From: Minwuia thermotolerans
Lineage (GTDB): Bacteria > Pseudomonadota > Alphaproteobacteria > Minwuiales > Minwuiaceae
Reading direction: 5' to 3'
Assembly (NCBI RefSeq): GCF_002924445.1
Contig: NZ_PIGG01000023.1
Span: 62,001 to 126,000 of the forward strand
Length of the DNA stretch: 64,000 nt
Part shown: positions 1 through 64,000 of the stretch, piece by piece
Position numbering within the stretch: position 1 is the stretch's first letter
Layout: every line of letters starts with the position of its first letter
The notes under the pieces: model-generated
Database searches by the model: none
The model's input: the letters and a program-made list of their open reading frames with translations, nothing else
What the model was told of the DNA's origin: nothing
Program-made: the position numbers and the translations under genes

Positions 1-194
1 ACCCGGGGCTGGCTCTGTCCGATGATCCAGGTCAGTTCCGAAACGGACAGTTCGCAGCGCCGGCAAAGCATCAGCAGGCGGAGCCGCGTGGGGTCTCCGG
101 CCGCCTTCAGGGCCTCGATCAACTCGGCCGAGGACAGCTTTCCCGCCGTCGTCTCGGCCTCGTCCGGGGCCTCATATTGCCAGCTCAATGCCAT
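1..194 (-). CDS. ArsR-family transcriptional regulator, N-terminal part only
   Basis: The reverse strand from an ATG at 194 encodes 64 residues before the window edge, so the gene is 3'-truncated by the window. They show the ArsR/SmtB winged-helix start: a DPTRLRLL helix (about residues 34-41) and the entry to the recognition helix, SVSELTWIIGQSQPR (about 50-64). From family knowledge, this helix version is usual in alphaproteobacterial ArsR proteins that carry a C-terminal SAM-dependent methyltransferase domain and sit beside metF/metH, where the ligand is thought to be S-adenosylhomocysteine. The fusion partner lies outside the window, so that assignment is inference. A near-perfect palindrome lies 10 bases upstream of the start, which suggests autorepression. 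Confidence 0.8.
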   Translation of the reverse strand, partial: MALSWQYEAPDEAETTAGKLSSAELIEALKAAGDPTRLRLLMLCRRCELSVSELTWIIGQSQPR

Positions 195-204
195 GGTCAG
201 ACTT

Positions 205-224
205 ATATAAAAATATCTTTATAT
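205..224. promoter_or_regulatory. Palindromic operator upstream of the ArsR gene
   Basis: The 20-base site ATATAAAAATATCTTTATAT pairs in nine of ten symmetric positions, with one mismatch (A/C) at the eighth base. It is an isolated AT-rich island in very GC-rich DNA and lies just upstream of the ArsR start at 194, between it and the divergent mlaA operon. AT-rich palindromes of this form are typical of ArsR/SahR-type operators. Inferred role: autoregulation of the ArsR gene and perhaps of mlaA. Confidence 0.65.
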
Positions 225-390
225 CATCAAGCCTGATCTTAGTTGCAGGAACACAACAGCGCCCGACCCGTGTCGGCGCCCGTCGGTCCCCCGTAGCGAC
301 GGCAAGTTGTGTCGTGCTAAACAACCGCCTGGTACTGGCGTGACCGCCCCCCCTGCCAAGCGGTCGCAACAGCGTATGGAGTTGGGATCG

Positions 391-1218
391 ATGGTCGGGA
401 TGTTGGCCTGGCGCCTGCCGCGGATCGGGATCGCCGCGGCGCTGCTCGCCGCGGCGGTCGGGTGCGCCAGTCTGCCGGAGGAAGGTGACGGACGGGAGGC
501 CCGGATCGAGGCGAACGATCCGCTCGAGCCGTTCAACCGCGCCATGTTCAGCTTCAACCGGTCTCTCGATTCCTATCTGCTGAAACCGGTTGCCGAAGGC
601 TATGTCGCGGTGATCCCGCGTCCGGCGCGGACCGGCATCCGCAACGCCCTGGACAACCTCAATGCGCCTATCGTCTTCATGAACGACCTGTTGCAGGGCG
701 AACTGGAGCGCGCAGTTGTGACCCTGACCCGCTTCGCCTTCAACAGCACGCTCGGCATGGGTGGCCTGGTCGACTTCATGGCAGAAGGCGGCATGGAGGG
801 ACATTCGGAGGACTTCGGCCAGACCCTGGCGGTATGGGGCGTGCCGGAAGGGCCCTACCTTGTGCTGCCGCTGCTGGGCCCCCGCCCGCCGCGCGACCTG
901 GCCGGGTTCGCCGTCGACAGCGTGGCCGATCCGTTCAACCGATACATGCGCGGCCAGGACCATGGCGAGGCCGTCTACGCCCGCACCGGCATCGACATGA
1001 TCGACCAGCGATCGCGCGTGCTCGGCAAGTTCGAGGAGTTGGAACGCACCTCGCTGGATTTCTACTCCGCCGTGCGCAGCAGCTATCGCCAGCGCCGCGA
1101 GATCGCCATAAATAACGGTCAGGCTGACCCGCAGACCGACCTCTACAACCTGCCTCCGCTCGACGATCCGGCGGCGGACGGCGACGCATCCAGCAAAAAT
1201 GGGAGCAATGCCGAATGA
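391..1218 (+). CDS. mlaA: MlaA/VacJ outer-membrane lipoprotein
   Basis: MlaA is the outer-membrane component of the Mla system, which removes phospholipids from the outer leaflet and hands them to periplasmic MlaC. The protein has a lipoprotein signal ending in AAAVGC (lipid-carrying Cys25) and the family's NDPLEPFNRAMFSFN motif soon after (about 41-55). The GPRPPRDLAG segment and the conserved N-terminal half fit the VacJ family; about 275 residues is the usual length. The ATG at 391 is preceded by GGAG at a suitable distance; an in-frame ATG at 376 is possible. The stop overlaps the mlaC start (ATGA), so the two are translationally coupled. The MlaFED transporter genes are not in the window. 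Confidence 0.93.
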   Translation: MVGMLAWRLPRIGIAAALLAAAVGCASLPEEGDGREARIEANDPLEPFNRAMFSFNRSLDSYLLKPVAEGYVAVIPRPARTGIRNALDNLNAPIVFMNDLLQGELERAVVTLTRFAFNSTLGMGGLVDFMAEGGMEGHSEDFGQTLAVWGVPEGPYLVLPLLGPRPPRDLAGFAVDSVADPFNRYMRGQDHGEAVYARTGIDMIDQRSRVLGKFEELERTSLDFYSAVRSSYRQRREIAINNGQADPQTDLYNLPPLDDPAADGDASSKNGSNAE

Positions 1219-1811
1219 TCGGGCGTCTTGTTTCACCTGTTGCGGCGGTTCTCGTCGTTGTAGCCGCATTCCTGTCCCCCGCCGCGGCCCAGGAGCCGCG
1301 GGAACTGATCGAGGAACTGGGCGGCGAGGCCATCCGCGTTCTCGCCAACGAGGACGCCTCGGAAGAGCAGAGACAGGCACGTTTCGAAGCGCTGTTCCAG
1401 GAAGGCTTCGATGTGCCCCTGGTGGCGCGCATCGTGCTCGGCCGCTACTGGCGCGCGGCCACGCCCGAGCAGCAGGAGGAGTATGTCGACCTGTTCTACC
1501 GCTACATCGTCGACACCTACACCGCCCGGCTGAACGCCTATTCCGGCCAGACCTTCGAGGTCGTCGGCCAGCAGCCGCTTGGCGACGACGAAGTGCTGGT
1601 CAAATCGCTGATCAAGGAACCGGGCGGCCCGGCGCTGAAGGTCGACTGGCGGGTGCTCACCCGCGAGGGCGAAGCGCGCATCGTGGACGTCATCGTCGAG
1701 GGCGTCAGCATGGCGATCACTCACCGTTCCGAGTTCGGCTCCGTCATCAGCAAGACAGGCAATGTCGAGGCCCTGCTGGAACGGCTGAGGGCCCAGACCG
1801 GGCAAGGCTGA
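1215..1811 (+). CDS. mlaC: MlaC periplasmic phospholipid-binding protein
   Basis: This 198-residue protein begins with a Sec signal peptide cut after AAA (about residue 25). The rest matches the MlaC/Ttg2D family: a helical start, the RIVLGRYWRAATPEQQEEY region (about 70-90), and the VDWRV and VDVIVEGVSMA strands (about 140-175) that shape the lipid cavity. It ferries phospholipid between MlaA in the outer membrane and the inner-membrane Mla transporter. It overlaps mlaA by four bases, and its stop overlaps the next ATG by one base, so mlaA, mlaC and the sirtuin look like one transcript. It is of the family's usual length. Confidence 0.92.
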   Translation: MIGRLVSPVAAVLVVVAAFLSPAAAQEPRELIEELGGEAIRVLANEDASEEQRQARFEALFQEGFDVPLVARIVLGRYWRAATPEQQEEYVDLFYRYIVDTYTARLNAYSGQTFEVVGQQPLGDDEVLVKSLIKEPGGPALKVDWRVLTREGEARIVDVIVEGVSMAITHRSEFGSVISKTGNVEALLERLRAQTGQG

Positions 1812-2578
1812 TGGTCGAGCCCTTCCCCGATCGCCGCCGGGTGGAGGCGCTGCAGCGCCTGATCGACGACGCCCGGCGCATCGTCTTCTTCACCGGCGCC
1901 GGAATCTCCACCGAATCGGGCATTCCCGACTTCCGCTCGCCCGGCGGGCTCTGGACGAAATATCAGCCGATCGACTTCCAGGATTTCGTCCGCTCCGAGG
2001 AAATGCGCCGCGAATCCTGGCGGCGCAAGTTCGCCATGGAAAGCTCATTCTCGGCCGCCGAGCCCAACCGCGGCCACCGCGCCGTCGAGAAGCTGGTCCG
2101 CGCCGGCAAGGCCAGCGCCGTGATCACCCAGAACGTTGACGGCCTGCACCAGGCCTCGGGCGTGCCCGACGACAAGGTGATCGAACTGCATGGCAATTCG
2201 ACCTATGCCAAATGCCTGGACTGCGGCGCGCGCCACGAACTGGATCCGATCCGGGAAGCCTTCCTGAAGGACGAGACCCTGCCGGCCTGCACCTTCTGCG
2301 CAGGAGTGGTCAAGACGGCGACGATCTCCTTCGGGCAGAGCATGCCGGTCGACGAGATGCGGCGCGCCGAGCAGGAAACGCTGGCCGCGGACCTGTTCAT
2401 CGTCCTGGGTTCCTCGCTTGTGGTCTACCCGGCCGCCGGCTTTCCCCGCATCGCGCAGCAGAACGGCGCCGGCCTCGTGATCCTGAACCGGGAGCCGACG
2501 GATCAGGACCCCATTGCCGATCTGGTCATGCATGCGGAAATCGGCCCGACCCTGGGCGATGCCGTGGGCGTCAACTGA
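1811..2578 (+). CDS. cobB: NAD-dependent protein deacylase (SIR2 family)
   Basis: This 255-residue sirtuin removes acetyl or acyl groups from lysines using NAD+. All hallmark elements are present: GAGIS (29-33), TQNVDGLH (106-113), catalytic His127 in ELHG, a zinc site of four cysteines in two CxxC pairs (135/138 and 160/163), and the GSSL segment of the NAD site. It overlaps mlaC by one base and is followed two bases later by a GNAT acetyltransferase. Pairing of a sirtuin with a possible acetylase suggests a local acetylation switch, but no target is visible. The symbol cobB is used in the broad bacterial sense; acyl preference is not predictable here. Confidence 0.9.
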   Translation: MVEPFPDRRRVEALQRLIDDARRIVFFTGAGISTESGIPDFRSPGGLWTKYQPIDFQDFVRSEEMRRESWRRKFAMESSFSAAEPNRGHRAVEKLVRAGKASAVITQNVDGLHQASGVPDDKVIELHGNSTYAKCLDCGARHELDPIREAFLKDETLPACTFCAGVVKTATISFGQSMPVDEMRRAEQETLAADLFIVLGSSLVVYPAAGFPRIAQQNGAGLVILNREPTDQDPIADLVMHAEIGPTLGDAVGVN

Positions 2579-2580
2579 GC

Positions 2581-3018
2581 GTGGAGGTCGCGCTGCGCCC
2601 CTTCGCCGAAACGGACCGCGCCGCCGTCGTCGCGCTATGGCATGCGGTCGGGCTCACCCGTCCCTGGAACGATCCTTCCGCCGACATCGACCGCGTCCTC
2701 GGCCAGGAGACCGCGACCCTTCTGGTCGCCGAGCGCGCCGGCGCGCTGGCCGGCACGGTCATGTGCGGCTTCGACGGCCACAGGGGCTGGATCTACTATC
2801 TTGCCGTGGCGTCCGACCAACGCCGCCGCGGCCTCGGCGGCCGGCTGATGACGGCGGCGGAAGACTGGCTGCGGGTGCGCGGCTGCCCGAAGGCGGAACT
2901 GATGGTCCGCAACGGCAATGACGACGCCGCAGCGTTCTACCGGGCGCTGGGTTATGACCGCCAGCCCGTCACGGTCCATGCCCGCTGGCTGATCGAGCCA
3001 CCTGCCGCGCCGGAGTGA
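2581..3018 (+). CDS. ypeA: GNAT N-acetyltransferase, YpeA-like
   Basis: This is a 145-residue acetyl-CoA-dependent acetyltransferase. It strongly resembles the YpeA subfamily: LTRPWNDPSADIDRV near the N terminus, GTVMCGFDGHRGWIYYLAV in the centre, the acetyl-CoA loop QRRRGLGG (about 80-87), and RGCPKAELMVRNGNDDAAAFY. The start is a GTG two bases after the sirtuin stop, so it is probably translated from the same mRNA. The substrate of this subfamily is unknown; both small molecules and protein N-termini or lysines are possible. It ends convergently against phoB. Confidence 0.85.
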   Translation: MEVALRPFAETDRAAVVALWHAVGLTRPWNDPSADIDRVLGQETATLLVAERAGALAGTVMCGFDGHRGWIYYLAVASDQRRRGLGGRLMTAAEDWLRVRGCPKAELMVRNGNDDAAAFYRALGYDRQPVTVHARWLIEPPAAPE

Positions 3019-3031
3019 CCGGCACGGCCCC

Positions 3032-3730
3032 CTACCCTTCGGCCCGTGGCGGCTCGAAGGCATAGCCGGCCGAGCGTACTGTGCGGATGACATCCGGCGC
3101 GTCGCCGGCGTTCACCGCCTTGCGCAGGCGACGGATATGGACGTCGACCGTCCGCTCCTCGACCTCCGCGTCCCGTCCCCATACGGCATCCAGAAGCTGG
3201 GCGCGGGAGAGCACACGGCCCGGATGCTCCATGAAATGCCGCAGCAGACGGAACTCGGTGGGGCCGAGATGGACCGCCTCGCCCTCGCGCATGACCTTGT
3301 GCGCGGTCAGGTCCAGCTCGATGGAGCCATGCACGATGCGCTGATCGGCCAGGATCGGCCGCACGCGGCGCAGCACGGCGCGCAGTCGGGCAATCAGTTC
3401 GTTGATGGAGAAGGGCTTGGGCACATAGTCGTCGGCGCCGGCGTCGAGGCCGCGGATACGGTCCTCCTCTGCGCCTCGGGCGGTCAGCATCACCACCGGC
3501 AGGTTGCGGAACTCCACCTTGCGCCGGATCTGGCGGCAGACCTCCAGACCCGAGACGTTGGGCAGCATCCAGTCCAGCAGAAGGATGTCGGGCAGTTCCT
3601 CGTCGAGGCGATTCATGACCTCGCCGCCATCGAGGACCGTATCGACCCGGAAGCCGGCGGCGCGGAGGTTGTATTCCAGAAGCTCGACGAGGCTTTCCTC
3701 GTCCTCCGCGATGAGAACATAGGGGTTCAT
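3032..3730 (-). CDS. phoB: Phosphate regulon response regulator PhoB
   Basis: PhoB is the DNA-binding response regulator that switches on phosphate-scavenging genes when phosphorylated by PhoR. The 232-residue protein has a receiver domain with the acidic pair at Glu9/Asp10, phospho-acceptor Asp53 in LLLDWMLP, and the Lys of VPKPFS (about 105). An OmpR-type winged helix follows, with GPTEFRLL and RTVDVHIRRLRK. The ATG at 3730 overlaps the phoU stop by four bases. It is the last gene of the reverse-strand pst-pho cluster, which makes PhoB a firmer call than other OmpR-type regulators. Confidence 0.95.
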   Translation of the reverse strand: MNPYVLIAEDEESLVELLEYNLRAAGFRVDTVLDGGEVMNRLDEELPDILLLDWMLPNVSGLEVCRQIRRKVEFRNLPVVMLTARGAEEDRIRGLDAGADDYVPKPFSINELIARLRAVLRRVRPILADQRIVHGSIELDLTAHKVMREGEAVHLGPTEFRLLRHFMEHPGRVLSRAQLLDAVWGRDAEVEERTVDVHIRRLRKAVNAGDAPDVIRTVRSAGYAFEPPRAEG

Positions 3731-4476
3731 GGCGTCTCCGTGGTCACCGCCCCGTCGTCGGAAACATCCGTCAGGCTGGTGACATCGCGCTTCGGCCGTT
3801 CGGCCTCGATCTGGTGGCCGGTGGCGGTGAAGTAGATGCGCTCGGCGATGTTGGTCACCAGATCGCCCATACGCTCGATGTTCTTGGCGACGAACAGCAG
3901 GTGCGCCGCGGCCGAGATATTGCGCGGATCCTCCATCATGTAGGTCAGCAGTTCGCGGAAGAAGCTGTTGTAGAGTTCGTCGACTTCCTCGTCCGCGGCC
4001 CAGACCTTCTCCGCCAGTTCGTCGTCGCCCTGGACGAAGGCCGTCAGCGCCTGGTCCAGCATCCGCTGCACCCGTTCGGACATGCGCGGCACGGTGGTCA
4101 GCGGCGCGATCGGCGGCGACTGGTTGATGACCAGGGTGCGCTTGGCGATGTTCTTGGCGTAGTCGCCCAGGCGCTCCAGATCGCCGGCGATCTTGATCAC
4201 GGAGACCACGAGGCGCAGGTCGCCGGCCACCGGCTGGCGGCGGGCCAGGATGTTGACGGCCAGATCGTTGACCGTCTCCTCCAGTTCGTCGATGCGAAGG
4301 TCCTGAACGATCAGGCGCTCGGCGGCATCGCTGTCGCGTTTCGTCATCGCGCGGATGGCACCGGAGAGCTGCGCTTCCACCAGCCCCCCCAGTTCGAGGA
4401 TCAGGTTGTTGAGCCTGGTCAGTTCCTCCTCGTAGGAGGAAACTGTATGCGGCGTGCTGGGTTCGTGGCTGGCCAT
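3727..4476 (-). CDS. phoU: Phosphate signalling protein PhoU
   Basis: PhoU links the Pst transporter to PhoR and restrains signalling when phosphate is plentiful. The 249 residues carry the two PhoU repeats, each a three-helix bundle with the metal-binding E/DxxxD pattern: KIAGDLERLGDYAKNIAKR (about 100-118) and VAKNIERMGDLVTNIAER (about 200-217). The ATG at 4476 is chosen because GGAGG lies eight bases upstream. A C-terminal tail rich in acidic residues and Thr looks disordered. It sits between pstB and phoB, overlapping phoB by four bases. Confidence 0.95.
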   Translation of the reverse strand: MASHEPSTPHTVSSYEEELTRLNNLILELGGLVEAQLSGAIRAMTKRDSDAAERLIVQDLRIDELEETVNDLAVNILARRQPVAGDLRLVVSVIKIAGDLERLGDYAKNIAKRTLVINQSPPIAPLTTVPRMSERVQRMLDQALTAFVQGDDELAEKVWAADEEVDELYNSFFRELLTYMMEDPRNISAAAHLLFVAKNIERMGDLVTNIAERIYFTATGHQIEAERPKRDVTSLTDVSDDGAVTTETP

Positions 4477-4508
4477 GTGACGCGCCTCCAATGAATCCGT
4501 TGCCCGGG

Positions 4509-5327
4509 TCAGCCGAAGCGACCGGTGATGTAGTCCTCGGTGCGCTTGTCCGATGGCGCGGTGAAGATCGCATCCGTCGGCCCGACCTCGACCAGATTGC
4601 CCAGATGGAAGAAGGCGGTGCGCTGCGAAACGCGGGCGGCCTGCTGCATCGAATGGGTCACGATGACGATGGTGTAGTTCTCGCGCAGATCGTCGATCAG
4701 TTCCTCGATGCGGGCCGTCGCGATCGGATCGAGCGCCGAGCAGGGCTCGTCCATCAGGATCACCTCCGGCCGGACCGCGATGGCGCGGGCGATGCAGAGG
4801 CGCTGCTGCTGGCCGCCGGAAAGACCGGTGCCAGGCTCGTCGAGGCGTTCGGCGACCTCGTTCCAGAGGCCGGCGCGGCGAAGCGAATCCTCGACCAGAT
4901 CCCTCATCTCGCTCTTGCTGGAAGTCAGGCCGTGGATGCGCGGGCCGTAGGAGACGTTCTCGAAGATCGACTTCGGGAACGGGTTCGGCTTCTGGAACAC
5001 CATGCCGACGCGCGCGCGAAGCTGCACGACGTCCATGCGGGGATCATGGATGTCCTCACCGTGCAACTCGATCAAGCCTTCGACGCGGCATCCCTCGATG
5101 ACGTCGTTCATCCGGTTGATGCAGCGCAGGAAGGTGGACTTGCCGCAACCGGACGGCCCGATCAGCGATGTGACCTGGTGTTCGCGGATGTCGACACTGA
5201 CGTCGAACAGCGCCTGCTTTTCGCCGTAGAAGACATTGACGTCGCGGGCGCGGACGGCGATCCGTGCGTCATCCGTCATTTCGGCGTCGGCTGCGCCGAT
5301 GTCAGCCCTGGGAGCCGCTTCATTCAT
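4509..5327 (-). CDS. pstB: Phosphate ABC transporter ATP-binding protein PstB
   Basis: PstB is the cytoplasmic ATPase of the high-affinity phosphate importer. Visible motifs are Walker [10 protein letters not shown] (about 57-65), the Q-loop FQKPNPFP, the ABC signature LSGGQQQR, Walker [13 protein letters not shown], and the H-loop [18 protein letters not shown] and the SALDPIAT region are typical of PstB among ABC proteins. The ATG at 5327 is preferred because AGAAGG lies eight bases upstream; an ATG two codons earlier (5333) is possible. A non-conserved leader of about 20 residues precedes the core. The length of 272 is normal for the family. Confidence 0.95.
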
Positions 5328-5342
5328 GTCCATTGCCTTCTT

Positions 5343-6638
5343 CTACCATTTCCGTTGGAAGCGCTGGCGCAGCAGCACGGCGATCAGGTTCATGGAGATC
5401 AGGAAGCCGATCAGCACCAGAATCGCGGCCGAGGTCCGGGCGACGAACCCGCGCTCGGGACTGTCCGCCCAGATGAAGATCTGCGTCGGCAGCGCCGTCG
5501 CGGGGTCCATCAGACCGCCCGGGTCCGAGGTAATGAACGCGTTCATGCCGATCAACAGCAGCGGCGCGGTCTCGCCCAGCGCCTGAGCAAGGCCGATGAT
5601 AGTGCCGGTCATCGCACCCGGCATGGCCAGGGGAATGACGTGGTGGATCACGACCTGGTGGCGTGAGGCTCCGACGCCGAAAGCGGCCTCGCGGATCGAC
5701 GGCGGCACCGCCTTCAGCGCCGAACGCGTCGCGATGATGATCGTCGGCAGGGTCATCAGCGACAGCACCATGCCGCCCACCAGCGGCGCCGACCGTGGCA
5801 GACCGAAGAACTGCAGGAACACCGCAAGGCCGAGCAGACCGAAGACCACCGACGGCACTGCAGCGAGATTGTTGATGTTGACCTCGATCAGATCGGTGAA
5901 CCGGTTCTTCGGCGCGAACTCCTCCAGGTAGACGGCGGACGCGATGCCGACGGGGAAGGAGATCAGAAAGCACACGAGGAGGGCGTAGAACGAGCCCGTG
6001 ATCGCCCCGGACAGGCCCGCCATCTCGGGGAAGCGGCTGTCCGCCTCCGTGATCAGCGACCAGTTGACCGGGGTCGAGAAACGGCCCTCGGCCTCCAGGC
6101 GGTCGTACCATGCGATGACCTGGTCGGTGACGATGCGCTGATCCTCGGGCACGTCGCGGGTGATGACGCCCTTGTTGAACTGGTCGATCGGGTCCGATGC
6201 CGGCAGGGAGACCCGGATGGTCTGTCCGATCAGTTCCGGATCGGAGATCACGCGGTCCCGCAGGACATAGGGCGCGCCGGAACTCAGTATGCCCGCCGCC
6301 GCGCGGCGCTCCCGCGGATTGTCGACGTCCGGGAACAGCTCCATGAAGCTGTCCTGGACGATGGCCCGCCAGTTGCTGCGGTAGAGGTCGTCGCGATTGA
6401 TCTTCGCCGGATCGACATGAACCGTGAAGTCGATACGCGTCTGGAAGAACGCCTGCCCGCCCGACCAGATGAGCGATCCGATCAGGATACCCAGCAGCAG
6501 CACCGCGAAACCGATAGCGCCCAGTCCATAGGCCTGCATCCGGCGGTTGGCGGCATGACGCCGGCGGACCCGCCGGCTGGCGGCGTCGGTCTTGTCCAGC
6601 AGGCTGCCGGCCCGTACGTCCATGGTCTGATTACTCAT
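5343..6638 (-). CDS. pstA: Phosphate ABC transporter permease PstA
   Basis: This inner-membrane permease has 431 residues, longer than the roughly 290 of E. coli PstA. The extra part is a large periplasmic segment between the first membrane helix (about 36-60) and the permease core, as in many alphaproteobacteria (DUF3333-type extension). The core shows the coupling EAA-type loop SIREAAFGVGASRHQVVIHH before the last helices. The start at 6638 (MSNQ) is fixed by an eight-base overlap with the end of pstC, a usual form of coupling. Two in-frame upstream codons exist but would extend into pstC. Confidence 0.93.
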   Translation of the reverse strand: MSNQTMDVRAGSLLDKTDAASRRVRRRHAANRRMQAYGLGAIGFAVLLLGILIGSLIWSGGQAFFQTRIDFTVHVDPAKINRDDLYRSNWRAIVQDSFMELFPDVDNPRERRAAAGILSSGAPYVLRDRVISDPELIGQTIRVSLPASDPIDQFNKGVITRDVPEDQRIVTDQVIAWYDRLEAEGRFSTPVNWSLITEADSRFPEMAGLSGAITGSFYALLVCFLISFPVGIASAVYLEEFAPKNRFTDLIEVNINNLAAVPSVVFGLLGLAVFLQFFGLPRSAPLVGGMVLSLMTLPTIIIATRSALKAVPPSIREAAFGVGASRHQVVIHHVIPLAMPGAMTGTIIGLAQALGETAPLLLIGMNAFITSDPGGLMDPATALPTQIFIWADSPERGFVARTSAAILVLIGFLISMNLIAVLLRQRFQRKW

Positions 6639-8013
6639 ATTTTTCCCGGTATTTGCGGACAATCCGAAGGGCGACGATGTTCAGAATCAGGGTGGCGGTG
6701 AACAGCACCAGACCGAGCGCGAAGGCCGCGAGTGTCTTGGGGCTGTCGAACTCCGTGTCCCCGATCAGCAGGGTGACGATCTGCACGGTCACTGTGGTGA
6801 CCGCCTCGAACGGATTGGCCGTCAGGTTCGCGATCAGGCCCGCGGCCATGACCACGATCATGGTCTCCCCGATGGCGCGGCTCACGGCAAGCAGGAAGCC
6901 ACCGACTATGCCGGGCAGCGCCGCAGGAATGAGAACCGAGAGAATGGTTTCGGACTGGGTCGCACCGAGCCCGTACGACGCATCGCGCATGGCCTGCGGC
7001 ACCGCCGCGAAGGCGTCATCGGACAGCGAGGAGATGAAGGGAATGATCATGATGCCCATGACCGCGCCTGCGACCAGCGCGCTGTTAGGCGCGATGTCGA
7101 GACCGATCATGTCGCCGAAGTCGCGGAGTGCAGGCGCGACGGTCAGGACGGCGAAGAAGCCGTAGACGACAGTGGGGATGCCGGCGAGAATCTCCAGGAT
7201 CGGCTTGACCGCGCCGCGGAACCGGGGACTCGCGTATTCCGCCAGGTAGATGGCGCTGAGCAGGCCGACCGGACCGGCAACCAGCATCGCGATGAAGGCG
7301 ATCAGGATCGTGCCCAGGAAGACCGGAATGGCGCCGAATGCGCCCAGGCCGGCGACCTGATCCTTGCGGATCGGAATTTGCGGCTCCCAGTTCAGTCCGA
7401 ACAGGAACTCGTAGAAGGGCACCCGCGCGAAGAAGCGGAAGCTCTCGAACAGCAGCGAGAAGATGATGCCCAGCGTCGTCAGGATGGCGACCACCGAGCA
7501 GAAGATCATCAGCCAGGTCAGGATACGCTCGACGCCATGGCGCGCGCGAAAGCCCGCTGCGATCCGCGACCGCGTGAGGACAAGCGCGCCGAGCGCGCCC
7601 GCCAGCACGACCACCAGCATCGCCATGTCGGCAATGTCGTGCCAGCGGTTGTAGCTCTCGGCGGCGTCGAGCACCGCCCGGTCCGGTTCGCCGAAGATGC
7701 GGCCGCCGGCGATGGACTTGATCTCACTGACGATCAGGTCGATCTCGCCCTCGCCCTTGCCGGCGAGCAGTTCTTCCGGCAGCGAGGCCAGAAGCAGCTG
7801 ATCCACGGCCGGCCCCTGCAGCGACAGCCAGATCAGGACCAGCACGAGGACCGGCAGGCCGACCCAGAGCGCGACATAGGCGCCGTAATAGGCGGGCAGG
7901 GAGTGCAGTCCTACGCCCCGGCCCTGGGGGCTGACGGCGACCGCCCGGGAGCGGCCCAGAAAATAGCCGGCCGCGGCAATGACGACGATCGCGAGGAAGG
8001 CGTATTCATACAT
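6631..8013 (-). CDS. pstC: Phosphate ABC transporter permease PstC
   Basis: This is the second permease subunit, 460 residues, with about eight predicted membrane helices. N-terminal helices and a periplasmic stretch precede the BPD_transp_1 core, and the coupling loop AMRDASYGLGATQSETI is clear. PstC of alphaproteobacteria is often extended like this. The start at 8013 (MYEYAF) puts the first hydrophobic helix at the N terminus; an ATG 11 codons upstream (8046) is possible and neither has a strong ribosome site. It partners PstA to form the phosphate channel. Confidence 0.92.
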   Translation of the reverse strand: MYEYAFLAIVVIAAAGYFLGRSRAVAVSPQGRGVGLHSLPAYYGAYVALWVGLPVLVLVLIWLSLQGPAVDQLLLASLPEELLAGKGEGEIDLIVSEIKSIAGGRIFGEPDRAVLDAAESYNRWHDIADMAMLVVVLAGALGALVLTRSRIAAGFRARHGVERILTWLMIFCSVVAILTTLGIIFSLLFESFRFFARVPFYEFLFGLNWEPQIPIRKDQVAGLGAFGAIPVFLGTILIAFIAMLVAGPVGLLSAIYLAEYASPRFRGAVKPILEILAGIPTVVYGFFAVLTVAPALRDFGDMIGLDIAPNSALVAGAVMGIMIIPFISSLSDDAFAAVPQAMRDASYGLGATQSETILSVLIPAALPGIVGGFLLAVSRAIGETMIVVMAAGLIANLTANPFEAVTTVTVQIVTLLIGDTEFDSPKTLAAFALGLVLFTATLILNIVALRIVRKYREKYE

Positions 8014-8066
8014 CGTCGGTATGTTCCAAAGAATAGTCGGTGTCATGCAAGACGGCAGCGAAGGGA

Positions 8067-8084
8067 AGGGAGCCGCAACTCCCT
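8067..8084 (-). other. Intergenic hairpin between pstS and pstC
   Basis: The arms AGGGAG (8067-8072) and CTCCCT (8079-8084) enclose a six-base loop, CCGCAA. The hairpin lies 17 bases past the pstS stop, with no following T-run. Such hairpins after the binding-protein gene commonly stabilise its mRNA and let the solute-binding protein be made in excess over the membrane subunits. Role inferred from position and symmetry only. Confidence 0.4.
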
Positions 8085-8100
8085 CCCCCGTTGCCGAATA

Positions 8101-9129
8101 TCACGAACCCTGGAAGCGCGTGAACTGCTTGCCGTTCAGAACCGCGTCCTGAAGTTCCTCACGACGCGCGTCATTGAGCGGGACAAGGCCACGCTCGTTG
8201 AGATAGCCGCCCGAGGTCAGGGCCGCATCGCTCATGTACTCCTCGATGAACTCGCTGAGACCCGGGATGACCCCGCGGTGCGCGTTCTTGACGTAGAAGA
8301 ACAGCGGCCGCGAGACGCCGTAGTCGCCCGACTCGATGGTCTCGAAGCTGGGAGCCACGCCGCCGATCTGGGCGCCCTTGAGCTTGTCCTGGTTCTCGTA
8401 GAGGAACGAGAAGCCGAAGATGCCGAAGGCGTTCGGATCAGCCTCGAGGCGCTGCACGATCAGGTTGTCGTTCTCGCCGGCCTCGATGAACGGGCCGTCC
8501 TGGCGCATGCGCGAGCAGACCGACTTGTGTTCGTCCTTGGACAGAGCCTTGACGGCGTCGAAGGACTCGCAGCCCTCTTCCATGACCAGCTCGACCCAGG
8601 CGTCACGAGTGCCCGACGTCGGGGGCGGCCCGTAGACGGTGATCTCGGTGTCGGGCAGCGAGGAGTCGATCTGGCTCCACTTCATGTAGGGGTTGTCGAC
8701 GATCTTGCCGTCGACCGGAACCTGCGCGGCCAGGGCCAGGTAGAGCTGGTCCTTGGTCACGTCCAGGTCAGGGCCCTTGCGCGAGCTGGCGAAGGACAGG
8801 CCGTCGAAGCCGATCATCGCCTCGGAGACGTCGGTGACGCCGTTCTTCTGGCAGTTCTCCCACTCGGACTTCTTCATGGCGCGGGAAGCGCCGGTGATGT
8901 CCGGATGGCCCTCACCAATGCCGCCGCAGAAGATCTTCATGCCGCCGCCCGTGCCGGTCGATTCGACGACCGGGGCCGGATTTCCGGTCTTGTTGGCGAA
9001 CTCCTCGGCCACAGCCTGGGTGTAGGGGAACACCGTCGACGAGCCGACGATGCTGATGCGGTCGCGGGCTTCGGCCACGCCGGCGAATGTCACGGCCATG
9101 CCGGCCGTCAGTACGAGTTTCCTGAGCAC
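8101..9129 (-). CDS. pstS: Periplasmic phosphate-binding protein PstS
   Basis: PstS captures phosphate in the periplasm for the PstCAB importer. The 342-residue product has a signal peptide ending at VAEA (about residue 22). Phosphate-binding loops follow: IVGSSTVFP (about 27-35), STGTGGGMK (about 58-66) and GPPPTSGTRDAWVEL (about 167-181). The start codon is GTG at 9129, supported by GGAGG seven bases upstream. A PHO box lies about 50 bases upstream, so this gene is probably the main phosphate-starvation-induced promoter of the cluster. The AFGIFGFSFLYEN segment is typical of this PstS subgroup. Confidence 0.95.
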   Translation of the reverse strand: MLRKLVLTAGMAVTFAGVAEARDRISIVGSSTVFPYTQAVAEEFANKTGNPAPVVESTGTGGGMKIFCGGIGEGHPDITGASRAMKKSEWENCQKNGVTDVSEAMIGFDGLSFASSRKGPDLDVTKDQLYLALAAQVPVDGKIVDNPYMKWSQIDSSLPDTEITVYGPPPTSGTRDAWVELVMEEGCESFDAVKALSKDEHKSVCSRMRQDGPFIEAGENDNLIVQRLEADPNAFGIFGFSFLYENQDKLKGAQIGGVAPSFETIESGDYGVSRPLFFYVKNAHRGVIPGLSEFIEEYMSDAALTSGGYLNERGLVPLNDARREELQDAVLNGKQFTRFQGS

Positions 9130-9177
9130 CTTGTTCCTCCATGTCGGAAACAGCAGGGCCGGACGTAGCGGGGCTTT

Positions 9178-9195
9178 GTGACAGTCATATTACAG
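9178..9195 (-). promoter_or_regulatory. PHO box upstream of pstS
   Basis: On the reverse strand the site reads CTGTAATATGACTGTCAC. It matches the PHO box layout of two CTGTCA-like repeats separated by a short AT-rich spacer, and 15 or so of 18 positions fit the known consensus. It lies in the 104-base gap between the end of phoR and the GTG of pstS, in the right orientation. PhoB, encoded at the end of the same cluster, is the expected activator. Confidence 0.8.
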
Positions 9196-9233
9196 ATTTG
9201 TGCCACAATTATTTTCGCAGTTGCAGCATGGAT

Positions 9234-10628
9234 TTAGCCGGGGGCCAGGGGCAGCTCCACGGTGAAGGTGGAGCCCTCATTCTCCACCGAACTGATCTTG
9301 AGCTCGCCGCGGTGGCGGTTGACGACATGCTTGACGATGGCGAGGCCGAGCCCGGTGCCGCCCGCCGCCCGGCTGCGGCCCTTGTCGACGCGGTAGAACC
9401 GCTCCGTCAGGCGCGGGATGTGTTCGCGCGGAATGCCGGGGCCGCGATCGCTCACGGCGACACGGGCCATGTTCCGCGCGACCGAAGCGTGAATCCGGAC
9501 GGCAGTGCCGCGGTCCCCGTATTTCAGGGCGTTGTCGACCAGATTCTGGAACAGGCGAGTCAGCTCGTGCGAATCGCCCACCACGTCCAGCCGCTCAGGC
9601 AGGTCGATCTCCAGGCGCATGTCGCGTTCGCGGGCGGCGAACTGGCAGACCTCGGCAACATTGCGCAGAACATCGTTGAGCTGGGTAACCCCCGTCGGGG
9701 CCTGGTGTTCGTGCATTTCGATGCGGCTGAGCGACAGCAGATCCTCCACGATCCGCGCCATGCGCCGCGCCTGCTCCTCCAGCATCTTGAGGAATCGCTG
9801 CTGCGCCTTCGGATCGTCACGCGCCGCGCCGTTCAGCGTCTCGACGATGCTGAGCACCGAAGCGAGCGGCGTGCGCAGTTCGTGGCTGACGTCGGCGACG
9901 AAGTCCGAGCGCATTTCGCGCATGCGCTCGGAATCGGTGAGATCGTCGATCATGGCGATGAAGGACCGGCTGGCGCCCGACAGCGCGGGCAGAGCCTCGA
10001 TGCGGACCCTGAGCCGGCGAGGCACCGGCTGATAGATCCGGAATTCCGCGTCCTCCGAAGCCCCGCCCCGGATGACGCGGTCGACGGCGGCCAGGACGTC
10101 GGGGTTGCGCAGTGCGGCAGCGAAGTCCCGCCCCTCCGGCACCTGGCCCAGCAGATCACGCGCAGAGAGATTGAGAAACCGTAGCTGGCGGCCCGCGTCG
10201 AAGATCAGAACCGGAAGCTGCAGGCTGTCGAGCACCGCGCGCAGCGCGGCCTCCCCGGCCACGGCGCGGGCGCGCTCGCCGACGAGGTCGGCGCTCAACC
10301 GGTCGATCTCTGCAGCCAGATTGGAACTTTCCGAGCCCGCCTCGGTCTCCGCTACGCCCCGGGCCTGGTCGCGGCTGAGGCGGCGGACCGCCTGGCGCAT
10401 CCGCCAGAGCTGCCGCATCTGGCGCTGGATCAGCGCCAGCGCCAGCGCGTTGACGCCGAGCCAGCAGAACAGCGCCGTCGCCGGCGAGACATCGGTGTTG
10501 GCCGCGAAACCGCCGAACAACGCGGCCGTCGGCGCGGCGATCAGCAGACCCTGCCTTACCGCCCGCACGGGAAAGGGCAGAAACGGCGGCCGCGCCGCAT
10601 CATGCTGATCTTCGGCCTTGACTGTCAT
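9234..10628 (-). CDS. phoR: Phosphate regulon sensor histidine kinase PhoR
   Basis: PhoR is a membrane histidine kinase that phosphorylates PhoB. The 464-residue protein has two hydrophobic segments near the N terminus (about 27-42 and 48-67) with almost no periplasmic part, as usual for PhoR. A coiled linker follows (about 100-130), then a PAS domain (about 130-230), the H-box VSHELRTPLA with His249, the N-box NLVDNALKYG, and the G-boxes DRGPGIP and GGTGLGLAIVKH. Its lone position upstream of pstS, with its own leader, lets kinase levels be set apart from the starvation-induced pst genes. Confidence 0.93.
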   Translation of the reverse strand: MTVKAEDQHDAARPPFLPFPVRAVRQGLLIAAPTAALFGGFAANTDVSPATALFCWLGVNALALALIQRQMRQLWRMRQAVRRLSRDQARGVAETEAGSESSNLAAEIDRLSADLVGERARAVAGEAALRAVLDSLQLPVLIFDAGRQLRFLNLSARDLLGQVPEGRDFAAALRNPDVLAAVDRVIRGGASEDAEFRIYQPVPRRLRVRIEALPALSGASRSFIAMIDDLTDSERMREMRSDFVADVSHELRTPLASVLSIVETLNGAARDDPKAQQRFLKMLEEQARRMARIVEDLLSLSRIEMHEHQAPTGVTQLNDVLRNVAEVCQFAARERDMRLEIDLPERLDVVGDSHELTRLFQNLVDNALKYGDRGTAVRIHASVARNMARVAVSDRGPGIPREHIPRLTERFYRVDKGRSRAAGGTGLGLAIVKHVVNRHRGELKISSVENEGSTFTVELPLAPG

Positions 10629-10676
10629 GTGGCGTTCCCGGCCCCTTTCCTCCGACGATCCCTGTCGTCCTGCCGC

Positions 10677-10735
10677 GGACGGGACACCCCGTCCCGCCGC
10701 AAGGGGATGATTCTGATCCGCGCGTATTTCAGAAT
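10677..10735. promoter_or_regulatory. Two inverted repeats ahead of the enoyl-CoA hydratase gene
   Basis: In the 134-base gap between the divergent phoR and hydratase genes there is a hairpin with arms GGACGGG/CCCGTCC (10677-10694). A second perfect inverted repeat has arms ATTCTGA (10710-10716) and TCAGAAT (10729-10735). The second ends 27 bases upstream of the hydratase ATG and could be an operator for a fatty-acid-type regulator. No regulator gene is adjacent. Function is inferred. Confidence 0.35.
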
Positions 10736-10762
10736 GATGCCAGATTCTCCGGGAGGAATCCG

Positions 10763-11569
10763 ATGAAGCAACTCAAGTTGGAGCGCCGCGGCGCCGTGGC
10801 GCTGGTCCGGTTCGACAATCCGCCGCACGGCTATATGGACAACGACACGCTGGCCGACCTCGAGGCGCTGACGCCGGAACTCGACGCCGATGCGGCGGTG
10901 CGCGCCGTGGTCTACACCGGCGCCGCCGACGGCGTCTTCATCCGCCATTTCGACACCGACGTGCTGGCTGGGATGTCCCGTTCGCTCCGGGAGAAGGGGC
11001 TGGGCTTCAGCGCCGAGCGCCGCCTGCCCCCGCGCAACATCGACCGGGTCTTCGATGCCATCGCAGCGAGCCCGAAGCCACACATCGCCGCGATCAACGG
11101 CACCTGCATGGGCGGCGGGCTGGAACTGGCGCTGGCCTGCGACATGCGTTTCGCGGCCGAGGGCGACTATCGCATGGGCCAGATCGAGATCGCGCTCGGC
11201 ATTCTCCCCGGCGCCGGCGGCGTTGTGCGGACCGCGCGCATGATCGGTGCGGCGAAGGCCATGGAGCTCTGCCTGCTGGGCGAAGCCTTCGGCCCGGCTC
11301 AGGCCCTCGGACTCGGTCTGCTGAACGGGGTCGTGAAGGGCGATGTCGTCGCCCATGCGGTCGGCGTGGCCGAACGGATCGCCGCGCACCCGCCGCTGGC
11401 CGTCGGCCACATCAAGCGCATTGCACGCGCCGCCAACGAGCCCGGCGACGCCGACGCACTCGGTCTGGAACGCACGCTTTTCCTCGATCTGCTTGTCCGG
11501 GACGAGGCTTTGAACAATCTTGAGGCCTACAATGCCGGCAAGCTGGCACTGAAGGATCGCGGGGACTGA
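10763..11569 (+). CDS. Enoyl-CoA hydratase/isomerase family protein
   Basis: This 268-residue crotonase-fold enzyme probably hydrates or isomerises an acyl-CoA. The oxyanion-hole region NGTCMGGGLELALACD (about 112-127) holds the first catalytic Glu, and GQIEIALGILPGAGG (about 139-153) holds the second, so both acid/base residues of true hydratases are present. GGGAGG lies about seven bases before the ATG at 10763. The N-terminal PPHGYMDNDTL segment departs from the typical fatty-acid hydratase, so the substrate is uncertain. It leads a run with an iron alcohol dehydrogenase and a methyltransferase. Confidence 0.82.
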   Translation: MKQLKLERRGAVALVRFDNPPHGYMDNDTLADLEALTPELDADAAVRAVVYTGAADGVFIRHFDTDVLAGMSRSLREKGLGFSAERRLPPRNIDRVFDAIAASPKPHIAAINGTCMGGGLELALACDMRFAAEGDYRMGQIEIALGILPGAGGVVRTARMIGAAKAMELCLLGEAFGPAQALGLGLLNGVVKGDVVAHAVGVAERIAAHPPLAVGHIKRIARAANEPGDADALGLERTLFLDLLVRDEALNNLEAYNAGKLALKDRGD

Positions 11570-11578
11570 AAAGGTAGC

Positions 11579-12745
11579 ATGAAGCCAGGACAGCACGAAT
11601 TCCTGCCCCAGGACCGCGTGGTGTGGGGCCGTCCGGCGGCCGAGGCCGTCTCCGACGAGGCCGAAAAGCGCAATGCGCGGCGGGTCTTTGTCGTCGCCAG
11701 CAAGACGCTGAACCGCCAGACCGACGTGATCGAAGGAATCAGGAAAGCGCTCGGTGGCCGCTTCGCCGGCGTCTTCGACGAGATCCGCGAGCACACGCCA
11801 CGCGATTGCGTCATCGAGGCGGTCAGGGCGGCCAGGGCTGCGGAGCCGGACCTGCTGCTTTCAGTCGGCGGCGGCACGCCGATCGACGCGGTGAAGGTGA
11901 TGCTCGTCTGCATGGCCGAAGGCGTCGACACGGTCGAAGGCATGGGCGATCTGCACATGAAGGTGCTGGCGGACGGCAGCCGCCACATCCCGAAGATCGG
12001 CCCGCCCCCCTGCCCCCACGTCGCGGTGCCGACGACCCTGTCGGCGGCGGAATTCTCCAATCTGGGCGGCTGTACCGATCCGGCTCGCAAGATCAAGGAC
12101 GGCTATACCGCGCCGGGGATCAATCCGATGACCGTCATCCTGGACCCGGCGGTGACCATCCACACGCCGGACTGGCTCTGGCTCTCCACTGGCGTCCGCG
12201 GCGTCGACCATGCCGTCGAGGGCATCTGCGCGATCGAGCCCTCGCCGATGGTCGACGGCTGCAGCCTGCAGGCGCTGCGCCTGTTCAACGACGCCCTGCC
12301 CGCCACCAAGCGCAACCCGTCCGACATGGGCGCCCGGCTGGCCTGCCAGCAGGCGGCCTGGCTCTCCGGCTCCGGCATTCTCAGGGTGCAGTACGGCGCG
12401 AGCCACGGCATCGGCCACAGCCTGGGAGCGGTGACCGGCATGAGCCATGGCCACACGTCCTGCGTCATGCTGACGCCGGTGCTGCGCTACAATCTCAGCC
12501 ACACCGAGGCGCGGCAGAAATGGATCGCGAGCGCCATGGGACGCGAGGATGGTGACGCCGCCCGCGCTGTCGCCGATCTGGTGCGCTCGCTGGATCAGCC
12601 GGGCAGCCTCAGGGCGATGGACGTGCGGCGCGAACAGTTCGACGACATCATAGCCGGCGCGATGCAGAACATGTGGGTGCGCACCAATCCCCGGCCGATC
12701 AACGACCCGGAACAGGTCCGCGAGATACTGGAACTGGCGTGGTGA
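11579..12745 (+). CDS. Iron-containing alcohol dehydrogenase family protein
   Basis: This 388-residue group III dehydrogenase has an N-terminal nucleotide-binding half with SVGGGTPIDAVK (about 94-105) and a C-terminal helical metal domain. Metal ligands fit the family: an Asp in the middle of the protein, His in GVRGVDHAVEG, and two His in YGASHGIGHSLG. The GTPID form and the TTLSAAEFSN segment resemble maleylacetate reductase-like members, so it may reduce a keto acid and not a simple alcohol. It starts ten bases after the hydratase stop and overlaps the next gene by four bases, so all three are probably co-transcribed. Confidence 0.82.
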   Translation: MKPGQHEFLPQDRVVWGRPAAEAVSDEAEKRNARRVFVVASKTLNRQTDVIEGIRKALGGRFAGVFDEIREHTPRDCVIEAVRAARAAEPDLLLSVGGGTPIDAVKVMLVCMAEGVDTVEGMGDLHMKVLADGSRHIPKIGPPPCPHVAVPTTLSAAEFSNLGGCTDPARKIKDGYTAPGINPMTVILDPAVTIHTPDWLWLSTGVRGVDHAVEGICAIEPSPMVDGCSLQALRLFNDALPATKRNPSDMGARLACQQAAWLSGSGILRVQYGASHGIGHSLGAVTGMSHGHTSCVMLTPVLRYNLSHTEARQKWIASAMGREDGDAARAVADLVRSLDQPGSLRAMDVRREQFDDIIAGAMQNMWVRTNPRPINDPEQVREILELAW

Positions 12746-13581
12746 GCGGCGCGGAGGTCGATCTCTACGACCGCCATCCGATCAACGCCGAGCAGGTGCT
12801 GGCGGCGGTCGCCGCCGCGGGCGGCGACCCGCAACGCCCGGGCGCGGCGGACCTGCGGCCGCACGATCAGGATCACTATGGCGGCGTCGAGGCGGTGCTG
12901 GCTCTCGCGGCCGCGGCCGGCATCGCGGACGGCCAGACGATCGCCGACATCTGCGCGGGCATCGGCGGGCCTGCACGCCTGATCGCGGAGCGCTGGCCAG
13001 GCGTCCGTGTCGTGGCCCTGGACCTGAACGAGGGACGCTGCCGCGACGCCCGGTGGCTGAACCGGCTGGTCGGCCTCGACGGACGGGTCAGCGTGGTGCG
13101 CGCCGACGCACAGCGCGTGCCGCTTTCGGCTTCGGGCATCGACGTGGCGATCAGCCAGGAAGCGATGCTCCACATTCCCGACAAGCTGGCCGTGATGCGC
13201 TCCGTCCTGGCGGCGCTGAAGCCCGGGGGCCGGTTCGCCTTCACCGACCTGGTGGCCGCCCCGGCGCTGACCGAGAGCGAGCGCCAAGCCATCGCCACCG
13301 GCGGCATGCAGATGGTCAACATCCAGAGCACCGCCCAGTACCGGAAGATGTCCGTTGCCGCGGGCTTCGAGGTCGTCCAGGTCGACGACCTTTCGGCGGA
13401 CTGGGTGGGCATCCTGACGGAGCGGATGGAGATGTACCGGAGCCTGCGCCAGGCGACGCTGGATGTGCATGGCGGCGACGCGCACGATCGCTACATGGCC
13501 GGTTACGAGGTCTTTGTCGGTCTGGTTCGCGCCGGACACCTCGGCGGGGCGCGGATCGTTTTGCGGCGGCCTCTCGATTAG
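12742..13581 (+). CDS. Class I SAM-dependent methyltransferase
   Basis: A methyltransferase of 279 residues, starting at a GTG that overlaps the preceding dehydrogenase stop by four bases. Motif I appears as IADICAGIGGPAR (about 67-79), followed by the acidic strand end VVALDLN (about 90-96). ISQEAMLHIPDK fits motif post II, and LKPGGRFAFTDLVA is the usual motif III strand. The LRPHDQDHYGG leader resembles small-molecule N- or C-methyltransferases of the glycine/sarcosine methyltransferase type. The substrate cannot be named. Its stop codon lies inside the inverted repeat that controls the next gene. Confidence 0.78.
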   Translation: MSGAEVDLYDRHPINAEQVLAAVAAAGGDPQRPGAADLRPHDQDHYGGVEAVLALAAAAGIADGQTIADICAGIGGPARLIAERWPGVRVVALDLNEGRCRDARWLNRLVGLDGRVSVVRADAQRVPLSASGIDVAISQEAMLHIPDKLAVMRSVLAALKPGGRFAFTDLVAAPALTESERQAIATGGMQMVNIQSTAQYRKMSVAAGFEVVQVDDLSADWVGILTERMEMYRSLRQATLDVHGGDAHDRYMAGYEVFVGLVRAGHLGGARIVLRRPLD

Positions 13582-13600
13582 GTCAGTAAAACTGACCTAA
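13578..13600. promoter_or_regulatory. Perfect 10-base-arm inverted repeat (operator or hairpin)
   Basis: The arms TTAGGTCAGT (13578-13587) and ACTGACCTAA (13591-13600) flank AAA. The repeat overlaps the methyltransferase stop codon. It is followed three bases later by a -35-like TTGACT (13603-13608), with AT-rich sequence (TATAT) further on, before the indolepyruvate oxidoreductase start at 13669. A dimeric regulator bound here would block or activate that promoter. No T-run follows, so it is less likely to be only a terminator. Confidence 0.6.
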
Positions 13601-13668
13601 TATTGACTTTCAGTCCGCTCCGAAGTACCTTCCAATATATCCATGCCACTGGTCCAGAGGATCTTCCG

Positions 13669-16600
13669 ATGAGTCTTGCCGAGGTCACTCTCGACGACAA
13701 ATACGAGCTGGAAGAAGGCCGCGTATTCCTGACCGGCATCCAGGCGCTGATCCGCCTGCCCATGATGCAGCGCCAGCGCGACGTCGCGGCGGGCCTGAAC
13801 ACGGGCTGCTTCATCTCCGGCTATCGCGGCTCACCGCTCGGCGCCTATGACCAGCAGCTCTGGCAGGCGAAGAAATTCCTGGAAAAGAACCACATCCACT
13901 TCCAGCCCGGGGTGAACGAGGATCTGGCGGCCACGGCCGTCTGGGGTTCGCAGCAGACCAATCTCTATCCCAGCGCCAAGTACGACGGCGTCTTCTCCAT
14001 CTGGTACGGCAAGGGTCCGGGCGTCGACCGCTCGCTGGACGTGCTCAAGCACATGAACTCGGCCGGCATGTCGAAGCATGGCGGCGTGCTGCTGCTGGCC
14101 GGCGACGACCATGGCGGCGTCTCGTCCACGCTGCTGCATCAGTCGGAGCACGTCTTCGCCTCGGCGATGATACCGGTACTGCATCCGGCGAACGTGCAGG
14201 AGTACCTGGACTTCGGCCTGCTCGGCTGGGCCATGAGCCGCTTCGCCGGCGTGGCGGTCGGCTTCAAGTGCGTCTCGGAGACGGTGGAAAGCGCGGCCAG
14301 CGTCTACATCGATCCCCATCGGGTGAACGTCACCCTGCCTGACATCGAACTGCCCGAGGGCGGCCTGTCCATCCGCTGGCCCGACGACCGCTTCAAGGAG
14401 GAGGAACGCCTCCACCGCTACAAGACCTACGCCGCCATTGCGTTCGCCCGCGCCAACGGCATCGACCGCATCGTGATCGACAGCCCGAAGCCGAGGCTGG
14501 GAATCATTACCACCGGAAAGTCCTATCTGGACGTCATGCAGGCGCTGGAAGATCTCGGCATCGACGAGAAGATGGCCGCCGATATCGGCCTGCGCGTCTA
14601 CAAGGTCGGCATGCCCTGGCCGCTGGAGCCGGAAGGCGCCCGCCACTTCGCCGAGGGTCTGGAAGAAGTTCTGGTGGTCGAGGAGAAGCGCGCCCTTATC
14701 GAGAACCAGATCAAGGAACAGCTCTACAACTGGCGCGAGGATGTCCGTCCGCGCGTCGTCGGCAAGTTCGACGAGAACCGCGAGTGGCTGTTCCCGAGCC
14801 ACGGCGAGCTGGGCCCGACCGAGATCGCCCGGGCCATCGCCCAGCGGCTGCGTCCGGTGCACACCAGCCCGCAGATCGAGGATCGCCTCGATTTCCTGGA
14901 GCGCAAGCAGCGCATGGCGGCGATGGCGACACAGGCGAAGGAGGGCGAGCAGAAGCTGGAGCGGATGCCGTACTTCTGCTCCGGGTGCCCGCACAACACC
15001 TCCACCCGCGTGCCCGAGGGCAGCCGCGCCACCGCAGGCATCGGCTGCCACTTCATGGCCGTGTGGATGAACCGGGAAACCTCGACCTATACCCAGATGG
15101 GCGGCGAAGGCACGCCCTGGATCGGCCAGGCGCCGTTCACCGAGGACAAGCATGTCTTCGCCAACCTCGGCGACGGCACGTACTTCCATTCCGGCCTGCT
15201 GGCGATCCGCGCCTCGGCCGCCGCGGGCGTCAACATCACCTACAAGATCCTCTACAACGACGCGGTCGCCATGACCGGCGGGCAGCGGCATGACGGCCAG
15301 CTCACGCCGATGGACATCGCCGCCCAGGTGAGCGCCGAGAACATCACCAGGCTGGTGGTCGTCACGGACGAACCCGACAAGTACCCCGCGGACGCCTTCC
15401 CCCCCGGCACCCCGATCCATCACCGCTCCGAGCTGGATCAGGTGCAGAAGGATCTGCGCGACACGCCGGGCTGCACGGTGCTGATCTACGACCAGACCTG
15501 CGCCGCCGAGAAGCGCCGCCGGCGCAAGCGCGGCCTCTATCCCGATCCGCCGAAGCGCGCCTTCATCAACACCGAGGTCTGCGAGGGCTGCGGCGACTGT
15601 TCGGTGAAGTCGAACTGCGTCTCCGTCGAACCCGACGAGACCGAGCTCGGCCGCAAGCGCAAGATCAACCAGTCGAGCTGCAACAAGGATTTTTCCTGCG
15701 TCAACGGCTTCTGCCCCAGCTTCGTGACCGTCCATGGCGGCGGCCTGCGCAAGCCGAAGCGGGCATCGGCGCCGGCGAAATCCGGCAACGCCATCGACGA
15801 TATCGTCGCCGGCCTTCCGACGCCCGAGACCGCACCCCTCGACGAGCCGGTCGGCATTCTGGTCACCGGCATCGGCGGCACCGGCGTGCTGACCGTCGGC
15901 GCCCTGCTCGGCATGGCGGCGCATCTGGAGGGCAAGGGCTCGTCGGTGCTGGACTATACCGGCCTCGCCCAGAAGAACGGCGCGGTGATGAGCCATGTCC
16001 GCATCGCGAAACGCCCCGAGGACATCCAGGCGGTCCGCATCGCGTCCGGCGGCTCCGATCTCGTGCTGGGCTGCGACATGGTCGTTGCCGCCTCGGAAGC
16101 AGCGCTGCAGACCATGGACAATGGCGGCACGCGCGCGATCGTGAACAGCCACCTGGCGCCAACGGCGGCGTTCACGCTCAACCCGGATCTGCAGTACGGC
16201 CCGAACGCCATGCAGGATGCCATCCGCCAGGCTGCCGGCGACAACCAGACCGAGTTCCTGGACGCCACGCGGATCGCCACGGCGCTGATGGGCGACAGCA
16301 TCGCCACCAACCTGTTCATGCTGGGCTACGCCTACCAGCGGGGACAGCTTCCCGTCGGCCTGGAGGCGATCATGCGCGCCATCGAGCTGAACGGCGTGGC
16401 CGTGGCCATGAACAAGGAAACCTTCAACTGGGGCCGTCTGGCCGCTCACGACATCGACCGGGTCGAGAAGGCGGCCGAGCCGACCGGCACCGTGGTGCCG
16501 TTCCACAAGCCGCTCACGGATCTGGAGGACATCGTCGCCCATCGCCGCGATCTGCTGACGAAGTACCAGGACGCGGCCTATGCGGACCGCTACGAGGCGC

Positions 16601-17178
16601 TGGTGCGCAGGATCGAGAAGGCCGACAAGGCCGCCGGCGGCGGCTTCACCGGCCTCGCCGAGGCGGTGGCGCGGAACTTCGCGAAGCTGATGGCCTACAA
16701 GGACGAGTACGAGGTCGCCCGGCTCTACACCGACGGCACCTTCATGCGCCGCATCCGCGAGCAGTTCGAGGGCGACTACAAGCTGAAGTTCCACCTCGCC
16801 CCGCCGATCGTCAGCCGGCCCGACCCGGAGACCGGCGAGATCGGGAAGAAGGAGTTCGGCCCCTGGGTCATGCCGCTGTTCCGCGTGCTGGCGAAGATGA
16901 AGGGTCTGCGCGGCACCCGGTTCGATATCTTCGGACGCACCGAGGAGCGCCGTCACGAGCGCCAGCTCATCGCCGACTACGAAGCGCTGATGGAGGAGGT
17001 CGCCGCGAAGCTCGGCAGCGCCAACTACATGACCGCGCTGGAGCTCGCCAAGCTGCCCGAACAGATCAAGGGGTACGGCCACATCAAGGAGCGCAACCTG
17101 GCCCAGGCGAAGCGGAAAGAGGCCGAACTGCTGGCCGCGTTCCGCAACCCGGCGGACGCCTCCGAGGCCGCCGAATAG
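13669..17178 (+). CDS. Indolepyruvate:ferredoxin oxidoreductase, fused alpha-beta (IorAB-type)
   Basis: This 1169-residue enzyme decarboxylates aryl- or branched-chain 2-oxo acids from amino acid breakdown to acyl-CoA, reducing ferredoxin. From the N terminus it shows a transketolase-like half (GYRGSPLGAYDQQLW, about 48-62), a thiamine diphosphate region (about 440-560, with YNDAVAMTGGQRHDGQLTP), and a 4Fe-4S segment EVCEGCGDCSVKSNC (about 636-650). A gamma-type domain follows with GIGGTGVLTVGALLGMAA (about 730-747). AGAGG lies eight bases before the ATG at 13669. Long fused forms like this are common in aerobic alphaproteobacteria. A strong inverted repeat upstream suggests dedicated control. 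Confidence 0.9.
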   Translation: MSLAEVTLDDKYELEEGRVFLTGIQALIRLPMMQRQRDVAAGLNTGCFISGYRGSPLGAYDQQLWQAKKFLEKNHIHFQPGVNEDLAATAVWGSQQTNLYPSAKYDGVFSIWYGKGPGVDRSLDVLKHMNSAGMSKHGGVLLLAGDDHGGVSSTLLHQSEHVFASAMIPVLHPANVQEYLDFGLLGWAMSRFAGVAVGFKCVSETVESAASVYIDPHRVNVTLPDIELPEGGLSIRWPDDRFKEEERLHRYKTYAAIAFARANGIDRIVIDSPKPRLGIITTGKSYLDVMQALEDLGIDEKMAADIGLRVYKVGMPWPLEPEGARHFAEGLEEVLVVEEKRALIENQIKEQLYNWREDVRPRVVGKFDENREWLFPSHGELGPTEIARAIAQRLRPVHTSPQIEDRLDFLERKQRMAAMATQAKEGEQKLERMPYFCSGCPHNTSTRVPEGSRATAGIGCHFMAVWMNRETSTYTQMGGEGTPWIGQAPFTEDKHVFANLGDGTYFHSGLLAIRASAAAGVNITYKILYNDAVAMTGGQRHDGQLTPMDIAAQVSAENITRLVVVTDEPDKYPADAFPPGTPIHHRSELDQVQKDLRDTPGCTVLIYDQTCAAEKRRRRKRGLYPDPPKRAFINTEVCEGCGDCSVKSNCVSVEPDETELGRKRKINQSSCNKDFSCVNGFCPSFVTVHGGGLRKPKRASAPAKSGNAIDDIVAGLPTPETAPLDEPVGILVTGIGGTGVLTVGALLGMAAHLEGKGSSVLDYTGLAQKNGAVMSHVRIAKRPEDIQAVRIASGGSDLVLGCDMVVAASEAALQTMDNGGTRAIVNSHLAPTAAFTLNPDLQYGPNAMQDAIRQAAGDNQTEFLDATRIATALMGDSIATNLFMLGYAYQRGQLPVGLEAIMRAIELNGVAVAMNKETFNWGRLAAHDIDRVEKAAEPTGTVVPFHKPLTDLEDIVAHRRDLLTKYQDAAYADRYEALVRRIEKADKAAGGGFTGLAEAVARNFAKLMAYKDEYEVARLYTDGTFMRRIREQFEGDYKLKFHLAPPIVSRPDPETGEIGKKEFGPWVMPLFRVLAKMKGLRGTRFDIFGRTEERRHERQLIADYEALMEEVAAKLGSANYMTALELAKLPEQIKGYGHIKERNLAQAKRKEAELLAAFRNPADASEAAE

Positions 17179-17223
17179 CGCAAGGCCCTCGTTTCACGAC
17201 CAGCGCGGCGCCTTCCTTGTCAT

Positions 17224-17302
17224 CCCCGCCTTGGTGCGGGGATCCGGAACGGCTGCGCCGCGAGTCCGCAAGTTGAACCGGATGCCCGCACAGGGCGGGC
17301 AT
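17224..17302. repeat. Two short palindromes in a convergent gap
   Basis: The 141-base gap between two converging genes holds CCCCGC-CTTGGT-GCGGGG (17224-17241) and ATGCCCGC-ACAGG-GCGGGCAT (17282-17302). The first, in its GTCATCCCCGC context, looks like the dispersed intergenic palindromes common in GC-rich alphaproteobacteria. Either may act as a bidirectional rho-independent-like stop, although T-runs are missing. Confidence 0.45.
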
Positions 17303-17319
17303 GGCAATGTTCGTCCGGT

Positions 17320-18042
17320 CTATCCCCGCTGGACGAGCACGGGACCCGTAAGCGCCGAAAGGCGGCGTTTCTGCCGTCCTTCTGCGTCGAAGTTGTCCGG
17401 CGCCAGCCACGTCTCGTAGGCTTCGCGCAGCCGGGGCCACTCCTGGTCGATGCAGGCGTACCAGGCGGTGTCGCGGTTGCGTCCCTTGACGACATAGTGC
17501 TGGCGGAAGACGCCCTCGAAGGAAAAGCCGAAGCGCTGCGCCGCGCGCCGGGAGCGTTCGTTGAGGCTGTCGCACTTCCACTCGTAGCGGCGGAAGCCGC
17601 ACTCGAAGACGCGCTTCATCATCAGGTACATCGCTTCGGTCGCGGCGGCGCTCTGCTGCAGGTCCGGGGAGAAATGGATATGGCCGACCTCGACCCGTCC
17701 CACGCCGCGTTCGATGTTGAGAAAGCTTGCGAGTCCGAGCGCGCGGCGGCTCGCAGCGTCGCGGATCAGAACGAAAAGCGGATCCTTGCCCGTGCAGGTG
17801 GCCTGATACCAGGCCCTGAAGGTCTCGATATCGGGAAAGGGGCCATAGGGCAGGTAGAGCCAGTCCTGCGCTTCGCCGCCCGTCTGGAAGACTTCGTAGA
17901 GCTCGTCCGCCTGCGCCGGCCGGCCCGCCGGCTCAAGCGTGCAGTAGCGGCCCGTCATCGGCGCATCGCCGGGCCCCGCCGCACCCTTCCAGCCGGGCAG
18001 CGGCTCTCCGGTCCTGTACGCCGGCACGAATTTCTCGGTCAT
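17320..18042 (-). CDS. GNAT family acetyltransferase (RimJ/RimL type)
   Basis: A 240-residue protein of the Acetyltransf_3 type. Recognisable parts are the YCTLEPAGRPAQADELYEVF opening (about 33-52), the segment VGHIHFSPDLQQSAAATEAMYLMMK (about 120-144, the acetyl-CoA site with QQSAAATEA), and the RYEWKCDSLNERSRRAAQRFGFSFEGVFRQH stretch. This last part is typical of RimJ/RimL-like enzymes with ribosomal-protein or amino-acid substrates. The long C-terminal tail is less conserved. Convergent with the indolepyruvate oxidoreductase gene. The substrate is unknown. Confidence 0.85.
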   Translation of the reverse strand: MTEKFVPAYRTGEPLPGWKGAAGPGDAPMTGRYCTLEPAGRPAQADELYEVFQTGGEAQDWLYLPYGPFPDIETFRAWYQATCTGKDPLFVLIRDAASRRALGLASFLNIERGVGRVEVGHIHFSPDLQQSAAATEAMYLMMKRVFECGFRRYEWKCDSLNERSRRAAQRFGFSFEGVFRQHYVVKGRNRDTAWYACIDQEWPRLREAYETWLAPDNFDAEGRQKRRLSALTGPVLVQRG

Positions 18043-18098
18043 CCCCGGCCCCCGTTCGGACTTCGCTTGAGGATTCTAGCCGGTGTTCAACCGCTCTG

Positions 18099-18563
18099 TC
18101 AGGAAGACTCGTCGCGCTGCTGCGCCATCGCGGGCTCGCACTGCGTCCGCGCGCGATGCAGCGGGCGGTAGAACATGAACGGACGCCGCCCGAAATCGTC
18201 GTCGCCGGAGCGGAAGAAGATGCTGCGGGTATCGAACCGAGCCTCGCAGGAGCAGGTCAGATCCGCAGCTGGCGCCGTTTCCATCACAAGGAAACCGGTC
18301 ATGGTCGTCTCCACGCGCCCGCGCCGCGACAGGAAGGCGGGATCGATCCGGCCCGCGCGCGTGCCGTGGCCGACACGTTCGCCCTGTCCGTCGAAGATGC
18401 GGCAGTCGAGATGGACGCCGTTCACGCGCTGGTCGAAGCTCTGCCAGTCCAGCTTCACTTCAAGCGGTATGGTCCTGACCTCGTCGGCCGGTTCGGCGGC
18501 GGCGGCCGCGCCGCCGGCAAGGGCGATCACGGCGGCGGCGACGGTCACTGCTGTGCGGCGCAT
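18099..18563 (-). CDS. Secreted protein of unknown function
   Basis: This 154-residue protein begins with a clear Sec signal peptide (MRRTAVTVAAAVIALAGGAAAAA, cut near residue 23). I do not recognise the mature domain: a likely beta-rich fold with two cysteines close together in ADLTCSCEARF (about 105-115) and another at about 53 in LDCRIFD. The ATG at 18563 is chosen because GGGAGG lies six bases upstream; a longer frame to 18641 lacks a ribosome site and would spoil the signal peptide. It lies between two genes of the same strand with gaps of 50-75 bases, so it may be its own unit. Confidence 0.65.
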   Translation of the reverse strand: MRRTAVTVAAAVIALAGGAAAAAEPADEVRTIPLEVKLDWQSFDQRVNGVHLDCRIFDGQGERVGHGTRAGRIDPAFLSRRGRVETTMTGFLVMETAPAADLTCSCEARFDTRSIFFRSGDDDFGRRPFMFYRPLHRARTQCEPAMAQQRDESS

Positions 18564-18637
18564 GCCACGCCTCCCGTTGTCCGTTGCATTGCCGTTCAGG
18601 TGGTGACGGACGGAAGGGCGGACAACGACGGCGATCT

Positions 18638-19138
18638 TCACATCTCGCCAGCTGCGGCGTCATTGCGGTGCGAATCGAGCCAGCGGCGCAGACGGAACAG
18701 CGGCTTCTGCAACGCCGCCAGTTCATCGGTCGGCCAGTCGGCGAAAATCCGGGCGGCGTCGGGAGCCAGACGCCTGAGGGCCGCATCGTGGGCCGCGCGT
18801 CCCTCGGCCGTCAGGAAGAGACGCTTGCGGCGCGCATCGTCCGGATCAGCCTCGGCCCGGAGATAGCCCTTCGCCAGCAGCTTCTGCACGGACTTGGTCA
18901 TGCCGGGCTGTTGCACCTGGAAGGCGCGCGCAAGGTCGGTGACCGTGCGGTCGTCGCCCAGCCGGACGAGATGGTTGAGAATGCTGAACAGCGGCAGCGG
19001 CAGATCCTCACCCAGGACCTGCCGCGCCCGTTCCGACGCGAGCTGGTTGCAGATGCCGATGCTGGTCAGCAATTCCCACTGCAGCCGCTCGCGGTCGCTC
19101 AGCCCCTTATGGGCAAAGGTATTCGCGGATTCGCTCAT
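18638..19138 (-). CDS. MarR-family transcriptional regulator
   Basis: A 166-residue MarR protein with the winged-helix centre: FSILNHLVRLGDDRTVTDLARAFQVQQPGMTKSVQKLLAKGYL (about 50-92), and the wing DPDDARRKRLFLTAEGRAAHD (about 97-117). The start at 19138 overlaps the upstream nitroreductase-like gene by four bases (ATGA), so both come from one mRNA read from about 20.3 kb. Two inverted repeats lie in the promoter of that mRNA and are natural binding sites for this protein. Regulation of the nitroreductase by this MarR protein is inference. Confidence 0.85.
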   Translation of the reverse strand: MSESANTFAHKGLSDRERLQWELLTSIGICNQLASERARQVLGEDLPLPLFSILNHLVRLGDDRTVTDLARAFQVQQPGMTKSVQKLLAKGYLRAEADPDDARRKRLFLTAEGRAAHDAALRRLAPDAARIFADWPTDELAALQKPLFRLRRWLDSHRNDAAAGEM

Positions 19139-20298
19139 GCCCTGACTATAGCAGCGACCGGCCGGCGCGGCGTCGGTCCCGGCGCCGCCGCGTGACCCAG
19201 ACGGACCAGCATCTGGACATGCGCCGGCGGTTCGGCCGCAAGCGCATCCAGCAGCCGCGCCTGCAGGTCCGCCATTTCCGGATATTCCTGCAGAAGCTGG
19301 CTCATGGGGTGCAGCGCGACGCCGGATACGGTCGCCTGCAGATTGAGGCGCACATAGTCCATGCCGGCGCGGATCTGGCTCGCGCGGCTGTTGTCGGGGC
19401 TCACCACCCAGGCGAAACCCATCGCCGTCTGCGCCTGGTCGCGGGCCATGTCCAGGCCGATCTGGAACGACTGGGTGCCGGGCGTGGCGATGGCTTCCCG
19501 GCTGACGAACCCCAGCCGGGTACCCCACCAGATCATCGGACCGGCGAGTTCGATGCCGTCCGGGTTGCGGGCGATCTCCTCCGGTCCCAGCCGCATCAGG
19601 TCGATGCTTTCCCTGAACGTGCGGGGCGTCTCGATCTCACGGCGGAGCCCGGCCTCCATGAGGTCGCGCAGCACCGGCCGCAGCGCCGGATCGTTGCTGC
19701 CCATCACCCGCGCGCCATGCAGACCCGGACCGGTCAGCGCCGCCAGTTCGCCGTCCGTCACCGGGCGGGCGATATCGTAGGTTTCCTTGTTGCTGCGGCG
19801 AGTACCGACCGCCGCGAACAGCGGATCGCGGATGACCACCGGGTCGCGAACGAGGCGAAGGCGGGCCACCGGCCGGCCGTCCAGACGCTCCGGCGCGAAG
19901 GAGCCTTCGGGCAGCAGTTCGATTTCGGCGCGGTGGCCGCTCTCGGCCGCGGCCATACGGTATATTTCCAGAAATGTCCCGTGGCCGATCAGGATCTGCC
20001 GGCCCGGCGGATCGGTTTCCGGCAGCAGGCGATCGAGGTCGACATGCAGCGTCAGCGCGTTATCGCCTTCCAGGCGCAGCAGCCAAGGCTGCATGTTGTG
20101 CGGATTCGGCGCCAGCAGGGCGTGAGCAGCCGCGCGGATACGGGGATCGTCGATCCCCTGCCCCGGCGCCCGCCATGGGGCGACCGCGCTGTCGGGCATC
20201 GCGCCCCGGGTCATCGCCCAGTAGCCGCCCCCCGCCGTCAGCGCGGCAACCCCACCGCCCACACCCATGATCCTGATGAACTTCCGCCGCGAGACCAT
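19135..20298 (-). CDS. Tat-exported nitroreductase-like (Acg family) protein
   Basis: This 387-residue protein opens with a twin-arginine signal (SRRKFIRIMGVGGG, about 3-16), so it is probably exported folded with its flavin. The body resembles the Acg/nitroreductase-like FMN proteins: NPHNMQPWLL (about 64-73), TRRSNKETYDI (about 166-176) and GMDYVRLNLQATVSGVALHPMSQ (about 315-337), which form the FMN pocket in the family. Family members bind or sequester flavin in the periplasm. It heads a two-gene unit with the MarR regulator, a common arrangement for redox or antibiotic-responsive control. Confidence 0.78.
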   Translation of the reverse strand: MVSRRKFIRIMGVGGGVAALTAGGGYWAMTRGAMPDSAVAPWRAPGQGIDDPRIRAAAHALLAPNPHNMQPWLLRLEGDNALTLHVDLDRLLPETDPPGRQILIGHGTFLEIYRMAAAESGHRAEIELLPEGSFAPERLDGRPVARLRLVRDPVVIRDPLFAAVGTRRSNKETYDIARPVTDGELAALTGPGLHGARVMGSNDPALRPVLRDLMEAGLRREIETPRTFRESIDLMRLGPEEIARNPDGIELAGPMIWWGTRLGFVSREAIATPGTQSFQIGLDMARDQAQTAMGFAWVVSPDNSRASQIRAGMDYVRLNLQATVSGVALHPMSQLLQEYPEMADLQARLLDALAAEPPAHVQMLVRLGHAAAPGPTPRRPVAAIVRA

Positions 20299-20309
20299 CG
20301 CCGTTCTCC

Positions 20310-20351
20310 ATAGAAATATTCTATGGAATATATATACACATTCTCAAGAAT
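20310..20351. promoter_or_regulatory. Two palindromes in the nitroreductase/MarR promoter
   Basis: ATAGAAATATTCTAT (20310-20324) has arms ATAGAA/TTCTAT, and ATTCTCAAGAAT (20340-20351) has arms ATTCT/AGAAT. Both share the TTCT/AGAA core and lie 12-53 bases upstream of the ATG at 20298, in an AT-rich patch. MarR proteins bind such short palindromes, so autorepression is likely. The divergent sulfatase gene at 20411 may share this control. Confidence 0.55.
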
Positions 20352-20410
20352 ATATCAAACGGAATTGCAGCGGCCCGAGGCGATTGGAGGCGGCGCCACA
20401 CGCGACTAGG

Positions 20411-22015
20411 ATGTCGGCGGACAGTGCATCGGGAACGGAAGCCTTGGGCGAACCACGCAATATCCTCTTCGTGATGGCGGACCAGCTCCGCTTCGATTTC
20501 CTGGGCTGCACGGGCCATCCCTGGATGCGGACGCCGACCATCGACGCGCTGGCCGCCCGGGGGGTGCGGTTCGCCAACGCCTTCGTGCAGGGCGCGGTCT
20601 GCGGACCGTCGCGCATGTCCTTCTACACGGGCCGCTACGTCCTCAGTCACGGGGCCAGCTACAACAATTATCCGCTCCGGCCGGACGAATGGACGCTGGG
20701 TGACTATCTGAACCCGCTGGGACTGCGGACGGCGCTGGCCGGCAAGACGCACATGAAGGCGGACGAGGCCGCTATCCGCCGCCTCGGTCTAGATCCTGCC
20801 GAAGGACCGGGGCGGTTCCTGGCCGAGTGCGGCTTCGAGCCTTGGGACCGCGACGACGGGCTGCAGAAACTGGCGCCGTTCGTCCCCGACACGCAGTACG
20901 AAGCCTGGCTTCGCGGCCGCGGCTACGAGGGCGTGAACCTGTGGCACGAGGTCGCCAATTCGGTGCGCCGCGGCGACGGTGGCGACCCGTCGGGCTGGCT
21001 GATGCGCAACGCCCGCTTCCCGACAGTGGCCGCGGAGGAGGACAGCGAGACCGCCTACATGACGCGCCGCGCCATGGACTTCATCGACGACGCCGGGGAG
21101 CGGCCCTGGTGCCTGCACCTCTCCTACATCAAGCCGCACTGGCCCTATGTCGCACCGGATCCCTATCACCGGAAATACGGGCGCGAGCATGTCCTGCCGG
21201 GCAATCGGAGCGAAGGCGAAGGCGAGACTCATCCCGTGGTGGCCGCCTTCCGCGATCACCCGGAATCCATCGAATTCCGGCGCGACGAATGCCGCGACAC
21301 CGTGATTCCGACGTACATGGGCCTGATCGAGCAGATCGACGACCATCTGGGGCGGCTGATCGATTTCCTGGACGATCGCGGACGTCTGGCGGACACGGTC
21401 ATCGTCGTCACCAGCGATCATGGCGACTATCTCGGCGACCATGGCCTGGGCGAGAAGGAACTCCATTTCGAGGAGGCGCTGCGCATTCCGCTGATCGTCG
21501 TCGACCCCTCCCCGGCCGCCGAAGGGAGCCGCGGGCGGGTGATCGAAGCCATGGCGGAAGCCATAGACCTGATCCCGACGCTGATTGAGCTGGTCGGTGG
21601 AGCGCCCGCCTGGCACCGCCTGGAGGGCCGTTCCCTCCTGCCCTTCATCCGCGGCGATGGCGCTGCCGGCTGGCGCGACGCCGTCTTCGCCGAGCATGAC
21701 TATTCCCTGCGCCACGCCCGGCCGGCGCTGGGGTTGGAACCGCAGGAGGCGAAGTCATGGATGGTGCGGACGGAACGCTGGAAATTCGTCCGCCATCCCC
21801 GCTTTCGTCCGGAGCTCTACGATCTGGAGAACGACCCCTCCGAGCAGATCGATCTCGGCGCCGATCCCGGCCACGAGGACGTTCGCAGTGATATGCAGCA
21901 CCGGCTGCTGGACTGGATGCAGGCGCGGCTCAACCGCGTGGGCATCACCGACGAAGCCATCCGCCAAAGCACCGGCAAGGCGTGGGAACGAGGCTATCTG
22001 TTCGGCAGGTGGTAG
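20411..22015 (+). CDS. Sulfatase / phosphonate monoester hydrolase family enzyme
   Basis: This 534-residue alkaline-phosphatase-superfamily enzyme hydrolyses a sulfate or phosphonate ester. It has NILFVMADQLRFDF (about 17-30, metal ligand Asp24) and the formylglycine motif CGPSR with Cys64 and Arg68, continuing into FYTG. HWPYVAPDPYH and the metal motif VVTSDHGDYLGDHGLGEKE (about 325-343) are also present. There is no signal peptide, so it acts in the cytoplasm, unlike most arylsulfatases; choline-sulfatase or phosphonate monoester hydrolase-like activity is possible. It needs a formylglycine-generating enzyme, which is not in the window. Confidence 0.85.
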   Translation: MSADSASGTEALGEPRNILFVMADQLRFDFLGCTGHPWMRTPTIDALAARGVRFANAFVQGAVCGPSRMSFYTGRYVLSHGASYNNYPLRPDEWTLGDYLNPLGLRTALAGKTHMKADEAAIRRLGLDPAEGPGRFLAECGFEPWDRDDGLQKLAPFVPDTQYEAWLRGRGYEGVNLWHEVANSVRRGDGGDPSGWLMRNARFPTVAAEEDSETAYMTRRAMDFIDDAGERPWCLHLSYIKPHWPYVAPDPYHRKYGREHVLPGNRSEGEGETHPVVAAFRDHPESIEFRRDECRDTVIPTYMGLIEQIDDHLGRLIDFLDDRGRLADTVIVVTSDHGDYLGDHGLGEKELHFEEALRIPLIVVDPSPAAEGSRGRVIEAMAEAIDLIPTLIELVGGAPAWHRLEGRSLLPFIRGDGAAGWRDAVFAEHDYSLRHARPALGLEPQEAKSWMVRTERWKFVRHPRFRPELYDLENDPSEQIDLGADPGHEDVRSDMQHRLLDWMQARLNRVGITDEAIRQSTGKAWERGYLFGRW

Positions 22016-22016
22016 G

Positions 22017-22078
22017 AAAAAACAAAGCCCGCCGTCCGGCTGAAAGAGAGGGGGGACTTTCAGGACCGGACGACGGGC
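22017..22078 (-). terminator. Intrinsic terminator reading on the reverse strand
   Basis: A hairpin has outer arms GCCCGCCGTCCGG (from 22027) and CCGGACGACGGGC (to 22078, one bulged base) and inner arms CTGAAAG/CTTTCAG. On the reverse strand it is followed by TTTGTTTTTT (22017-22026). No reverse-strand protein gene ends here, so the terminated transcript would be non-coding. On the forward strand it lies 12 bases past the sulfatase stop, but no T-run follows, so it may only stabilise that mRNA's 3' end. Confidence 0.6.
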
Positions 22079-22200
22079 CAGTATTTGGTGGAAACGACGG
22101 GTCTCAGGTCGGTCCCGGTGGATCGGGTCGCAGGAGGGGTGATTGTCCACCGGTTCCTGATGTGAAACCCTTTTATGTCGTTTCCTGGCAGTTTCCTTGG
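22017..22200 (-). ncRNA. Candidate structured RNA on the reverse strand
   Basis: Between the sulfatase stop and the AraC gene lie 392 bases without a coding sequence. Four pairs of complementary segments are nested in strict order: GGAAACGAC (22090-22098) with GTCGTTTCC (22177-22185), GGGT (22099-22102) with ACCC (22167-22170), CAGG (22105-22108) with CCTG (22156-22159), and CCGGTGGA (22115-22122) with TCCACCGG (22146-22153). On the reverse strand this rod is followed by a long hairpin (22027-22078) and TTTGTTTTTT, a standard intrinsic terminator. The layout recalls a rod with internal bulges, as in 6S RNA, but identity is not shown. The 5' end is uncertain. The upstream part also has a hairpin with arms CCGCCAA/TTGGCGG (about 22291-22322). 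Confidence 0.4.
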
Positions 22201-22407
22201 ACGGTCCGGGCAGGTGGAGGGGGGCACCTGACTATGATCGGAACGTCCGCGGAACGCTGCCTTGAACCCGATATGTGTCTTGCTTCGCGGTCCGCCAAGG
22301 GCCGAATTAAGGCATTTTGGCGGCACACGGATGGGTGATGGCCGGCGCTCTACGATCTCATAGCCGTGAAGACCGAGCGTCGCTCAGCCGCAGGTTCAAG
22401 AAGGTCT

Positions 22408-23469
22408 ATGAACGAAGATATTGAAATCGTTGCCCGCTTGCTCGCGATCGGGGTCAATACTGTCATTGCGGCGGTGTTTCTTGCCGTCCATCCGCGTCGG
22501 ATCGGCGCATGGCTGATGGCGCTGCTCGCCGTTTCCGTGGTCGGGTATCTCTGGCTTTCGGGGCCCTGGAACGCCACGGAAGTCCCGGCGGCGCTCCGCG
22601 GCGCAGTGGGCGCCTGGACGGCGCTGATTCCTTTCCTGGTCTGGGTCATTGCGCGCATGCACCTCGAAGACGGTTTCCGCCCTGGCTGGATCTGGATACC
22701 GGGTCTGTTCGTCGCCTGGCTCGCCGTGTGGCTCATCGATCATTCCGGCGAGTGGCAGACCGCCCTGCGCGACGGGGTTCGCATTGCCGGGCTCGGCGCT
22801 CTGATTGACGTCGCGCGGCGCGCGCTGCAGGGACGACCGGACGATCTCGTCGCGCTGCGCCGTGGGCTCCGCCTCACATTCGCAGCAGCCTCCGTCGGAA
22901 TCACCGCCGTCGTTCTCGCCGTGGAACTGATCCTTTCGGACGCCGTCGCGCGCGCGCCACTGGAACCCATTGCGGCGGTGGCCATACTCGTCATGAGTAC
23001 GCTGTCCGCGATGGTGCTGCTGCGTCCGCGCGGAGAACTGTTTGTCAATCAGACCATATCGACGCGGCCACACAAGACAGTTGCGGGCGACGCATCCGCC
23101 CCCGACGAAGATGCCGAGCTGGCCCGGCGTATCGAAGCGCACGCGGCGGCCGGCGAGTTGTTCAAGCCGGAGCTTTCCATCACAGCATTGGCCACGGAAC
23201 TGGGTGCGCCGGAATACCGATTGCGCCGTGCGATCAACCGCCATCTCGGCTACCGCAACTTCCCGGCCTTTCTCAACCACTACCGGATCGAGGAGGCAAG
23301 ACGCCGATTCGCCGATCCAGCCAATGACCGGCTGCCGATCCTGACGATCGCGATGGATCTCGGTTACGGATCGGTTGGTCCCTTCAACCGTGCATTCCGC
23401 GAACTGACCGGGCAGACACCGTCCGCCTTCCGCCGTCAGATCGCCAGTCGCCGGTCCGCCGATTCCTGA
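22408..23469 (+). CDS. Membrane-anchored AraC-family regulator
   Basis: The 353-residue protein joins about seven hydrophobic helices (residues 5-215) to a cytoplasmic AraC DNA-binding domain (about 240-350). The second domain shows LSITALATELGAPEYRLRRAINRHLGYRNFPAFLNHYRIEEARRRF cut by two HTH motifs, with MDLGYGSVGPFNRAFRELTGQTPSAFRR as the second. AraC proteins with a membrane half are often next to sterol desaturase-like genes, as here, and may sense a lipid. The ATG at 22408 is preceded by AAGAAGG at a short distance; an in-frame codon at 22366 is the alternative. Confidence 0.82.
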   Translation: MNEDIEIVARLLAIGVNTVIAAVFLAVHPRRIGAWLMALLAVSVVGYLWLSGPWNATEVPAALRGAVGAWTALIPFLVWVIARMHLEDGFRPGWIWIPGLFVAWLAVWLIDHSGEWQTALRDGVRIAGLGALIDVARRALQGRPDDLVALRRGLRLTFAAASVGITAVVLAVELILSDAVARAPLEPIAAVAILVMSTLSAMVLLRPRGELFVNQTISTRPHKTVAGDASAPDEDAELARRIEAHAAAGELFKPELSITALATELGAPEYRLRRAINRHLGYRNFPAFLNHYRIEEARRRFADPANDRLPILTIAMDLGYGSVGPFNRAFRELTGQTPSAFRRQIASRRSADS

Positions 23470-23574
23470 AAAAGCTGTCCGATTGACGAAAGGACCGGTT
23501 GGTTTCCGAATTCGGCCAGACCTGCCGGCGTGAATGGGCCAGAGCGTGGGCGATCCAATGAACAGGAGATCGCC

Positions 23575-24435
23575 ATGGAATGGCTCGAACCGATCGTGGG
23601 CCTGCTGACCCGATTCCCCGAGATATGGCCGCGGATACTTCTGACCGACACGGCCCGGTACTTCGTCTTCGCCGCGCCGGCGGCGCTGCTGATTGCACTG
23701 GCCGGCGGGCGCGCCAGCCGTTGGCGCATCCAGAACCGGCGCCCCGGCCTGCGTGATCGCCGTCGCGAAATCGGCTTTTCATTGCTCACCGCAATCGTCT
23801 TCTCGCTCAACGGCTTCTTTCTCGTCTACGGTCTTGATTGGCTGGGCCTCGCGGAGCTTCGCAGCGGCAACTGCGCCCTCACGATCACGATCGAGACCGT
23901 GGTTCTCATCGTGCTCCACGACGCCTATTTCTACTGGATGCACCGCGCGTTGCACTGGCGACCGCTGTTTCGCGCGGCCCATGTCACCCATCATCGCTCG
24001 CGCACGCCCTCGCCCTGGGCCGCCTATGCCTTCGCGCCCCTGGAGGCCTTGCTCGAAGCAGCCTTCCTGCCAATCGCGCTGCTCGCGGCAGGCGGCCTTG
24101 AAACGGTCAGCATCTCGATCTTTATCGTGCACATGATGGCGCGCAATGTCATGGGCCATTGCGGCCACGAATTCCTGCCGCGGCGCTGGGTGAACTGGCC
24201 GCTGACACGCTGGCTGACCACGCCCACCCATCACGACATCCATCATGAACTGGGGCGATGGAACTACGGTCTCTACTTCACCTGGTGGGACCGCTGGATG
24301 AATACCGAACACCCGGCATATCCCGAACGCTTCCGCGCCGCCGCCGCCGGGCGCGCGACGAAACCCGGCCCGCCTTCGGAAACGGGTCTCACGGAGCTTC
24401 TCCGCCGCAGCATCATCGGATGGTGGAGCGGGTGA
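23575..24435 (+). CDS. Sterol desaturase / fatty acid hydroxylase family protein
   Basis: This 286-residue integral membrane di-iron enzyme has several hydrophobic helices and the histidine clusters of the superfamily: HDAYFYWMHRALHW (about 116-129), HVTHH (about 137-141), GHCGHEF (about 194-200) and THHDIHHELGRWNYGL (about 218-233). These bind two irons that activate oxygen to hydroxylate or desaturate a lipid. AGGAG lies eight bases before the ATG at 23575. About 105 bases separate it from the AraC regulator upstream, suggesting control by that protein. The lipid substrate is unknown; true sterol synthesis is unlikely from the window. Confidence 0.85.
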   Translation: MEWLEPIVGLLTRFPEIWPRILLTDTARYFVFAAPAALLIALAGGRASRWRIQNRRPGLRDRRREIGFSLLTAIVFSLNGFFLVYGLDWLGLAELRSGNCALTITIETVVLIVLHDAYFYWMHRALHWRPLFRAAHVTHHRSRTPSPWAAYAFAPLEALLEAAFLPIALLAAGGLETVSISIFIVHMMARNVMGHCGHEFLPRRWVNWPLTRWLTTPTHHDIHHELGRWNYGLYFTWWDRWMNTEHPAYPERFRAAAAGRATKPGPPSETGLTELLRRSIIGWWSG

Positions 24436-24447
24436 GTCCCGACGCCG

Positions 24448-25776
24448 CTACAGCGTCTCCTGAAAGCGGACGGGCCGGCCAATATCCCGGCTCGTCAATT
24501 CGCCATCGCGCATCGCGACCTGCCCCCGCACGATCGTCATGACGGGCCAGCCGGTCACGCGCATGCCGTCGAAGGGCGTCCAGCCGGAGCGGTTGGCCAT
24601 GTCGGCGTTGCGGATCGTTTCCTTTCGCTTGAGATCGACCAGGGTCAGGTCGCCGTCATAGCCGCGGGCCATGCGCCCCTTGCCGGCGATACCGAAGACG
24701 CGGTTCGGCCCGGCGCTCGTCAGGTCGACGAAGCGCGCCAGGCTCAACCGGCCCCTGGCCACGTGGTTCAGCAGAACGGGAACGAGGGTCTGGACACCTG
24801 GCATGCCGGCGGGGCTCAGCGGATAGGGGCGCGCCTTCTCCTCCAGCGTATGGGGCGCGTGATCGGACCCGATGACGTCCACGACACCCTGGTTCAGCGC
24901 CCACCACAGGCCCGCCCGGTGCGCCGCCGAACGGATCGGCGGGTTCATCTGCGCCCGCGTGCCGAGGCGGGCATAGGCCGTCTCCGCCTTCAGCGTCAGG
25001 TGCTGCGGCGTCACCTCCACCGTGGCGATGTCCTTGTTGGCCGCCAGGAAACCCATCTCGTCGGCGGTCGTCACGTGGAGCACGTGCACCCGCCGTCCGG
25101 CGATCCGGGCGAGGCGGATCAGGCGCCGCGTAGCCTTGAGCGCGCTCTGCGCGTCGCGCCAGACGGGATGGCTCGACGGGTCGTCATGGGTGCGGAAGTG
25201 CTGGCGCGCGTTCATCCGCGGCTCGTCCTCGGCATGCACGGCGACGCGCCGGCGCCCCACCCTGAGCGCGCGCAGCAGGTTCATGTCGTCAGGCACCAGC
25301 AGGTTGCCCGTCGATGCCCCCATGAAGATCTTCACGCCGCAGACGCCGGGCAGTCGCTCCAGTTCGGCGAGGTCGTCGACATTCTCCACCGCCGCGCCGA
25401 CATAGAAGGCGTGATCGACCGCCGCCCGGCCCCTGGCGCGCTCCAGCTTGTCGCGGATGGCCTCGGCGGTCGTCGTCGACGGCGTCGTGTTGGGCATCTC
25501 GAAGATCGCCGTGACACCCCCCAGCGCCGCGCCGTCCATCCCGGCCTGCAGGTCTTCCTTGTGCTCAAGCCCCGGTTCGCGGAAATGCACCTGGCTGTCG
25601 ATCACCCCGGGCAGCACGTGCAGGCCCGCGGCGTCGATGCGTTCGCCCGCATCGGCCCTGCCGAGGTCGCCGATTTCCCGGATCACGCCGCCGGTAATGC
25701 CGATATCGGCCGCGCCCTCACCTTCGTGATTGACCAGCGTGCCGCCCGAAACGATCAGATCGAATGTTCTAGCCAT
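24448..25776 (-). CDS. pyrC: Dihydroorotase
   Basis: This 442-residue amidohydrolase closes N-carbamoylaspartate to dihydroorotate in pyrimidine synthesis. Metal-binding residues fit the family: QVHFREPGLEHKED (about 62-75, HxH and the substrate Arg), the carboxylated Lys in GVKIFMGASTGN (about 147-158), His in VHAEDE, His in HVLHVTT, and Asp in GSDHAPHTLEEKARPYP. These last features match class I dihydroorotases better than allantoinase or hydantoinase, although those are related. The ATG at 25776 leaves a compact start; a longer frame runs to 25812 without support. It is divergent from the FAD oxidoreductase. Confidence 0.85.
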   Translation of the reverse strand: MARTFDLIVSGGTLVNHEGEGAADIGITGGVIREIGDLGRADAGERIDAAGLHVLPGVIDSQVHFREPGLEHKEDLQAGMDGAALGGVTAIFEMPNTTPSTTTAEAIRDKLERARGRAAVDHAFYVGAAVENVDDLAELERLPGVCGVKIFMGASTGNLLVPDDMNLLRALRVGRRRVAVHAEDEPRMNARQHFRTHDDPSSHPVWRDAQSALKATRRLIRLARIAGRRVHVLHVTTADEMGFLAANKDIATVEVTPQHLTLKAETAYARLGTRAQMNPPIRSAAHRAGLWWALNQGVVDVIGSDHAPHTLEEKARPYPLSPAGMPGVQTLVPVLLNHVARGRLSLARFVDLTSAGPNRVFGIAGKGRMARGYDGDLTLVDLKRKETIRNADMANRSGWTPFDGMRVTGWPVMTIVRGQVAMRDGELTSRDIGRPVRFQETL

Positions 25777-25853
25777 GGCACGGGTTCTACTCTCTCGCGC
25801 GTCCCGCGTCACCCGGCTTGCGGGTCAGCAGACCGCGTTCCATGCTGGCCGCC

Positions 25854-27035
25854 ATGAAGCGGACGGACATCGTGATCGTCGGCGGCGGCGTCATCGGCTC
25901 GGCCATCGCCTGGTGGCTCAAGGCGGCGCGCGGCTGCGACGCCCGCATCACTGTCATCGAACCGGACCCAGCTTATGCGCAGGGCGCCACGGGACGATCG
26001 CTCGGCTCGATCCGCCAGCAGTTTTCCACGCCCGAGAACATCCTGATCTCGCGCTTCGGGATCGACTTCATCCGGCAGGCCGGCGAGCGGCTGGGCGTCG
26101 ATGGCGAGGACCGGCCCAACGTGCAGTTCCGCGAGGGGCACTATCTGTTCATCGCCACCGAGGCGGGCGCGGAAGCCCTGGCCGCGAATGTTCGCGTCCA
26201 GCGGGCCACGGGCGCCGCGGTCGCAATGCTGACGCCCGCGGAACTGGCGGACCGGCTGCCCTGGATCAGCACCGAAGGCGTCGCAGCGGCGGCGCTGGGG
26301 GAGCGCGACGAGGGCTGGCTGGACGCCTACGCCCTGCTGCGGGCGTTCCGCGCCGGCGCGATCCACGCTGGCGCGGAGTACCTGAACGATCGGGCCGACG
26401 GTCTGATGCGGGACGGCCGCCGGTTGACGGGCGTGGCGTTGAGCGACGGCGGCGAACTTGGCGCCGGTATCGTGATCAACGCCGCCGGACCCTGGGCGGG
26501 CGAACTGGCCGCGACGGCAGGAATCGATCTCCCGGTGCGGCCCCGCCGGCGCACCGTCTTCACCGTGACAACGCCGGATCCGCCCGCCGATCCGGTCCTG
26601 CTGATCGATCCGTCGGGGGTCTATCTGAGGCCCGAGGGCGCACAGTTCCTCACCGGCTCCTCGCCCCTGCCCGGCCAGCCGGACCCGGACGGCGGCGAAC
26701 TGGAACCGGACTACAGCGCGTTCGACGATCTCATCTGGCCGTCGCTCGCCCGCCGCGCGCCCTGCTTCGAGCGGCTGCGCATGACCGGCGCCTGGGCCGG
26801 TTTCTACGACTTCAACAGCTTCGACCAGAACGCGATCCTGGGACCGCATCCGGAGATTGCGAACCTCTACTTCGCCAACGGGTTTTCGGGGCACGGCCTG
26901 TAGCAGGCGCCAGCGGTCGGCCGCGCGCTGGCCGAATGGATCATGGACGGGCGCAGCCATTCGCTGGATCTCGACCGCTTCCGCTACGACCGGATTGCGG
27001 AAGGACGTCGGATCGTCGAACAGGGCGTCATCTGA
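25854..27035 (+). pseudogene. FAD-dependent oxidoreductase interrupted by an in-frame TAG
   Basis: The frame opens with the Rossmann motif DIVIVGGGVIGSAIAWWL (about residues 5-22) and continues through DAO-family features: GATGRSLGSIRQQFS, INAAGPWAGEL (about 205-215) and the C-terminal FANGFSGHGL. A TAG at 26901-26903 then stops it after 349 residues. The same frame goes on for 43 more codons (QAPAVGRALAEWIMDGRS...) to TGA at 27033-27035. Related enzymes carry GHGLQQAPAVGR here, so the first Gln codon CAG has become TAG. The loss removes the end of the FAD-binding domain. It may be a pseudogene, a sequencing error or a read-through site. The tail overlaps the LysR gene by eight bases. Confidence 0.7.
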
Positions 27036-27939
27036 CCGGATCGTCCCCGGCCTCCCGCGCCGCCTCCGCCCGCATCCACGCCAGAAATGCGGCAAGATTG
27101 GGACGCGCCGCATCCTGTTCGCGATAGACCAGGTAATAGCCGCTGGCGTATTCCCGCCCCGCATCGTGGAGCGCGGTCAGCCGCCCCGCCTCGACATCGC
27201 GGCGCACCAGCGACTCCACCGTCAGGGCGACGCCCTGGCCGCTCAGCGCCGCCTCGACGACCAGCGTGCTCATCCCGAAAACAAGGCCCTGGCGGACATC
27301 GATGTCCCAGCCGTTCTCCAGCACCCATTGCTCCCACTCGGAGTAGTCGGCGTCGTGGAGCAGTGTGAGATTGGCGAGATGCGCGGGCGTGAGGCCCTTC
27401 GTGCCCGCCGGCAGCAGATCGGGATGGCAGACCGCGACCATGCGGCCGGCCATGAAGCGCTCCGAGATGACGCCCGGCCAGCCGCCCCCGCCATAGCGGA
27501 TCGCCACGTCGACGGGGTCGCGGTCGAAGTCGACAAGCTGCCGGCTGGGCGAGATGCGAAGCTCAACTTCCGGCGCGGCCATCTGGAAACGGCCGAGGCG
27601 CGGCACCAGCCAGCGCGAGGCGAAGGACGTGGTCGTGTTCACCTCCAGCGGCCGTGTCGTGGACTGGCGCCGGGCCTCGCGGGAGGCCTGCTCCATCACC
27701 TCGAAGGACCGGCTGAGCTGCTCGGCGTAGCGGGTCCCTTCCGGCGTGAGCATGATCCCCTTGCCCTGGCGCGTGAACAGCCGCACGCCAAGCCAACGCT
27801 CCAGCGCGCGCACCTGCTGGCTCACCGCGGCGTGGGTCACGTTCAGTTCATCGGCGGCGCGGCTCATGTTCAGGTTGCGCGCCGCCGCCTCGAAGGCCTT
27901 GACCGAGGTCAGCGAGGGCAGATCCCATCGGGTCGGCAT
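27028..27939 (-). CDS. LysR-family regulator, GcvA-like
   Basis: A 303-residue LysR protein with an N-terminal winged helix (LTSVKAFEAAARNLNMSRAADELNVTHAAVSQQVRALERWLGV across about 10-52) and a periplasmic-binding-like effector domain. The opening PSLTSVKAFEAAAR and the NVTHAAVSQQ helix are typical of the GcvA subgroup, which controls glycine cleavage, amino acid and beta-lactamase genes. LysR proteins often control a neighbouring gene. The convergent FAD oxidoreductase overlaps its end by eight bases, so any regulatory link is unclear. Confidence 0.85.
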   Translation of the reverse strand: MPTRWDLPSLTSVKAFEAAARNLNMSRAADELNVTHAAVSQQVRALERWLGVRLFTRQGKGIMLTPEGTRYAEQLSRSFEVMEQASREARRQSTTRPLEVNTTTSFASRWLVPRLGRFQMAAPEVELRISPSRQLVDFDRDPVDVAIRYGGGGWPGVISERFMAGRMVAVCHPDLLPAGTKGLTPAHLANLTLLHDADYSEWEQWVLENGWDIDVRQGLVFGMSTLVVEAALSGQGVALTVESLVRRDVEAGRLTALHDAGREYASGYYLVYREQDAARPNLAAFLAWMRAEAAREAGDDPVR

Positions 27940-28042
27940 ATGTCAATTCATCTTACAGAACGAGAATAATTGCTGGCTCGCCTCCGGCTACGGTCCGAAC
28001 CATCTTCCCCTTCGAGAAACGACGCCGAACCAGAGGAGATCA

Positions 28043-28210
28043 ATGATGTACGACGTCTTCGCCATGTCAATTTTCGAGGCCTCCCGCACCGTTCGTCATC
28101 GTGCGGACCATCCGGGCTCGACTCTGCCGCCGCGTGGCGGCGAGACGAGCGCCCGCCCCGGCCGCACCAATGGCGGGCTTCCGGGCCGGCGGCCGCGCCG
28201 CGATGGCTGA
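28043..28210 (+). CDS. Possible small protein of unknown function (55 residues)
   Basis: A short frame begins at the ATG at 28043 (a second ATG follows at once), with a very good ribosome site, AGAGGAGATCA, just before it. The product is basic and rich in Arg, Gly and Pro in its second half, with no family I recognise. It sits in the 324-base gap between LysR (divergent) and purB (convergent). The strong start signal is the main support; the low-complexity C-terminal half could simply be GC-rich noise. The rest of the gap holds nothing else I can identify. Confidence 0.3.
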   Translation: MMYDVFAMSIFEASRTVRHRADHPGSTLPPRGGETSARPGRTNGGLPGRRPRRDG

Positions 28211-28263
28211 TCGAAGCCTGTGAATCTGGCTGACGGGTCCGGGCCGGCGGCGCGGCCTGTCAG

Positions 28264-29568
28264 TCAGCTTTCGCCGAAGACCCGCGCGAAGATCGTGTCG
28301 ACGTGCTTCAGGTGGTATTCGAGGTCGAACATGGCCTCCAGCCTTTCCGCCGACACGGCCGCCGAGACTTCCGGGTCGGCCTTCAGCAGGGCCAGCAGAT
28401 CGGCCTTGCCGTCGGCTTCCCAGACTTTCATCGCGTTTCGCTGCACCAGGCGATAGGCGTCTTCGCGGCTGACCCCGCCCTGGGTCAGGGCCAGCAGCAC
28501 GCGCTGCGAATGGATCAGCCCGCCCAGACGCTCCAGGTTCGCCTTCATCCGCTCCGGATAGACCACGAGATTCCCAACCACGTTGGCCAGGCGCATCAGG
28601 GCGAAGTCGAGGGTAACGGTAACGTCGGGACCGATCATGCGCTCGACCGAGGAATGCGAGATATCGCGTTCGTGCCAGAGCGCCACGTTCTCCATCGCCG
28701 GAATGACCTGGGCGCGGACATAGCGCGCGAGACCGGTCAGGTTCTCGGTCAGCACCGGATTGCGCTTGTGCGGCATGGCCGACGAGCCCTTCTGCCCCGG
28801 CGAGAAGTATTCCTCGGCCTCCAGCACCTCGGTCCGCTGCAGATGGCGAATCTCGGTCGCCAGCCGCTCCACCGACGAAGCGATGACGCCGAGGGTGGCG
28901 AAGAACATGGCGTGGCGGTCGCGCGGGATCACCTGCGTCGAAACCGGCTCGACCGTCAGCCCCAGCTTCTCCGCCACGTGTTCCTCGACCCGCGGATCGA
29001 TATTGGCGAAGGTGCCCACGGCGCCGGAAATGGCGCAGGTGCCGACGTCCCGGCGCGCCTGGACCAGCCGTTCCCGGTTGCGGGCGAACTCGGCATAGAA
29101 GGTCGCCAGGGTGACGCCGAAGGTGGTCGGCTCGGCATGGATGCCGTGGCTGCGGCCGACCTTGACCGTCATCTTGTGCTCCAGCGCACGCTGCTTCAGT
29201 GCGGCGAGCAGCGCATCGATGTCGGCCAGGAGAATGTCCGCCGCCTGGGTGAGCTGGACCGCCAGGCAGGTGTCGAGCACGTCCGAAGATGTCATGCCCT
29301 GGTGGACGAACCGTGCCTCGTCGCCGACATGCTCGGCGAGCGACGTCAGAAACGCGATGACGTCGTGCTTGACCTCGCGTTCGATCTCGTCGATGCGCTC
29401 GACCTCGAAGCCGCCCCGCTCCCACACCGCCTTCGCGGCTTCCTTCGGCACGATACCGAGCTCGGCCTGAGCGTCGGTCGCGTGGGCCTCGATCTCGAAC
29501 CAGATTCGGAACTTGTTCTCCGGCGACCAGATGGCGGTCATCTCGGGACGCGAATAGCGGGGGATCAT
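28264..29568 (-). CDS. purB: Adenylosuccinate lyase
   Basis: PurB acts twice in purine synthesis, releasing fumarate from SAICAR and from adenylosuccinate. The 434-residue protein carries the fumarase/aspartase signature loop GSSAMPHKRNP (about 262-272, with the mobile catalytic Ser), MTSSDVLDT near 90, and the His motif GRSHGIHAEPTTFG (about 137-150). The length is normal and the start MIPRYSRP is the usual PurB opening. There are 90 bases between it and the next gene upstream on the strand, so it is probably its own transcript. Confidence 0.96.
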   Translation of the reverse strand: MIPRYSRPEMTAIWSPENKFRIWFEIEAHATDAQAELGIVPKEAAKAVWERGGFEVERIDEIEREVKHDVIAFLTSLAEHVGDEARFVHQGMTSSDVLDTCLAVQLTQAADILLADIDALLAALKQRALEHKMTVKVGRSHGIHAEPTTFGVTLATFYAEFARNRERLVQARRDVGTCAISGAVGTFANIDPRVEEHVAEKLGLTVEPVSTQVIPRDRHAMFFATLGVIASSVERLATEIRHLQRTEVLEAEEYFSPGQKGSSAMPHKRNPVLTENLTGLARYVRAQVIPAMENVALWHERDISHSSVERMIGPDVTVTLDFALMRLANVVGNLVVYPERMKANLERLGGLIHSQRVLLALTQGGVSREDAYRLVQRNAMKVWEADGKADLLALLKADPEVSAAVSAERLEAMFDLEYHLKHVDTIFARVFGES

Positions 29569-29658
29569 CGGGGGACTCTCCGGATGGTGAGCCGACCGGA
29601 TATCAGGCTTTCGCGAGGGTCACAATGGGCGGATGGCCGCGCCCCGGCGGCGCCGGCC

Positions 29659-30816
29659 TCAGTCGCGGATGCGGGCGATCGCGGCGCGGGCGACGGTCAG
29701 AAGCTTGCGCTCCCGGCCCGTGTCGATGGCGATGGAGGCGGTCATGCCGGCGCGCAGGGCGGGCCGGTCCTGGTCCGGATCCAGGCGCAGCTTTACCGGA
29801 ATACGCTGGACCACCTTCACCCAGTTGCCCGAGGCGTTCTGCGGCGGCAGGATCGAGAACTCGGCCCCGGTCGACGGCGCGATGCTGTCGACCACCGCGT
29901 GCCAGCTCACGCCCGGATAGGCGTCGAGCTCGATCTCGACATTCTGACCGACCGTGATGTGGGTGAGCTGCGTTTCCTTCAGATTGGCGACGATCCAGGG
30001 TTCGCTGTCGTCGACAATGGCGAAGACCGGCCGGCCTTCCTCGACATACTCGCCGACTTCCAGGTCCATGACGGCGACGACGCCACTGACCGGCGCAATC
30101 AGCCGCGTACGCTCAAGCGCCAGCAGCGCCTCGTCGCGCGCCGCCTCGGCCTTGAGGAACAGCGGGTGTTCCTCGACCGGCTTGTCGACATCGCCGCCGA
30201 TGGCGAGCAGTGCCTGGTTCACGCGCTCGCGCTGGGTGGCGACGCGCCGTTCGGCGGCGACCAGCTCGGCCTCGACTTCCTCGAATTTCTGCGATGGCGC
30301 AATGCCGCGCTCGGAAAGGTTCTTGAAGCGCTGATATTGCTTGTTGAGCTGGTCGATACGCGAACGCTCCTCGTCCAGCAGCGCCTGTTCGGCACGGAAG
30401 TTGGCCCGGAGCTGCGCGATCTGGCTGCGCACGCGGTTGATCTCCGCCTCGGCCTCCCGGAAGGCGATCTCCCAGTCGCGGCCATCGAGTTCGATCAGTA
30501 CGTCGCCGGCCTGAACGCGGTCGTTCTGATCCACGTGCACCGCCGCGACGCGGCCGTCGATATCGGCCGAAACCGCGACCTTGGTCGACTTCACATAGGC
30601 GTTCTCGGTGGTCACGTAGCGCCCGGACTTGGCGTAGAAATAGCCGCCCACGACCAGCGCGGCCAGCGGCACCGCGAACAGCAGGAAGAAACGCAGAAAC
30701 CGCCGGCGACGGCGCGGGGACTCCACCGGCGCGTCGACGACGCCATGGTCGCGCGCCTCGATCACCGCGTGATGGTCGTGATCGCCGGAAGGCAGGTTCT
30801 TGTGAATGTCAGACAC
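29659..30816 (-). CDS. HlyD-family membrane fusion protein (EmrA-like)
   Basis: The 385-residue periplasmic adaptor links an inner-membrane drug pump to an outer-membrane channel. A cytoplasmic leader precedes one membrane helix (about 39-62, FLRFFLLFAVPLAALVVGGY). The biotinyl-lipoyl half-motif VAVSADIDGRVAAVHVDQNDRVQAGDVLIELD (about 81-112), a coiled-coil hairpin (about 115-210) and the second lipoyl half LIAPVSGVVAVMDLEVGEYV follow. EmrA-type proteins normally sit beside emrB; no such gene is present here. The partner is either elsewhere or the gene has been separated from it. Confidence 0.85.
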   Translation of the reverse strand: MSDIHKNLPSGDHDHHAVIEARDHGVVDAPVESPRRRRRFLRFFLLFAVPLAALVVGGYFYAKSGRYVTTENAYVKSTKVAVSADIDGRVAAVHVDQNDRVQAGDVLIELDGRDWEIAFREAEAEINRVRSQIAQLRANFRAEQALLDEERSRIDQLNKQYQRFKNLSERGIAPSQKFEEVEAELVAAERRVATQRERVNQALLAIGGDVDKPVEEHPLFLKAEAARDEALLALERTRLIAPVSGVVAVMDLEVGEYVEEGRPVFAIVDDSEPWIVANLKETQLTHITVGQNVEIELDAYPGVSWHAVVDSIAPSTGAEFSILPPQNASGNWVKVVQRIPVKLRLDPDQDRPALRAGMTASIAIDTGRERKLLTVARAAIARIRD

Positions 30817-30974
30817 GTCGAATTCGTTGGGTCAGGCCGTACTTGGGCACCATTGCGTGAAACATGACCGGAACATAGCGTCGCCTGACGCTACTCACCA
30901 GTAGTCGCGGACACATGACACCCATCGCCTCCGCTCATGGGCCCGAAGGCGGGAGCGAAGCGCAAGAGCGCCGG

Positions 30975-31859
30975 TCAGCGGGCCGCGCGGACCTCGTTCT
31001 CGATCGGCCTGACCGACATGATGTAGTCGGCGATGGCTGCGAGATCCTCGTCGCTGAGGTATTTCAGGCCATCCTCGATGGCTTCTTCCATCGTGCCCTG
31101 GACACTGTCGAAGTCCGGCAGCATCGCGGTCTTCATCAGCGTCACCAGGTCGTTCCGGCTCCAGTCGCCGATCCCGGTCTCGTGCGGCGTGATATTGGGC
31201 GCCAGTTGCCCCTCGGGTCCGTCCGGCGTGCCGGCGAGATACATGTCGCCGTCCAGCCCCCCCATGACGTTGCGCGGCGTGTGGCACTCGCTGCAATGGG
31301 CCAGGGCCTCGACCAGATAGGCGCCGCGGTTCCAGCTGGCCTCCCGCGCCGGATCGGGCTCGAAGCGGCCCTCGTCGAAGTTCAGCAGCCGCCAGCCGCG
31401 CTGCAGGAACCGCCAGGAGAAGGGAAAGCCCACGTCATGTTCGCGCCTGACCTGCGAAACCGGCTCGAGGGAGAACAGATAGGCCTTGATGGCCAGCGCG
31501 TCCTCCCGGCTCATCTTCGTGTAGCTGGTGTAGGGAAAGACCGGAAAATAGCGTGCGCCGTCCGGGGCGACGCCCTCGTGAAGAGCGCGGACGAAATCAT
31601 CGTCGCTCCATTCGCCGATGCCGGTCTCCGGATCCGGCGTGATGTTGGGGCTGTAGAAGGTGCCGAACGGAGTCTTCAATGCATGCCCGCCGGCCAGCGG
31701 CGCCCCGTCCTTCGCCGTGTGGCAGGCGACGCAGCCGCCGGCCCGGACCAGATAGGCGCCTTTCTGTACCAGATCCTGCGCCAGCGCGGACGAGCAGGCG
31801 GCCAGGGCCATCGCCCCGGCCGCCCAGCCGATCGCTCGGGCGCGAAGCCCCGTCATCAT
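30975..31859 (-). CDS. Diheme c-type cytochrome
   Basis: This 294-residue protein has a Sec signal (cut near ALAQ, about residue 28) and two heme c sites: CVACH (about 43-47) and CSECH (about 191-195). Each is followed by a Met-rich tail segment, so two cytochrome c domains are joined. KTPFGTFYSPNITPD after the first site and QLAPNITPHETGIGDWS after the second are typical of the cytochrome subunit of membrane alcohol/aldehyde dehydrogenases and related small-molecule oxidases. It overlaps the upstream cytochrome c556 gene by four bases. No dehydrogenase catalytic subunit is next to it. Confidence 0.88.
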   Translation of the reverse strand: MMTGLRARAIGWAAGAMALAACSSALAQDLVQKGAYLVRAGGCVACHTAKDGAPLAGGHALKTPFGTFYSPNITPDPETGIGEWSDDDFVRALHEGVAPDGARYFPVFPYTSYTKMSREDALAIKAYLFSLEPVSQVRREHDVGFPFSWRFLQRGWRLLNFDEGRFEPDPAREASWNRGAYLVEALAHCSECHTPRNVMGGLDGDMYLAGTPDGPEGQLAPNITPHETGIGDWSRNDLVTLMKTAMLPDFDSVQGTMEEAIEDGLKYLSDEDLAAIADYIMSVRPIENEVRAAR

Positions 31860-32278
31860 TCGCCGGGCTTCGGACCGCGATAGGTCTCGTGGCAGCTCTT
31901 GCAGGTCTTGCCCGTGGCGCCGAGCGCCGCAAGGGTCTTGCTCCGGTCGCCGGTCATTGCGGCATCGACCAGGTTCTCACTGGCGGCGACCATCTCGTCC
32001 ATGGACTTCTTGAAGCCTTCCGGATCGCTCCAGATTTCGGCCTTGGCGCGGTACTCCATCGAGCCTTCGGGGAACTTGGCGTGCAACCCCTTGGCCAGCA
32101 TGTTGACCGTCTTGGCGTGCGCCACCGCATCGCCTTCGCCGTCGCCGATCGCCTTCATGGCGCCGCCGATCGTCTTCATGTCCTCGACCCGCTGATCCGA
32201 CATGGATCCGTGTGCGCCCGCCCAGGCAGCACCCGCTGCAAAGACCACCGCCGCGCCAATCATCAGAACCTTGCGCAT
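31856..32278 (-). CDS. Cytochrome c556 / cytochrome c'-type protein
   Basis: A 140-residue periplasmic protein: signal peptide (cut near AWAG, about residue 21), then a four-helix bundle with the single heme site CKSCH close to the C terminus, as in cytochrome c' and c556. The pattern MKTIGGAMKAIGDGEG near the N terminus of the mature part is typical of the family. The ATG at 32278 is chosen because it starts the signal peptide (MRKVLMIGAAVVFAAG). It is co-transcribed with the diheme cytochrome (ATGA overlap), so the pair may pass electrons in series. Confidence 0.88.
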   Translation of the reverse strand: MRKVLMIGAAVVFAAGAAWAGAHGSMSDQRVEDMKTIGGAMKAIGDGEGDAVAHAKTVNMLAKGLHAKFPEGSMEYRAKAEIWSDPEGFKKSMDEMVAASENLVDAAMTGDRSKTLAALGATGKTCKSCHETYRGPKPGE

Positions 32279-32409
32279 TGAACTGTCACTCCCATTTTTC
32301 CCCGCCTGCCGGCCGATGACCGGCGACGTGCGCATTGTCATGACCGGCCGCGTGGTTAACAAGGCTTGGACGGCGATTATTCGTCCATATCCGCTTCACT
32401 CACGCGTGA

Positions 32410-32721
32410 TCAGAGAACCAGCCCGAGATTGGCTCCGGCGATCAGCACCACCAGTCCGGACGCCAGCGCCAGGCCCAGATTGTGGGTGAACCAGAGCAGC
32501 GATGCGGCGGCGGCCAGGGCCACAATCTCGACCGCACCGGCCCGGACGATGACCGGCGCGATCACGGCCGCGATCGCACAGCCCGGCAACACGTCGAAAA
32601 GCCGCCGGAGGCGTCCATCTTCCCTCACCTTCGATCCGAGAAAGTACCCGGAAGCTCTTGATGCAAAAACTACAAGCGCGACCAGACCGATCGCCAGCCA
32701 TGCTTCTGTCCCGGTGCTCAT
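32410..32721 (-). CDS. azlD: AzlD-family branched-chain amino acid exporter subunit
   Basis: A 103-residue membrane protein with about four helices: IGLVALVVFASRASGYFLG at the start and LLWFTHNLGLALASGLVVLIAGANLGLVL at the end. AzlD is the small partner of AzlC in export of branched-chain amino acids and analogues. The start overlaps the azlC stop by four bases. The pairing with azlC makes the call safe despite low sequence identity in this family. Confidence 0.88.
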   Translation of the reverse strand: MSTGTEAWLAIGLVALVVFASRASGYFLGSKVREDGRLRRLFDVLPGCAIAAVIAPVIVRAGAVEIVALAAAASLLWFTHNLGLALASGLVVLIAGANLGLVL

Positions 32722-33419
32722 GAGGGCCGCCCCGGCAGGACCAGAGCCGATGCCGCGCCGGCGCCGACGGCGGCCAGAAGGGTCAGGCTGGGCGGCGCGA
32801 AGGGCGAGATCGCAACCGCCACGACGGCGGAGACGAGCCATGGCAGCCGCGGCCCCACCCTGTCCCGGACCAGCAGGACGATGATCAGGCCGAGAAAGAT
32901 CACGCCGCCGAAGCCCAGCGCCGCGATCGTTGCCGGTCCCAGCAGACCCGGCAGCATGCCCCCCGCCGCGACGCCCGCCATCCATGCCACATAAAGGGTC
33001 AGCGAACTGCCGCAGAAGAAGGCGGCGAGATCCGGTCGTCCGCGATGACGCATGGCGAGCGCCCAGCTCGCATCGACCAGGGTGAAGATCGCCAGCAGCC
33101 GCAGCGGCCAGCCGGCCCGCCTGAGATCCCTGGAAAGGCTGAGCCCCATCAGGATGTTGCGCGTGGAAACCAGCGCCGCGGAAATGGCGATCGCGAGGAA
33201 GGACAGCGGATGCTCCCAGAGCGGCAGCACGGCGAACTGGGCCGCGCCGGCGAAGGCCGTCGCGCTCATGACCAGGCCTTGCTCCACGGGCATGCCGACC
33301 GCCACCGCGGCAGATCCGAAGACCACGCCGAACATCAGGGCGCCGATGGCGAAGCCCAGCGATTCGCGCGCGCCTTCGGCCATGCTGGCGCGCAGCCTCG
33401 GCTGCTGGTCGTCTGTCAT
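32718..33419 (-). CDS. azlC: AzlC-family branched-chain amino acid exporter subunit
   Basis: This 233-residue inner-membrane protein is the large subunit of the AzlCD exporter. It shows the family start ARESLGFAIGALMFGVVFGSAAVAVGM, the SATAFAGAAQFAVLPLW segment (about 54-70), and STRNILMGLSLSRDL (about 86-100). The start at 33419 (MTDDQQ) gives a short cytoplasmic leader; a frame to 33485 adds residues unlike the family. Transcribed with azlD. Divergent from the RACo gene across about 150 bases. Confidence 0.9.
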   Translation of the reverse strand: MTDDQQPRLRASMAEGARESLGFAIGALMFGVVFGSAAVAVGMPVEQGLVMSATAFAGAAQFAVLPLWEHPLSFLAIAISAALVSTRNILMGLSLSRDLRRAGWPLRLLAIFTLVDASWALAMRHRGRPDLAAFFCGSSLTLYVAWMAGVAAGGMLPGLLGPATIAALGFGGVIFLGLIIVLLVRDRVGPRLPWLVSAVVAVAISPFAPPSLTLLAAVGAGAASALVLPGRPS

Positions 33420-33568
33420 GAGGAACGAGTCCTGTGGGATTGGCCGCGGAGCACCGAAGAATGGAACGGAGGCGCGCAAAATCAAGCCGCTGTCGCTTTG
33501 ACGCCCGCCTCGGGGCCGAACGTGGTCTAATCGCCGGACATGGACAAGCGAACGGCGAGGCGCGCGAG

Positions 33569-35599
33569 ATGAGCGAGACGAAGGACGCGCTGGTCGTGTT
33601 CATGCCCTCGGGCCGGCGGGGCCGGTTCGCGCACGGCACGCCGCTGCTCGACGCCGCGCGGTCCCTTGGCGTCTATGTCGAAAGCGTCTGCGGCGGACGG
33701 GGGCTCTGCGGCCGCTGCCAGGTGACGCCGACCGCCGGGCGTTTCGCGAAGCACAAGATCACCTCCAGCCCGGAGACTCTCAGCGCCGTGGGCGACGTCG
33801 AGGCGCGCTACACCCGGCGCCGTGCGCTGCCCGCCGACCGCCGGCTCTCCTGTCAGGCCAGGATCGGGGGCGATCTGGTGGTCGACGTGCCGACGGATTC
33901 GGCGGTCAACAAGCAGATCGTGCGCAAGCGCGCGGAGACCCGCCATATAGACCGCGACCCGGCGGTGCGGCTGATGTATGTCGAGGTGGCCGAACCCGAC
34001 ATGGCCAATCCCAGCGGCGATCTCGACCGCCTGCAGCAGGCGCTGGCCCGCGAGTGGATGGTCGATGGCGCGCGCCTCGACCCGCCGCTGTTGCCGCATC
34101 TGCAGAAGGTATTGCGGGCGGGCGGCTGGAAGGTCACCGCGGCGATCCACGATGACAGCGCCGGACCGGTGATCATCGGGCTCTGGCCGGAACTGCGCCA
34201 GCGCGCCTTCGGGCTCGCCGTGGATATCGGCTCCACCACCATCGCCGCACATCTGGTCGACCTGATGAGCGGCCGTACCGTCGCTTCCGCCGGCACCGCC
34301 AACCCGCAAGTGCGCTTCGGCGAGGATCTGATGAGCCGCGTGTCCTACGTGCTGATGAACCCGGATGGCCTGCCGGCGCTGACCGAGGCGGTGCGCGGGG
34401 CTGTCTCCGGGCTGATCGACAAGGTCGCGGCAGAGGCGAATGCGGGCCGCGACGACATCATGGACGCCACCTTCGTCGGCAATCCGGTGATGCACCACAT
34501 CTTCCTCGGCCTCGATCCGACCGAACTCGGCGGCGCGCCTTTCGCGCTGGCCGTCTCGGGCCCCGTCGCCGTGCCGGCGCGGGAGATCGGCGTGGAGATC
34601 CACCCCGGCGCGCGCGTCTACGTCCTGCCCTGCATCGCCGGCCATGTCGGCGCCGACGCCGCCGCCGCGACCCTGGCCGAGGCGCCGCACCGGGGCGAGG
34701 CGATCACCCTGCTGGTCGATGTCGGCACCAACGCCGAGATCGTACTCGGCAGCCGCGACCGGCTGCTGGCGGCCTCTTCGCCCACCGGGCCGGCCTTTGA
34801 GGGCGCGGAGATATCGTGCGGCCAGCGTGCGGCGCCAGGCGCCATCGAGCGGGTCCGCATCGACCCGGAGACCCTGGAGCCGAAGATCAAGGTCATCGGC
34901 TGCGACCGCTGGTCCGACGAGCCGGAGTTCGCCGTGGAGAGCCCGGCGGTCGGCGTGACCGGCATCTGCGGCTCCGGCATCGTGGAAACCATCGCCGAGA
35001 TGTTCCTTGCCGGCATCATCGACGAGGACGGCGTGGTCGACGGGACAATGCTCGAACGCTCCGACCGCGTCGTCTCGGACGGCCGCACCTTCAGCTACGT
35101 GCTCTGGCGCGAAGGCAGCGTGGCGGTGCGCGTGACCCAGACAGACGTCCGCGCCATCCAACTCGCCAAGGCCGCGCTCTACGCCGGCGTGCGGCTGCTG
35201 ATGGACCGCCTCGGCGTGGAGAACGTGGACCGCATCCGCCTGGCCGGCGCCTTCGGCAGCTATATCGACCCGAAATACGCCATGGTGCTGGGACTGATCC
35301 CGGACTGCGCGCTGGATCAGGTGGCCGCCGTGGGCAACGCCGCCGGTACGGGCGCGCGCATGGCGCTGCTCAACCGCGGCCACCGCCGCGAGGTCGAGAA
35401 GCTGGTGCGCGACGTCGAAAAGATCGAGACGGCGATGGAGCCGAAATTCCAGGCGCATTTCGTCAGCGCCATGGCCTTTCCCAACAAGACCGAGCCCTTC
35501 CCGCGCCTGGCCGAAGCGGTCGCCCTGCCCGTCCGCTCGGGACCGGCGGCGGGCGATCCGCCCCGGCGCCGCGGCGGCCGGCGCCGGCGCACCGGCTGA
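33569..35599 (+). CDS. RACo-type corrinoid-protein reductive activator (DUF4445)
   Basis: The 676-residue protein joins an N-terminal 2Fe-2S ferredoxin domain (Cys41, Cys47, Cys50, Cys95) to a long ASKHA-fold ATPase with LAVDIGSTTIAAHLVDL (about 220-236) and LVDVGTNAEIVLG (about 385-397). Such proteins reduce inactive cob(II)alamin proteins of methyltransferase systems using ATP. In aerobic alphaproteobacteria they accompany MttB/MtgB-type methyltransferases and corrinoid proteins. None is next to it here, so its partner is elsewhere. The ATG at 33569 is the start of the ferredoxin domain. The tail is Arg-rich. Its stop abuts the stop of the convergent next gene with no spacing. Confidence 0.85.
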   Translation: MSETKDALVVFMPSGRRGRFAHGTPLLDAARSLGVYVESVCGGRGLCGRCQVTPTAGRFAKHKITSSPETLSAVGDVEARYTRRRALPADRRLSCQARIGGDLVVDVPTDSAVNKQIVRKRAETRHIDRDPAVRLMYVEVAEPDMANPSGDLDRLQQALAREWMVDGARLDPPLLPHLQKVLRAGGWKVTAAIHDDSAGPVIIGLWPELRQRAFGLAVDIGSTTIAAHLVDLMSGRTVASAGTANPQVRFGEDLMSRVSYVLMNPDGLPALTEAVRGAVSGLIDKVAAEANAGRDDIMDATFVGNPVMHHIFLGLDPTELGGAPFALAVSGPVAVPAREIGVEIHPGARVYVLPCIAGHVGADAAAATLAEAPHRGEAITLLVDVGTNAEIVLGSRDRLLAASSPTGPAFEGAEISCGQRAAPGAIERVRIDPETLEPKIKVIGCDRWSDEPEFAVESPAVGVTGICGSGIVETIAEMFLAGIIDEDGVVDGTMLERSDRVVSDGRTFSYVLWREGSVAVRVTQTDVRAIQLAKAALYAGVRLLMDRLGVENVDRIRLAGAFGSYIDPKYAMVLGLIPDCALDQVAAVGNAAGTGARMALLNRGHRREVEKLVRDVEKIETAMEPKFQAHFVSAMAFPNKTEPFPRLAEAVALPVRSGPAAGDPPRRRGGRRRRTG

Positions 35600-36148
35600 T
35601 CAGCCGGGGAAGCGTGCGGCGAAGTCCTCCGGTTCCAGCTCCGCCGTTTTCGCGACGAAGCTGATCGTGTGATAGTTGCCGCAGAGCGCCAGGATCTCGA
35701 GCTGCTGTTCGGCGTTCCAGGCGGCGCGGAAGGACTCGCGACGCGCCGGCGCCGGCGCGCCTTCGCGGCAGATGTCGTCAACCACATCCAGCAACAGCCG
35801 CTCCGTCGCGTCTTCCCAGCAATCGGCCGACCCGCCCTCGCCCGCCGTCGCCCGGACCTGCGCCTCGGCGAACCCGACATGACTGCCGAAGGCCGCGACA
35901 TGCACGCCCCACTCGTACTCGCAGCGCAGATTGGCGGTGACCCGGAGGATGACGATCTCGCGCTGCCGCATCGGCAAAGGACTCTCCGGGTCCAGCAGGT
36001 TCGCCACGCCCTTCCTGAGGAAACGGGTGCTGTTGGCGAAGCTGCGGAACAGCTTCAGGACATAGCCGTCGCGTTGCGGATAGCGGGACAGCAGATCGGC
36101 GACCTCGGGCGCATAGGGCCGGGCGACCGGGGCGAGCGGATTGGACAT
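35600..36148 (-). CDS. Carboxymuconolactone decarboxylase family protein
   Basis: This 182-residue alpha-helical protein of the CMD/AhpD-like fold shows PMRQREIVILRVTANLRCEYEWGVHVAAFGSHVGFAEAQVRA (about 59-100). In the redox-active members this region has CxxC; here a single Cys (CEYEW) remains, so it is more like the decarboxylase or an uncharacterised group than the peroxidase. It is divergent from an HxlR regulator across a promoter with two identical-architecture operators, so it is probably under its control. Confidence 0.82.
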   Translation of the reverse strand: MSNPLAPVARPYAPEVADLLSRYPQRDGYVLKLFRSFANSTRFLRKGVANLLDPESPLPMRQREIVILRVTANLRCEYEWGVHVAAFGSHVGFAEAQVRATAGEGGSADCWEDATERLLLDVVDDICREGAPAPARRESFRAAWNAEQQLEILALCGNYHTISFVAKTAELEPEDFAARFPG

Positions 36149-36162
36149 GGCAACGGCCTTTC

Positions 36163-36179
36163 GCTACGTTTTTGGTAGC
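36163..36179. promoter_or_regulatory. HxlR operator, copy 1
   Basis: GCTACGTTTTTGGTAGC is an inverted repeat with arms GCTAC/GTAGC and a seven-base spacer. It lies 15 bases upstream of the carboxymuconolactone decarboxylase-family start at 36148. HxlR proteins bind TAC-N7-GTA-type palindromes, so the adjacent HxlR gene product is the likely binder. Confidence 0.72.
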
Positions 36180-36189
36180 AAATGTATAT

Positions 36190-36206
36190 GCTACATTTTT
36201 AGTAGC
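36190..36206. promoter_or_regulatory. HxlR operator, copy 2
   Basis: GCTACATTTTTAGTAGC has the same arms and the same seven-base T-rich spacer as the copy at 36163, with centres 27 bases apart. It ends 19 bases before the GTG of the HxlR gene. Placing one copy close to each divergent start fits joint repression of both genes. Confidence 0.72.
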
Positions 36207-36225
36207 GTCAATCGGAGAGCTACCC

Positions 36226-36567
36226 GTGACCCCAAGACCCGGAACGCCCGTACGCGGCTCGACCACCGGCAGACCGGTCATGGCCCTGCTGGACCTGCTG
36301 GGCCAGCGCTGGATGCTGCGCATCCTGTGGGAACTGCGGCGCGGCCCTTTGACCTTCCGGGCGCTCCGCGCCAGTTGCGACGATGTTTCGCCCACGGTGC
36401 TGAACGGCCGCCTGAAGTCGTTGCGCGAAGTGGGGATCATCCGCCTGGGCGATGACGGCTATGAAATGACGGCGATGGGTGAGGAGCTTGGCCGGCAGCT
36501 GCGCGGTCTGTCAGAATGGGCGGAGCGCTGGGCCGAGGCCCTGAACGCGGACGGGAGTACGCCATGA
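36226..36567 (+). CDS. HxlR-family transcriptional regulator
   Basis: This 113-residue winged-helix protein shows the HxlR/MarR-like core: ALLDLLGQRWMLRILWELRRGPLTFRALR (about 19-47), and SPTVLNGRLKSLREVGIIRL (about 54-73). The start is placed at a GTG (36226) because GGAGAG lies six bases upstream; a TTG at 36172 would run through the second operator. Two palindromic operators lie between it and the divergent CMD-family gene. The next gene, a cupin, overlaps it by four bases and is probably in the same transcript. Confidence 0.85.
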   Translation: MTPRPGTPVRGSTTGRPVMALLDLLGQRWMLRILWELRRGPLTFRALRASCDDVSPTVLNGRLKSLREVGIIRLGDDGYEMTAMGEELGRQLRGLSEWAERWAEALNADGSTP

Positions 36568-36935
36568 ACGAGATCTTCCACAGCCAGGACGGCGCCCTGC
36601 CGAAACCCACCGAAGGCACGCTGGTGCAGCGCACCGCGGGCACGTCCTGGCAGGAAAGCGACACTGAAGGCTTTCTGGTCAAGCCGCTGCACGAGGACCC
36701 GGACAGCGGCCACAGGACCTGGCTGATGAAGGTGGAGCCCGGCGCTTACGCGCCCCTGCACGCGCATCAGGAATACGAGGAGATCTACGTCCTGGAAGGC
36801 GAGTTCTACGACGCCGACACGACCTACAGGGCGGGCGATTTCGCCATACGCGCGCCCGGCACGCAGCACATCGCCGGCAGCAAGACCGGCGCGGTGGTCA
36901 TGCTGGTGTTCTCCCGCGCGCCGAAGGACGCGTAG
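36564..36935 (+). CDS. Cupin domain protein (ChrR-like)
   Basis: A 123-residue single cupin. The metal-binding first motif is seen as LHAHQEYEEIYVLEGEFYD (about 65-83: two His and Glu), and the second His lies in APGTQH (about 98-103). It overlaps the HxlR stop (ATGA). Small cupins next to HxlR and CMD-family genes suggest a redox- or quinone-responsive unit, but the reaction is unknown. Confidence 0.8.
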   Translation: MNEIFHSQDGALPKPTEGTLVQRTAGTSWQESDTEGFLVKPLHEDPDSGHRTWLMKVEPGAYAPLHAHQEYEEIYVLEGEFYDADTTYRAGDFAIRAPGTQHIAGSKTGAVVMLVFSRAPKDA

Positions 36936-36959
36936 CGGGAGCGCCCATCTTCGTCATCG

Positions 36960-37025
36960 CCCGGTTCAGCCGGGCTTTCCATCAGATCGGCACAGTGAAT
37001 GGGCTGCCCGGACGAGCCGGGCAGC
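36960..37025. terminator. Two hairpins between converging cupin and pdxY genes
   Basis: CCCGG-TTCAG-CCGGG (36960-36974) is followed by CTTTCC, and GCTGCCCGG-ACGAG-CCGGGCAGC (37003-37025) is a perfect nine-base-pair stem. They lie in the 107-base gap between two converging genes, where bidirectional termination is expected. T-runs are weak, so efficiency is uncertain. Confidence 0.45.
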
Positions 37026-37042
37026 GGCGGATTCCAATCGGA

Positions 37043-37870
37043 TCACAACAGCTCGATGCCCGGCAATGACGGCGGGTCGGCCAGCGCCGACTGGGCGACC
37101 ACGAGGGCGAGATCCTCGTCGCCGACCGCCTTCGACCAGGCAACGACCGCATGGACAGCGCCGGCGGCGTGACCCGCCGCTTCCTGCAGCTTCATCCCCT
37201 CCAGCCAGCGCGCCATGAAGACGCCGGCGAACAGATCGCCGGTGCCGTTGGGCGCATCCGGCACGACCGGCATTTCCAGACGCCACGCCCGGTCCGATGT
37301 CACCATCAGCACGGCGATGCGGTCCGCCCCCGCCGGCGCCGAAGTGCAGATCACCGCCTTTGCGCCCTTGGCGATCAGCGACCGCGCGGCGGCCAGCGCG
37401 TCTTCCGTGCGGGCGATTTCCATCTCCGCCAGCAGGCCGAGTTCGAAGCAATTCGGCAGCACGATGTCCGCCAGCGGCAGGAGCCGGTCGCGGATCACGG
37501 CCTCCACGCCATCGCGGACATAGACACCGGTATCGGCATCCCCGAGGATCGGATCGATCACATAGGGGATCGGGCCATCGCGGCGCAGGGCCTCGACCGC
37601 CTCCGCCATTGTCTCGCCGTTCGCCGCCTCCGCCAGATAGCCGGAGAAGACCGCCGAAGGCCGTCCGCGCGCCAGCACGGAACGGACCATCGCAGCCAGG
37701 GTATCCGGCGGCACGGCCAGGCCTTCCGGCTTCGCGTGGCCGGGATGGTGGCTCAGGACCACCGTCGGCACGTCCCAGACCTCGTGGCCCAGCCGGCGGA
37801 GCGCGAACGCGGTTGCCGAATTGCCCACATGGCCCTTCGCGACCTGGCTGGAGATGGACAGGATCGCCAC
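37043..37870 (-). CDS. pdxY: Pyridoxal kinase
   Basis: PdxY phosphorylates pyridoxal in vitamin B6 salvage. The 275-residue ribokinase-fold protein opens with the typical ILSISSQVAKGHVGNSATAFALRRLGHEVWDVPTVVLSHHPGH across about 3-46. The catalytic PNGTGDLFAGVF (about 207-218) supplies the Asp base and anion hole. YVIDPILGD and VLPNCFELGLLA are also family segments. It is divergent from the CoA-ester lyase gene. Confidence 0.9.
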   Translation of the reverse strand: MAILSISSQVAKGHVGNSATAFALRRLGHEVWDVPTVVLSHHPGHAKPEGLAVPPDTLAAMVRSVLARGRPSAVFSGYLAEAANGETMAEAVEALRRDGPIPYVIDPILGDADTGVYVRDGVEAVIRDRLLPLADIVLPNCFELGLLAEMEIARTEDALAAARSLIAKGAKAVICTSAPAGADRIAVLMVTSDRAWRLEMPVVPDAPNGTGDLFAGVFMARWLEGMKLQEAAGHAAGAVHAVVAWSKAVGDEDLALVVAQSALADPPSLPGIELL

Positions 37871-37942
37871 CCGCGCCCCCTCGTTGCAGAACCGATTCCG
37901 GCCTTTATAGTGCCGCCGGCTTCATTGAGGGAGATTTCGAAC

Positions 37943-38821
37943 ATGGCTGCCAACGTCCGTCCCCGCCGCTCGGTCCTCTACATGCCGGGCTCCAACGCCC
38001 GCGCGCTGGAGAAGGCGAAATCCATTCCCGCCGATGCGCTGATCCTCGACCTGGAGGATGCAGTCTCCCCGGACGCGAAGGCCCAGGCGCGCGAGCAGGT
38101 CTGCAAGGCGATCGCCGACGGCGGCTATGGCAAGCGGGAGATGATCATCCGCATCAACGGTCTCGACACGCCCTGGGGCGCCGACGACATGGACGCAGTC
38201 GCCAAGGCCGGCCCCGACGCGATCCTGGTGCCGAAGATCAACGACGCGGCGACCGTCGAGAAGCTGGTGGAGGCCATGGACGAGGCCGGCGCGCCGGCGG
38301 CCACGGCGCTGTGGTGCATGATGGAGACGCCGATCGGCATCCTGAATGCGAAGGAGATCGCCGCCGCCTCCAACCGCGTTGCGGTCTGGGTCATGGGCAC
38401 CAACGATATCGCCAAGGACACCGGCGCACAGCACACGGCCGACCGTCTGCCGATGATCACCTCGCTGGGTCTGTGCATGCTGGCGGCGCGCGCCTATGGC
38501 ATCCAGATACTCGATGGCGTCTACAACGACATCAAGGACGAGGAAGGCTTCAGGGCGATCTGCCGCCAGGGCCTGGAACTCGGTTTCGACGGCAAGACCC
38601 TGATCCATCCTTCCCAGGTCGGGCCCTGCAACGAGGTCTTCTCGCCGACCGAGGCGCAGCTGGAGAGCGCGGCGCGCATCGTCGCCGGCTTCGAGGAAGC
38701 CCAGCGCGAAGGCAAGGGCGTCGTCACCGTCGACGGCCGCATGATCGAGAACCTGCATGTCGAGCAGGCCAAGAAGCGGCTCGCCATGGCCGAGGCCATC
38801 AAGGAGCTGCAGGCGGCCTGA
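37943..38821 (+). CDS. HpcH/HpaI aldolase family CoA-ester lyase (CitE/malyl-CoA type)
   Basis: A 292-residue TIM-barrel enzyme of the citrate-lyase-beta group, which splits or hydrolyses acyl-CoA esters such as malyl-CoA or citramalyl-CoA. Family residues are visible: PRRSVLYMPGSN at the start, LDLEDAV (about 37-43), RINGLDTPWG (about 72-81), METPIGILN (about 135-143, metal Glu), VMGTNDIAKD (metal Asp), and GKTLIHPSQV. GAGGGAG lies eight bases before the ATG at 37943. No partner ligase or aldolase is adjacent, so the pathway is uncertain. Confidence 0.85.
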   Translation: MAANVRPRRSVLYMPGSNARALEKAKSIPADALILDLEDAVSPDAKAQAREQVCKAIADGGYGKREMIIRINGLDTPWGADDMDAVAKAGPDAILVPKINDAATVEKLVEAMDEAGAPAATALWCMMETPIGILNAKEIAAASNRVAVWVMGTNDIAKDTGAQHTADRLPMITSLGLCMLAARAYGIQILDGVYNDIKDEEGFRAICRQGLELGFDGKTLIHPSQVGPCNEVFSPTEAQLESAARIVAGFEEAQREGKGVVTVDGRMIENLHVEQAKKRLAMAEAIKELQAA

Positions 38822-38830
38822 CCGGCCGGC

Positions 38831-40903
38831 CTATTCCGGGGCGGTGTGGCTGGCCTCCAGCTCCAGCGCCTCGGCTGCGGCCCCCGGCCCGTCGCGCTGT
38901 GACAGGATCATCAATTCGAGGATGGGGACCGGCGCCTCCGCATCCGTGCCGATCTGCAGCGCGCCGCCCTCGCGAAGGAAGGCGGCCACCGCCTCACCGA
39001 TCCGCGCGGTCCGCGGCGTCCCGAAGGCGAGGCCCATCTGGGCCGCCTGCGCAGCCAGTCCTTCGCGCACCTGCGCGGCGGATTCGGGATCGCTGCCCCC
39101 CATCATGCGGAAGGCGATCCGCCGTGCGCCGCCGTCGGCCAGCCTGAACCGGAGACCGCTCAGGGCCCCCTGCATCATCTGGGCGTTGCGCTGCGCCTCC
39201 GGCTGGTTGCGCATTGCCTCGAAGTCCAGTTCCGACAGGCGCGCCGAGAACCCCGTCTCGGCCAGCCGGTCCGCCGAAAGCCCGAGCCGGCGCAGGTCGA
39301 TGACGCCGCCGGCGAGATCGATTCCCAGGTCGAAGCCCATGTCCAGATCGAGGCGTTCGAAGCCCTCGGCCCTCAGCGTCTCGATCAGGGGCCGGGAGGC
39401 GGGCCGCACCGTCGCCACGTCTTCCAGCCCGACCGTCATGCCGTCGACGGCGAAGGCGAAATCCACGCGGCCCTCGGCGTCGGCGCGAAAGGCGGACTGC
39501 TCGTAGCGGGCCACGGTCACCTCGCCGCCGTTGGCGAGCTGGATCCGCTGGTCCTCGACCAGCCAGCGGCCCAGGTCGAACGGCGGCACCGCCTCCGCAA
39601 TACTCGCCTCGCGGTAGTAGCCGCCCGCCGCGTCCAGTTTTTCAAGCGTGACCGGATCGCCCAGCACCCGACGCAGATAGGCGGGCAAGGCGCTCAGATC
39701 GATTCCCGAGACCACCGACCGCGCGACCGTGGAGCGGTTGCCGAAACGGTCCACCTGCGTCTGGTCCAGCATGACCGCCGTTTCGAGCTTCAGGCCACGC
39801 AGCGGACCGATCTCGACGCTGGCGATGCTCTGCTTCTGCAGGTCGCCCAGATCCACCAGCACGCCACGCATGACCGCCCGTTCCATACCTGTCTCCAGGC
39901 GGACGGCGCGCTCGAGGACAGTCACCGCCAGCTCGACCAGCGCCGCCAGCGCCTCCCTGTCGCGCGGCGCATCCTCCTGCGGCGCGGCGCGGAGCATGGC
40001 CGGATAGAGCGCAAACGACATCGGATCGAAACGGCCGCCGGCAATCTCGTAGCTTTCGTAGCCGACCTGGCCCTTCAGCGGCGCCTCGGCTTCGTCGCCG
40101 GCGGCTTCGCCGGATGCCGCGGGCGGCAGGTCGTAATCGACCAGGAAACCCTCGTGCGCCACTTCGGCGAAGCTGACCACGCCCTCCGCGCCATATGCGA
40201 TATCGCCGACCGCAAGGCGGCCCGAGATCACAGAGGCGTCGATCGACCGCTCCCAGTCCGGATGCCGCGCCCAAAGGCGCATTTCCAGAGACCCGGTCTC
40301 GGCGCGCGCGACGCTTCCGGCCGTTGCGCCCTCGAGCATCACGGACTTGAGTCTGCCCGTGGCCACGAACCCCTCGCTCGTCAGATCGAGCGCCAGGTCC
40401 TTCTGCACGAATCCGGCGACCTCCAGTCCGGCCGCGTTCACCAGCACGGGCGGCGCGAGACGCGCCGCGGACACGCGCTCCAGCGCGCCGGCTCCGCCTG
40501 TCAGCACGACAACGCCGTCGCTCGCCCGGGCGACGCTGATCCGCTGCCAGGAAAGGCGCTCGACAAGAGGCTGTTCCGGCGATCCATTGCCGGCCAGCGC
40601 GGCATCCAGGGCGCCCAGGTCATAGTCCCGGATCTCGACGTCCTCGAAGGACACCAGCAGCGGCGCCGACCGGCCGCCCGGCAAGGGCAGATCAAGACGG
40701 TCGGTGAACCGCGCCAGCGTCGCCCGGTCGTTCCAGTAGTCGACGCGCGCATCCTCGTGGCTCACCCGGTCGTCCCCCCGCCCGGCGCCATAGGAATCCA
40801 GCGCGGAACGGAACTGCTCCTCGGCATAGAGGGGCAGGCCGAACCAGACGCCGGCGGCCGCGACCGCGGCGACGATGACGCCGAGTACCAGAAAGCGTTT
40901 CAT
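38831..40903 (-). CDS. Large envelope protein of unknown function
   Basis: This 690-residue protein has an N-terminal hydrophobic helix (RFLVLGVIVAAVAAAGVWFGL, about 3-23) that should anchor it in the inner membrane or act as a signal. The body is long, beta-rich and without cysteines, with repeated strand-like segments. This recalls AsmA-like or YdgA/DUF945-like periplasmic proteins, but I do not recognise a specific family. It stands alone between the converging CoA-ester lyase and a co-directional HPt-like gene about 80 bases upstream. Confidence 0.7.
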   Translation of the reverse strand: MKRFLVLGVIVAAVAAAGVWFGLPLYAEEQFRSALDSYGAGRGDDRVSHEDARVDYWNDRATLARFTDRLDLPLPGGRSAPLLVSFEDVEIRDYDLGALDAALAGNGSPEQPLVERLSWQRISVARASDGVVVLTGGAGALERVSAARLAPPVLVNAAGLEVAGFVQKDLALDLTSEGFVATGRLKSVMLEGATAGSVARAETGSLEMRLWARHPDWERSIDASVISGRLAVGDIAYGAEGVVSFAEVAHEGFLVDYDLPPAASGEAAGDEAEAPLKGQVGYESYEIAGGRFDPMSFALYPAMLRAAPQEDAPRDREALAALVELAVTVLERAVRLETGMERAVMRGVLVDLGDLQKQSIASVEIGPLRGLKLETAVMLDQTQVDRFGNRSTVARSVVSGIDLSALPAYLRRVLGDPVTLEKLDAAGGYYREASIAEAVPPFDLGRWLVEDQRIQLANGGEVTVARYEQSAFRADAEGRVDFAFAVDGMTVGLEDVATVRPASRPLIETLRAEGFERLDLDMGFDLGIDLAGGVIDLRRLGLSADRLAETGFSARLSELDFEAMRNQPEAQRNAQMMQGALSGLRFRLADGGARRIAFRMMGGSDPESAAQVREGLAAQAAQMGLAFGTPRTARIGEAVAAFLREGGALQIGTDAEAPVPILELMILSQRDGPGAAAEALELEASHTAPE

Positions 40904-40986
40904 GAGGGGGGTCCAGACGAGGCGGTTGGCGACGCGGCCATTGTCGCCACCGGTCCCGCCGACGCAAGCCTCGGGCGGCCCGAAGT

Positions 40987-41538
40987 TCAGCCGCGCTCCG
41001 CCGCCGCCTGCTTGCGCGCCCGCTGCGCATCCTCCTGGGCCAGCCGCTGGCGCAGGCGGGCGTCCGGATCGGGGAACCTGTTGACCAGCTGCCGCAGACT
41101 GTCGAGCAGCACCGCCAGATCCCCCGCCGCCATGCCCGGCGAATGGCAGACCATGCGCAGCGCATCGAAATGGATTGTCAGCGGGCCGGGTTCGTATGCC
41201 CGCGCCTCCCCCATGCGGAACACCAGCTCGCAGAAATTGTCGGCGACGTCGGTGAGATCCTGGCGGCCGAAAGTGCCGGCGAGATCCCGGATCGACTGCG
41301 CTCGGGCGTAGACCGTCCGGTAGCGTTCGCCAGCCAAACCGCCCTGTTCGTGGACCTGGCGCATCAGGTCGGCCAGCGAAGCGAGGTCGTCGGCCAGCCA
41401 GGCTTCGAAATCCTCACGCAGGTTCTCGATCGCAGAGGCGCCGCGCCGCAGCGCCTCGTCGCGGCCGATGCGCGGCTTCTGGCGCGCGAGCTGCGAGAAG
41501 CGCGTGGGCAGGTGCTCGACAATGGCGTCATCGGTCAC
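40987..41538 (-). CDS. HPt-like helical protein lacking the phospho-histidine
   Basis: The 183-residue all-helical protein has a central stretch, YARAQSIRDLAGTFGRQDLTDVADNFCELV (split at about 77 and 106), that follows the histidine phosphotransfer pattern (HDLKGQGGTFG in alphaproteobacterial HPt proteins). At the position of the phospho-accepting His there is Gln81, so it should not accept phosphate there. It is directly followed upstream on the same strand by a single-domain response regulator (22-base gap), as true HPt/regulator pairs often are. It may have become a scaffold or inhibitor. The HPt relationship is my inference from the pattern. Confidence 0.6.
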   Translation of the reverse strand: MTDDAIVEHLPTRFSQLARQKPRIGRDEALRRGASAIENLREDFEAWLADDLASLADLMRQVHEQGGLAGERYRTVYARAQSIRDLAGTFGRQDLTDVADNFCELVFRMGEARAYEPGPLTIHFDALRMVCHSPGMAAGDLAVLLDSLRQLVNRFPDPDARLRQRLAQEDAQRARKQAAAERG

Positions 41539-41559
41539 TGCAAGGTTCCTTTGCCATGT

Positions 41560-42117
41560 TCAGCCGACCGACGCGCGGGCGGGTTCGACCGCGGCGTCGC
41601 CGGCCTCGTCGCCGATCGGGTCATCGTCCTTGCGGCGCGCCGGGCGATTCTCGCTCGCGTCGTCGCGGAAGCGCCGGCTGGGACCATTGTAACCGCTGGA
41701 GCTGACGAACGGCCGGGGCCTGTGCGCCACCCAGGCGAGACGGTCGTACAGGGACGTGACGCTGTGCGGCTTGACCAGCACCATGTTGGCGCCGCAGTCG
41801 CGGGCGGCCTGAACGTCGCGCAGGCGCGTATGACTGCAGGTGATCAGCACCGGAATGCTGCGCGCGAGATTGGTGCGGTCCGCCCTGAGTTCGCTGATGA
41901 ATGCCGCGCCCTTGCCCTCGCTCAGCCGGTAGTCGCAGATCATCAGGTCGACGCATTCGCCACCCAGCACTTCCCGGGCCGCCTCCACCGTCGTCACGGC
42001 GATGACGTTCCTGGCGCCCAGCGCGTGCAGCATCTCGCCGACGATGCGGCGCGATCCGTCGTGGGGATCGGCCACGAGGATGGTGACGTGCTCGAGATTG
42101 ACTTCCAGATGCGCCAT
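41560..42117 (-). CDS. Single-domain (CheY-like) response regulator
   Basis: A 185-residue receiver protein without a DNA-binding domain. Phospho-acceptor Asp62 lies in LMICDYRLSEG, the switch Thr or Ser in VLITCSH, and the Lys in VLVKPHS (about 114). Only one of the two usual acidic residues is clear at the start (Asp17). The C-terminal tail, with SSGYNGPSRRFRDDASENRPARRKDDD cut in the middle, is the basic tail typical of alphaproteobacterial CheY-like proteins that pair with HPt proteins. The ATG at 42117 is chosen as the start of the receiver domain. Confidence 0.85.
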   Translation of the reverse strand: MAHLEVNLEHVTILVADPHDGSRRIVGEMLHALGARNVIAVTTVEAAREVLGGECVDLMICDYRLSEGKGAAFISELRADRTNLARSIPVLITCSHTRLRDVQAARDCGANMVLVKPHSVTSLYDRLAWVAHRPRPFVSSSGYNGPSRRFRDDASENRPARRKDDDPIGDEAGDAAVEPARASVG

Positions 42118-42287
42118 GCAATGGCCGCCGCAATTTCCGAACGATTGTTCACGAATGGTCGCTGCGATCCTGGACGGTGACGGTAAACAGCTCGTTAGCG
42201 GCGGGTTCAAATGCCCGATGGCCGTCACCATGTCGCAGGCGGGTACCGGCGCGCGCCGGACCCGCTGAGGGAACAAGGAGCAAACAA

Positions 42288-42527
42288 ATGAACAAGAAGC
42301 TCGATGAAGCCATGAAGGAGCCGGGCGCGGTCTATGACGCGCCGGCGGATGTGCTCACCGACGGCGACCTGAACGACGACGAGAAGCGCCAGGTGCTGGA
42401 GAACTGGCTGGACGAGGCCGAACAGCTCTCCTCGGCCGTGGCCGAGAACATGGGCGGCGGCGAGAAGGCCCATGTCGGCGCCGTCACCGAGGCGCTGAAG
42501 AAGCTCAAATACGGCCCCGGCGCCTGA
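42288..42527 (+). CDS. Small conserved alphaproteobacterial protein
   Basis: A 79-residue, acidic, largely helical protein. The segment PGAVYDAPADVLTDGDLNDDEKRQVLENWLDEA (split near residue 22) recurs in short proteins of many alphaproteobacteria, without a defined function. AAGGAG lies seven bases before the ATG at 42288. It is followed 17 bases later by the Nudix gene and may share its mRNA. Confidence 0.7.
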   Translation: MNKKLDEAMKEPGAVYDAPADVLTDGDLNDDEKRQVLENWLDEAEQLSSAVAENMGGGEKAHVGAVTEALKKLKYGPGA

Positions 42528-42544
42528 CGGCCCGGCCTGATTCC

Positions 42545-42955
42545 ATGTCACGCCAGGGCCCGGCGCTGACCGTCGACTGCGTCGTCTTCGACGCCGAAGA
42601 GCGGCTGCTTCTCATCCGCCGCGGCAAGCCACCGTTCGAAGGCATGCACGCCCTGCCCGGCGGCTTCGTCGACCTGGGCGAGCGCGCCGAGGAGGCGGCC
42701 GCCCGAGAACTGGCCGAGGAAACCGGCATCGAGGCCCGGCCGGAGCGCCTGATCGGGGTCTATTCGGACCCCGCGCGCGATCCGCGCGGCCACGTGGTCT
42801 CGGTGGCCTTTCTGTTCCGCCTGCCGCCGGACGCGCCGGCGCCCCGGGGGGGCGGCGACGCGGCCGCCGCCGCCTTCCACGCAGACTGGCGGGAACTGGA
42901 CCTGGCGTTCGACCACGCGCAGATCCTCGACGACGCGCTGAAAACGCCTTCCTGA
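42545..42955 (+). CDS. Nudix hydrolase
   Basis: This 136-residue protein hydrolyses a nucleoside-diphosphate-linked compound. The Nudix box is complete: GGFVDLGERAEEAAARELAE continuing to ETGI (about 39-62), matching Gx5Ex7REUxEExGU. The substrate cannot be read from the sequence; short forms of this size with the VDCVVFD opening are often ADP-ribose- or NADH-type or general 8-oxo-dGTP-like. It ends 44 bases before a tRNA gene. Confidence 0.88.
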   Translation: MSRQGPALTVDCVVFDAEERLLLIRRGKPPFEGMHALPGGFVDLGERAEEAAARELAEETGIEARPERLIGVYSDPARDPRGHVVSVAFLFRLPPDAPAPRGGGDAAAAAFHADWRELDLAFDHAQILDDALKTPS

Positions 42956-42999
42956 AGCTTGGGAATCCGCGGCGGGGCTGATATATCGTCGGTCCCAGC

Positions 43000-43076
43000 G
43001 GCCCCTTAGCTCAGCCGGATAGAGCGACAGATTCCTAATCTGTAGGTCGCAGGTTCGAGTCCTGCAGGGGTCGCCA
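43000..43076 (+). tRNA. tRNA-Arg (anticodon CCT)
   Basis: A complete cloverleaf of 77 bases. The acceptor arms GGCCCCT and AGGGGTC pair, with one G-T. The D-arm is GCTCAGCCGGATAGAGC, the anticodon stem ACAGA/TCTGT has loop TTCCTAA giving anticodon CCT, and the T-arm is GCAGGTTCGAGTCCTGC. The 3' CCA is encoded. It reads AGG codons. No integrase or attachment duplication is seen beside it. Confidence 0.95.
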
Positions 43077-43125
43077 GCGCGCCTCCCGCCGCTATGATGC
43101 GCCGGCGCAGCCTGGGGAGGACGCC

Positions 43126-43998
43126 ATGACCGACGACCTGATCGTCACGCCCGAATTCGTCGAAGCCAATCTGGACCGGATCCGCGTCATTGACTGCTCG
43201 GTCTGGTTCGAAACGAAACCCGTCGGCGCCTCCACCATTCATGGCGGCCGCGATCACTGGCTCCGGGGCCACATTCCCGGCGCCGCCTATCTGCACATGG
43301 TCGACGACCTCTCCGACCCGGCGGGCGCCTATCCCTTCGCCATCGCGCCGCAGGACCGGATCGACCGCGTCCTCTCGGAAATCGGGATCGAGCGCGGCGA
43401 CACGGTGGTGCTCTACGGCGCCGGCACGCCGGTCGCGGTGACGCGGGCCTGGTGGGTGCTGACGGTCTCCGGGCTGGACGACGTCCGCATCATGGACGGC
43501 GGCTGGCAGCGCTGGATCGCCGAGGGCCGGCCGGTCGGCACTGGCGAGGAACGCTTCACGCCATCCCGCTTCCGGGGTGTGCGCGACGAGGCGGCGGTCG
43601 CCGGCCGGGCGCAGGTCCGGCAGGCCATGGAGACCGGCGACGCCCTGCTGCTCAATGCCCTCTCCCGCCCGCAGTTCGAGGGCACGGGCGGCACCCATTA
43701 CGGCCGGCCCGGCCGCATCCCCGGCAGCGTCAGCCTGCCCGCCAACGAACTGCTGGACCCGGCGACGGGGGCCTTCGCCAGCCCGGAGCGGATGCGCGAA
43801 CTGCTGGCCGGCATCGACCCGGACCGGCCCGTGATCACCTATTGCGGCGGCGGCATCGCGGCGGCGGCGGCGCTGTTCGCGCTGCGCGTGGCGGGACACG
43901 GCGACCTCCGCCTCTATGACGATTCCCTGCTGGAATGGTCCGCCGACCCCGACCTTCCGATGGAAACGGGACCGGCGGGCGATCCGGCCGCGGAATAG
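43126..43998 (+). CDS. 3-mercaptopyruvate/thiosulfate sulfurtransferase
   Basis: This 290-residue enzyme contains two rhodanese domains: an inactive N-terminal one (with VIDCSVWF, GRDHWLRGHIPGAAYLHM, about 20-56) and an active one with the persulfide-carrying Cys in ITYCGGGIAAAA (about 231-242). CGGG after the Cys is nearer mercaptopyruvate sulfurtransferase-like loops than CRRGV of some thiosulfate enzymes. GGGGAGG lies before the ATG at 43126. It moves sulfur to cyanide, thiols or proteins in the cytoplasm. Confidence 0.88.
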   Translation: MTDDLIVTPEFVEANLDRIRVIDCSVWFETKPVGASTIHGGRDHWLRGHIPGAAYLHMVDDLSDPAGAYPFAIAPQDRIDRVLSEIGIERGDTVVLYGAGTPVAVTRAWWVLTVSGLDDVRIMDGGWQRWIAEGRPVGTGEERFTPSRFRGVRDEAAVAGRAQVRQAMETGDALLLNALSRPQFEGTGGTHYGRPGRIPGSVSLPANELLDPATGAFASPERMRELLAGIDPDRPVITYCGGGIAAAAALFALRVAGHGDLRLYDDSLLEWSADPDLPMETGPAGDPAAE

Positions 43999-44086
43999 GC
44001 GGCGTTCGCCGGGCTTTCTTGCATTCCGGCAGGCGCTGGGCGAGGAAGAGTGTGAAAGACACAAGATAAGGCGGAGAAACGCGCTC

Positions 44087-44638
44087 ATGTCCGCGCAATT
44101 CCGGTCCCGCGTTCAGGATCCGGTCCTGGAGCGGCTCTATGACTACTGGTCCGGAAAGCGCTCGGCGGTGCGGCTGCCGGGCCGCCGCGACATCGATCCC
44201 GTCGAGATGCGCGACCTCCTGCGCTACGTGGTTCTGGCGGACCTGATCGATGGCGAACGCATCCGCTTCCGGCTGGTGGGCACCAACATGGTCGACCGCT
44301 GGGGCAGCGACTTCACGGGCCGCCATCTCGACGAGATCATGTTCGGCGACTACCGGACCTATCTTGAGGAACTGTTCCTCGAGACGGCGCGGGATGCCCT
44401 GCCGATCTTCTCGACCGGCCGTTTCCGCTGGGATGTGGGCCGGGCGGCGGAGACCAGGCGGCTGTTCCTGCCGCTGGCGAGCGATGGCCGGACCGTCGAC
44501 AAGATTCTGGTCGGCCAGACCTTCACCGACGAAATCGCGCCGCCCGATTCCCTGAAGATCTCCGAGGCCCGGCCGGAGGAGGGCGAGATATTCCGCGCCC
44601 GCGACGACGGCGACGCTATCGCGGCCGGTCGCCCTTGA
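44087..44638 (+). CDS. PAS-domain protein (PAS_5 type)
   Basis: The 183-residue protein shows the PAS_5 family outline of alphaproteobacteria: LERLYDYWSGKRSAVRLPGRRDIDPVEM (split near 25), then RFRLVGTNMVDRWGSDFTGRHLDEI (about 64-88). No kinase or output domain is attached, so it may sense through a partner protein. The ATG at 44087 is chosen because it starts this motif. It converges on and overlaps the dioxygenase gene by 23 bases. Confidence 0.8.
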   Translation: MSAQFRSRVQDPVLERLYDYWSGKRSAVRLPGRRDIDPVEMRDLLRYVVLADLIDGERIRFRLVGTNMVDRWGSDFTGRHLDEIMFGDYRTYLEELFLETARDALPIFSTGRFRWDVGRAAETRRLFLPLASDGRTVDKILVGQTFTDEIAPPDSLKISEARPEEGEIFRARDDGDAIAAGRP

Positions 44639-45452
44639 GCGTGATCCGGTGCATGACCCGCCGGAAGCCGTGATAGTCGTTGATCGGGTTGTGCATCGCG
44701 CAGCGGTTGTCCCAGAAGGCGATGGTGCCCGGCTGCCAGACCAGGCGGCAGGTGAACTCCGGCCTGACCTGGTGTTGATGCAGGTACTGCAGGATCGGCT
44801 GGCTCTCGGCTTCGGTCATGCCGTCGAAGCGGACGGTGTGGGCGGTGTTGACGTAGAGCGCCTTGCGCCCTGTCTCCGGATGCGTCCGCACCGCCGGATG
44901 ATGCGAGAGATATTCCTTGCCGGCTTCCGGCGTGCCCGACGTGCCGATTCGGTCCTCACGGGTCTTGGAGACGTCGGCCCGGGCCGACGAGTGCACCGCA
45001 ACCAGCCCGTCGAGGATGTCCCTGAACCGTTCCGACAGCGCCTCGTAGGCAAGATACTGGTTGGCGAACAGTGTGTCGCCGCCATAGGGCGGGATCTCCC
45101 GGGCGAGCAGCATCGAAGCCATCGGCGGCTCTTCGAGATAGACCGTGTCGGAGTGCCATACGCCGCCGAAATTGGTCTTCTCGTGCGCCAGCTTCATCAC
45201 CTCGATGATCTCGGGGTGATCGTCCAGGCCCTTCACGAAGGGATAGCGGTCGGCTTCCCCGAAGGCCTTCGCGAAGCGCAGGAACTGCTCGGCGGTAAGG
45301 TCCTGGTCACGAAAGAAGATGACCAGATTGTCGAGCCAGGCCTGACGGATGGCGCGCACGGTCGCCTCGTCCAGCGGTTCCCTGAGGTCGACGCCGGTGA
45401 TCTCCGCGCCCAGCGCGCCGGCGACCCGGCGAACATCCAGATTGGCGATCAT
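44616..45452 (-). CDS. TauD/TfdA-family Fe(II)/2-oxoglutarate dioxygenase
   Basis: A 278-residue dioxygenase that hydroxylates an organic acid using 2-oxoglutarate and Fe(II), often freeing sulfite from sulfonates (TauD). The iron triad is visible: HSD in GVWHSDTVYLEEPP (about 97-110) and the distal His in FWDNRCAMHNPINDYHGFRRVMHR (about 238-261), which also holds the 2-oxoglutarate Arg. The N terminus, RVAGALGAEITGVDLREPLDE, is usual. The substrate is not determined; taurine is possible but no tauABC genes are adjacent. Confidence 0.88.
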   Translation of the reverse strand: MIANLDVRRVAGALGAEITGVDLREPLDEATVRAIRQAWLDNLVIFFRDQDLTAEQFLRFAKAFGEADRYPFVKGLDDHPEIIEVMKLAHEKTNFGGVWHSDTVYLEEPPMASMLLAREIPPYGGDTLFANQYLAYEALSERFRDILDGLVAVHSSARADVSKTREDRIGTSGTPEAGKEYLSHHPAVRTHPETGRKALYVNTAHTVRFDGMTEAESQPILQYLHQHQVRPEFTCRLVWQPGTIAFWDNRCAMHNPINDYHGFRRVMHRITLKGDRPR

Positions 45453-45556
45453 CGCCGCTGCCTCCGGATAACGGTTTTCGAAACGAATGGCATCGAACCC
45501 TCCCCTAAATGTCCGATGGCTGGATAATAGGGGCCGCGAGCGGAGGACGCCAAGCA

Positions 45557-46030
45557 ATGCCAGTGAGCCAAATCGTCATCCGTCCCATGCGCGACGAGGA
45601 TGTCCCGGTGCTGCATGCGATTCACGAACGCGCGGTCTCGATGACCTGCGCGCCGTTATTGCCCGGGACGGTGGTGGAAGCCTGGCTCAGGGACCGCACG
45701 CCGGAGGGCTATCTGCGCGCTCGCGACGAGCGCGGCGAGCGGTTCTGGGTCGCGGAATACAGAGGTTTGCGGGCCGGCTTCGCAAGCTGGCGCGGCGAAT
45801 GGCTGATGGCGCTCTTCGTCGATCCCGACCATCAGGGCAACGGGATCGGGCGCAGGCTGTTCGACGCCTGCGACCGCGATGCGGCGGACGGCGGCGGCAA
45901 GATCGCACGCCTCGGCTCTACCCTGAACGCGCGGGGTTTCTACGAGGGTCTGGGCTTCCGCGTCACCGGCGAAGGCTACGAGGAGAAGTTCGGCGAACGC
46001 GTGCCGCACCTGGAAATGCTGCGCCTGTGA
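45557..46030 (+). CDS. GNAT family acetyltransferase
   Basis: A 157-residue acetyltransferase. The acetyl-CoA site is LFVDPDHQGNGIGRRLFDACD (split near 99) with the QGNGIG loop, followed by LNARGFYEGLGFRVTGEGYEE, the standard C-terminal motif. The ATG at 45557 is the likely start; a frame from 45509 is possible but overlaps the promoter side of the divergent dioxygenase. The substrate is unknown. Confidence 0.83.
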   Translation: MPVSQIVIRPMRDEDVPVLHAIHERAVSMTCAPLLPGTVVEAWLRDRTPEGYLRARDERGERFWVAEYRGLRAGFASWRGEWLMALFVDPDHQGNGIGRRLFDACDRDAADGGGKIARLGSTLNARGFYEGLGFRVTGEGYEEKFGERVPHLEMLRL

Positions 46031-46102
46031 ACGACGGGAAGTTTTCGGTCCGGGGGCCGATTCGGGCTATACGGTGCCAGGAGCTGCAAAGCGGAGAACG
46101 GC

Positions 46103-46399
46103 ATGACGAGCGATACCGACGTGACCGACGCACAGATTGCGGGGCTGCTGCTGGCAGTGGCGGCGCTGATTGGCGAGATCCGCCGCAAGGGCGTCCTGGA
46201 CGGCGGCGAGATCGACGGCGCGCTGCAACGCCTGGCGGACGACATCGGCGGCTCGAAGCTGGCGCAGGCCGCGCCCGAGGATCCGATGATCCGCGCGACG
46301 CTCGCGCCGCTGGAGCAATTGCGCCGCATGAATACCCTGTTCGACGAGGCATCGGGCCGGTTTCCCGACTGGATCTCGAAAGGTGATGAGGGCGCGTAG
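46103..46399 (+). CDS. Small helical protein of unknown function
   Basis: The 98-residue protein starts at an ATG with GGAG-type sequence upstream (CGGAGAACGGC). It is mostly helical and acidic, with the stretch GLLLAVAALIGEIRRKGVLDGGEIDGAL (split near 30) as its only noted feature. I do not recognise the family. It is followed five bases later by a small membrane protein, so they may be made together. Confidence 0.55.
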   Translation: MTSDTDVTDAQIAGLLLAVAALIGEIRRKGVLDGGEIDGALQRLADDIGGSKLAQAAPEDPMIRATLAPLEQLRRMNTLFDEASGRFPDWISKGDEGA

Positions 46400-46404
46400 A
46401 GACA

Positions 46405-46824
46405 ATGGCATTGATCGGCTTCACTGCGGCCTGGTTCGTCGCCGGCGTCATCGGCACGCTACTGGGACACCAGATACTGCTCACTGTTCTGCACGGCATC
46501 GGCTTCGCGCCCTTCGCGCCATGGCAGATGCAGCCGGTCCAGCCTCTGGGCGTCCCGCAACTCGTCTCGACCGCCTTCTGGGGCGGTGTCTGGGGCATTG
46601 TCCTTGGGTTGGTTTCGCCGCTGTTCGGCAAGGGCCTGCGCTACTGGCTGCTGACCGCCCTGTTCGGAGCGGTGGCGCCGACGCTGGTCGCAGTGGCCGT
46701 CGTCCTGCCGCTCAAGGACATGCAACCAACCGGCGATCCGGTCGCGGGGCTGGTCACCGGTCTCGCAGTCAATGCCGCATGGGCCCTGGTCACGGTGGTC
46801 TCGCGCCGTCTCTTCCGGCGATAG
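46405..46824 (+). CDS. Small integral membrane protein of unknown function
   Basis: The 139 residues are mostly four hydrophobic helices (about 2-23, 54-75, 81-99 and 113-131), ending with a short basic tail (SRRLFRR). Proteins of this shape occur in many proteobacteria without known function. It starts five bases after the preceding small gene, so the two may be one unit, and it converges with a MAPEG gene. Confidence 0.65.
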   Translation: MALIGFTAAWFVAGVIGTLLGHQILLTVLHGIGFAPFAPWQMQPVQPLGVPQLVSTAFWGGVWGIVLGLVSPLFGKGLRYWLLTALFGAVAPTLVAVAVVLPLKDMQPTGDPVAGLVTGLAVNAAWALVTVVSRRLFRR

Positions 46825-46833
46825 ACCGCCGCC

Positions 46834-47298
46834 TCAGATTCCCAGCGCCGCCAGCAGGGCGCTCACGGTCATGTAGATCAGGATCAGCGAGCCGACCGTC
46901 CAGAGCGTCGCCCGCATGTCATGGGTCTGCGCCGTCAGATAGGCCGCGAAATGCAGCAGCCTGGAGACGACATAGCCATAGAGCAGGAGCTGGGCGAGCA
47001 GCAGCGGCGGTCCGCTGAGCACGTAGAGGAACCCCGCCGCCAGGAAGAACGGAAGGTTTTCCAGGTCGTTCTGGTGGATCCGCCGGATGCGCTCGACCCG
47101 CTCGTCGGGCTCGATCTGCTTCGGATCCGGGTCGGGATTGAGCGGGGTCTTCCTGATGTCTTCAGGTGCGCGGAAACCGCCCTTGACCTGCATCATCCGC
47201 GCGACAGTCAGCCAGGACATGGCCACCGCCTTCAGGATCATCAGTGCCGCGGCGACAGCGTATGTCGCGAATACCGGGTTCTGGAGACTGAGTTCCAT
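46834..47298 (-). CDS. MAPEG-family membrane protein
   Basis: This 154-residue protein has four membrane helices and the MAPEG core: RIRRIHQNDLENLPFFLAAGFLYVLSG (about 69-95), with the glutathione-site pattern HQNDLEN. Bacterial MAPEG proteins resemble microsomal glutathione transferases or prostaglandin E synthase 1. A glutathione-dependent detoxifying or peroxidase role is likely but not proved. The ATG at 47298 gives a family-typical start, MELSLQNPVFATYA. Confidence 0.85.
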   Translation of the reverse strand: MELSLQNPVFATYAVAAALMILKAVAMSWLTVARMMQVKGGFRAPEDIRKTPLNPDPDPKQIEPDERVERIRRIHQNDLENLPFFLAAGFLYVLSGPPLLLAQLLLYGYVVSRLLHFAAYLTAQTHDMRATLWTVGSLILIYMTVSALLAALGI

Positions 47299-47342
47299 GG
47301 CAATACCCCCCCTGGCGCCTGCGCACCGACCCTGCGTCACAC

Positions 47343-48332
47343 TCAGAGATAGGCCTCGGCCTGCGCCCGCTCCATCTGCGGCGAGCGCCCGTACATCTCG
47401 CGATAGCACTTGGAGAAGTGCGACGCCGAGACGAAGCCGCAGGCGATGGCGACGTCCACGATCGGCATGTTCGACTGCAGCAGCAGGTGCCGCGCCCGGT
47501 CGATGCGGATTTCCAGATAGTAGCGCGCGGGCGAGCGGCCGAGATGGCGGCGGAACAGACGTTCGACCTGTCGCCGGGAGAGGCCGACATATTCCGAGAT
47601 CTCCGCCAGCGACAGCGGTTCGGAGACGTTCGCCTCCATCAGTTCGATGATCAGCAGCAGCTTGGCGTGATGCAGGCCCAGCCGCGCCTGCAGCGGCAGG
47701 CGCTGGCGGTCGCGCTGGTTCCGGATGCGGTCGATCAGGCAGTATTCGCAGACCTTGGTCATCACTGACTGGCCGAAATGCTCTTCGATCACGTGCAGCA
47801 TCATGTCGAGCGCGGCGGTGCCGCCGGCGCAGGTGTAGATGCCATCGTCGATCTCGCAGAGGTCGGCGTGCACCTCCGCCATGGGAAATTTCTCCGCGAA
47901 GGCCGGCAGGGTCTCCCAGTGGATCGAGCAGCGTTTTCCCTCGAGCAGGTCCGCCTGGGCGAGCAGCCAGGCGCCGGTGCACAGGCCCCCCACGGCGATG
48001 CCGCGACGGTGCATGGATCTGAGCCAGCCCTCGAACTGCGCATTGCGGAAGTTCTCCACCTTCACGCCGGAGCAGACCAGAACCATCTCCGGCTTGATCT
48101 CGTCCAGCAGGCGGTGACGGGCCTGGTCCAGTGACAGGTCGACACCAACCGCCAGCCCGTTCGACGCCTTGACGGGCTCGCCGTCCGCCGAAACCACGGT
48201 CCACTCATAGACCGTCTTGCCCAGGGTTCGGTTGGTCAGTCTCAGCGGCTCGAGCGCCGAGGCGAAGGCGATCATCGAGAAGTTGGGGACCAGGAAAAAG
48301 ACGATCCGGTGGGGGATTATCGACAGGTCCAT
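47343..48332 (-). CDS. GlxA-family AraC regulator, GbdR-like
   Basis: A 329-residue protein with a DJ-1/PfpI-like N-terminal half (VFFLVPNFSMIAFASALEPLRLTNR, about 10-34; GLCTGAWLLAQADLLEGKR, about 115-133) and a C-terminal AraC domain (ISEYVGLSRRQVERLFRRHLGRSPARYYLEIRIDRARHLL split over two HTH motifs). GbdR of this type activates glycine betaine and sarcosine catabolism genes. The divergent soxBDAG genes fit that role. The start at 48332 is chosen because upstream in-frame codons would cover a promoter inverted repeat. Not certain: start, and the ligand. Confidence 0.82.
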   Translation of the reverse strand: MDLSIIPHRIVFFLVPNFSMIAFASALEPLRLTNRTLGKTVYEWTVVSADGEPVKASNGLAVGVDLSLDQARHRLLDEIKPEMVLVCSGVKVENFRNAQFEGWLRSMHRRGIAVGGLCTGAWLLAQADLLEGKRCSIHWETLPAFAEKFPMAEVHADLCEIDDGIYTCAGGTAALDMMLHVIEEHFGQSVMTKVCEYCLIDRIRNQRDRQRLPLQARLGLHHAKLLLIIELMEANVSEPLSLAEISEYVGLSRRQVERLFRRHLGRSPARYYLEIRIDRARHLLLQSNMPIVDVAIACGFVSASHFSKCYREMYGRSPQMERAQAEAYL

Positions 48333-48372
48333 TCGGGCGACTCGCGTCCTACCGTCGGCCATGCGCGGCTGG

Positions 48373-48492
48373 GATATGGTTTTACCGTCAAGGGCATAGA
48401 ACCGCATACCGCGCCCTCGGATTCGGGGCATCTTGCTCAGAATTCAAGGCGGCGTCTCCCCATTTTTTTCAGCCATGTGACAAAACCATATC
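48373..48492. promoter_or_regulatory. Inverted pair of 11-base sites in the GbdR-like/soxB gap
   Basis: The 355-base gap 48333-48687 between the divergent regulator and soxB contains GATATGGTTTT (48373-48383) and its exact reverse complement AAAACCATATC (48482-48492), both next to ACCGTCA. The halves are separated by 98 bases, close to nine helical turns, as expected of an AraC-type looping or dual binding site. The rest of the gap is GC-rich and shows nothing else I can identify, besides a run of T (about 48464-48470). Confidence 0.45.
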
Positions 48493-48687
48493 GACCGTCA
48501 CTTCAGGGCCGCGCGAAGGGCCGGTGTCGCGGCTGGAAAAGACGGCGTCGCGGCGCGCGCTCCCGCTTCGCGGCCGATCCGCGAAACTCCGCGACTTCCG
48601 GGGTCCGCGGGGCCGCGGCCGGCCCTTGCGCGGACCGTCCGAACCGGTTTCGCTGGGACAAGGTCAAATGCGTTCGGGGGGCGCCGC

Positions 48688-49938
48688 ATGAAACGCTATT
48701 CTGCCCTGGAGCTGCTGCGCGAGGGTCTGCGCGGCCATACCGGCTGGCGGAAGGTCTGGCGTCATCCGGAACCGAAGCCGTCCTATGACGCCGTCATCAT
48801 CGGCGGCGGCGGTCACGGCCTGGCGACCGCCTACTATCTGGCCAGAGAGCATGGCATGACGAACATCGCCGTGATCGAGAAGGGCTGGATCGGCGGCGGC
48901 AACGCCGGGCGCAACACCACGATCATCCGTTCCAACTATCTCTTCGACGAGAGTGCGGCGCTCTACAACCACGCCTTCGGACTGTGGAAGACGCTTGGTC
49001 GGGAGCTGAACTTCAACATCATGATGAGCCATCGCGGCGTTCTGAACCTCGCCCATGACGATGGCGAGATGCGGCAGCTCAAGCGCCGCGTCGAGTCCAA
49101 CCGGCTGAACGGCGTCGAGGCCGAATGGCTGGACGCGAAGGAAGTCAAGGGCTTCTGCCCGGCGATCAATATCTCCCCCGACATCCGCTATCCCGTGCTC
49201 GGCGCGACCCTGCAGCGATCGGGCGGCGTCAACCGTCATGACGCCGTGGTCTGGGGCTACGCCCGCGCCGCGGACGCCATGGGCGTGGACATCATCCAGC
49301 AGACCGAGGTCACGAACATCCTGACCGAGAGCGGCGAAGTCACGGGCGTGGAGACCACGCGCGGGACCATCCGCACGCCCAAGGTCGCCTCCGTTACCGC
49401 CGGCCATACCTCGGTGATCGCAAAGATGGTCGACCTGAGACTGCCGATCGAAAGCCACCCCCTGCAGGCGCTGGTTTCGGAGCCCGTCAAGCCGGTACTG
49501 AACTGCGTGGTGATGTCCAACGCCGTCCATGTCTACTGCAGCCAGTCCGACAAGGGCGAACTGGTCATCGGCGCCGGCATCGACGCCCAGCTCTCCTACA
49601 CCCAACGCGGCAATCTCGACATCATCGAGCACCAGATGGCCTCGCTGATGGAGCTGTTCCCGATGTTCTCGCGCCTGCGGATGATGAGGCAATGGGGCGG
49701 GATCGTCGACGTCTGCCCGGACGCCAGTCCGATCATCTCGAAGACGCCGGTGAAGGGGTTCTACGTCAACGGCGGCTGGGGCACCGGCGGCTGGAAGGCG
49801 ACGCCCGGATCGGGCCACGTCTTCGCCGACCTGATCGCCCGCGACGAACCCAACGCCATCGCCGCACCATTTGCCATGGAGCGTTTCGTCACCGGCGCGC
49901 TTGTCGCCGAGCACGGCGCCGCCGCCGTGGCGCACTGA
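48688..49938 (+). CDS. soxB: Sarcosine oxidase beta subunit
   Basis: SoxB is the FAD/FMN-carrying subunit of heterotetrameric sarcosine oxidase, which oxidises sarcosine to glycine and passes the methyl group to tetrahydrofolate, making hydrogen peroxide. The 416 residues show [18 protein letters not shown] (about 35-52, FAD Rossmann), [20 protein letters not shown] (about 70-89), the covalent-flavin His region in [12 protein letters not shown] (about 176-187), and [18 protein letters not shown] near the C terminus. First gene of soxBDAG. Confidence 0.95.
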
Positions 49939-49954
49939 GGGAGCCCGACCGCCC

Positions 49955-50326
49955 ATGTTCGTGATCGATTGCCCCCACTGCGGCCCGCGCGATCAGGCGG
50001 AATTCGCCTATGCCGGCGAAGCCCATATCGCGCGCCCCGCCAACGCTGACGAACTCACCGACGCGGAATGGGCCGGCTACGTCTTCATGCGGAGGAACGG
50101 CAAGGGCCTCTACGCCGAGCGCTGGTGGCACGCGGCCGGATGCCGCAAGTTCTTCAACATGCTGCGCAACACGGCGACCGACCAGATCCACGCCGTCTAT
50201 CGCATTGGAGAACGACCGCCCGAGGTGAAGGCCGACCTGCCGCGGACGCCGTCGGGGGAGGCTTCCATCGGGTCCGGCAACGACGCAGTGAAGCTGGTGC
50301 GCGATACCGGTGCGGGTGACGCATGA
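49955..50326 (+). CDS. soxD: Sarcosine oxidase delta subunit
   Basis: SoxD is the small zinc-binding subunit. Residues 1-90 match the family with the zinc ligands CPHCGPR (Cys6, Cys9) and, further on, the His and Cys of RWWHAAGCRKFFNMLRNTAT (about 58-77). The 123 residues exceed the usual length of about 90-100; the extra C-terminal tail (from about 90, KADLPRTPSGEASIGSGNDA and on) is low complexity and probably disordered. The stop overlaps the soxA ATG by four bases. Confidence 0.93.
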   Translation: MFVIDCPHCGPRDQAEFAYAGEAHIARPANADELTDAEWAGYVFMRRNGKGLYAERWWHAAGCRKFFNMLRNTATDQIHAVYRIGERPPEVKADLPRTPSGEASIGSGNDAVKLVRDTGAGDA

Positions 50327-53300
50327 GCCAGTCGCACCGCATCGATGGCCGCGGCCTGATCGACCGCGCCCGCCATGTCGGCTTCCGCTTCGCCGGCAAG
50401 GACTATCTGGGCCATCAGGGCGATACCATGGCGTCGGCGCTGCTCGCCAATGGCGAGATCATGGTCGCCCGAAGCTTCAAGTATCACCGCCCGCGCGGCA
50501 TCGTCGCCGCCGGCGTCGAGGACCCGGCGGCCATGGTCCAGCTCGGCGAGGGCGCGGCGACCGATCCGAACGTCCTGGTCGCCGACCAGGAGATTCACGA
50601 CGGACTGGTCGCCGATGCGCAGAACGCCTGGCCCAGCCTGAAATACGACATCGGCGCCGCCAACGATGCGCTGAGCCGCTTCTTCCCGGCCGGATTCTAC
50701 TACAAGACCTTCATGGGCGGGCCGGGCTGGATGCGCTTCGAGCCCTTCATTCGCCGCGCCGCGGGCCTGGGCCGGGCGCCGGAGGGACCCGATCCGGACC
50801 GCTACGAGGCGGTGAACCGTCATTGCGACGTGCTGATCGCGGGCGCGGGACCGGCGGGGCTGATGGCGGCGCTGTCGGCCGCCCGCTCCGGCGCGCGGGT
50901 AATTCTGGCCGAAAGCACGCCCCATCCCGGCGGCAGCCTGCTGTCGGCGGCGCCGGAGAGCGTCGCGATCGACGGCCGGCCCGTGTCCCAATGGCTGTCG
51001 GCGGCCCTGGAGGAGCTTCGCAGCCACCCGGAAGTGACCATCCTCACGCGGACCACGGCCTTCGGCTACTACGCACAGAATTTCGTCGGCCTGCTCGAGA
51101 AGGTGCAGGACCACCTGCCCCGCCGCGAACGGGACGGCCGCCTGCCCCGTCAGCGGGTCTGGCGGGTGCGGGCGAAACAGGTCGTGCTGGCCACCGGCGC
51201 GCTGGAGCGCCCGCTGGTGTTCCACGAGAACGACCGGCCCGGAATCATGCTGGCCGGCGCGGCGCGGACCTTCCTCAACCGCTATGGCGTCCTGGCCGGC
51301 AAGCGCGTTCTGATCTTCGCCAACAACGACACGGCCTGGCAGACCGCCTTCGACATGCATGACGCCGGCGCGGAGATCGCCGGGATCGTCGACCTCCGGC
51401 GGGATCTCGATGAGCGGCTGGCGCTGGGCGCGCTGAAGAAGGGCATCGCCGTCCATCCATCGACCGCCGTGGTTGGGACGACCGGCCGCCATCGTGTCAA
51501 CGCCGCGTGCCTCGCGGGACTGGACGGCCAGCGGCGGATACGCGGCTCCGTCTCCCGCATCGACTGCGACCTTGTCGCGGTCTCCGGCGGCTGGAACCCC
51601 AATGTGGCGCTCTTCGCCCAGTCGCGCGGACAGCTCCGCTGGGACGAGACGCTGACGTCCTTCCGGCCGGGCCGGTCCTGGCAGGCGGAACGCTCCGCCG
51701 GGGGCTGCAACGGTGTCTTCGACCTGGCGGACGCGATGGCGGAAGGCGCACGCGCCGGCCTCGACGCGGCCCGCGCTGCCGGCTTCACCGTGCGTCCGAA
51801 GAAGCAGCCGGAGGTGGAAACCACCAATGTCCAGAGCCTGAATGTCAGGGCGTTCTGGGAGGTGCCGGGATTGAAGTCGGGCGTGAAGGCCGAGGCCTTC
51901 GTCGACCTGCAGGATGACGTGAAAGCCTCCGACCTGAAGCTCGCCATTGCCGAAGGCTATGACAGCGTCGAGCATGCCAAGCGCTACACCACCCAGGGCA
52001 TGGGCACCGACCAGGGCAAGATCTCCAACGTCAACGCCTTCGGGATCATGGCCGAGGCGCGCGGCATCACCATTCCGGAGGTCGGCACCACCACCTTCCG
52101 CCAGCCCTATCGGCCGGTGACGATCGGCGCGCTGGCCGGCCAGCATGTCGGCCCGCATTTCGTGCCGCGGCGGACGACGCCGATGCACGACTGGCACGTC
52201 AAGCGCAAGGCGGTGTTCGAGCCGGTCGGCGACTGGCTGCGCGCCCGAGCCTACCCGAAGACGGGCGAGAGCTTCCACGATGCTGTACAGCGGGAGGCGC
52301 TGGCCGCGCGGACCACCGCCGGCATGCTCGACGCCTCGACGCTGGGCAAGATCGACATCAAGGGACCGGACGCCCGGACCTTTCTCAACCGCATCTACAC
52401 CAACGCCTGGAAGAAGCTGCCGGTGGGCGCGTGCCGCTATGGCCTGATGCTGGGCGAGGACGGCATGATCGTCGATGACGGCGTCACGGCCTGTCTCGCC
52501 GACGATCATTTCCACATGACCACGACCACGGGCGGCGCGGCCGGCGTGCTGCGCACGCTGGAGGATTACCTGCAGACCGAGTGGCCGGACCTGAAGGTCT
52601 GGCTGACGACGACCACCGAGCAATGGGCGGTGTGCGCCGTCTGCGGCCCGAACGCGAAGAAGATCGTCGGGCAGGTGGTCGACGGCGTCGACCTCGATCC
52701 GGAGACCTTCCCCTTCATGACCTGGCGCGAGGGGAACGCCGCGGGCGTGCCGGTCCGGGTCTTCCGCATCTCGTTCTCGGGCGAACTCTCCTATGAGATC
52801 AACATCCCGGCGACATACGGGCTCTGGCTGTGGGAGCGGCTGATCGAGGCCGGCCAGCCCCACGGTCTCGTCCCCTACGGCACGGAGACGATGCACCTGC
52901 TGCGCGCCGAAAAGGGCTTCATCATCGTCGGCCAGGAAACCGACGGCACGAACACGCCGCAGGATCTCGCCATGCCCTGGGCGATCGCCTGGAAGAAGGG
53001 CGACTTCATCGGCAAGCGCTCGCTCAGCCGGCCGGACACGGCGCGCGACGACCGCCGGCAGCTCGTCGGTCTGTTCACGGACGACCCGGCCTTCGTCGCC
53101 ATGGAAGGCTCCCAGATCATCGAAACGCCGGAGGAACCGAAATCCCGGCCCATTCCGATGATCGGCCATGTCACCTCGAGCTACATGAGCCCCAACCTGA
53201 AACGCTCGATCGCCCTCGCCGTGGTCAGGGCCGGTTCCCGGCGCATGGGAGAGACGGTCTATATCTCTCGCGATGGCGACAGACCCATGCCGGCGAGGAT

Positions 53301-53343
53301 CGTCGGGCACGACTTCCTGGCGCAGAAGGAGAGCAGCCAATGA
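50323..53343 (+). CDS. soxA: Sarcosine oxidase alpha subunit
   Basis: The 1006-residue alpha subunit contains an N-terminal ferredoxin-like region (about 10-100), a dinucleotide-binding domain that holds NAD (DVLIAGAGPAGLMAALSAARSG, about 169-190), and a C-terminal GcvT-like half that binds tetrahydrofolate (from about 610: DASTLGKIDIKGPDARTFLNR). RSFKYHRPRGIVAAG near the start is typical. With SoxB it channels formaldehyde equivalents to 5,10-methylene-tetrahydrofolate. Translation is coupled to soxD and soxG by four-base overlaps. Confidence 0.95.
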   Translation: MSQSHRIDGRGLIDRARHVGFRFAGKDYLGHQGDTMASALLANGEIMVARSFKYHRPRGIVAAGVEDPAAMVQLGEGAATDPNVLVADQEIHDGLVADAQNAWPSLKYDIGAANDALSRFFPAGFYYKTFMGGPGWMRFEPFIRRAAGLGRAPEGPDPDRYEAVNRHCDVLIAGAGPAGLMAALSAARSGARVILAESTPHPGGSLLSAAPESVAIDGRPVSQWLSAALEELRSHPEVTILTRTTAFGYYAQNFVGLLEKVQDHLPRRERDGRLPRQRVWRVRAKQVVLATGALERPLVFHENDRPGIMLAGAARTFLNRYGVLAGKRVLIFANNDTAWQTAFDMHDAGAEIAGIVDLRRDLDERLALGALKKGIAVHPSTAVVGTTGRHRVNAACLAGLDGQRRIRGSVSRIDCDLVAVSGGWNPNVALFAQSRGQLRWDETLTSFRPGRSWQAERSAGGCNGVFDLADAMAEGARAGLDAARAAGFTVRPKKQPEVETTNVQSLNVRAFWEVPGLKSGVKAEAFVDLQDDVKASDLKLAIAEGYDSVEHAKRYTTQGMGTDQGKISNVNAFGIMAEARGITIPEVGTTTFRQPYRPVTIGALAGQHVGPHFVPRRTTPMHDWHVKRKAVFEPVGDWLRARAYPKTGESFHDAVQREALAARTTAGMLDASTLGKIDIKGPDARTFLNRIYTNAWKKLPVGACRYGLMLGEDGMIVDDGVTACLADDHFHMTTTTGGAAGVLRTLEDYLQTEWPDLKVWLTTTTEQWAVCAVCGPNAKKIVGQVVDGVDLDPETFPFMTWREGNAAGVPVRVFRISFSGELSYEINIPATYGLWLWERLIEAGQPHGLVPYGTETMHLLRAEKGFIIVGQETDGTNTPQDLAMPWAIAWKKGDFIGKRSLSRPDTARDDRRQLVGLFTDDPAFVAMEGSQIIETPEEPKSRPIPMIGHVTSSYMSPNLKRSIALAVVRAGSRRMGETVYISRDGDRPMPARIVGHDFLAQKESSQ

Positions 53344-53963
53344 ACGCGCCGGTCCGCCGCTCCCCCCTCGCCCACCGCGAACCGCTCGAGGCCGCCGACC
53401 AACTGCTCCGTCTGCGGGAGCGGCCCTTCGAGGCGAAGCTGATCCTCCGCGCCCACGCCGGCGACGCCGAACTGGCGTTGAGAGCGGTGGCCGGCCTCGA
53501 TACGCCCGGCAATTGCCGTTTCCTCGATACCGACGGAATCACGGCCGCCTGGCTCTCACCGGACGAGTTTCTGGTTCTCGGCGCGGTGGGGAAGGAACAC
53601 GAACTGGCGGAAAGCCTCGCGTCAGCGCTCGACTGGCGGCATCACCAGGTGGCGAACGTCACCGATTACTATACGACGCTGGCGTTCGCCGGGCCGAAGG
53701 CGCGCGAGGCGCTGATGAAGCTGACGACCCTGGACATGCACGCCCGCAGCTTCGTTCAGGGCGACGCCCGGGGCACGGTCTTCGGGCACTGCAACGCCTG
53801 GATCCTGCAGCGCGCGGACGACGAGACGAACGGCGGGCCGTCCTTCGATCTGATCGTGCGCTGGTCGCACGCGGACTACCTGTTCTGCGCCCTGGCCCAT
53901 GCGGGCCGCGAATGGGGCATGCCGGAGGCAACGCCGCGCGGCGGCGAAAACCTGCTGGCCTGA
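53340..53963 (+). CDS. soxG: Sarcosine oxidase gamma subunit
   Basis: The 207-residue SoxG starts inside the soxA stop (ATGA). Family features are RPFEAKLILRAHAG (about 30-43), CRFLDTDGITAAWLSPDEFLVLG (about 60-82), and VTDYYTTLAFAGPKAREALMKLTTLDMH (split near 120). It completes the heterotetramer and lies at the interface with the alpha subunit. It is the last sox gene; the next gene begins 68 bases further on. Confidence 0.92.
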   Translation: MNAPVRRSPLAHREPLEAADQLLRLRERPFEAKLILRAHAGDAELALRAVAGLDTPGNCRFLDTDGITAAWLSPDEFLVLGAVGKEHELAESLASALDWRHHQVANVTDYYTTLAFAGPKAREALMKLTTLDMHARSFVQGDARGTVFGHCNAWILQRADDETNGGPSFDLIVRWSHADYLFCALAHAGREWGMPEATPRGGENLLA

Positions 53964-54031
53964 CGGTCCGAGTTGCGCGAACCCCGGCCGGGCGGCAGAC
54001 TCGCCGCCCGCATCCTGGGGAGGACAAGTAC

Positions 54032-55075
54032 ATGCGCGCAGCCATCTTCCGCGAACCCGGCCGGCCACTGGAGGTCGGCGCCATCGAGGATCCGACGCCG
54101 CAGGCTGGCGAACTGATCCTGAAAGTGGAGGCCTGCGGCATCTGTGGCTCCGACCTGCACATCTCCGACAATCATGACGGCTCCGGCGGCATGCCGCCGC
54201 TGAAGCCCGATTCCGTGATGGGCCACGAGTTCTGCGGCGAGATCGTCGCCATCGGCCCGGGCACCGAGACCACGCTGAAGGAAGGCGACCGCGTCGCCTC
54301 GCTGCCCACCATCGGCTGCGGGACCTGCGACAAGTGCCTGACCGGCGACGTCAAGCGCTGCCGCACCGCGCGCGGCATCGGCCTGGGGGACGTGCCGGGC
54401 GGTTACGCCGACTATGTCCGCGTAGGCGCCAGGGAGAGCCTTCGTCTGCCGGGTCATTTCGGCAAGGGCGACGGCGCACTGATCGAACCGCTGGCCGTCG
54501 GCCTGCGCGCCGCGGTGCGCGCCCGCCTGCAACCGGGCGAGAGCGTGCTGATCATCGGCGCGGGCCCCGTCGGTCTCGCCACCGCGATCTGGTGCCGGCA
54601 TTTCGGCGCGCGTCACGTCGTCGTCTCCGACCTCAACCCCAACCGCGCGGAGATGGCCGCAAAGTACGGCGCGACCGATGCCATCGACGCCTCGAAGGAG
54701 AACGTGATCGAGCGCTACAAGACGATCGCCGGCGGCCGCCCCGAAGTGGTCTTCGACTGCGTCGGCGTGAAGGGCTCCATGCAACTCGCCATCGACTACG
54801 CCGCCTTCGACGCGAAGGTCGTCGTCGTCGGCGTCTGCATGCACCTGGACCACATCCTGCCGGTCAAGCCGGTGACCAAGGAACTGGACCTGATCTTCGC
54901 CTATTGCTATCTGCGCCAGGAATTCGGCCTGTGCATCGACATGCTGGACCAGGGCCGGATCGAAGCGGCGGGGCTGATCACCGACCGGGTCGGCTTCGAC
55001 GGCTTCTCCGAGGCCTTCGAGGCGCTCAAGACGCCGAACACGCAGGTCAAGGTGCTGCTCGAACCCGACAGGTGA
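54032..55075 (+). CDS. Zinc-containing alcohol dehydrogenase
   Basis: This 347-residue medium-chain dehydrogenase has the catalytic zinc site (Cys in [10 protein letters not shown], about 32-41; GHEFCGEI, about 63-70), the structural zinc loop with four Cys ([15 protein letters not shown], about 97-111), and the Rossmann motif [15 protein letters not shown] (about 172-186). GGGGAGG precedes the ATG at 54032. The stop is four bases from the mtnA ATG, so they are translated together. In the DHAP shunt an alcohol dehydrogenase reduces (methylthio)acetaldehyde or acetaldehyde, and this gene may do that. Sorbitol- or threonine-type activity is the alternative. Confidence 0.85.
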
Positions 55076-55079
55076 GATC

Positions 55080-56177
55080 ATGCTGGTGAATGGCGTTCCG
55101 TGGCGGCCGGTGCAGCTGGCCGGAAATGGCTGGGCGGTGACGATCATCGACCAGACGAAGCTGCCCCACGCCTTCGAGACCGTGGACCTGACGACCGTCG
55201 AGGAAGCCGCGCACGCCATCCGCGCCATGCTGGTGCGCGGCGCGCCGCTGATCGGGGCGACTGCCGCCTATGGCGTCGCCCTGGCCATGCGCGCCGACCC
55301 TTCGGACGACAATCTTGCCGCCGCCATCGAGATGCTGCGAAAGACGCGCCCCACGGCGGTGAACCTGTTCTGGGCGCTGGAGCGCATGCGGGCCGCGCTG
55401 CACAACCGCTCCGTCGAGGAACGCGCCGGGGCCGCCTACGCGGCCGCCGCCGATCTCGCCGACGAGGATGCGGCGATGAACGAGGCCATCGGCGAACACG
55501 GGCTGGAGATCATCCGCGGCATTGCGGCGAAGAAGCCCGGCGAGACGGTCAACATCCTGACCCACTGCAATGCCGGCTGGCTGGCCACCGTCGACTGGGG
55601 CACGGCGCTGAGCCCGATCTACAAGGCCCATGACGACGGCATCGACGTCCATGTCTGGGTGGACGAGACCCGGCCGCGCAACCAGGGCGCGTCGCTGACG
55701 GCCTGGGAACTGGGCGCCCACGGCGTGCCGCTGACGGTCGTGGTCGACAATGCCGGCGGGCACCTGATGCAGCACGGCCAGGTCGACATGGTGATCACCG
55801 GGACCGACAGGACGACGCGCCGGGGCGATGTCTGCAACAAGATCGGGACCTATCTGAAGGCGCTGGCGGCGAAGGACAACGGCGTGCCCTTCTACGTCGC
55901 CCTGCCCGGTCCCACCATCGACTGGCAGGTCGCAGACGGCGTCGCCGAGATCCCGATCGAGGAGCGCCACGCCGACGAGGTCGGCCGCATCTCGGGGCGG
56001 ACGGAATCGGGCGAAATCGTCACCATCGACGTGCTGCCGGAGAACGCGAAGGCCGGCAATCCGGCCTTCGACGTGACACCCGCGCGGCTGGTCACCGGCC
56101 TTATCACGGAGCGCGGCGTCGCCCCGGCAACCGAGGAAGGCCTGCTTTCGCTCTATCCGGAAAAGAACAATGGCTGA
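55080..56177 (+). CDS. mtnA: 5-methylthioribose-1-phosphate isomerase
   Basis: MtnA converts 5-methylthioribose-1-phosphate (or 5-deoxyribose-1-phosphate) to the ribulose form in methylthioadenosine salvage. The 365-residue eIF2B-like fold shows [20 protein letters not shown] (about 49-68), the catalytic Cys in [18 protein letters not shown] (about 159-176), and the catalytic Asp in [20 protein letters not shown] (about 239-258). It lies between an alcohol dehydrogenase and a class II aldolase that overlaps its end. No mtnP, mtnK, mtnC or mtnD is in the window. Confidence 0.94.
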
Positions 56178-56814
56178 CGCCGCCAGGGCGCTGCTGGCCG
56201 CCTGCCGGGCCATGGAAGCCGCGCGGCTCTCGCCCGGCACCTCGGGCAATCTCTCGGCCCGCGACGGCGACGGCTTCCGGATCACGCCCTCGGGCGTGGC
56301 CTACGATGCGCTGGACGAGAGCATGATGGTCTTCATGGATCTCGACGGCCGCTGGAAGGGCGATCTGAAGCCTTCCAGCGAATGGCGCTTCCACCTGGAC
56401 ATCTACCGGGCGCGGCCGGACGCCGGCGGCATCTGCCACACCCATTCGCTGAACGCGACGGCGCTGGCGACGCGGCGGGAGGGCATCCCCGCCTTCCACT
56501 ACATGGTCGCCGCCGCCGGCGGCCGCGACATCCGCTGTGCCCCATACCGTACCTTCGGCACGCAGGAACTGTCCGACGCGGCGCTGAAGGCCCTTGAGGA
56601 TCGCCGCGCCTGCCTGCTCGGCAATCACGGCGTCATCGCCCTGGGGGAGACGGTAGACAAGGCGCTGAAGCTCGCCCGGGAGGTCGAGAACCTGGCCGCC
56701 CAGTACATCCTGGCCCGCCAGCTCGGCGGCCCGGCCATCCTCTCCGACAGGGAGATGGACGCGGTGCTGGAAAAGTTCAGGACCTACGGCCAGCAGCCGA
56801 TACGGACTGGCTGA
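56170..56814 (+). CDS. Class II aldolase (FucA-like, probable DHAP-shunt aldolase)
   Basis: A 214-residue zinc aldolase: [22 protein letters not shown] (about 21-42), ICHTHS with the HxH zinc ligands (about 91-96), the catalytic Glu in [11 protein letters not shown] (about 73-83), and the third His in [11 protein letters not shown] (about 151-161). It resembles fuculose-phosphate aldolase more than MtnB dehydratase. Being eight bases inside the end of mtnA, it is probably the aldolase that splits 5-methylthioribulose- or 5-deoxyribulose-1-phosphate to DHAP and an aldehyde. Substrate assignment is inference. Confidence 0.8.
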
Positions 56815-57252
56815 TCAGGCCGGCTCGATCAGGCGGCACGTGGCGAGGCAGGTCGCAGCCAGTGTCCACTTGTCGCCGGTGACAGCGTAGACGTCCGCGC
56901 GGCTGGATGCGCTGGTCCGCGACCGGCCGGCGATCTGTCCGAAGGCGACCAGCCGCTCGCCCGCAGCCGGCGCGATATTGTGGACGTTGTAGCCCGTCGT
57001 CGACGCCCGCCAGCCGTCCGGACAGGCCGCGGTCGCGGCGCTGACCGCAGCATAATCCGCCAGCACGCCGACAACCGCGCCCTGCACGATCCGCCCGTCG
57101 AAGGTGATGTCGGAGCGGATCGGCATCTCGATGGCCGACCGCCCGTCGGCAAAGCCGATGCAGCGCAGGCCGAGCCAGGCCGAACTCGGCATGGCGTGGA
57201 TGCCGGCGGCCAGCGCGGGGCGGAATCCGGTGCTGTAGGGCGAAAGATTCAT
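56815..57252 (-). CDS. Hotdog-fold thioesterase (PaaI-like), second of a pair
   Basis: A 145-residue hotdog-fold protein of the acyl-CoA thioesterase group. The FDGRIVQGAVVGVLADYAAVSAA segment (about 49-71) is the helix that holds the catalytic Asp in relatives, here AD in VLADYA. It is one base after the stop of the upstream thioesterase, so the two are one transcript. It could form mixed oligomers with its neighbour. Confidence 0.75.
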   Translation of the reverse strand: MNLSPYSTGFRPALAAGIHAMPSSAWLGLRCIGFADGRSAIEMPIRSDITFDGRIVQGAVVGVLADYAAVSAATAACPDGWRASTTGYNVHNIAPAAGERLVAFGQIAGRSRTSASSRADVYAVTGDKWTLAATCLATCRLIEPA

Positions 57253-57253
57253 A

Positions 57254-57682
57254 TCAGGCGACCGCCGTTTCGGTGCGCGGCCGCGTGGCGCGGAAGGTCG
57301 CGTTGCCGCGTGCGATCGTCTCGCCGTCGGCGCGGACGAAGCACTGTGCAAAGGCCAGGGTGCGGCCGGGCCGGACGAATTCGGTCTCGAAGCTGAGCCA
57401 CTGGCCCTGCTGGCCGCTGGCGAGATAGTCGAGGTAGAGGTTCACCGTCACCAGCCGCGCGCCTTCGGGCAGATGCAGCCGCATGGAGTGGCCCATGGCG
57501 TTGTCGGCCAGCGCGCTGATCAGACCGCCATGGACAAAGCCCCGGGCATTGCAATGAGCCGCCGTTGCCCGCAGCCCGATGATCAGCGCCTCGGACGTCT
57601 CGCGGATGTAGATCGGCTCCCACGGATCGGTCAGTCCGCTTCGTCTCGTGTTCGGCGCAAAGCCCGCTGGTACATCGGTCAT
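57254..57682 (-). CDS. Hotdog-fold thioesterase (PaaI-like), first of a pair
   Basis: A 142-residue protein with the PaaI signature CNARGFVHGGLISALADNAMGHSM (about 44-67: the HGG loop and catalytic Asp). Such enzymes hydrolyse aryl- or acyl-CoA esters. It is divergent from a TetR regulator across 102 bases that contain a palindrome, so the pair is probably TetR-controlled. Confidence 0.85.
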   Translation of the reverse strand: MTDVPAGFAPNTRRSGLTDPWEPIYIRETSEALIIGLRATAAHCNARGFVHGGLISALADNAMGHSMRLHLPEGARLVTVNLYLDYLASGQQGQWLSFETEFVRPGRTLAFAQCFVRADGETIARGNATFRATRPRTETAVA

Positions 57683-57721
57683 TCTGTCCTCCCGTTCGAG
57701 CCGGAGGATGCAGAGATTTAT

Positions 57722-57733
57722 TAGACAGGTCTA
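57722..57733. promoter_or_regulatory. TetR-type operator between thioesterase and TetR genes
   Basis: TAGACAGGTCTA has perfect five-base arms TAGAC/GTCTA around AG. It lies in the AT-rich part of the 102-base divergent gap, 40 bases from the thioesterase start and 52 bases from the TetR start. Palindromes with TAGAC/GTCTA arms are used by TetR proteins that respond to electrophiles or acyl compounds. Confidence 0.6.
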
Positions 57734-57784
57734 CATAAAATGTGAAGAGTGCTAGCGTCCGCGCGGCAATGATGGAGCAAGGCA

Positions 57785-58372
57785 GTGGGCAAGAGAGCGC
57801 AGCACGAGATGGCCCTGCTGACGGAAGCGGCGAAGCTGTTCCGGCGCCAGGGCTACGCCGCGACCGGCACGAACGAGATACTCGCCGCCGCCGGCGCGCC
57901 GCGCGGCTCGCTCTACTACTACTTCCCGGGCGGCAAGGAAGAGATCGGCACGCGCGCCATCGAGGCCGCGGCAAAGCGGGTGACGCTCACGCTGAGGGCG
58001 CTCGCCGAGGAATCCGCGGATCCGGCGGATTTTGTCGACCGCTATGTAGCGAAGCTGACCGGCTGGATGGCGAAGTCCGGCTGGCGCGACGGCTGTCCCA
58101 TTACCACGGTGCTGCTGGAGAACGCGCCCGGCTCGGCGGCGATCACCGCGGTCGGCCGGGAAGCGCATGAGCGCTGGCGCCGGGAAGTCGAGACCATGCT
58201 CCTGCGCCATGGCTGGCCCGGGGACCGCGCGCCGGCCACGGCCCGGACGATCCTGATGACTATCGGCGGCGCGCAGATTCACGCCCGCGTCGCCGCCTCC
58301 CCCGCCCCGCTGGAGGACTGCGCCGCGGAACTTCGCCACCTGCTGGCGGATTCCGATCCATCCGAGTTCTGA
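57785..58372 (+). CDS. TetR-family transcriptional regulator
   Basis: This 195-residue protein starts at a GTG with GGAG ten bases upstream. The N-terminal DNA-binding domain is clear: ALLTEAAKLFRRQGYAATGTNEILAAAGAPRGSLYYYFPGGKEE (split near residues 10 and 52). The C-terminal domain includes WMAKSGWRDGCPITTVLLE, as in the TetR_C_16/YxaF-like group that responds to small aromatic or fatty compounds. It probably represses itself and the divergent thioesterase pair. Confidence 0.87.
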   Translation: MGKRAQHEMALLTEAAKLFRRQGYAATGTNEILAAAGAPRGSLYYYFPGGKEEIGTRAIEAAAKRVTLTLRALAEESADPADFVDRYVAKLTGWMAKSGWRDGCPITTVLLENAPGSAAITAVGREAHERWRREVETMLLRHGWPGDRAPATARTILMTIGGAQIHARVAASPAPLEDCAAELRHLLADSDPSEF

Positions 58373-58421
58373 CCGGCGTCCGGGGGCTTGACCCCAGGAC
58401 CCAGTCCTTCAATCCGCTGGG

Positions 58422-58442
58422 CCCTTGGATCGAGTCCAAGGG
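58422..58442. terminator. Possible hairpin between TetR and egtD genes
   Basis: CCCTTGGA-TCGAG-TCCAAGGG has perfect eight-base arms in the 107-base gap between the converging TetR and egtD genes. There is no T-run on either strand, so termination is uncertain; it may be a dispersed palindrome. Confidence 0.4.
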
Positions 58443-58479
58443 CGTCAGGTAATTGAATTCGATCTCTGGAACGCTCCAG

Positions 58480-59454
58480 CTACACCGCTTCCAGGACGTG
58501 CACGCTGAACAGGTCGTTGGCGTCCGTCAGGCTGCGCCGCGCGTGTAAGCCGGCGTCCTCCGCCATGGTGCGGAATTCGTCCAGCCCGTACTTGTGGGAG
58601 TTCTCCGTGTGCAGGGTCTCGCCCTCGCGGAAGTCGAAGCGCCGGCCGGCGACGGCCACGGCCTGGTCGCGTTCGCTGACCAGATGCATCTCGATCCGGC
58701 CCTCGGCGTCGTTCCAGAGCGCACGGTGGCTGAAGGCGTTGAGTTCGAAATCGCCGTCCAGTTCCCGGTTGATGCGCCGGAGCAGGTTGAGGTTGAAGGC
58801 CGCCGTCACGCCCTCGGCGTCGTCATAGGCCGCCTCCAGGATCGCCGGGTCCTTCTTCAGGTCGACGCCGATCACCAGGAAGCCGCCCTGCCCGACAGTC
58901 CGGCGCGCGCCCCGGAGGAACTCGGCCGCCTCCTCGCGCTCCAGATTGCCGATGGTGGAGCCGGGAAAGAAGCCGATGCGCGGGCCCTTCGGCACGACCT
59001 CGTCCAGGCGCACCGGATCGGTGAAGTCGGCGCAGACCGCGACCACCTCGATCGCCGGGTTCTCCGCCGCGAAGGCGCCGGCATTGTCCAGCAGGTGATC
59101 GCGCGAGATGTCGATCGGCACGTAGCATTGCGGCCGCCCGAGCGCCTGCACGAACAGGCGGATCTTGTCGGCGGAACCGCTGCCGAACTCGATCACCGTC
59201 GCGCCTTCGGGCAGCAGGCGGCGCAGTTCGGCGGCATGGTCGCGCAGGATGCCGCACTCTGTGCGGGTCGGATAGTATTCCTGCAGCTCGCAGATACGCT
59301 CGAACAGGCGCGAGCCTTCCTCGTCGTAGAAGAACTTGGCGGCCGTCGCCTTCCGCGGTTCCGCCAGCCCCTCCAGGATGGCGGTGCGGAAGTCCTCCAG
59401 TTCCGGCTCCAGGTCGAGGAAACCCCGAAGGTGCGTGTCGGCGGCGATGTTCAT
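58480..59454 (-). CDS. egtD: L-histidine N-alpha-methyltransferase EgtD
   Basis: EgtD trimethylates histidine to hercynine with SAM, the first step of ergothioneine synthesis. The 324-residue protein shows FFYDEEGSRLFERICELQEYYPTRTE (split near 50), VIEFGSGSADKIRLFV (about 93-108, SAM site), and FFPGSTIGNL (about 161-170). The length agrees with the family. It overlaps egtB by four bases and lies downstream of it, so both enzymes come from one mRNA. Confidence 0.93.
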   Translation of the reverse strand: MNIAADTHLRGFLDLEPELEDFRTAILEGLAEPRKATAAKFFYDEEGSRLFERICELQEYYPTRTECGILRDHAAELRRLLPEGATVIEFGSGSADKIRLFVQALGRPQCYVPIDISRDHLLDNAGAFAAENPAIEVVAVCADFTDPVRLDEVVPKGPRIGFFPGSTIGNLEREEAAEFLRGARRTVGQGGFLVIGVDLKKDPAILEAAYDDAEGVTAAFNLNLLRRINRELDGDFELNAFSHRALWNDAEGRIEMHLVSERDQAVAVAGRRFDFREGETLHTENSHKYGLDEFRTMAEDAGLHARRSLTDANDLFSVHVLEAV

Positions 59455-60746
59455 GGCAGGTCCTCCGCGAGGCGCAGGCCGGAGAACTGCCAGCGCTGAT
59501 GGGGATAGAAGAAATTGCGGTAGCTGGCGCGGACATGCCCCGGCGGCGTGATGCAGGAGCCGCCGCGCAGCACGAACTGGTTGGCCATGAACTTGCCGTT
59601 GTATTCGCCCACCGCGCCGGCGGGCGGGCGGAAGCCGGGATAGGCGCTGTAGGGGCTGGCGGTCCATTCCCAGACCCCGCCGAACATCTGCACGAGCCCC
59701 TCCCCCGCCGCGGCGGGACGCGGCAGCAGGGCCCCGGGTTCGGACCTGGACGGGACGAGCCCTTCCGCCGCGACCTCCCATTCGGCCTCGGTGGGCAGGC
59801 GCTTGCCGGCCCAGCGGGCGAAAGCGTCCGCCTCGTAATAGCTGAGATGGGCCACGGGCGCGGCGGGTTCGACGGGGCGCGGCCCGTAAAGGCCCATGAC
59901 CCCGATGCCGCCCTCGGCGTCACGCTCCCAGTAGAGCGGCGCGCTCCAGCCCTGGGCCTGTACCGTGGCCCAGCCGTCGGCCAGCCACAGTTCCGGCCGC
60001 CGGTAGCCCCCGTCCTCAATGAAATCGAGCCACTCGCCGCAGGTCACCGGCCGGTCGGCCAGGCGGAAGGGCCGCAGCAACACCTCGTGGCGCGGCCCCT
60101 CATTGTCGAAGGCGAAGCCGGCGCCCGCATGGCCGATCTCCCGGATGCCGCCGTCGAAGGCGATCCAGCGCACGGGCGGCGCGGCGGCATCGGCGAGGGG
60201 CGGCGCGCCCTCGTCGGCATAGGCCGGCCTGAGCGGATTGCGCGACAGCAGGTTCAGCGCGTCGGTCAGCAACAGCTCCTGATGCTGCTGCTCGTGATTG
60301 AGGCCGAGTTCCGTCAGTCCCGCGACGGCGCCCGACGGATCGTTGGCACGGTCCAGCAGCGCCGTCATGGCTTCGTCCACATGGGCGCGGTAGGCCATGA
60401 CCTCGTCCAGCGGCGGCCGCGTCAGCATGCCCCGCTGCGGCCGGGGCTGCCGGGGGCCCTCGGCCTCGTAATAGGAATTGAAGATGTAGTGATAGCGCTC
60501 GTCAAAGGGGCGGTAGTCCGCCGCGTGCGGGCGCAGCACGAAGGTCTCGAAGAACCAGCTCACATGGCCCAGATGCCACTTGGTGGGGCTGGCGTCTTCC
60601 ATCGCCTGCACCACCTGGTCCTCCGGCGAGAGCGGCGCGGCCAGCGCCTCGCTCCGCTGCCGCACGGCCCGGTAGCGCTCAGGGGTCATGGCCGCCGTTT
60701 CCGGGTCAGGACCCCCGTGCGGCAAGGCCGTGGCATCGTCTGGCAT
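59451..60746 (-). CDS. egtB: Ergothioneine sulfoxide synthase EgtB
   Basis: EgtB uses iron and oxygen to join hercynine to a thiol, giving the sulfoxide precursor of ergothioneine. The 431 residues include a DinB-like N-terminal part with the iron His in WHLGHVSWFFETF (about 57-69) and NHEQQHQEL (about 149-157), then a C-terminal FGE-sulfatase-like domain with NEGPRHEVLLRPFRLADRPVT, RLPTEAEWE and VWEWTASPY. GAGGGA precedes the ATG. No egtC or egtE is here, so a type using cysteine directly, or elsewhere-encoded enzymes, is possible. Confidence 0.92.
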   Translation of the reverse strand: MPDDATALPHGGPDPETAAMTPERYRAVRQRSEALAAPLSPEDQVVQAMEDASPTKWHLGHVSWFFETFVLRPHAADYRPFDERYHYIFNSYYEAEGPRQPRPQRGMLTRPPLDEVMAYRAHVDEAMTALLDRANDPSGAVAGLTELGLNHEQQHQELLLTDALNLLSRNPLRPAYADEGAPPLADAAAPPVRWIAFDGGIREIGHAGAGFAFDNEGPRHEVLLRPFRLADRPVTCGEWLDFIEDGGYRRPELWLADGWATVQAQGWSAPLYWERDAEGGIGVMGLYGPRPVEPAAPVAHLSYYEADAFARWAGKRLPTEAEWEVAAEGLVPSRSEPGALLPRPAAAGEGLVQMFGGVWEWTASPYSAYPGFRPPAGAVGEYNGKFMANQFVLRGGSCITPPGHVRASYRNFFYPHQRWQFSGLRLAEDLP

Positions 60747-60778
60747 GGTGTCCCTCGTGGTTCTTCTTTGTGCCTGCG

Positions 60779-60796
60779 GACGCGCCCGGGCGCGTC
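60779..60796. other. Perfect 18-base GC palindrome upstream of egtB
   Basis: GACGCGCCCGGGCGCGTC is perfectly symmetric without a spacer, 33 bases upstream of the egtB ATG. It could be an operator, but in DNA this GC-rich such words also occur by chance. The 201-base gap around it (60747-60947) shows nothing else I can identify. Confidence 0.3.
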
Positions 60797-60947
60797 ATCG
60801 CCACGCCCGAAATCAGACATAGGAATGTGTCAGGCCGATGGAAGGGACGATTTGCCGCTTCTGTCCTGTGGAATAGACGCCCGGCGAAGAACATCGGCCG
60901 CAGCGCCGCCGGCTCCGTTCAGGCAGGGCGGCGTCGCGCCGCGGGCG

Positions 60948-61475
60948 TCAGGGCGTCTTCGGCGGCTCTTCCGCCTTGCGGACGGTGAGGTAGCGCTCGA
61001 TGAAGGCCATCAGCAGGGCCGAGACGACGAAGGTCAGATGGATGACCACCAGCCACATGAGCTTGTCCGACGGCGTCTCCTTCACGTTCATGAAGGCCTT
61101 CAGCAGGTGGATCGAGGAAATGGCAACGATGGACGACGCGACCTTCAGCTTCAGCGTGCCGGCGTCCAGCTTGCCGACCCAGGCGAGACGTTCGCCGCCC
61201 TCCCCGATGTCGATGCGGCTGACGAAGTTCTCGTAGCCGGAGATCACCACCATGACGACCAGGCTGGCGACCAGCGCCAGGTCGATCAGGGTCAGCGCCG
61301 CCAGGATGGCGTCCGTCTCCGACATCTCCAGCAGGCGCGGGACCATGTGGATCAGGTCCTTCACGAAGACCACGACAAGGAAGATCATCAGCACCGACAG
61401 ACCGAGATAGATCGGCGCCAGCAGCCAGCGGCTCTGATAGAGCAGGGTCTCGACGATACGTTCGAAGGATTTCAT
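60948..61475 (-). CDS. YqhA/UPF0114-family membrane protein
   Basis: This 175-residue protein has three to four membrane helices (about 17-40, 60-82, 112-130, 139-158). It matches the UPF0114 family: RWLLAPIYLGLSVLMI near the start, ALVASLVVMVVISGYENFVSR (about 67-87), and KLDAGTLKLKVASSIVAISSIHLLKAFM (split near 115). The function of the family is unknown. It stands alone, with about 175 bases on one side and 200 on the other. Confidence 0.85.
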   Translation of the reverse strand: MKSFERIVETLLYQSRWLLAPIYLGLSVLMIFLVVVFVKDLIHMVPRLLEMSETDAILAALTLIDLALVASLVVMVVISGYENFVSRIDIGEGGERLAWVGKLDAGTLKLKVASSIVAISSIHLLKAFMNVKETPSDKLMWLVVIHLTFVVSALLMAFIERYLTVRKAEEPPKTP

Positions 61476-61650
61476 GGCGGCTCTGTCCGTTGGTCGCGTC
61501 CGCGATTAGGTACTCTCGACGCCCCCGGCTGTCACCCCCGTCCAGGGCCTGCCCCGACCCCCGATCCGGGGTGCGAGGAGAAACTTCAGCGGTCGGCAAG
61601 AATTCAGCAGGCCCGCTGGCCGGCCCAGCCAACCCCAGCGGGCCATGTGG

Positions 61651-64000
61651 CTACGCCGGCTTGCCAAACCCACCCCCACTCGGCGTCGAGATGACAATCG
61701 CGTCGCCGGGTTCGAGCTCGGCGATGGCGCGGCCTTCCAGTTCCTCCGTTGAGCCGTCCTTGCGCTCGACCCAGTTGCGCCCCGTCTCGCCGTTGTCGCC
61801 GCCTTCCAGGCCGAAGGGCGGCACGACGCGGTGGGAGCCGAGCAGCGAGGCGGTCATCGCCTCCCGGAAGCGCATCCGGCGGAAGGTGCCGTCGCCGCCC
61901 CTGTGCCGGCCCTTGCCGCCGGAGCCGCGGCGGATGTGGAAGTCCTCCAGGATCACGGGGAAGCGGAACTCCAGCACCTCCGGGTCCGTCAGGCGGGTGT
62001 TGGTCATGTGGGTGTGGACCGCGTCGGTGCCGTCGAAGTCCGCACCGGCGCCGGAGCCGCCGCAGATGGTCTCGTAGTACTGATAGCGGTCATTGCCGAA
62101 GGTGAAGTTGTTCATCGTCCCCTGCGCCGCCGCCATGACGCCCAGCGCGCCGAACAGCGCGTCGGTGATGCACTGGCTGGTCTCGACATTGCCGGCGACC
62201 ACGGCGGCCGGGTATTCGGGCCGCAGCATGGACTTCTGCGGGATCTTCACGTGCAGCGGCTTCAGGCAGCCGCCGTTCAGCGGGATATCGGAGTCCACCA
62301 GACAGCGGAAGACGTAGAGCACCGCCGCCATGGCGACCGAGGTGGGGGCGTTGTAGTTGGTCGGGTGCATCTCCGAGGTGCCGGCGAAGTCGATCTCCGC
62401 CGAGCGGTCTTCGCGGTCGATGGTCACCTTCACCCGGATGACGTAACCGTCGTCCATCGGATACTCGAACGCGCCGTCGGTCAGCACGTCGATGACGCGG
62501 CGGACGGATTCCTCGGCGTTGTCCTGGACGTGGCCCATATAGGCGCGGACGACGTCGAGGCCGAAATCGTCGACCATCCTTTTCAGCTCCCGCGCGCCCT
62601 TCTCGCAGGCGGCGATCTGCGCCGAGAGGTCGGCCAGGTTCTGCTTCGGGTTGCGCGCGGGGTACCTGCCCGAGGTCAGGATCTCGACGACTTCGCTTTC
62701 GCGGAAGCGGCCGCCGTCGACCAGCAGGACGTTGTCCAGCAGCACGCCCTCCTCCTCCACCGTCTTCGAATCCGGCGGCATGGAGCCCGGCGTCTTGCCG
62801 CCGATGTCGGCGTGGTGGCCGCGGCTGGCGGTGTAGAACAGCACCTCGGTCTCCGCCTCGTCGTAGACCGGGGCGATCACGGTCACGTCGGGCAGGTGCG
62901 TGCCGCCATTGTAGGGCGCGTTCAGCATGTAGACGTCGCCGGGCTTCATGGTGGCCGCGTTCTCCCGGATCACCGTCTTGATGCTCTGGGACATGGAGCC
63001 GAGGTGGACCGGCATGTGGGGCGCGTTGGCGATCAGCTCGCCGTCCGCGTCGAACAGGGCGCAGGAGAAGTCCAGCCGCTCCTTGATGTTGACCGAATAG
63101 GCCGTGCGCTCCAGCACCACGCCCATCTGCTCGGCGATGTTCATGAACAGGTTGTTGAAGATCTCCAGCATCACCGGGTCGGCCTCGGTGCCGATGGCGC
63201 GCGCACCGGAGCGGGCCTCGACGCGGCGCAGCACCAGATGACGCTTGCCGGTCATCTCCGCCCGCCAGCCGGGCTCGACGATGGTGGTCGCCGTGGCCTC
63301 GGTGACGATCGCCGGGCCGTCAATGGCCTCGCCCGGCTGCATCGCCTCCCGGTCGAAGACGCCGGTTGGGCGCCAGTCGCCGTCCATCCAGGCCTGCATC
63401 TCGGCCAGCGCCTGGGGCGCGCCCTCGCCCGTCTCCGATTCCGCGTCCTCGATCACCTCGCCCGGCGCCACGGCCTCGACGGTGGCGGCCTCGACGATGA
63501 CGGTCTTCTCGGGGCTCTCGAAGCCGAACTGCTGGCGGTGGGCCTCGGCGAAGCGCCGCTGCACCTCCTCCAGCCCGCCGAAGGCGATGGCGAGCGCCGT
63601 GTCGGAGCCCTCGTAACGGATCAGGGCGCCCAGATGGACCTCGATCTTCGCCTCGGGCACGTCCTGGTCCAGCAGTTCCCGCCGCGCCTGCCCGGCCAGT
63701 TCGTCATGGACCGCCTTGATGGCCTCCATGTTCTCCGCCGCGAGCGGCTTCTCGACCGTCTTCTCGCGCAGCGCGCGGGTGTCGGCGAGGCCCATGCCAT
63801 AGGCGGAAAGCACGCCCGCATGGGGGTGCAGCAGCACGGTCTCGATGCCCAGCTTGTCGGCCACCAGGCAGGCATGCTGCCCGCCCGCGCCGCCGAAGCA
63901 GTTGAGGACGTATTTCGAGACGTCATAGCCGCGCTGGATCGAGATCTTCTTGATGGCGTTGGCCATGTTCTCGACGGCGATGTCGAGGAAACCGGCGGCG
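61651..64000 (-). CDS. 5-oxoprolinase/hydantoinase (HyuA-HyuB fusion), C-terminal part
   Basis: About 782 residues of a larger protein that continues past the right edge (5'-truncated by the window). The visible part begins inside the HyuA-type ATPase half, with YVLNCFGGAGGQHACLVADKLGI and LHPHAGVLSAYGMGLAD (split at about 45 residues in). It continues through the whole HyuB half: RTAYSVNIKERLDFSCALFD, HMPVHLGSM, NAPYNGGTHLPDVTV, and GDAIVISTPSGGGFGKP at the end. Fused proteins of this type open 5-oxoproline with ATP in glutathione turnover, or hydantoins. The fused form favours 5-oxoprolinase. Confidence 0.88.
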   Translation of the reverse strand, partial: AAGFLDIAVENMANAIKKISIQRGYDVSKYVLNCFGGAGGQHACLVADKLGIETVLLHPHAGVLSAYGMGLADTRALREKTVEKPLAAENMEAIKAVHDELAGQARRELLDQDVPEAKIEVHLGALIRYEGSDTALAIAFGGLEEVQRRFAEAHRQQFGFESPEKTVIVEAATVEAVAPGEVIEDAESETGEGAPQALAEMQAWMDGDWRPTGVFDREAMQPGEAIDGPAIVTEATATTIVEPGWRAEMTGKRHLVLRRVEARSGARAIGTEADPVMLEIFNNLFMNIAEQMGVVLERTAYSVNIKERLDFSCALFDADGELIANAPHMPVHLGSMSQSIKTVIRENAATMKPGDVYMLNAPYNGGTHLPDVTVIAPVYDEAETEVLFYTASRGHHADIGGKTPGSMPPDSKTVEEEGVLLDNVLLVDGGRFRESEVVEILTSGRYPARNPKQNLADLSAQIAACEKGARELKRMVDDFGLDVVRAYMGHVQDNAEESVRRVIDVLTDGAFEYPMDDGYVIRVKVTIDREDRSAEIDFAGTSEMHPTNYNAPTSVAMAAVLYVFRCLVDSDIPLNGGCLKPLHVKIPQKSMLRPEYPAAVVAGNVETSQCITDALFGALGVMAAAQGTMNNFTFGNDRYQYYETICGGSGAGADFDGTDAVHTHMTNTRLTDPEVLEFRFPVILEDFHIRRGSGGKGRHRGGDGTFRRMRFREAMTASLLGSHRVVPPFGLEGGDNGETGRNWVERKDGSTEELEGRAIAELEPGDAIVISTPSGGGFGKPA

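Follow-up and report, generated by a model that had tools for sequence, protein, structure and literature searches.

The window, that is, the whole 64,000-nucleotide stretch of Minwuia thermotolerans DNA analysed here, contains a 392-base gap (22016-22407) in which reading of the ORFs gave no convincing protein gene. Minwuia belongs to the Minwuiales, Alphaproteobacteria, and a genus-name search of the literature, covering titles only, returned nothing on its small RNAs. A preliminary description, made from the letters of the window, had given the gap the size confirmed here from the end of the sulfatase ORF and the next ATG, and had proposed that its reverse strand encodes a stable small RNA, possibly 6S RNA, flanked by a promoter and a terminator of its own. 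We asked whether the gap harbors an independent RNA gene and, if so, to which kind of RNA it may belong.

Fold, terminator and promoter-like elements of the minus strand

Folding of the minus strand between positions 22340 and 22000 gave an energy of -142.1 kcal/mol (z -6.9) against a mean of -103.7 (sd 5.6) for shuffled sequences, none of 100 being as low. When the RNA was trimmed to its predicted ends, the 5' end being placed from the position of the -10-like hexamer, z was -8.6 versus -4.7 on the opposite strand, and all six sequences tested showed sense-strand values of -5.0 to -9.5 and antisense values of -2.0 to -4.7. The predicted fold consisted of three successive long hairpins in all six sequences folded. 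The strong minus-strand folding expected from four pairs of complementary segments was borne out, while their nested order and the 6S-like rod shape derived from it gave way to three consecutive hairpins. The reverse-strand hairpin followed by a T-run is present as first described, and relatives carry shorter T-rich tails after hairpin 3. A simple terminator scan of the locus listed none, we think because the predicted loop of hairpin 3 exceeds the 8 bases of the scan.

The promoter-like pair, originally read as TTGGCG and CATATC 17 bases apart, was found shifted by one base as CTTGGC and ACATAT, and its 17-base spacing is kept in the six aligned species; the hexamers lie within the invariant blocks CCCTTGGCGG and CACATATC, while most of the spacer is variable (13 of 17 columns). 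The pair resembles alphaproteobacterial housekeeping or heat-shock promoters; a strict sigma-70 scan of the locus listed no promoter. CTTGGC-N17-ACATATC precedes the RNA in all six genomes where this region is readable and is nearly unique genome-wide: with a spacer of 15 to 19 bases it occurred seven times in the seven genomes, six times before the RNA and once elsewhere in G004, the count of 0 in G005 being due to a contig end there. The promoter is absent in L004, whose contig begins 20 bases ahead of the RNA. Further upstream, the GTGTGCC..AATT block is a possible activator site; the pattern, which was derived from the same sequences, matched once per genome in six of the seven genomes. 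Both a conserved promoter-like pair and a hairpin with T-run, as expected for a trans-acting Hfq small RNA with a promoter and intrinsic terminator of its own, can be read in the sequence, and a gene for Hfq was found in all seven genus genomes. Coordinates are given in Table 1.

Table 1. Features of the RNA locus and its borders, in window coordinates.
Feature	Position	Strand	Observation
Sulfatase gene	20267-22015	+	ORF end at 22015, left edge of the gap
Putative small RNA, about 245 bases	22017..22264	-	Fold z -8.6; covariance model; 7/7 genus genomes
Terminator T-run TTTGTTTTTT	22017..22026	-	Sequence; directly after hairpin 3
Hairpin 3 (H3), terminator stem	22027..22079	-	Predicted fold; covariation
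Hairpin 3 C-rich loop CCCCCCUC	22048..22055	-	Mean predicted unpaired 1.00
Hairpin 2 (H2)	22090..22185	-	Predicted fold; covariation
18 invariant bases CCCUCCUGCGACCCGAUC, loop of hairpin 2	22121..22138	-	0 mismatches in 7/7 genus genomes; predicted unpaired
Hairpin 1 (H1)	22187..22261	-	Predicted fold; covariation
Hairpin 1 C-rich loop CCCCCCUCC	22216..22224	-	Mean predicted unpaired 0.89
-10-like hexamer ACATAT	22271..22276	-	Invariant inside 8-base invariant block, 6 aligned species
-35-like hexamer CTTGGC	22294..22299	-	Invariant inside 10-base invariant block, 6 aligned species
Upstream block GTGTGCC..AATT	22305..22328	-	Aligned in 6/6 readable species
AraC-type regulator	ATG at 22408	+	Right edge of the gap

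Conservation, covariation and genomic setting

BLAST of the region against 60 relatives found a copy with 98% identity in G006, and the five other genomes of the genus gave short matches; the full sequences of these relatives share the promoter, the three hairpins and the C-rich loops. The covariance model built from the seven genus sequences, the window RNA among them, scored the window RNA at 156.6 bits and gave one strong full-length match in each of the seven Minwuia genomes, the E values of 2.4e-38 to 4.4e-62 being those of sequences that had built the model. Neither of the two genomes from other genera of the family carried a full-length copy by this model, and the order-level search covered the same nine genomes as the family-level one. 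Among 385 genomes of the class, searched with stricter filters, five matched, four from Minwuia and one with a 30-base match to the loop only, and none was full-length outside the genus. Scanning the 18 invariant bases over the species-genome collection yielded 21 stretches, five of which were full-length homologs, all from Minwuia, and 16 were not. Since full-length matches were confined to Minwuia across the family, class and species-genome searches, the RNA looks genus-restricted at the sensitivity used.

Several weaker matches were set aside. Three further model matches in G000 and G003 (E 0.1-0.2) were not counted as copies, and L009, L010, L013 and L014 are BLAST matches of 20-28 bases. 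L003 and L008 were rejected as homologs because the DNA match falls in radC ORFs, L011 because it reads like radC, and G360 (L025) because its 30-base match covers loop 2 only; the latter holds no RadC motif. The 19-bit full-length model match at L031:724-524 lies inside an ORF of 335 codons, and its folding does not exceed that of shuffled sequence (z +0.93). Loop 2 itself (window 22151-22122, minus strand) resembles, in the same sense, the radC DNA encoding VHNHPSGDP, with 28 of 30 bases alike in G003 (L003); this likeness is probably due to chance, as the loops of the relatives are less alike.

Covariation in related genomes, by which the small RNA was to be judged, was found. Changes on both sides that keep pairing were found at 17 of the 66 consensus pairs (8.1 in shuffled alignments) and in 29 cells (9.9 shuffled), the covariation score was 0.251 (0.135 shuffled) and 86.7% of the cells were paired (80.5 shuffled); for each of these measures none of 500 shuffles was as high. 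Further pair types numbered 31 (26.5 shuffled), with 15 of 500 shuffles as high, and sliding the partner columns by 1-3 positions reduced the paired cells to 33-46%. These figures come from seven rows representing about four divergent lineages, with the structure taken from the same alignment. The pair counts derive from the MAFFT alignment A1, in which hairpin 1 is out of place for the window and G006; alignment of hairpin 1 alone brought its loops into register.

The genomic position of the RNA falls into two settings. In five relatives it lies 129-291 bases upstream of a gene for an AMP-binding enzyme on the same strand, and a divergent lutA-like gene also adjoins it in the four relatives with long enough contigs. 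The window and G006 show the other setting: the neighbours are sulfatase and amidohydrolase genes, the RNA and the sulfatase gene are convergent, and no gene follows downstream on the RNA strand. Promoter, hairpins and loops are nevertheless retained there, and in these two genomes the lutA-like gene is located away from the RNA. With filters off, no copy of the RNA was found in the stretch searched at the lutA-like locus of G000, G006, G007 and G008. That the promoter and the hairpins persist in either setting favours an independent gene acting in trans. Judged from these comparisons, positions 22264-22017 of the minus strand are a conserved, independent RNA gene, whose expression we infer; the proposal of a stable reverse-strand small RNA that is started and terminated by signals of its own has gained support from covariation, the conserved promoter, strand-biased folding and presence in all seven genomes.

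By Pfam, the neighbours of the RNA in the window are a sulfatase, an AraC regulator, a fatty-acid hydroxylase and an amidohydrolase. The genes for the AraC-type regulator and the hydroxylase (22408-24435) lie just upstream of the RNA promoter; this pair is absent at the G006 locus, where the amidohydrolase gene adjoins the promoter side instead. The difference is an insertion or a loss of recent date that left the promoter intact.

The C-rich loops and comparison with known RNA families

Each of the three hairpins presents a C-rich motif, predicted to be unpaired (0.82-1.00) except in hairpin 1 of L007 (0.38); hairpin 2 of the window exposes CCCCUCCUGCGACCCGAUC in the predicted fold. The 18 bases CCCUCCUGCGACCCGAUC are unchanged in all seven genomes, third codon positions included, while the surrounding stems vary, a pattern that points to a pairing seed more than to a coding constraint or a purely structural one. 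Searches for the extended complement of loop 2 with up to 3 mismatches gave 119 places in the seven genomes, about equally on both strands and including the seven RNA copies, versus 23 for the reversed pattern, an excess that we put down to composition and coding. Of the 37 places examined among these 119, seven are the RNA itself, a few lie ahead of possible starts (L063, L064, L073, L075, L078 and L087), and none proved to be shared between genomes at a ribosome site. L087, a ribosome-site-like match ahead of a 127-codon ORF, occurs in G000 only, and a similar match in G006 stands in another setting. Complementarity alone proves little, because in GC-rich DNA a C-rich loop will be complementary to any Shine-Dalgarno sequence.

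No Rfam family matched the RNA locus in the window, whose sole Rfam gathering match was a tRNA gene (43000-43073, plus strand); searches of L002, L005 and L006 gave no match within the RNA and two weak matches outside it. 6S RNA (RF00013) was matched elsewhere in six of the seven genus genomes, four of them over the cut-off. Its scores were 60-67 bits in relatives and 44.1 in G006, with none in G001, and the match at G000:C14:44626-44786 reached 45.6 bits, just below the Rfam cut-off of 46.4.

The closest counterpart in plan is NfeR1 (ar14, RF02344) of Sinorhizobium meliloti, which is described as forming three hairpins with varying stems, each bearing an anti-Shine-Dalgarno motif, and as silencing ntrB mRNA via these motifs (PMC10746234). 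The Minwuia RNA shares the three hairpins, each with a C-rich loop predicted unpaired, apart from the L007 case given above. The two differ in length, with 123 positions in the ar14 model and about 245 bases in Minwuia, and also in their loops: those of ar14 carry an identical CCUCCUCCC, whereas the Minwuia loops differ (CCCCCCUCC, CCCCUCCUGCGACCCGAUC and CCCCCCUC) and the second holds the 18 invariant bases. Up to E 5 the ar14 model did not match the locus, and it gave nothing over the cut-off in the seven genomes; sub-threshold matches appeared elsewhere in all seven and also in three of 14 control genomes, and none of the 12 places listed is the RNA locus. Eight of these 12 carry two C-rich motifs of the CUCCUCCCC or CCUCCCC type (G000:C68:110328-110411, which is L118, and L115, L116, L119, L120, L122, L124 and L125), which suggests that the genus probably has other, separate small RNAs with anti-Shine-Dalgarno loops.

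The CcsR or 'cuckoo' RNAs of Rhodobacter and other alphaproteobacteria likewise are small RNAs with C-rich, anti-Shine-Dalgarno-like loops. CcsR1-4 are cut by RNase E from a transcript shared with the DUF1127 gene ccaF1 (PMC10253847), whereas the Minwuia RNA is a single RNA with its own promoter-like pair, and no DUF1127 gene was seen among its Pfam-assigned neighbours. SisA-D of Caulobacter crescentus, compared here by description only, have an anti-Shine-Dalgarno signature as well and repress multiple targets, and differ in being four siblings with a common 10-base motif (PMC12559287). GsrN of Caulobacter resembles the Minwuia RNA in that a C-rich loop pairs with mRNA and in its narrow distribution, BLASTn matches being limited to one family; it differs in structure and in its single 5' C-rich loop, which activates katG (PMC5869019).

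Alternative explanations and significance

The explanation that we consider probable is a trans-acting small-RNA gene whose C-rich, anti-Shine-Dalgarno-like loops pair with ribosome-binding sites, and our best reading is that the RNA may work like ar14/NfeR1 without belonging to the ar14 family. It would be transcribed from the conserved promoter-like pair, terminate at hairpin 3 and act in trans, probably with Hfq. Its loops, anti-Shine-Dalgarno-like in that CCCUCC faces GGAGGG, would pair with GGAGG-like ribosome-binding sites of several mRNAs and so block translation, and the main seed would be the invariant 18-base stretch of loop 2. The repetition of a similar single-stranded motif in three hairpins could also indicate an RNA that sequesters an RNA-binding protein and pairs with no mRNA, as CsrB sequesters CsrA through GGA loops. 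We regard this as unlikely: the loops are not identical, the 18 invariant bases exceed the need of a short protein site, and CsrA prefers GGA loops, not C-rich ones. Somewhat less likely still, the RNA would curb translation globally as a decoy confined to the genus, its three anti-Shine-Dalgarno-like copies rivalling the tail of 16S rRNA for numerous mRNAs simultaneously, and loop 2 would have one or a few privileged targets in addition. That the C-rich loops act as a sponge for a G-rich regulatory RNA is improbable; a comparable circuit exists in Caulobacter, where CrfA counters SisA-D, but there it is the regulators that hold the anti-Shine-Dalgarno motif, and in Minwuia the RNA itself does (PMC12559287).

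The AMP-binding gene found downstream in all five relatives examined would suit a cis-acting 5' leader or attenuator, a reading to which we give slightly less chance than to the sponge; as the sole role it was rejected on the two genomic settings, the RNA of the window and G006 keeping its elements with no gene to lead into. Hairpin 2 is overlapped by an 18-codon ATG ORF (MRSGGTL...) in L004, L006, L007 and L012, which extends to 39 codons in L005, so the transcript could be the messenger of a small protein. This is very improbable, and a small-protein gene was rejected, since the ORF is missing from the window and G006; moreover, the stems covary, and 18 bases without any change at third codon positions point to a constraint acting on bases, not on codons. 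6S RNA, the identity first suggested for this structured, terminated RNA, is likewise a stable structured RNA encoded by a gene of its own. Nevertheless, 6S RNA is built as a single rod with a large bulge at its centre, while the Minwuia RNA forms three successive hairpins and its locus matched no Rfam 6S model; the fold and the 6S matches elsewhere in six of the seven genomes rule this identity out, leaving it next to no probability.

The trans-acting reading concerns a well-supported RNA family that is absent from Rfam, a new family of multi-loop regulatory RNA. Its plan of three hairpins with C-rich loops resembles that of rhizobial ar14 without homology detectable by the ar14 model, so that convergence on multi-site anti-Shine-Dalgarno RNAs can be tested, and loop 2, through its 18 invariant bases, offers a sharp clue to a conserved target.
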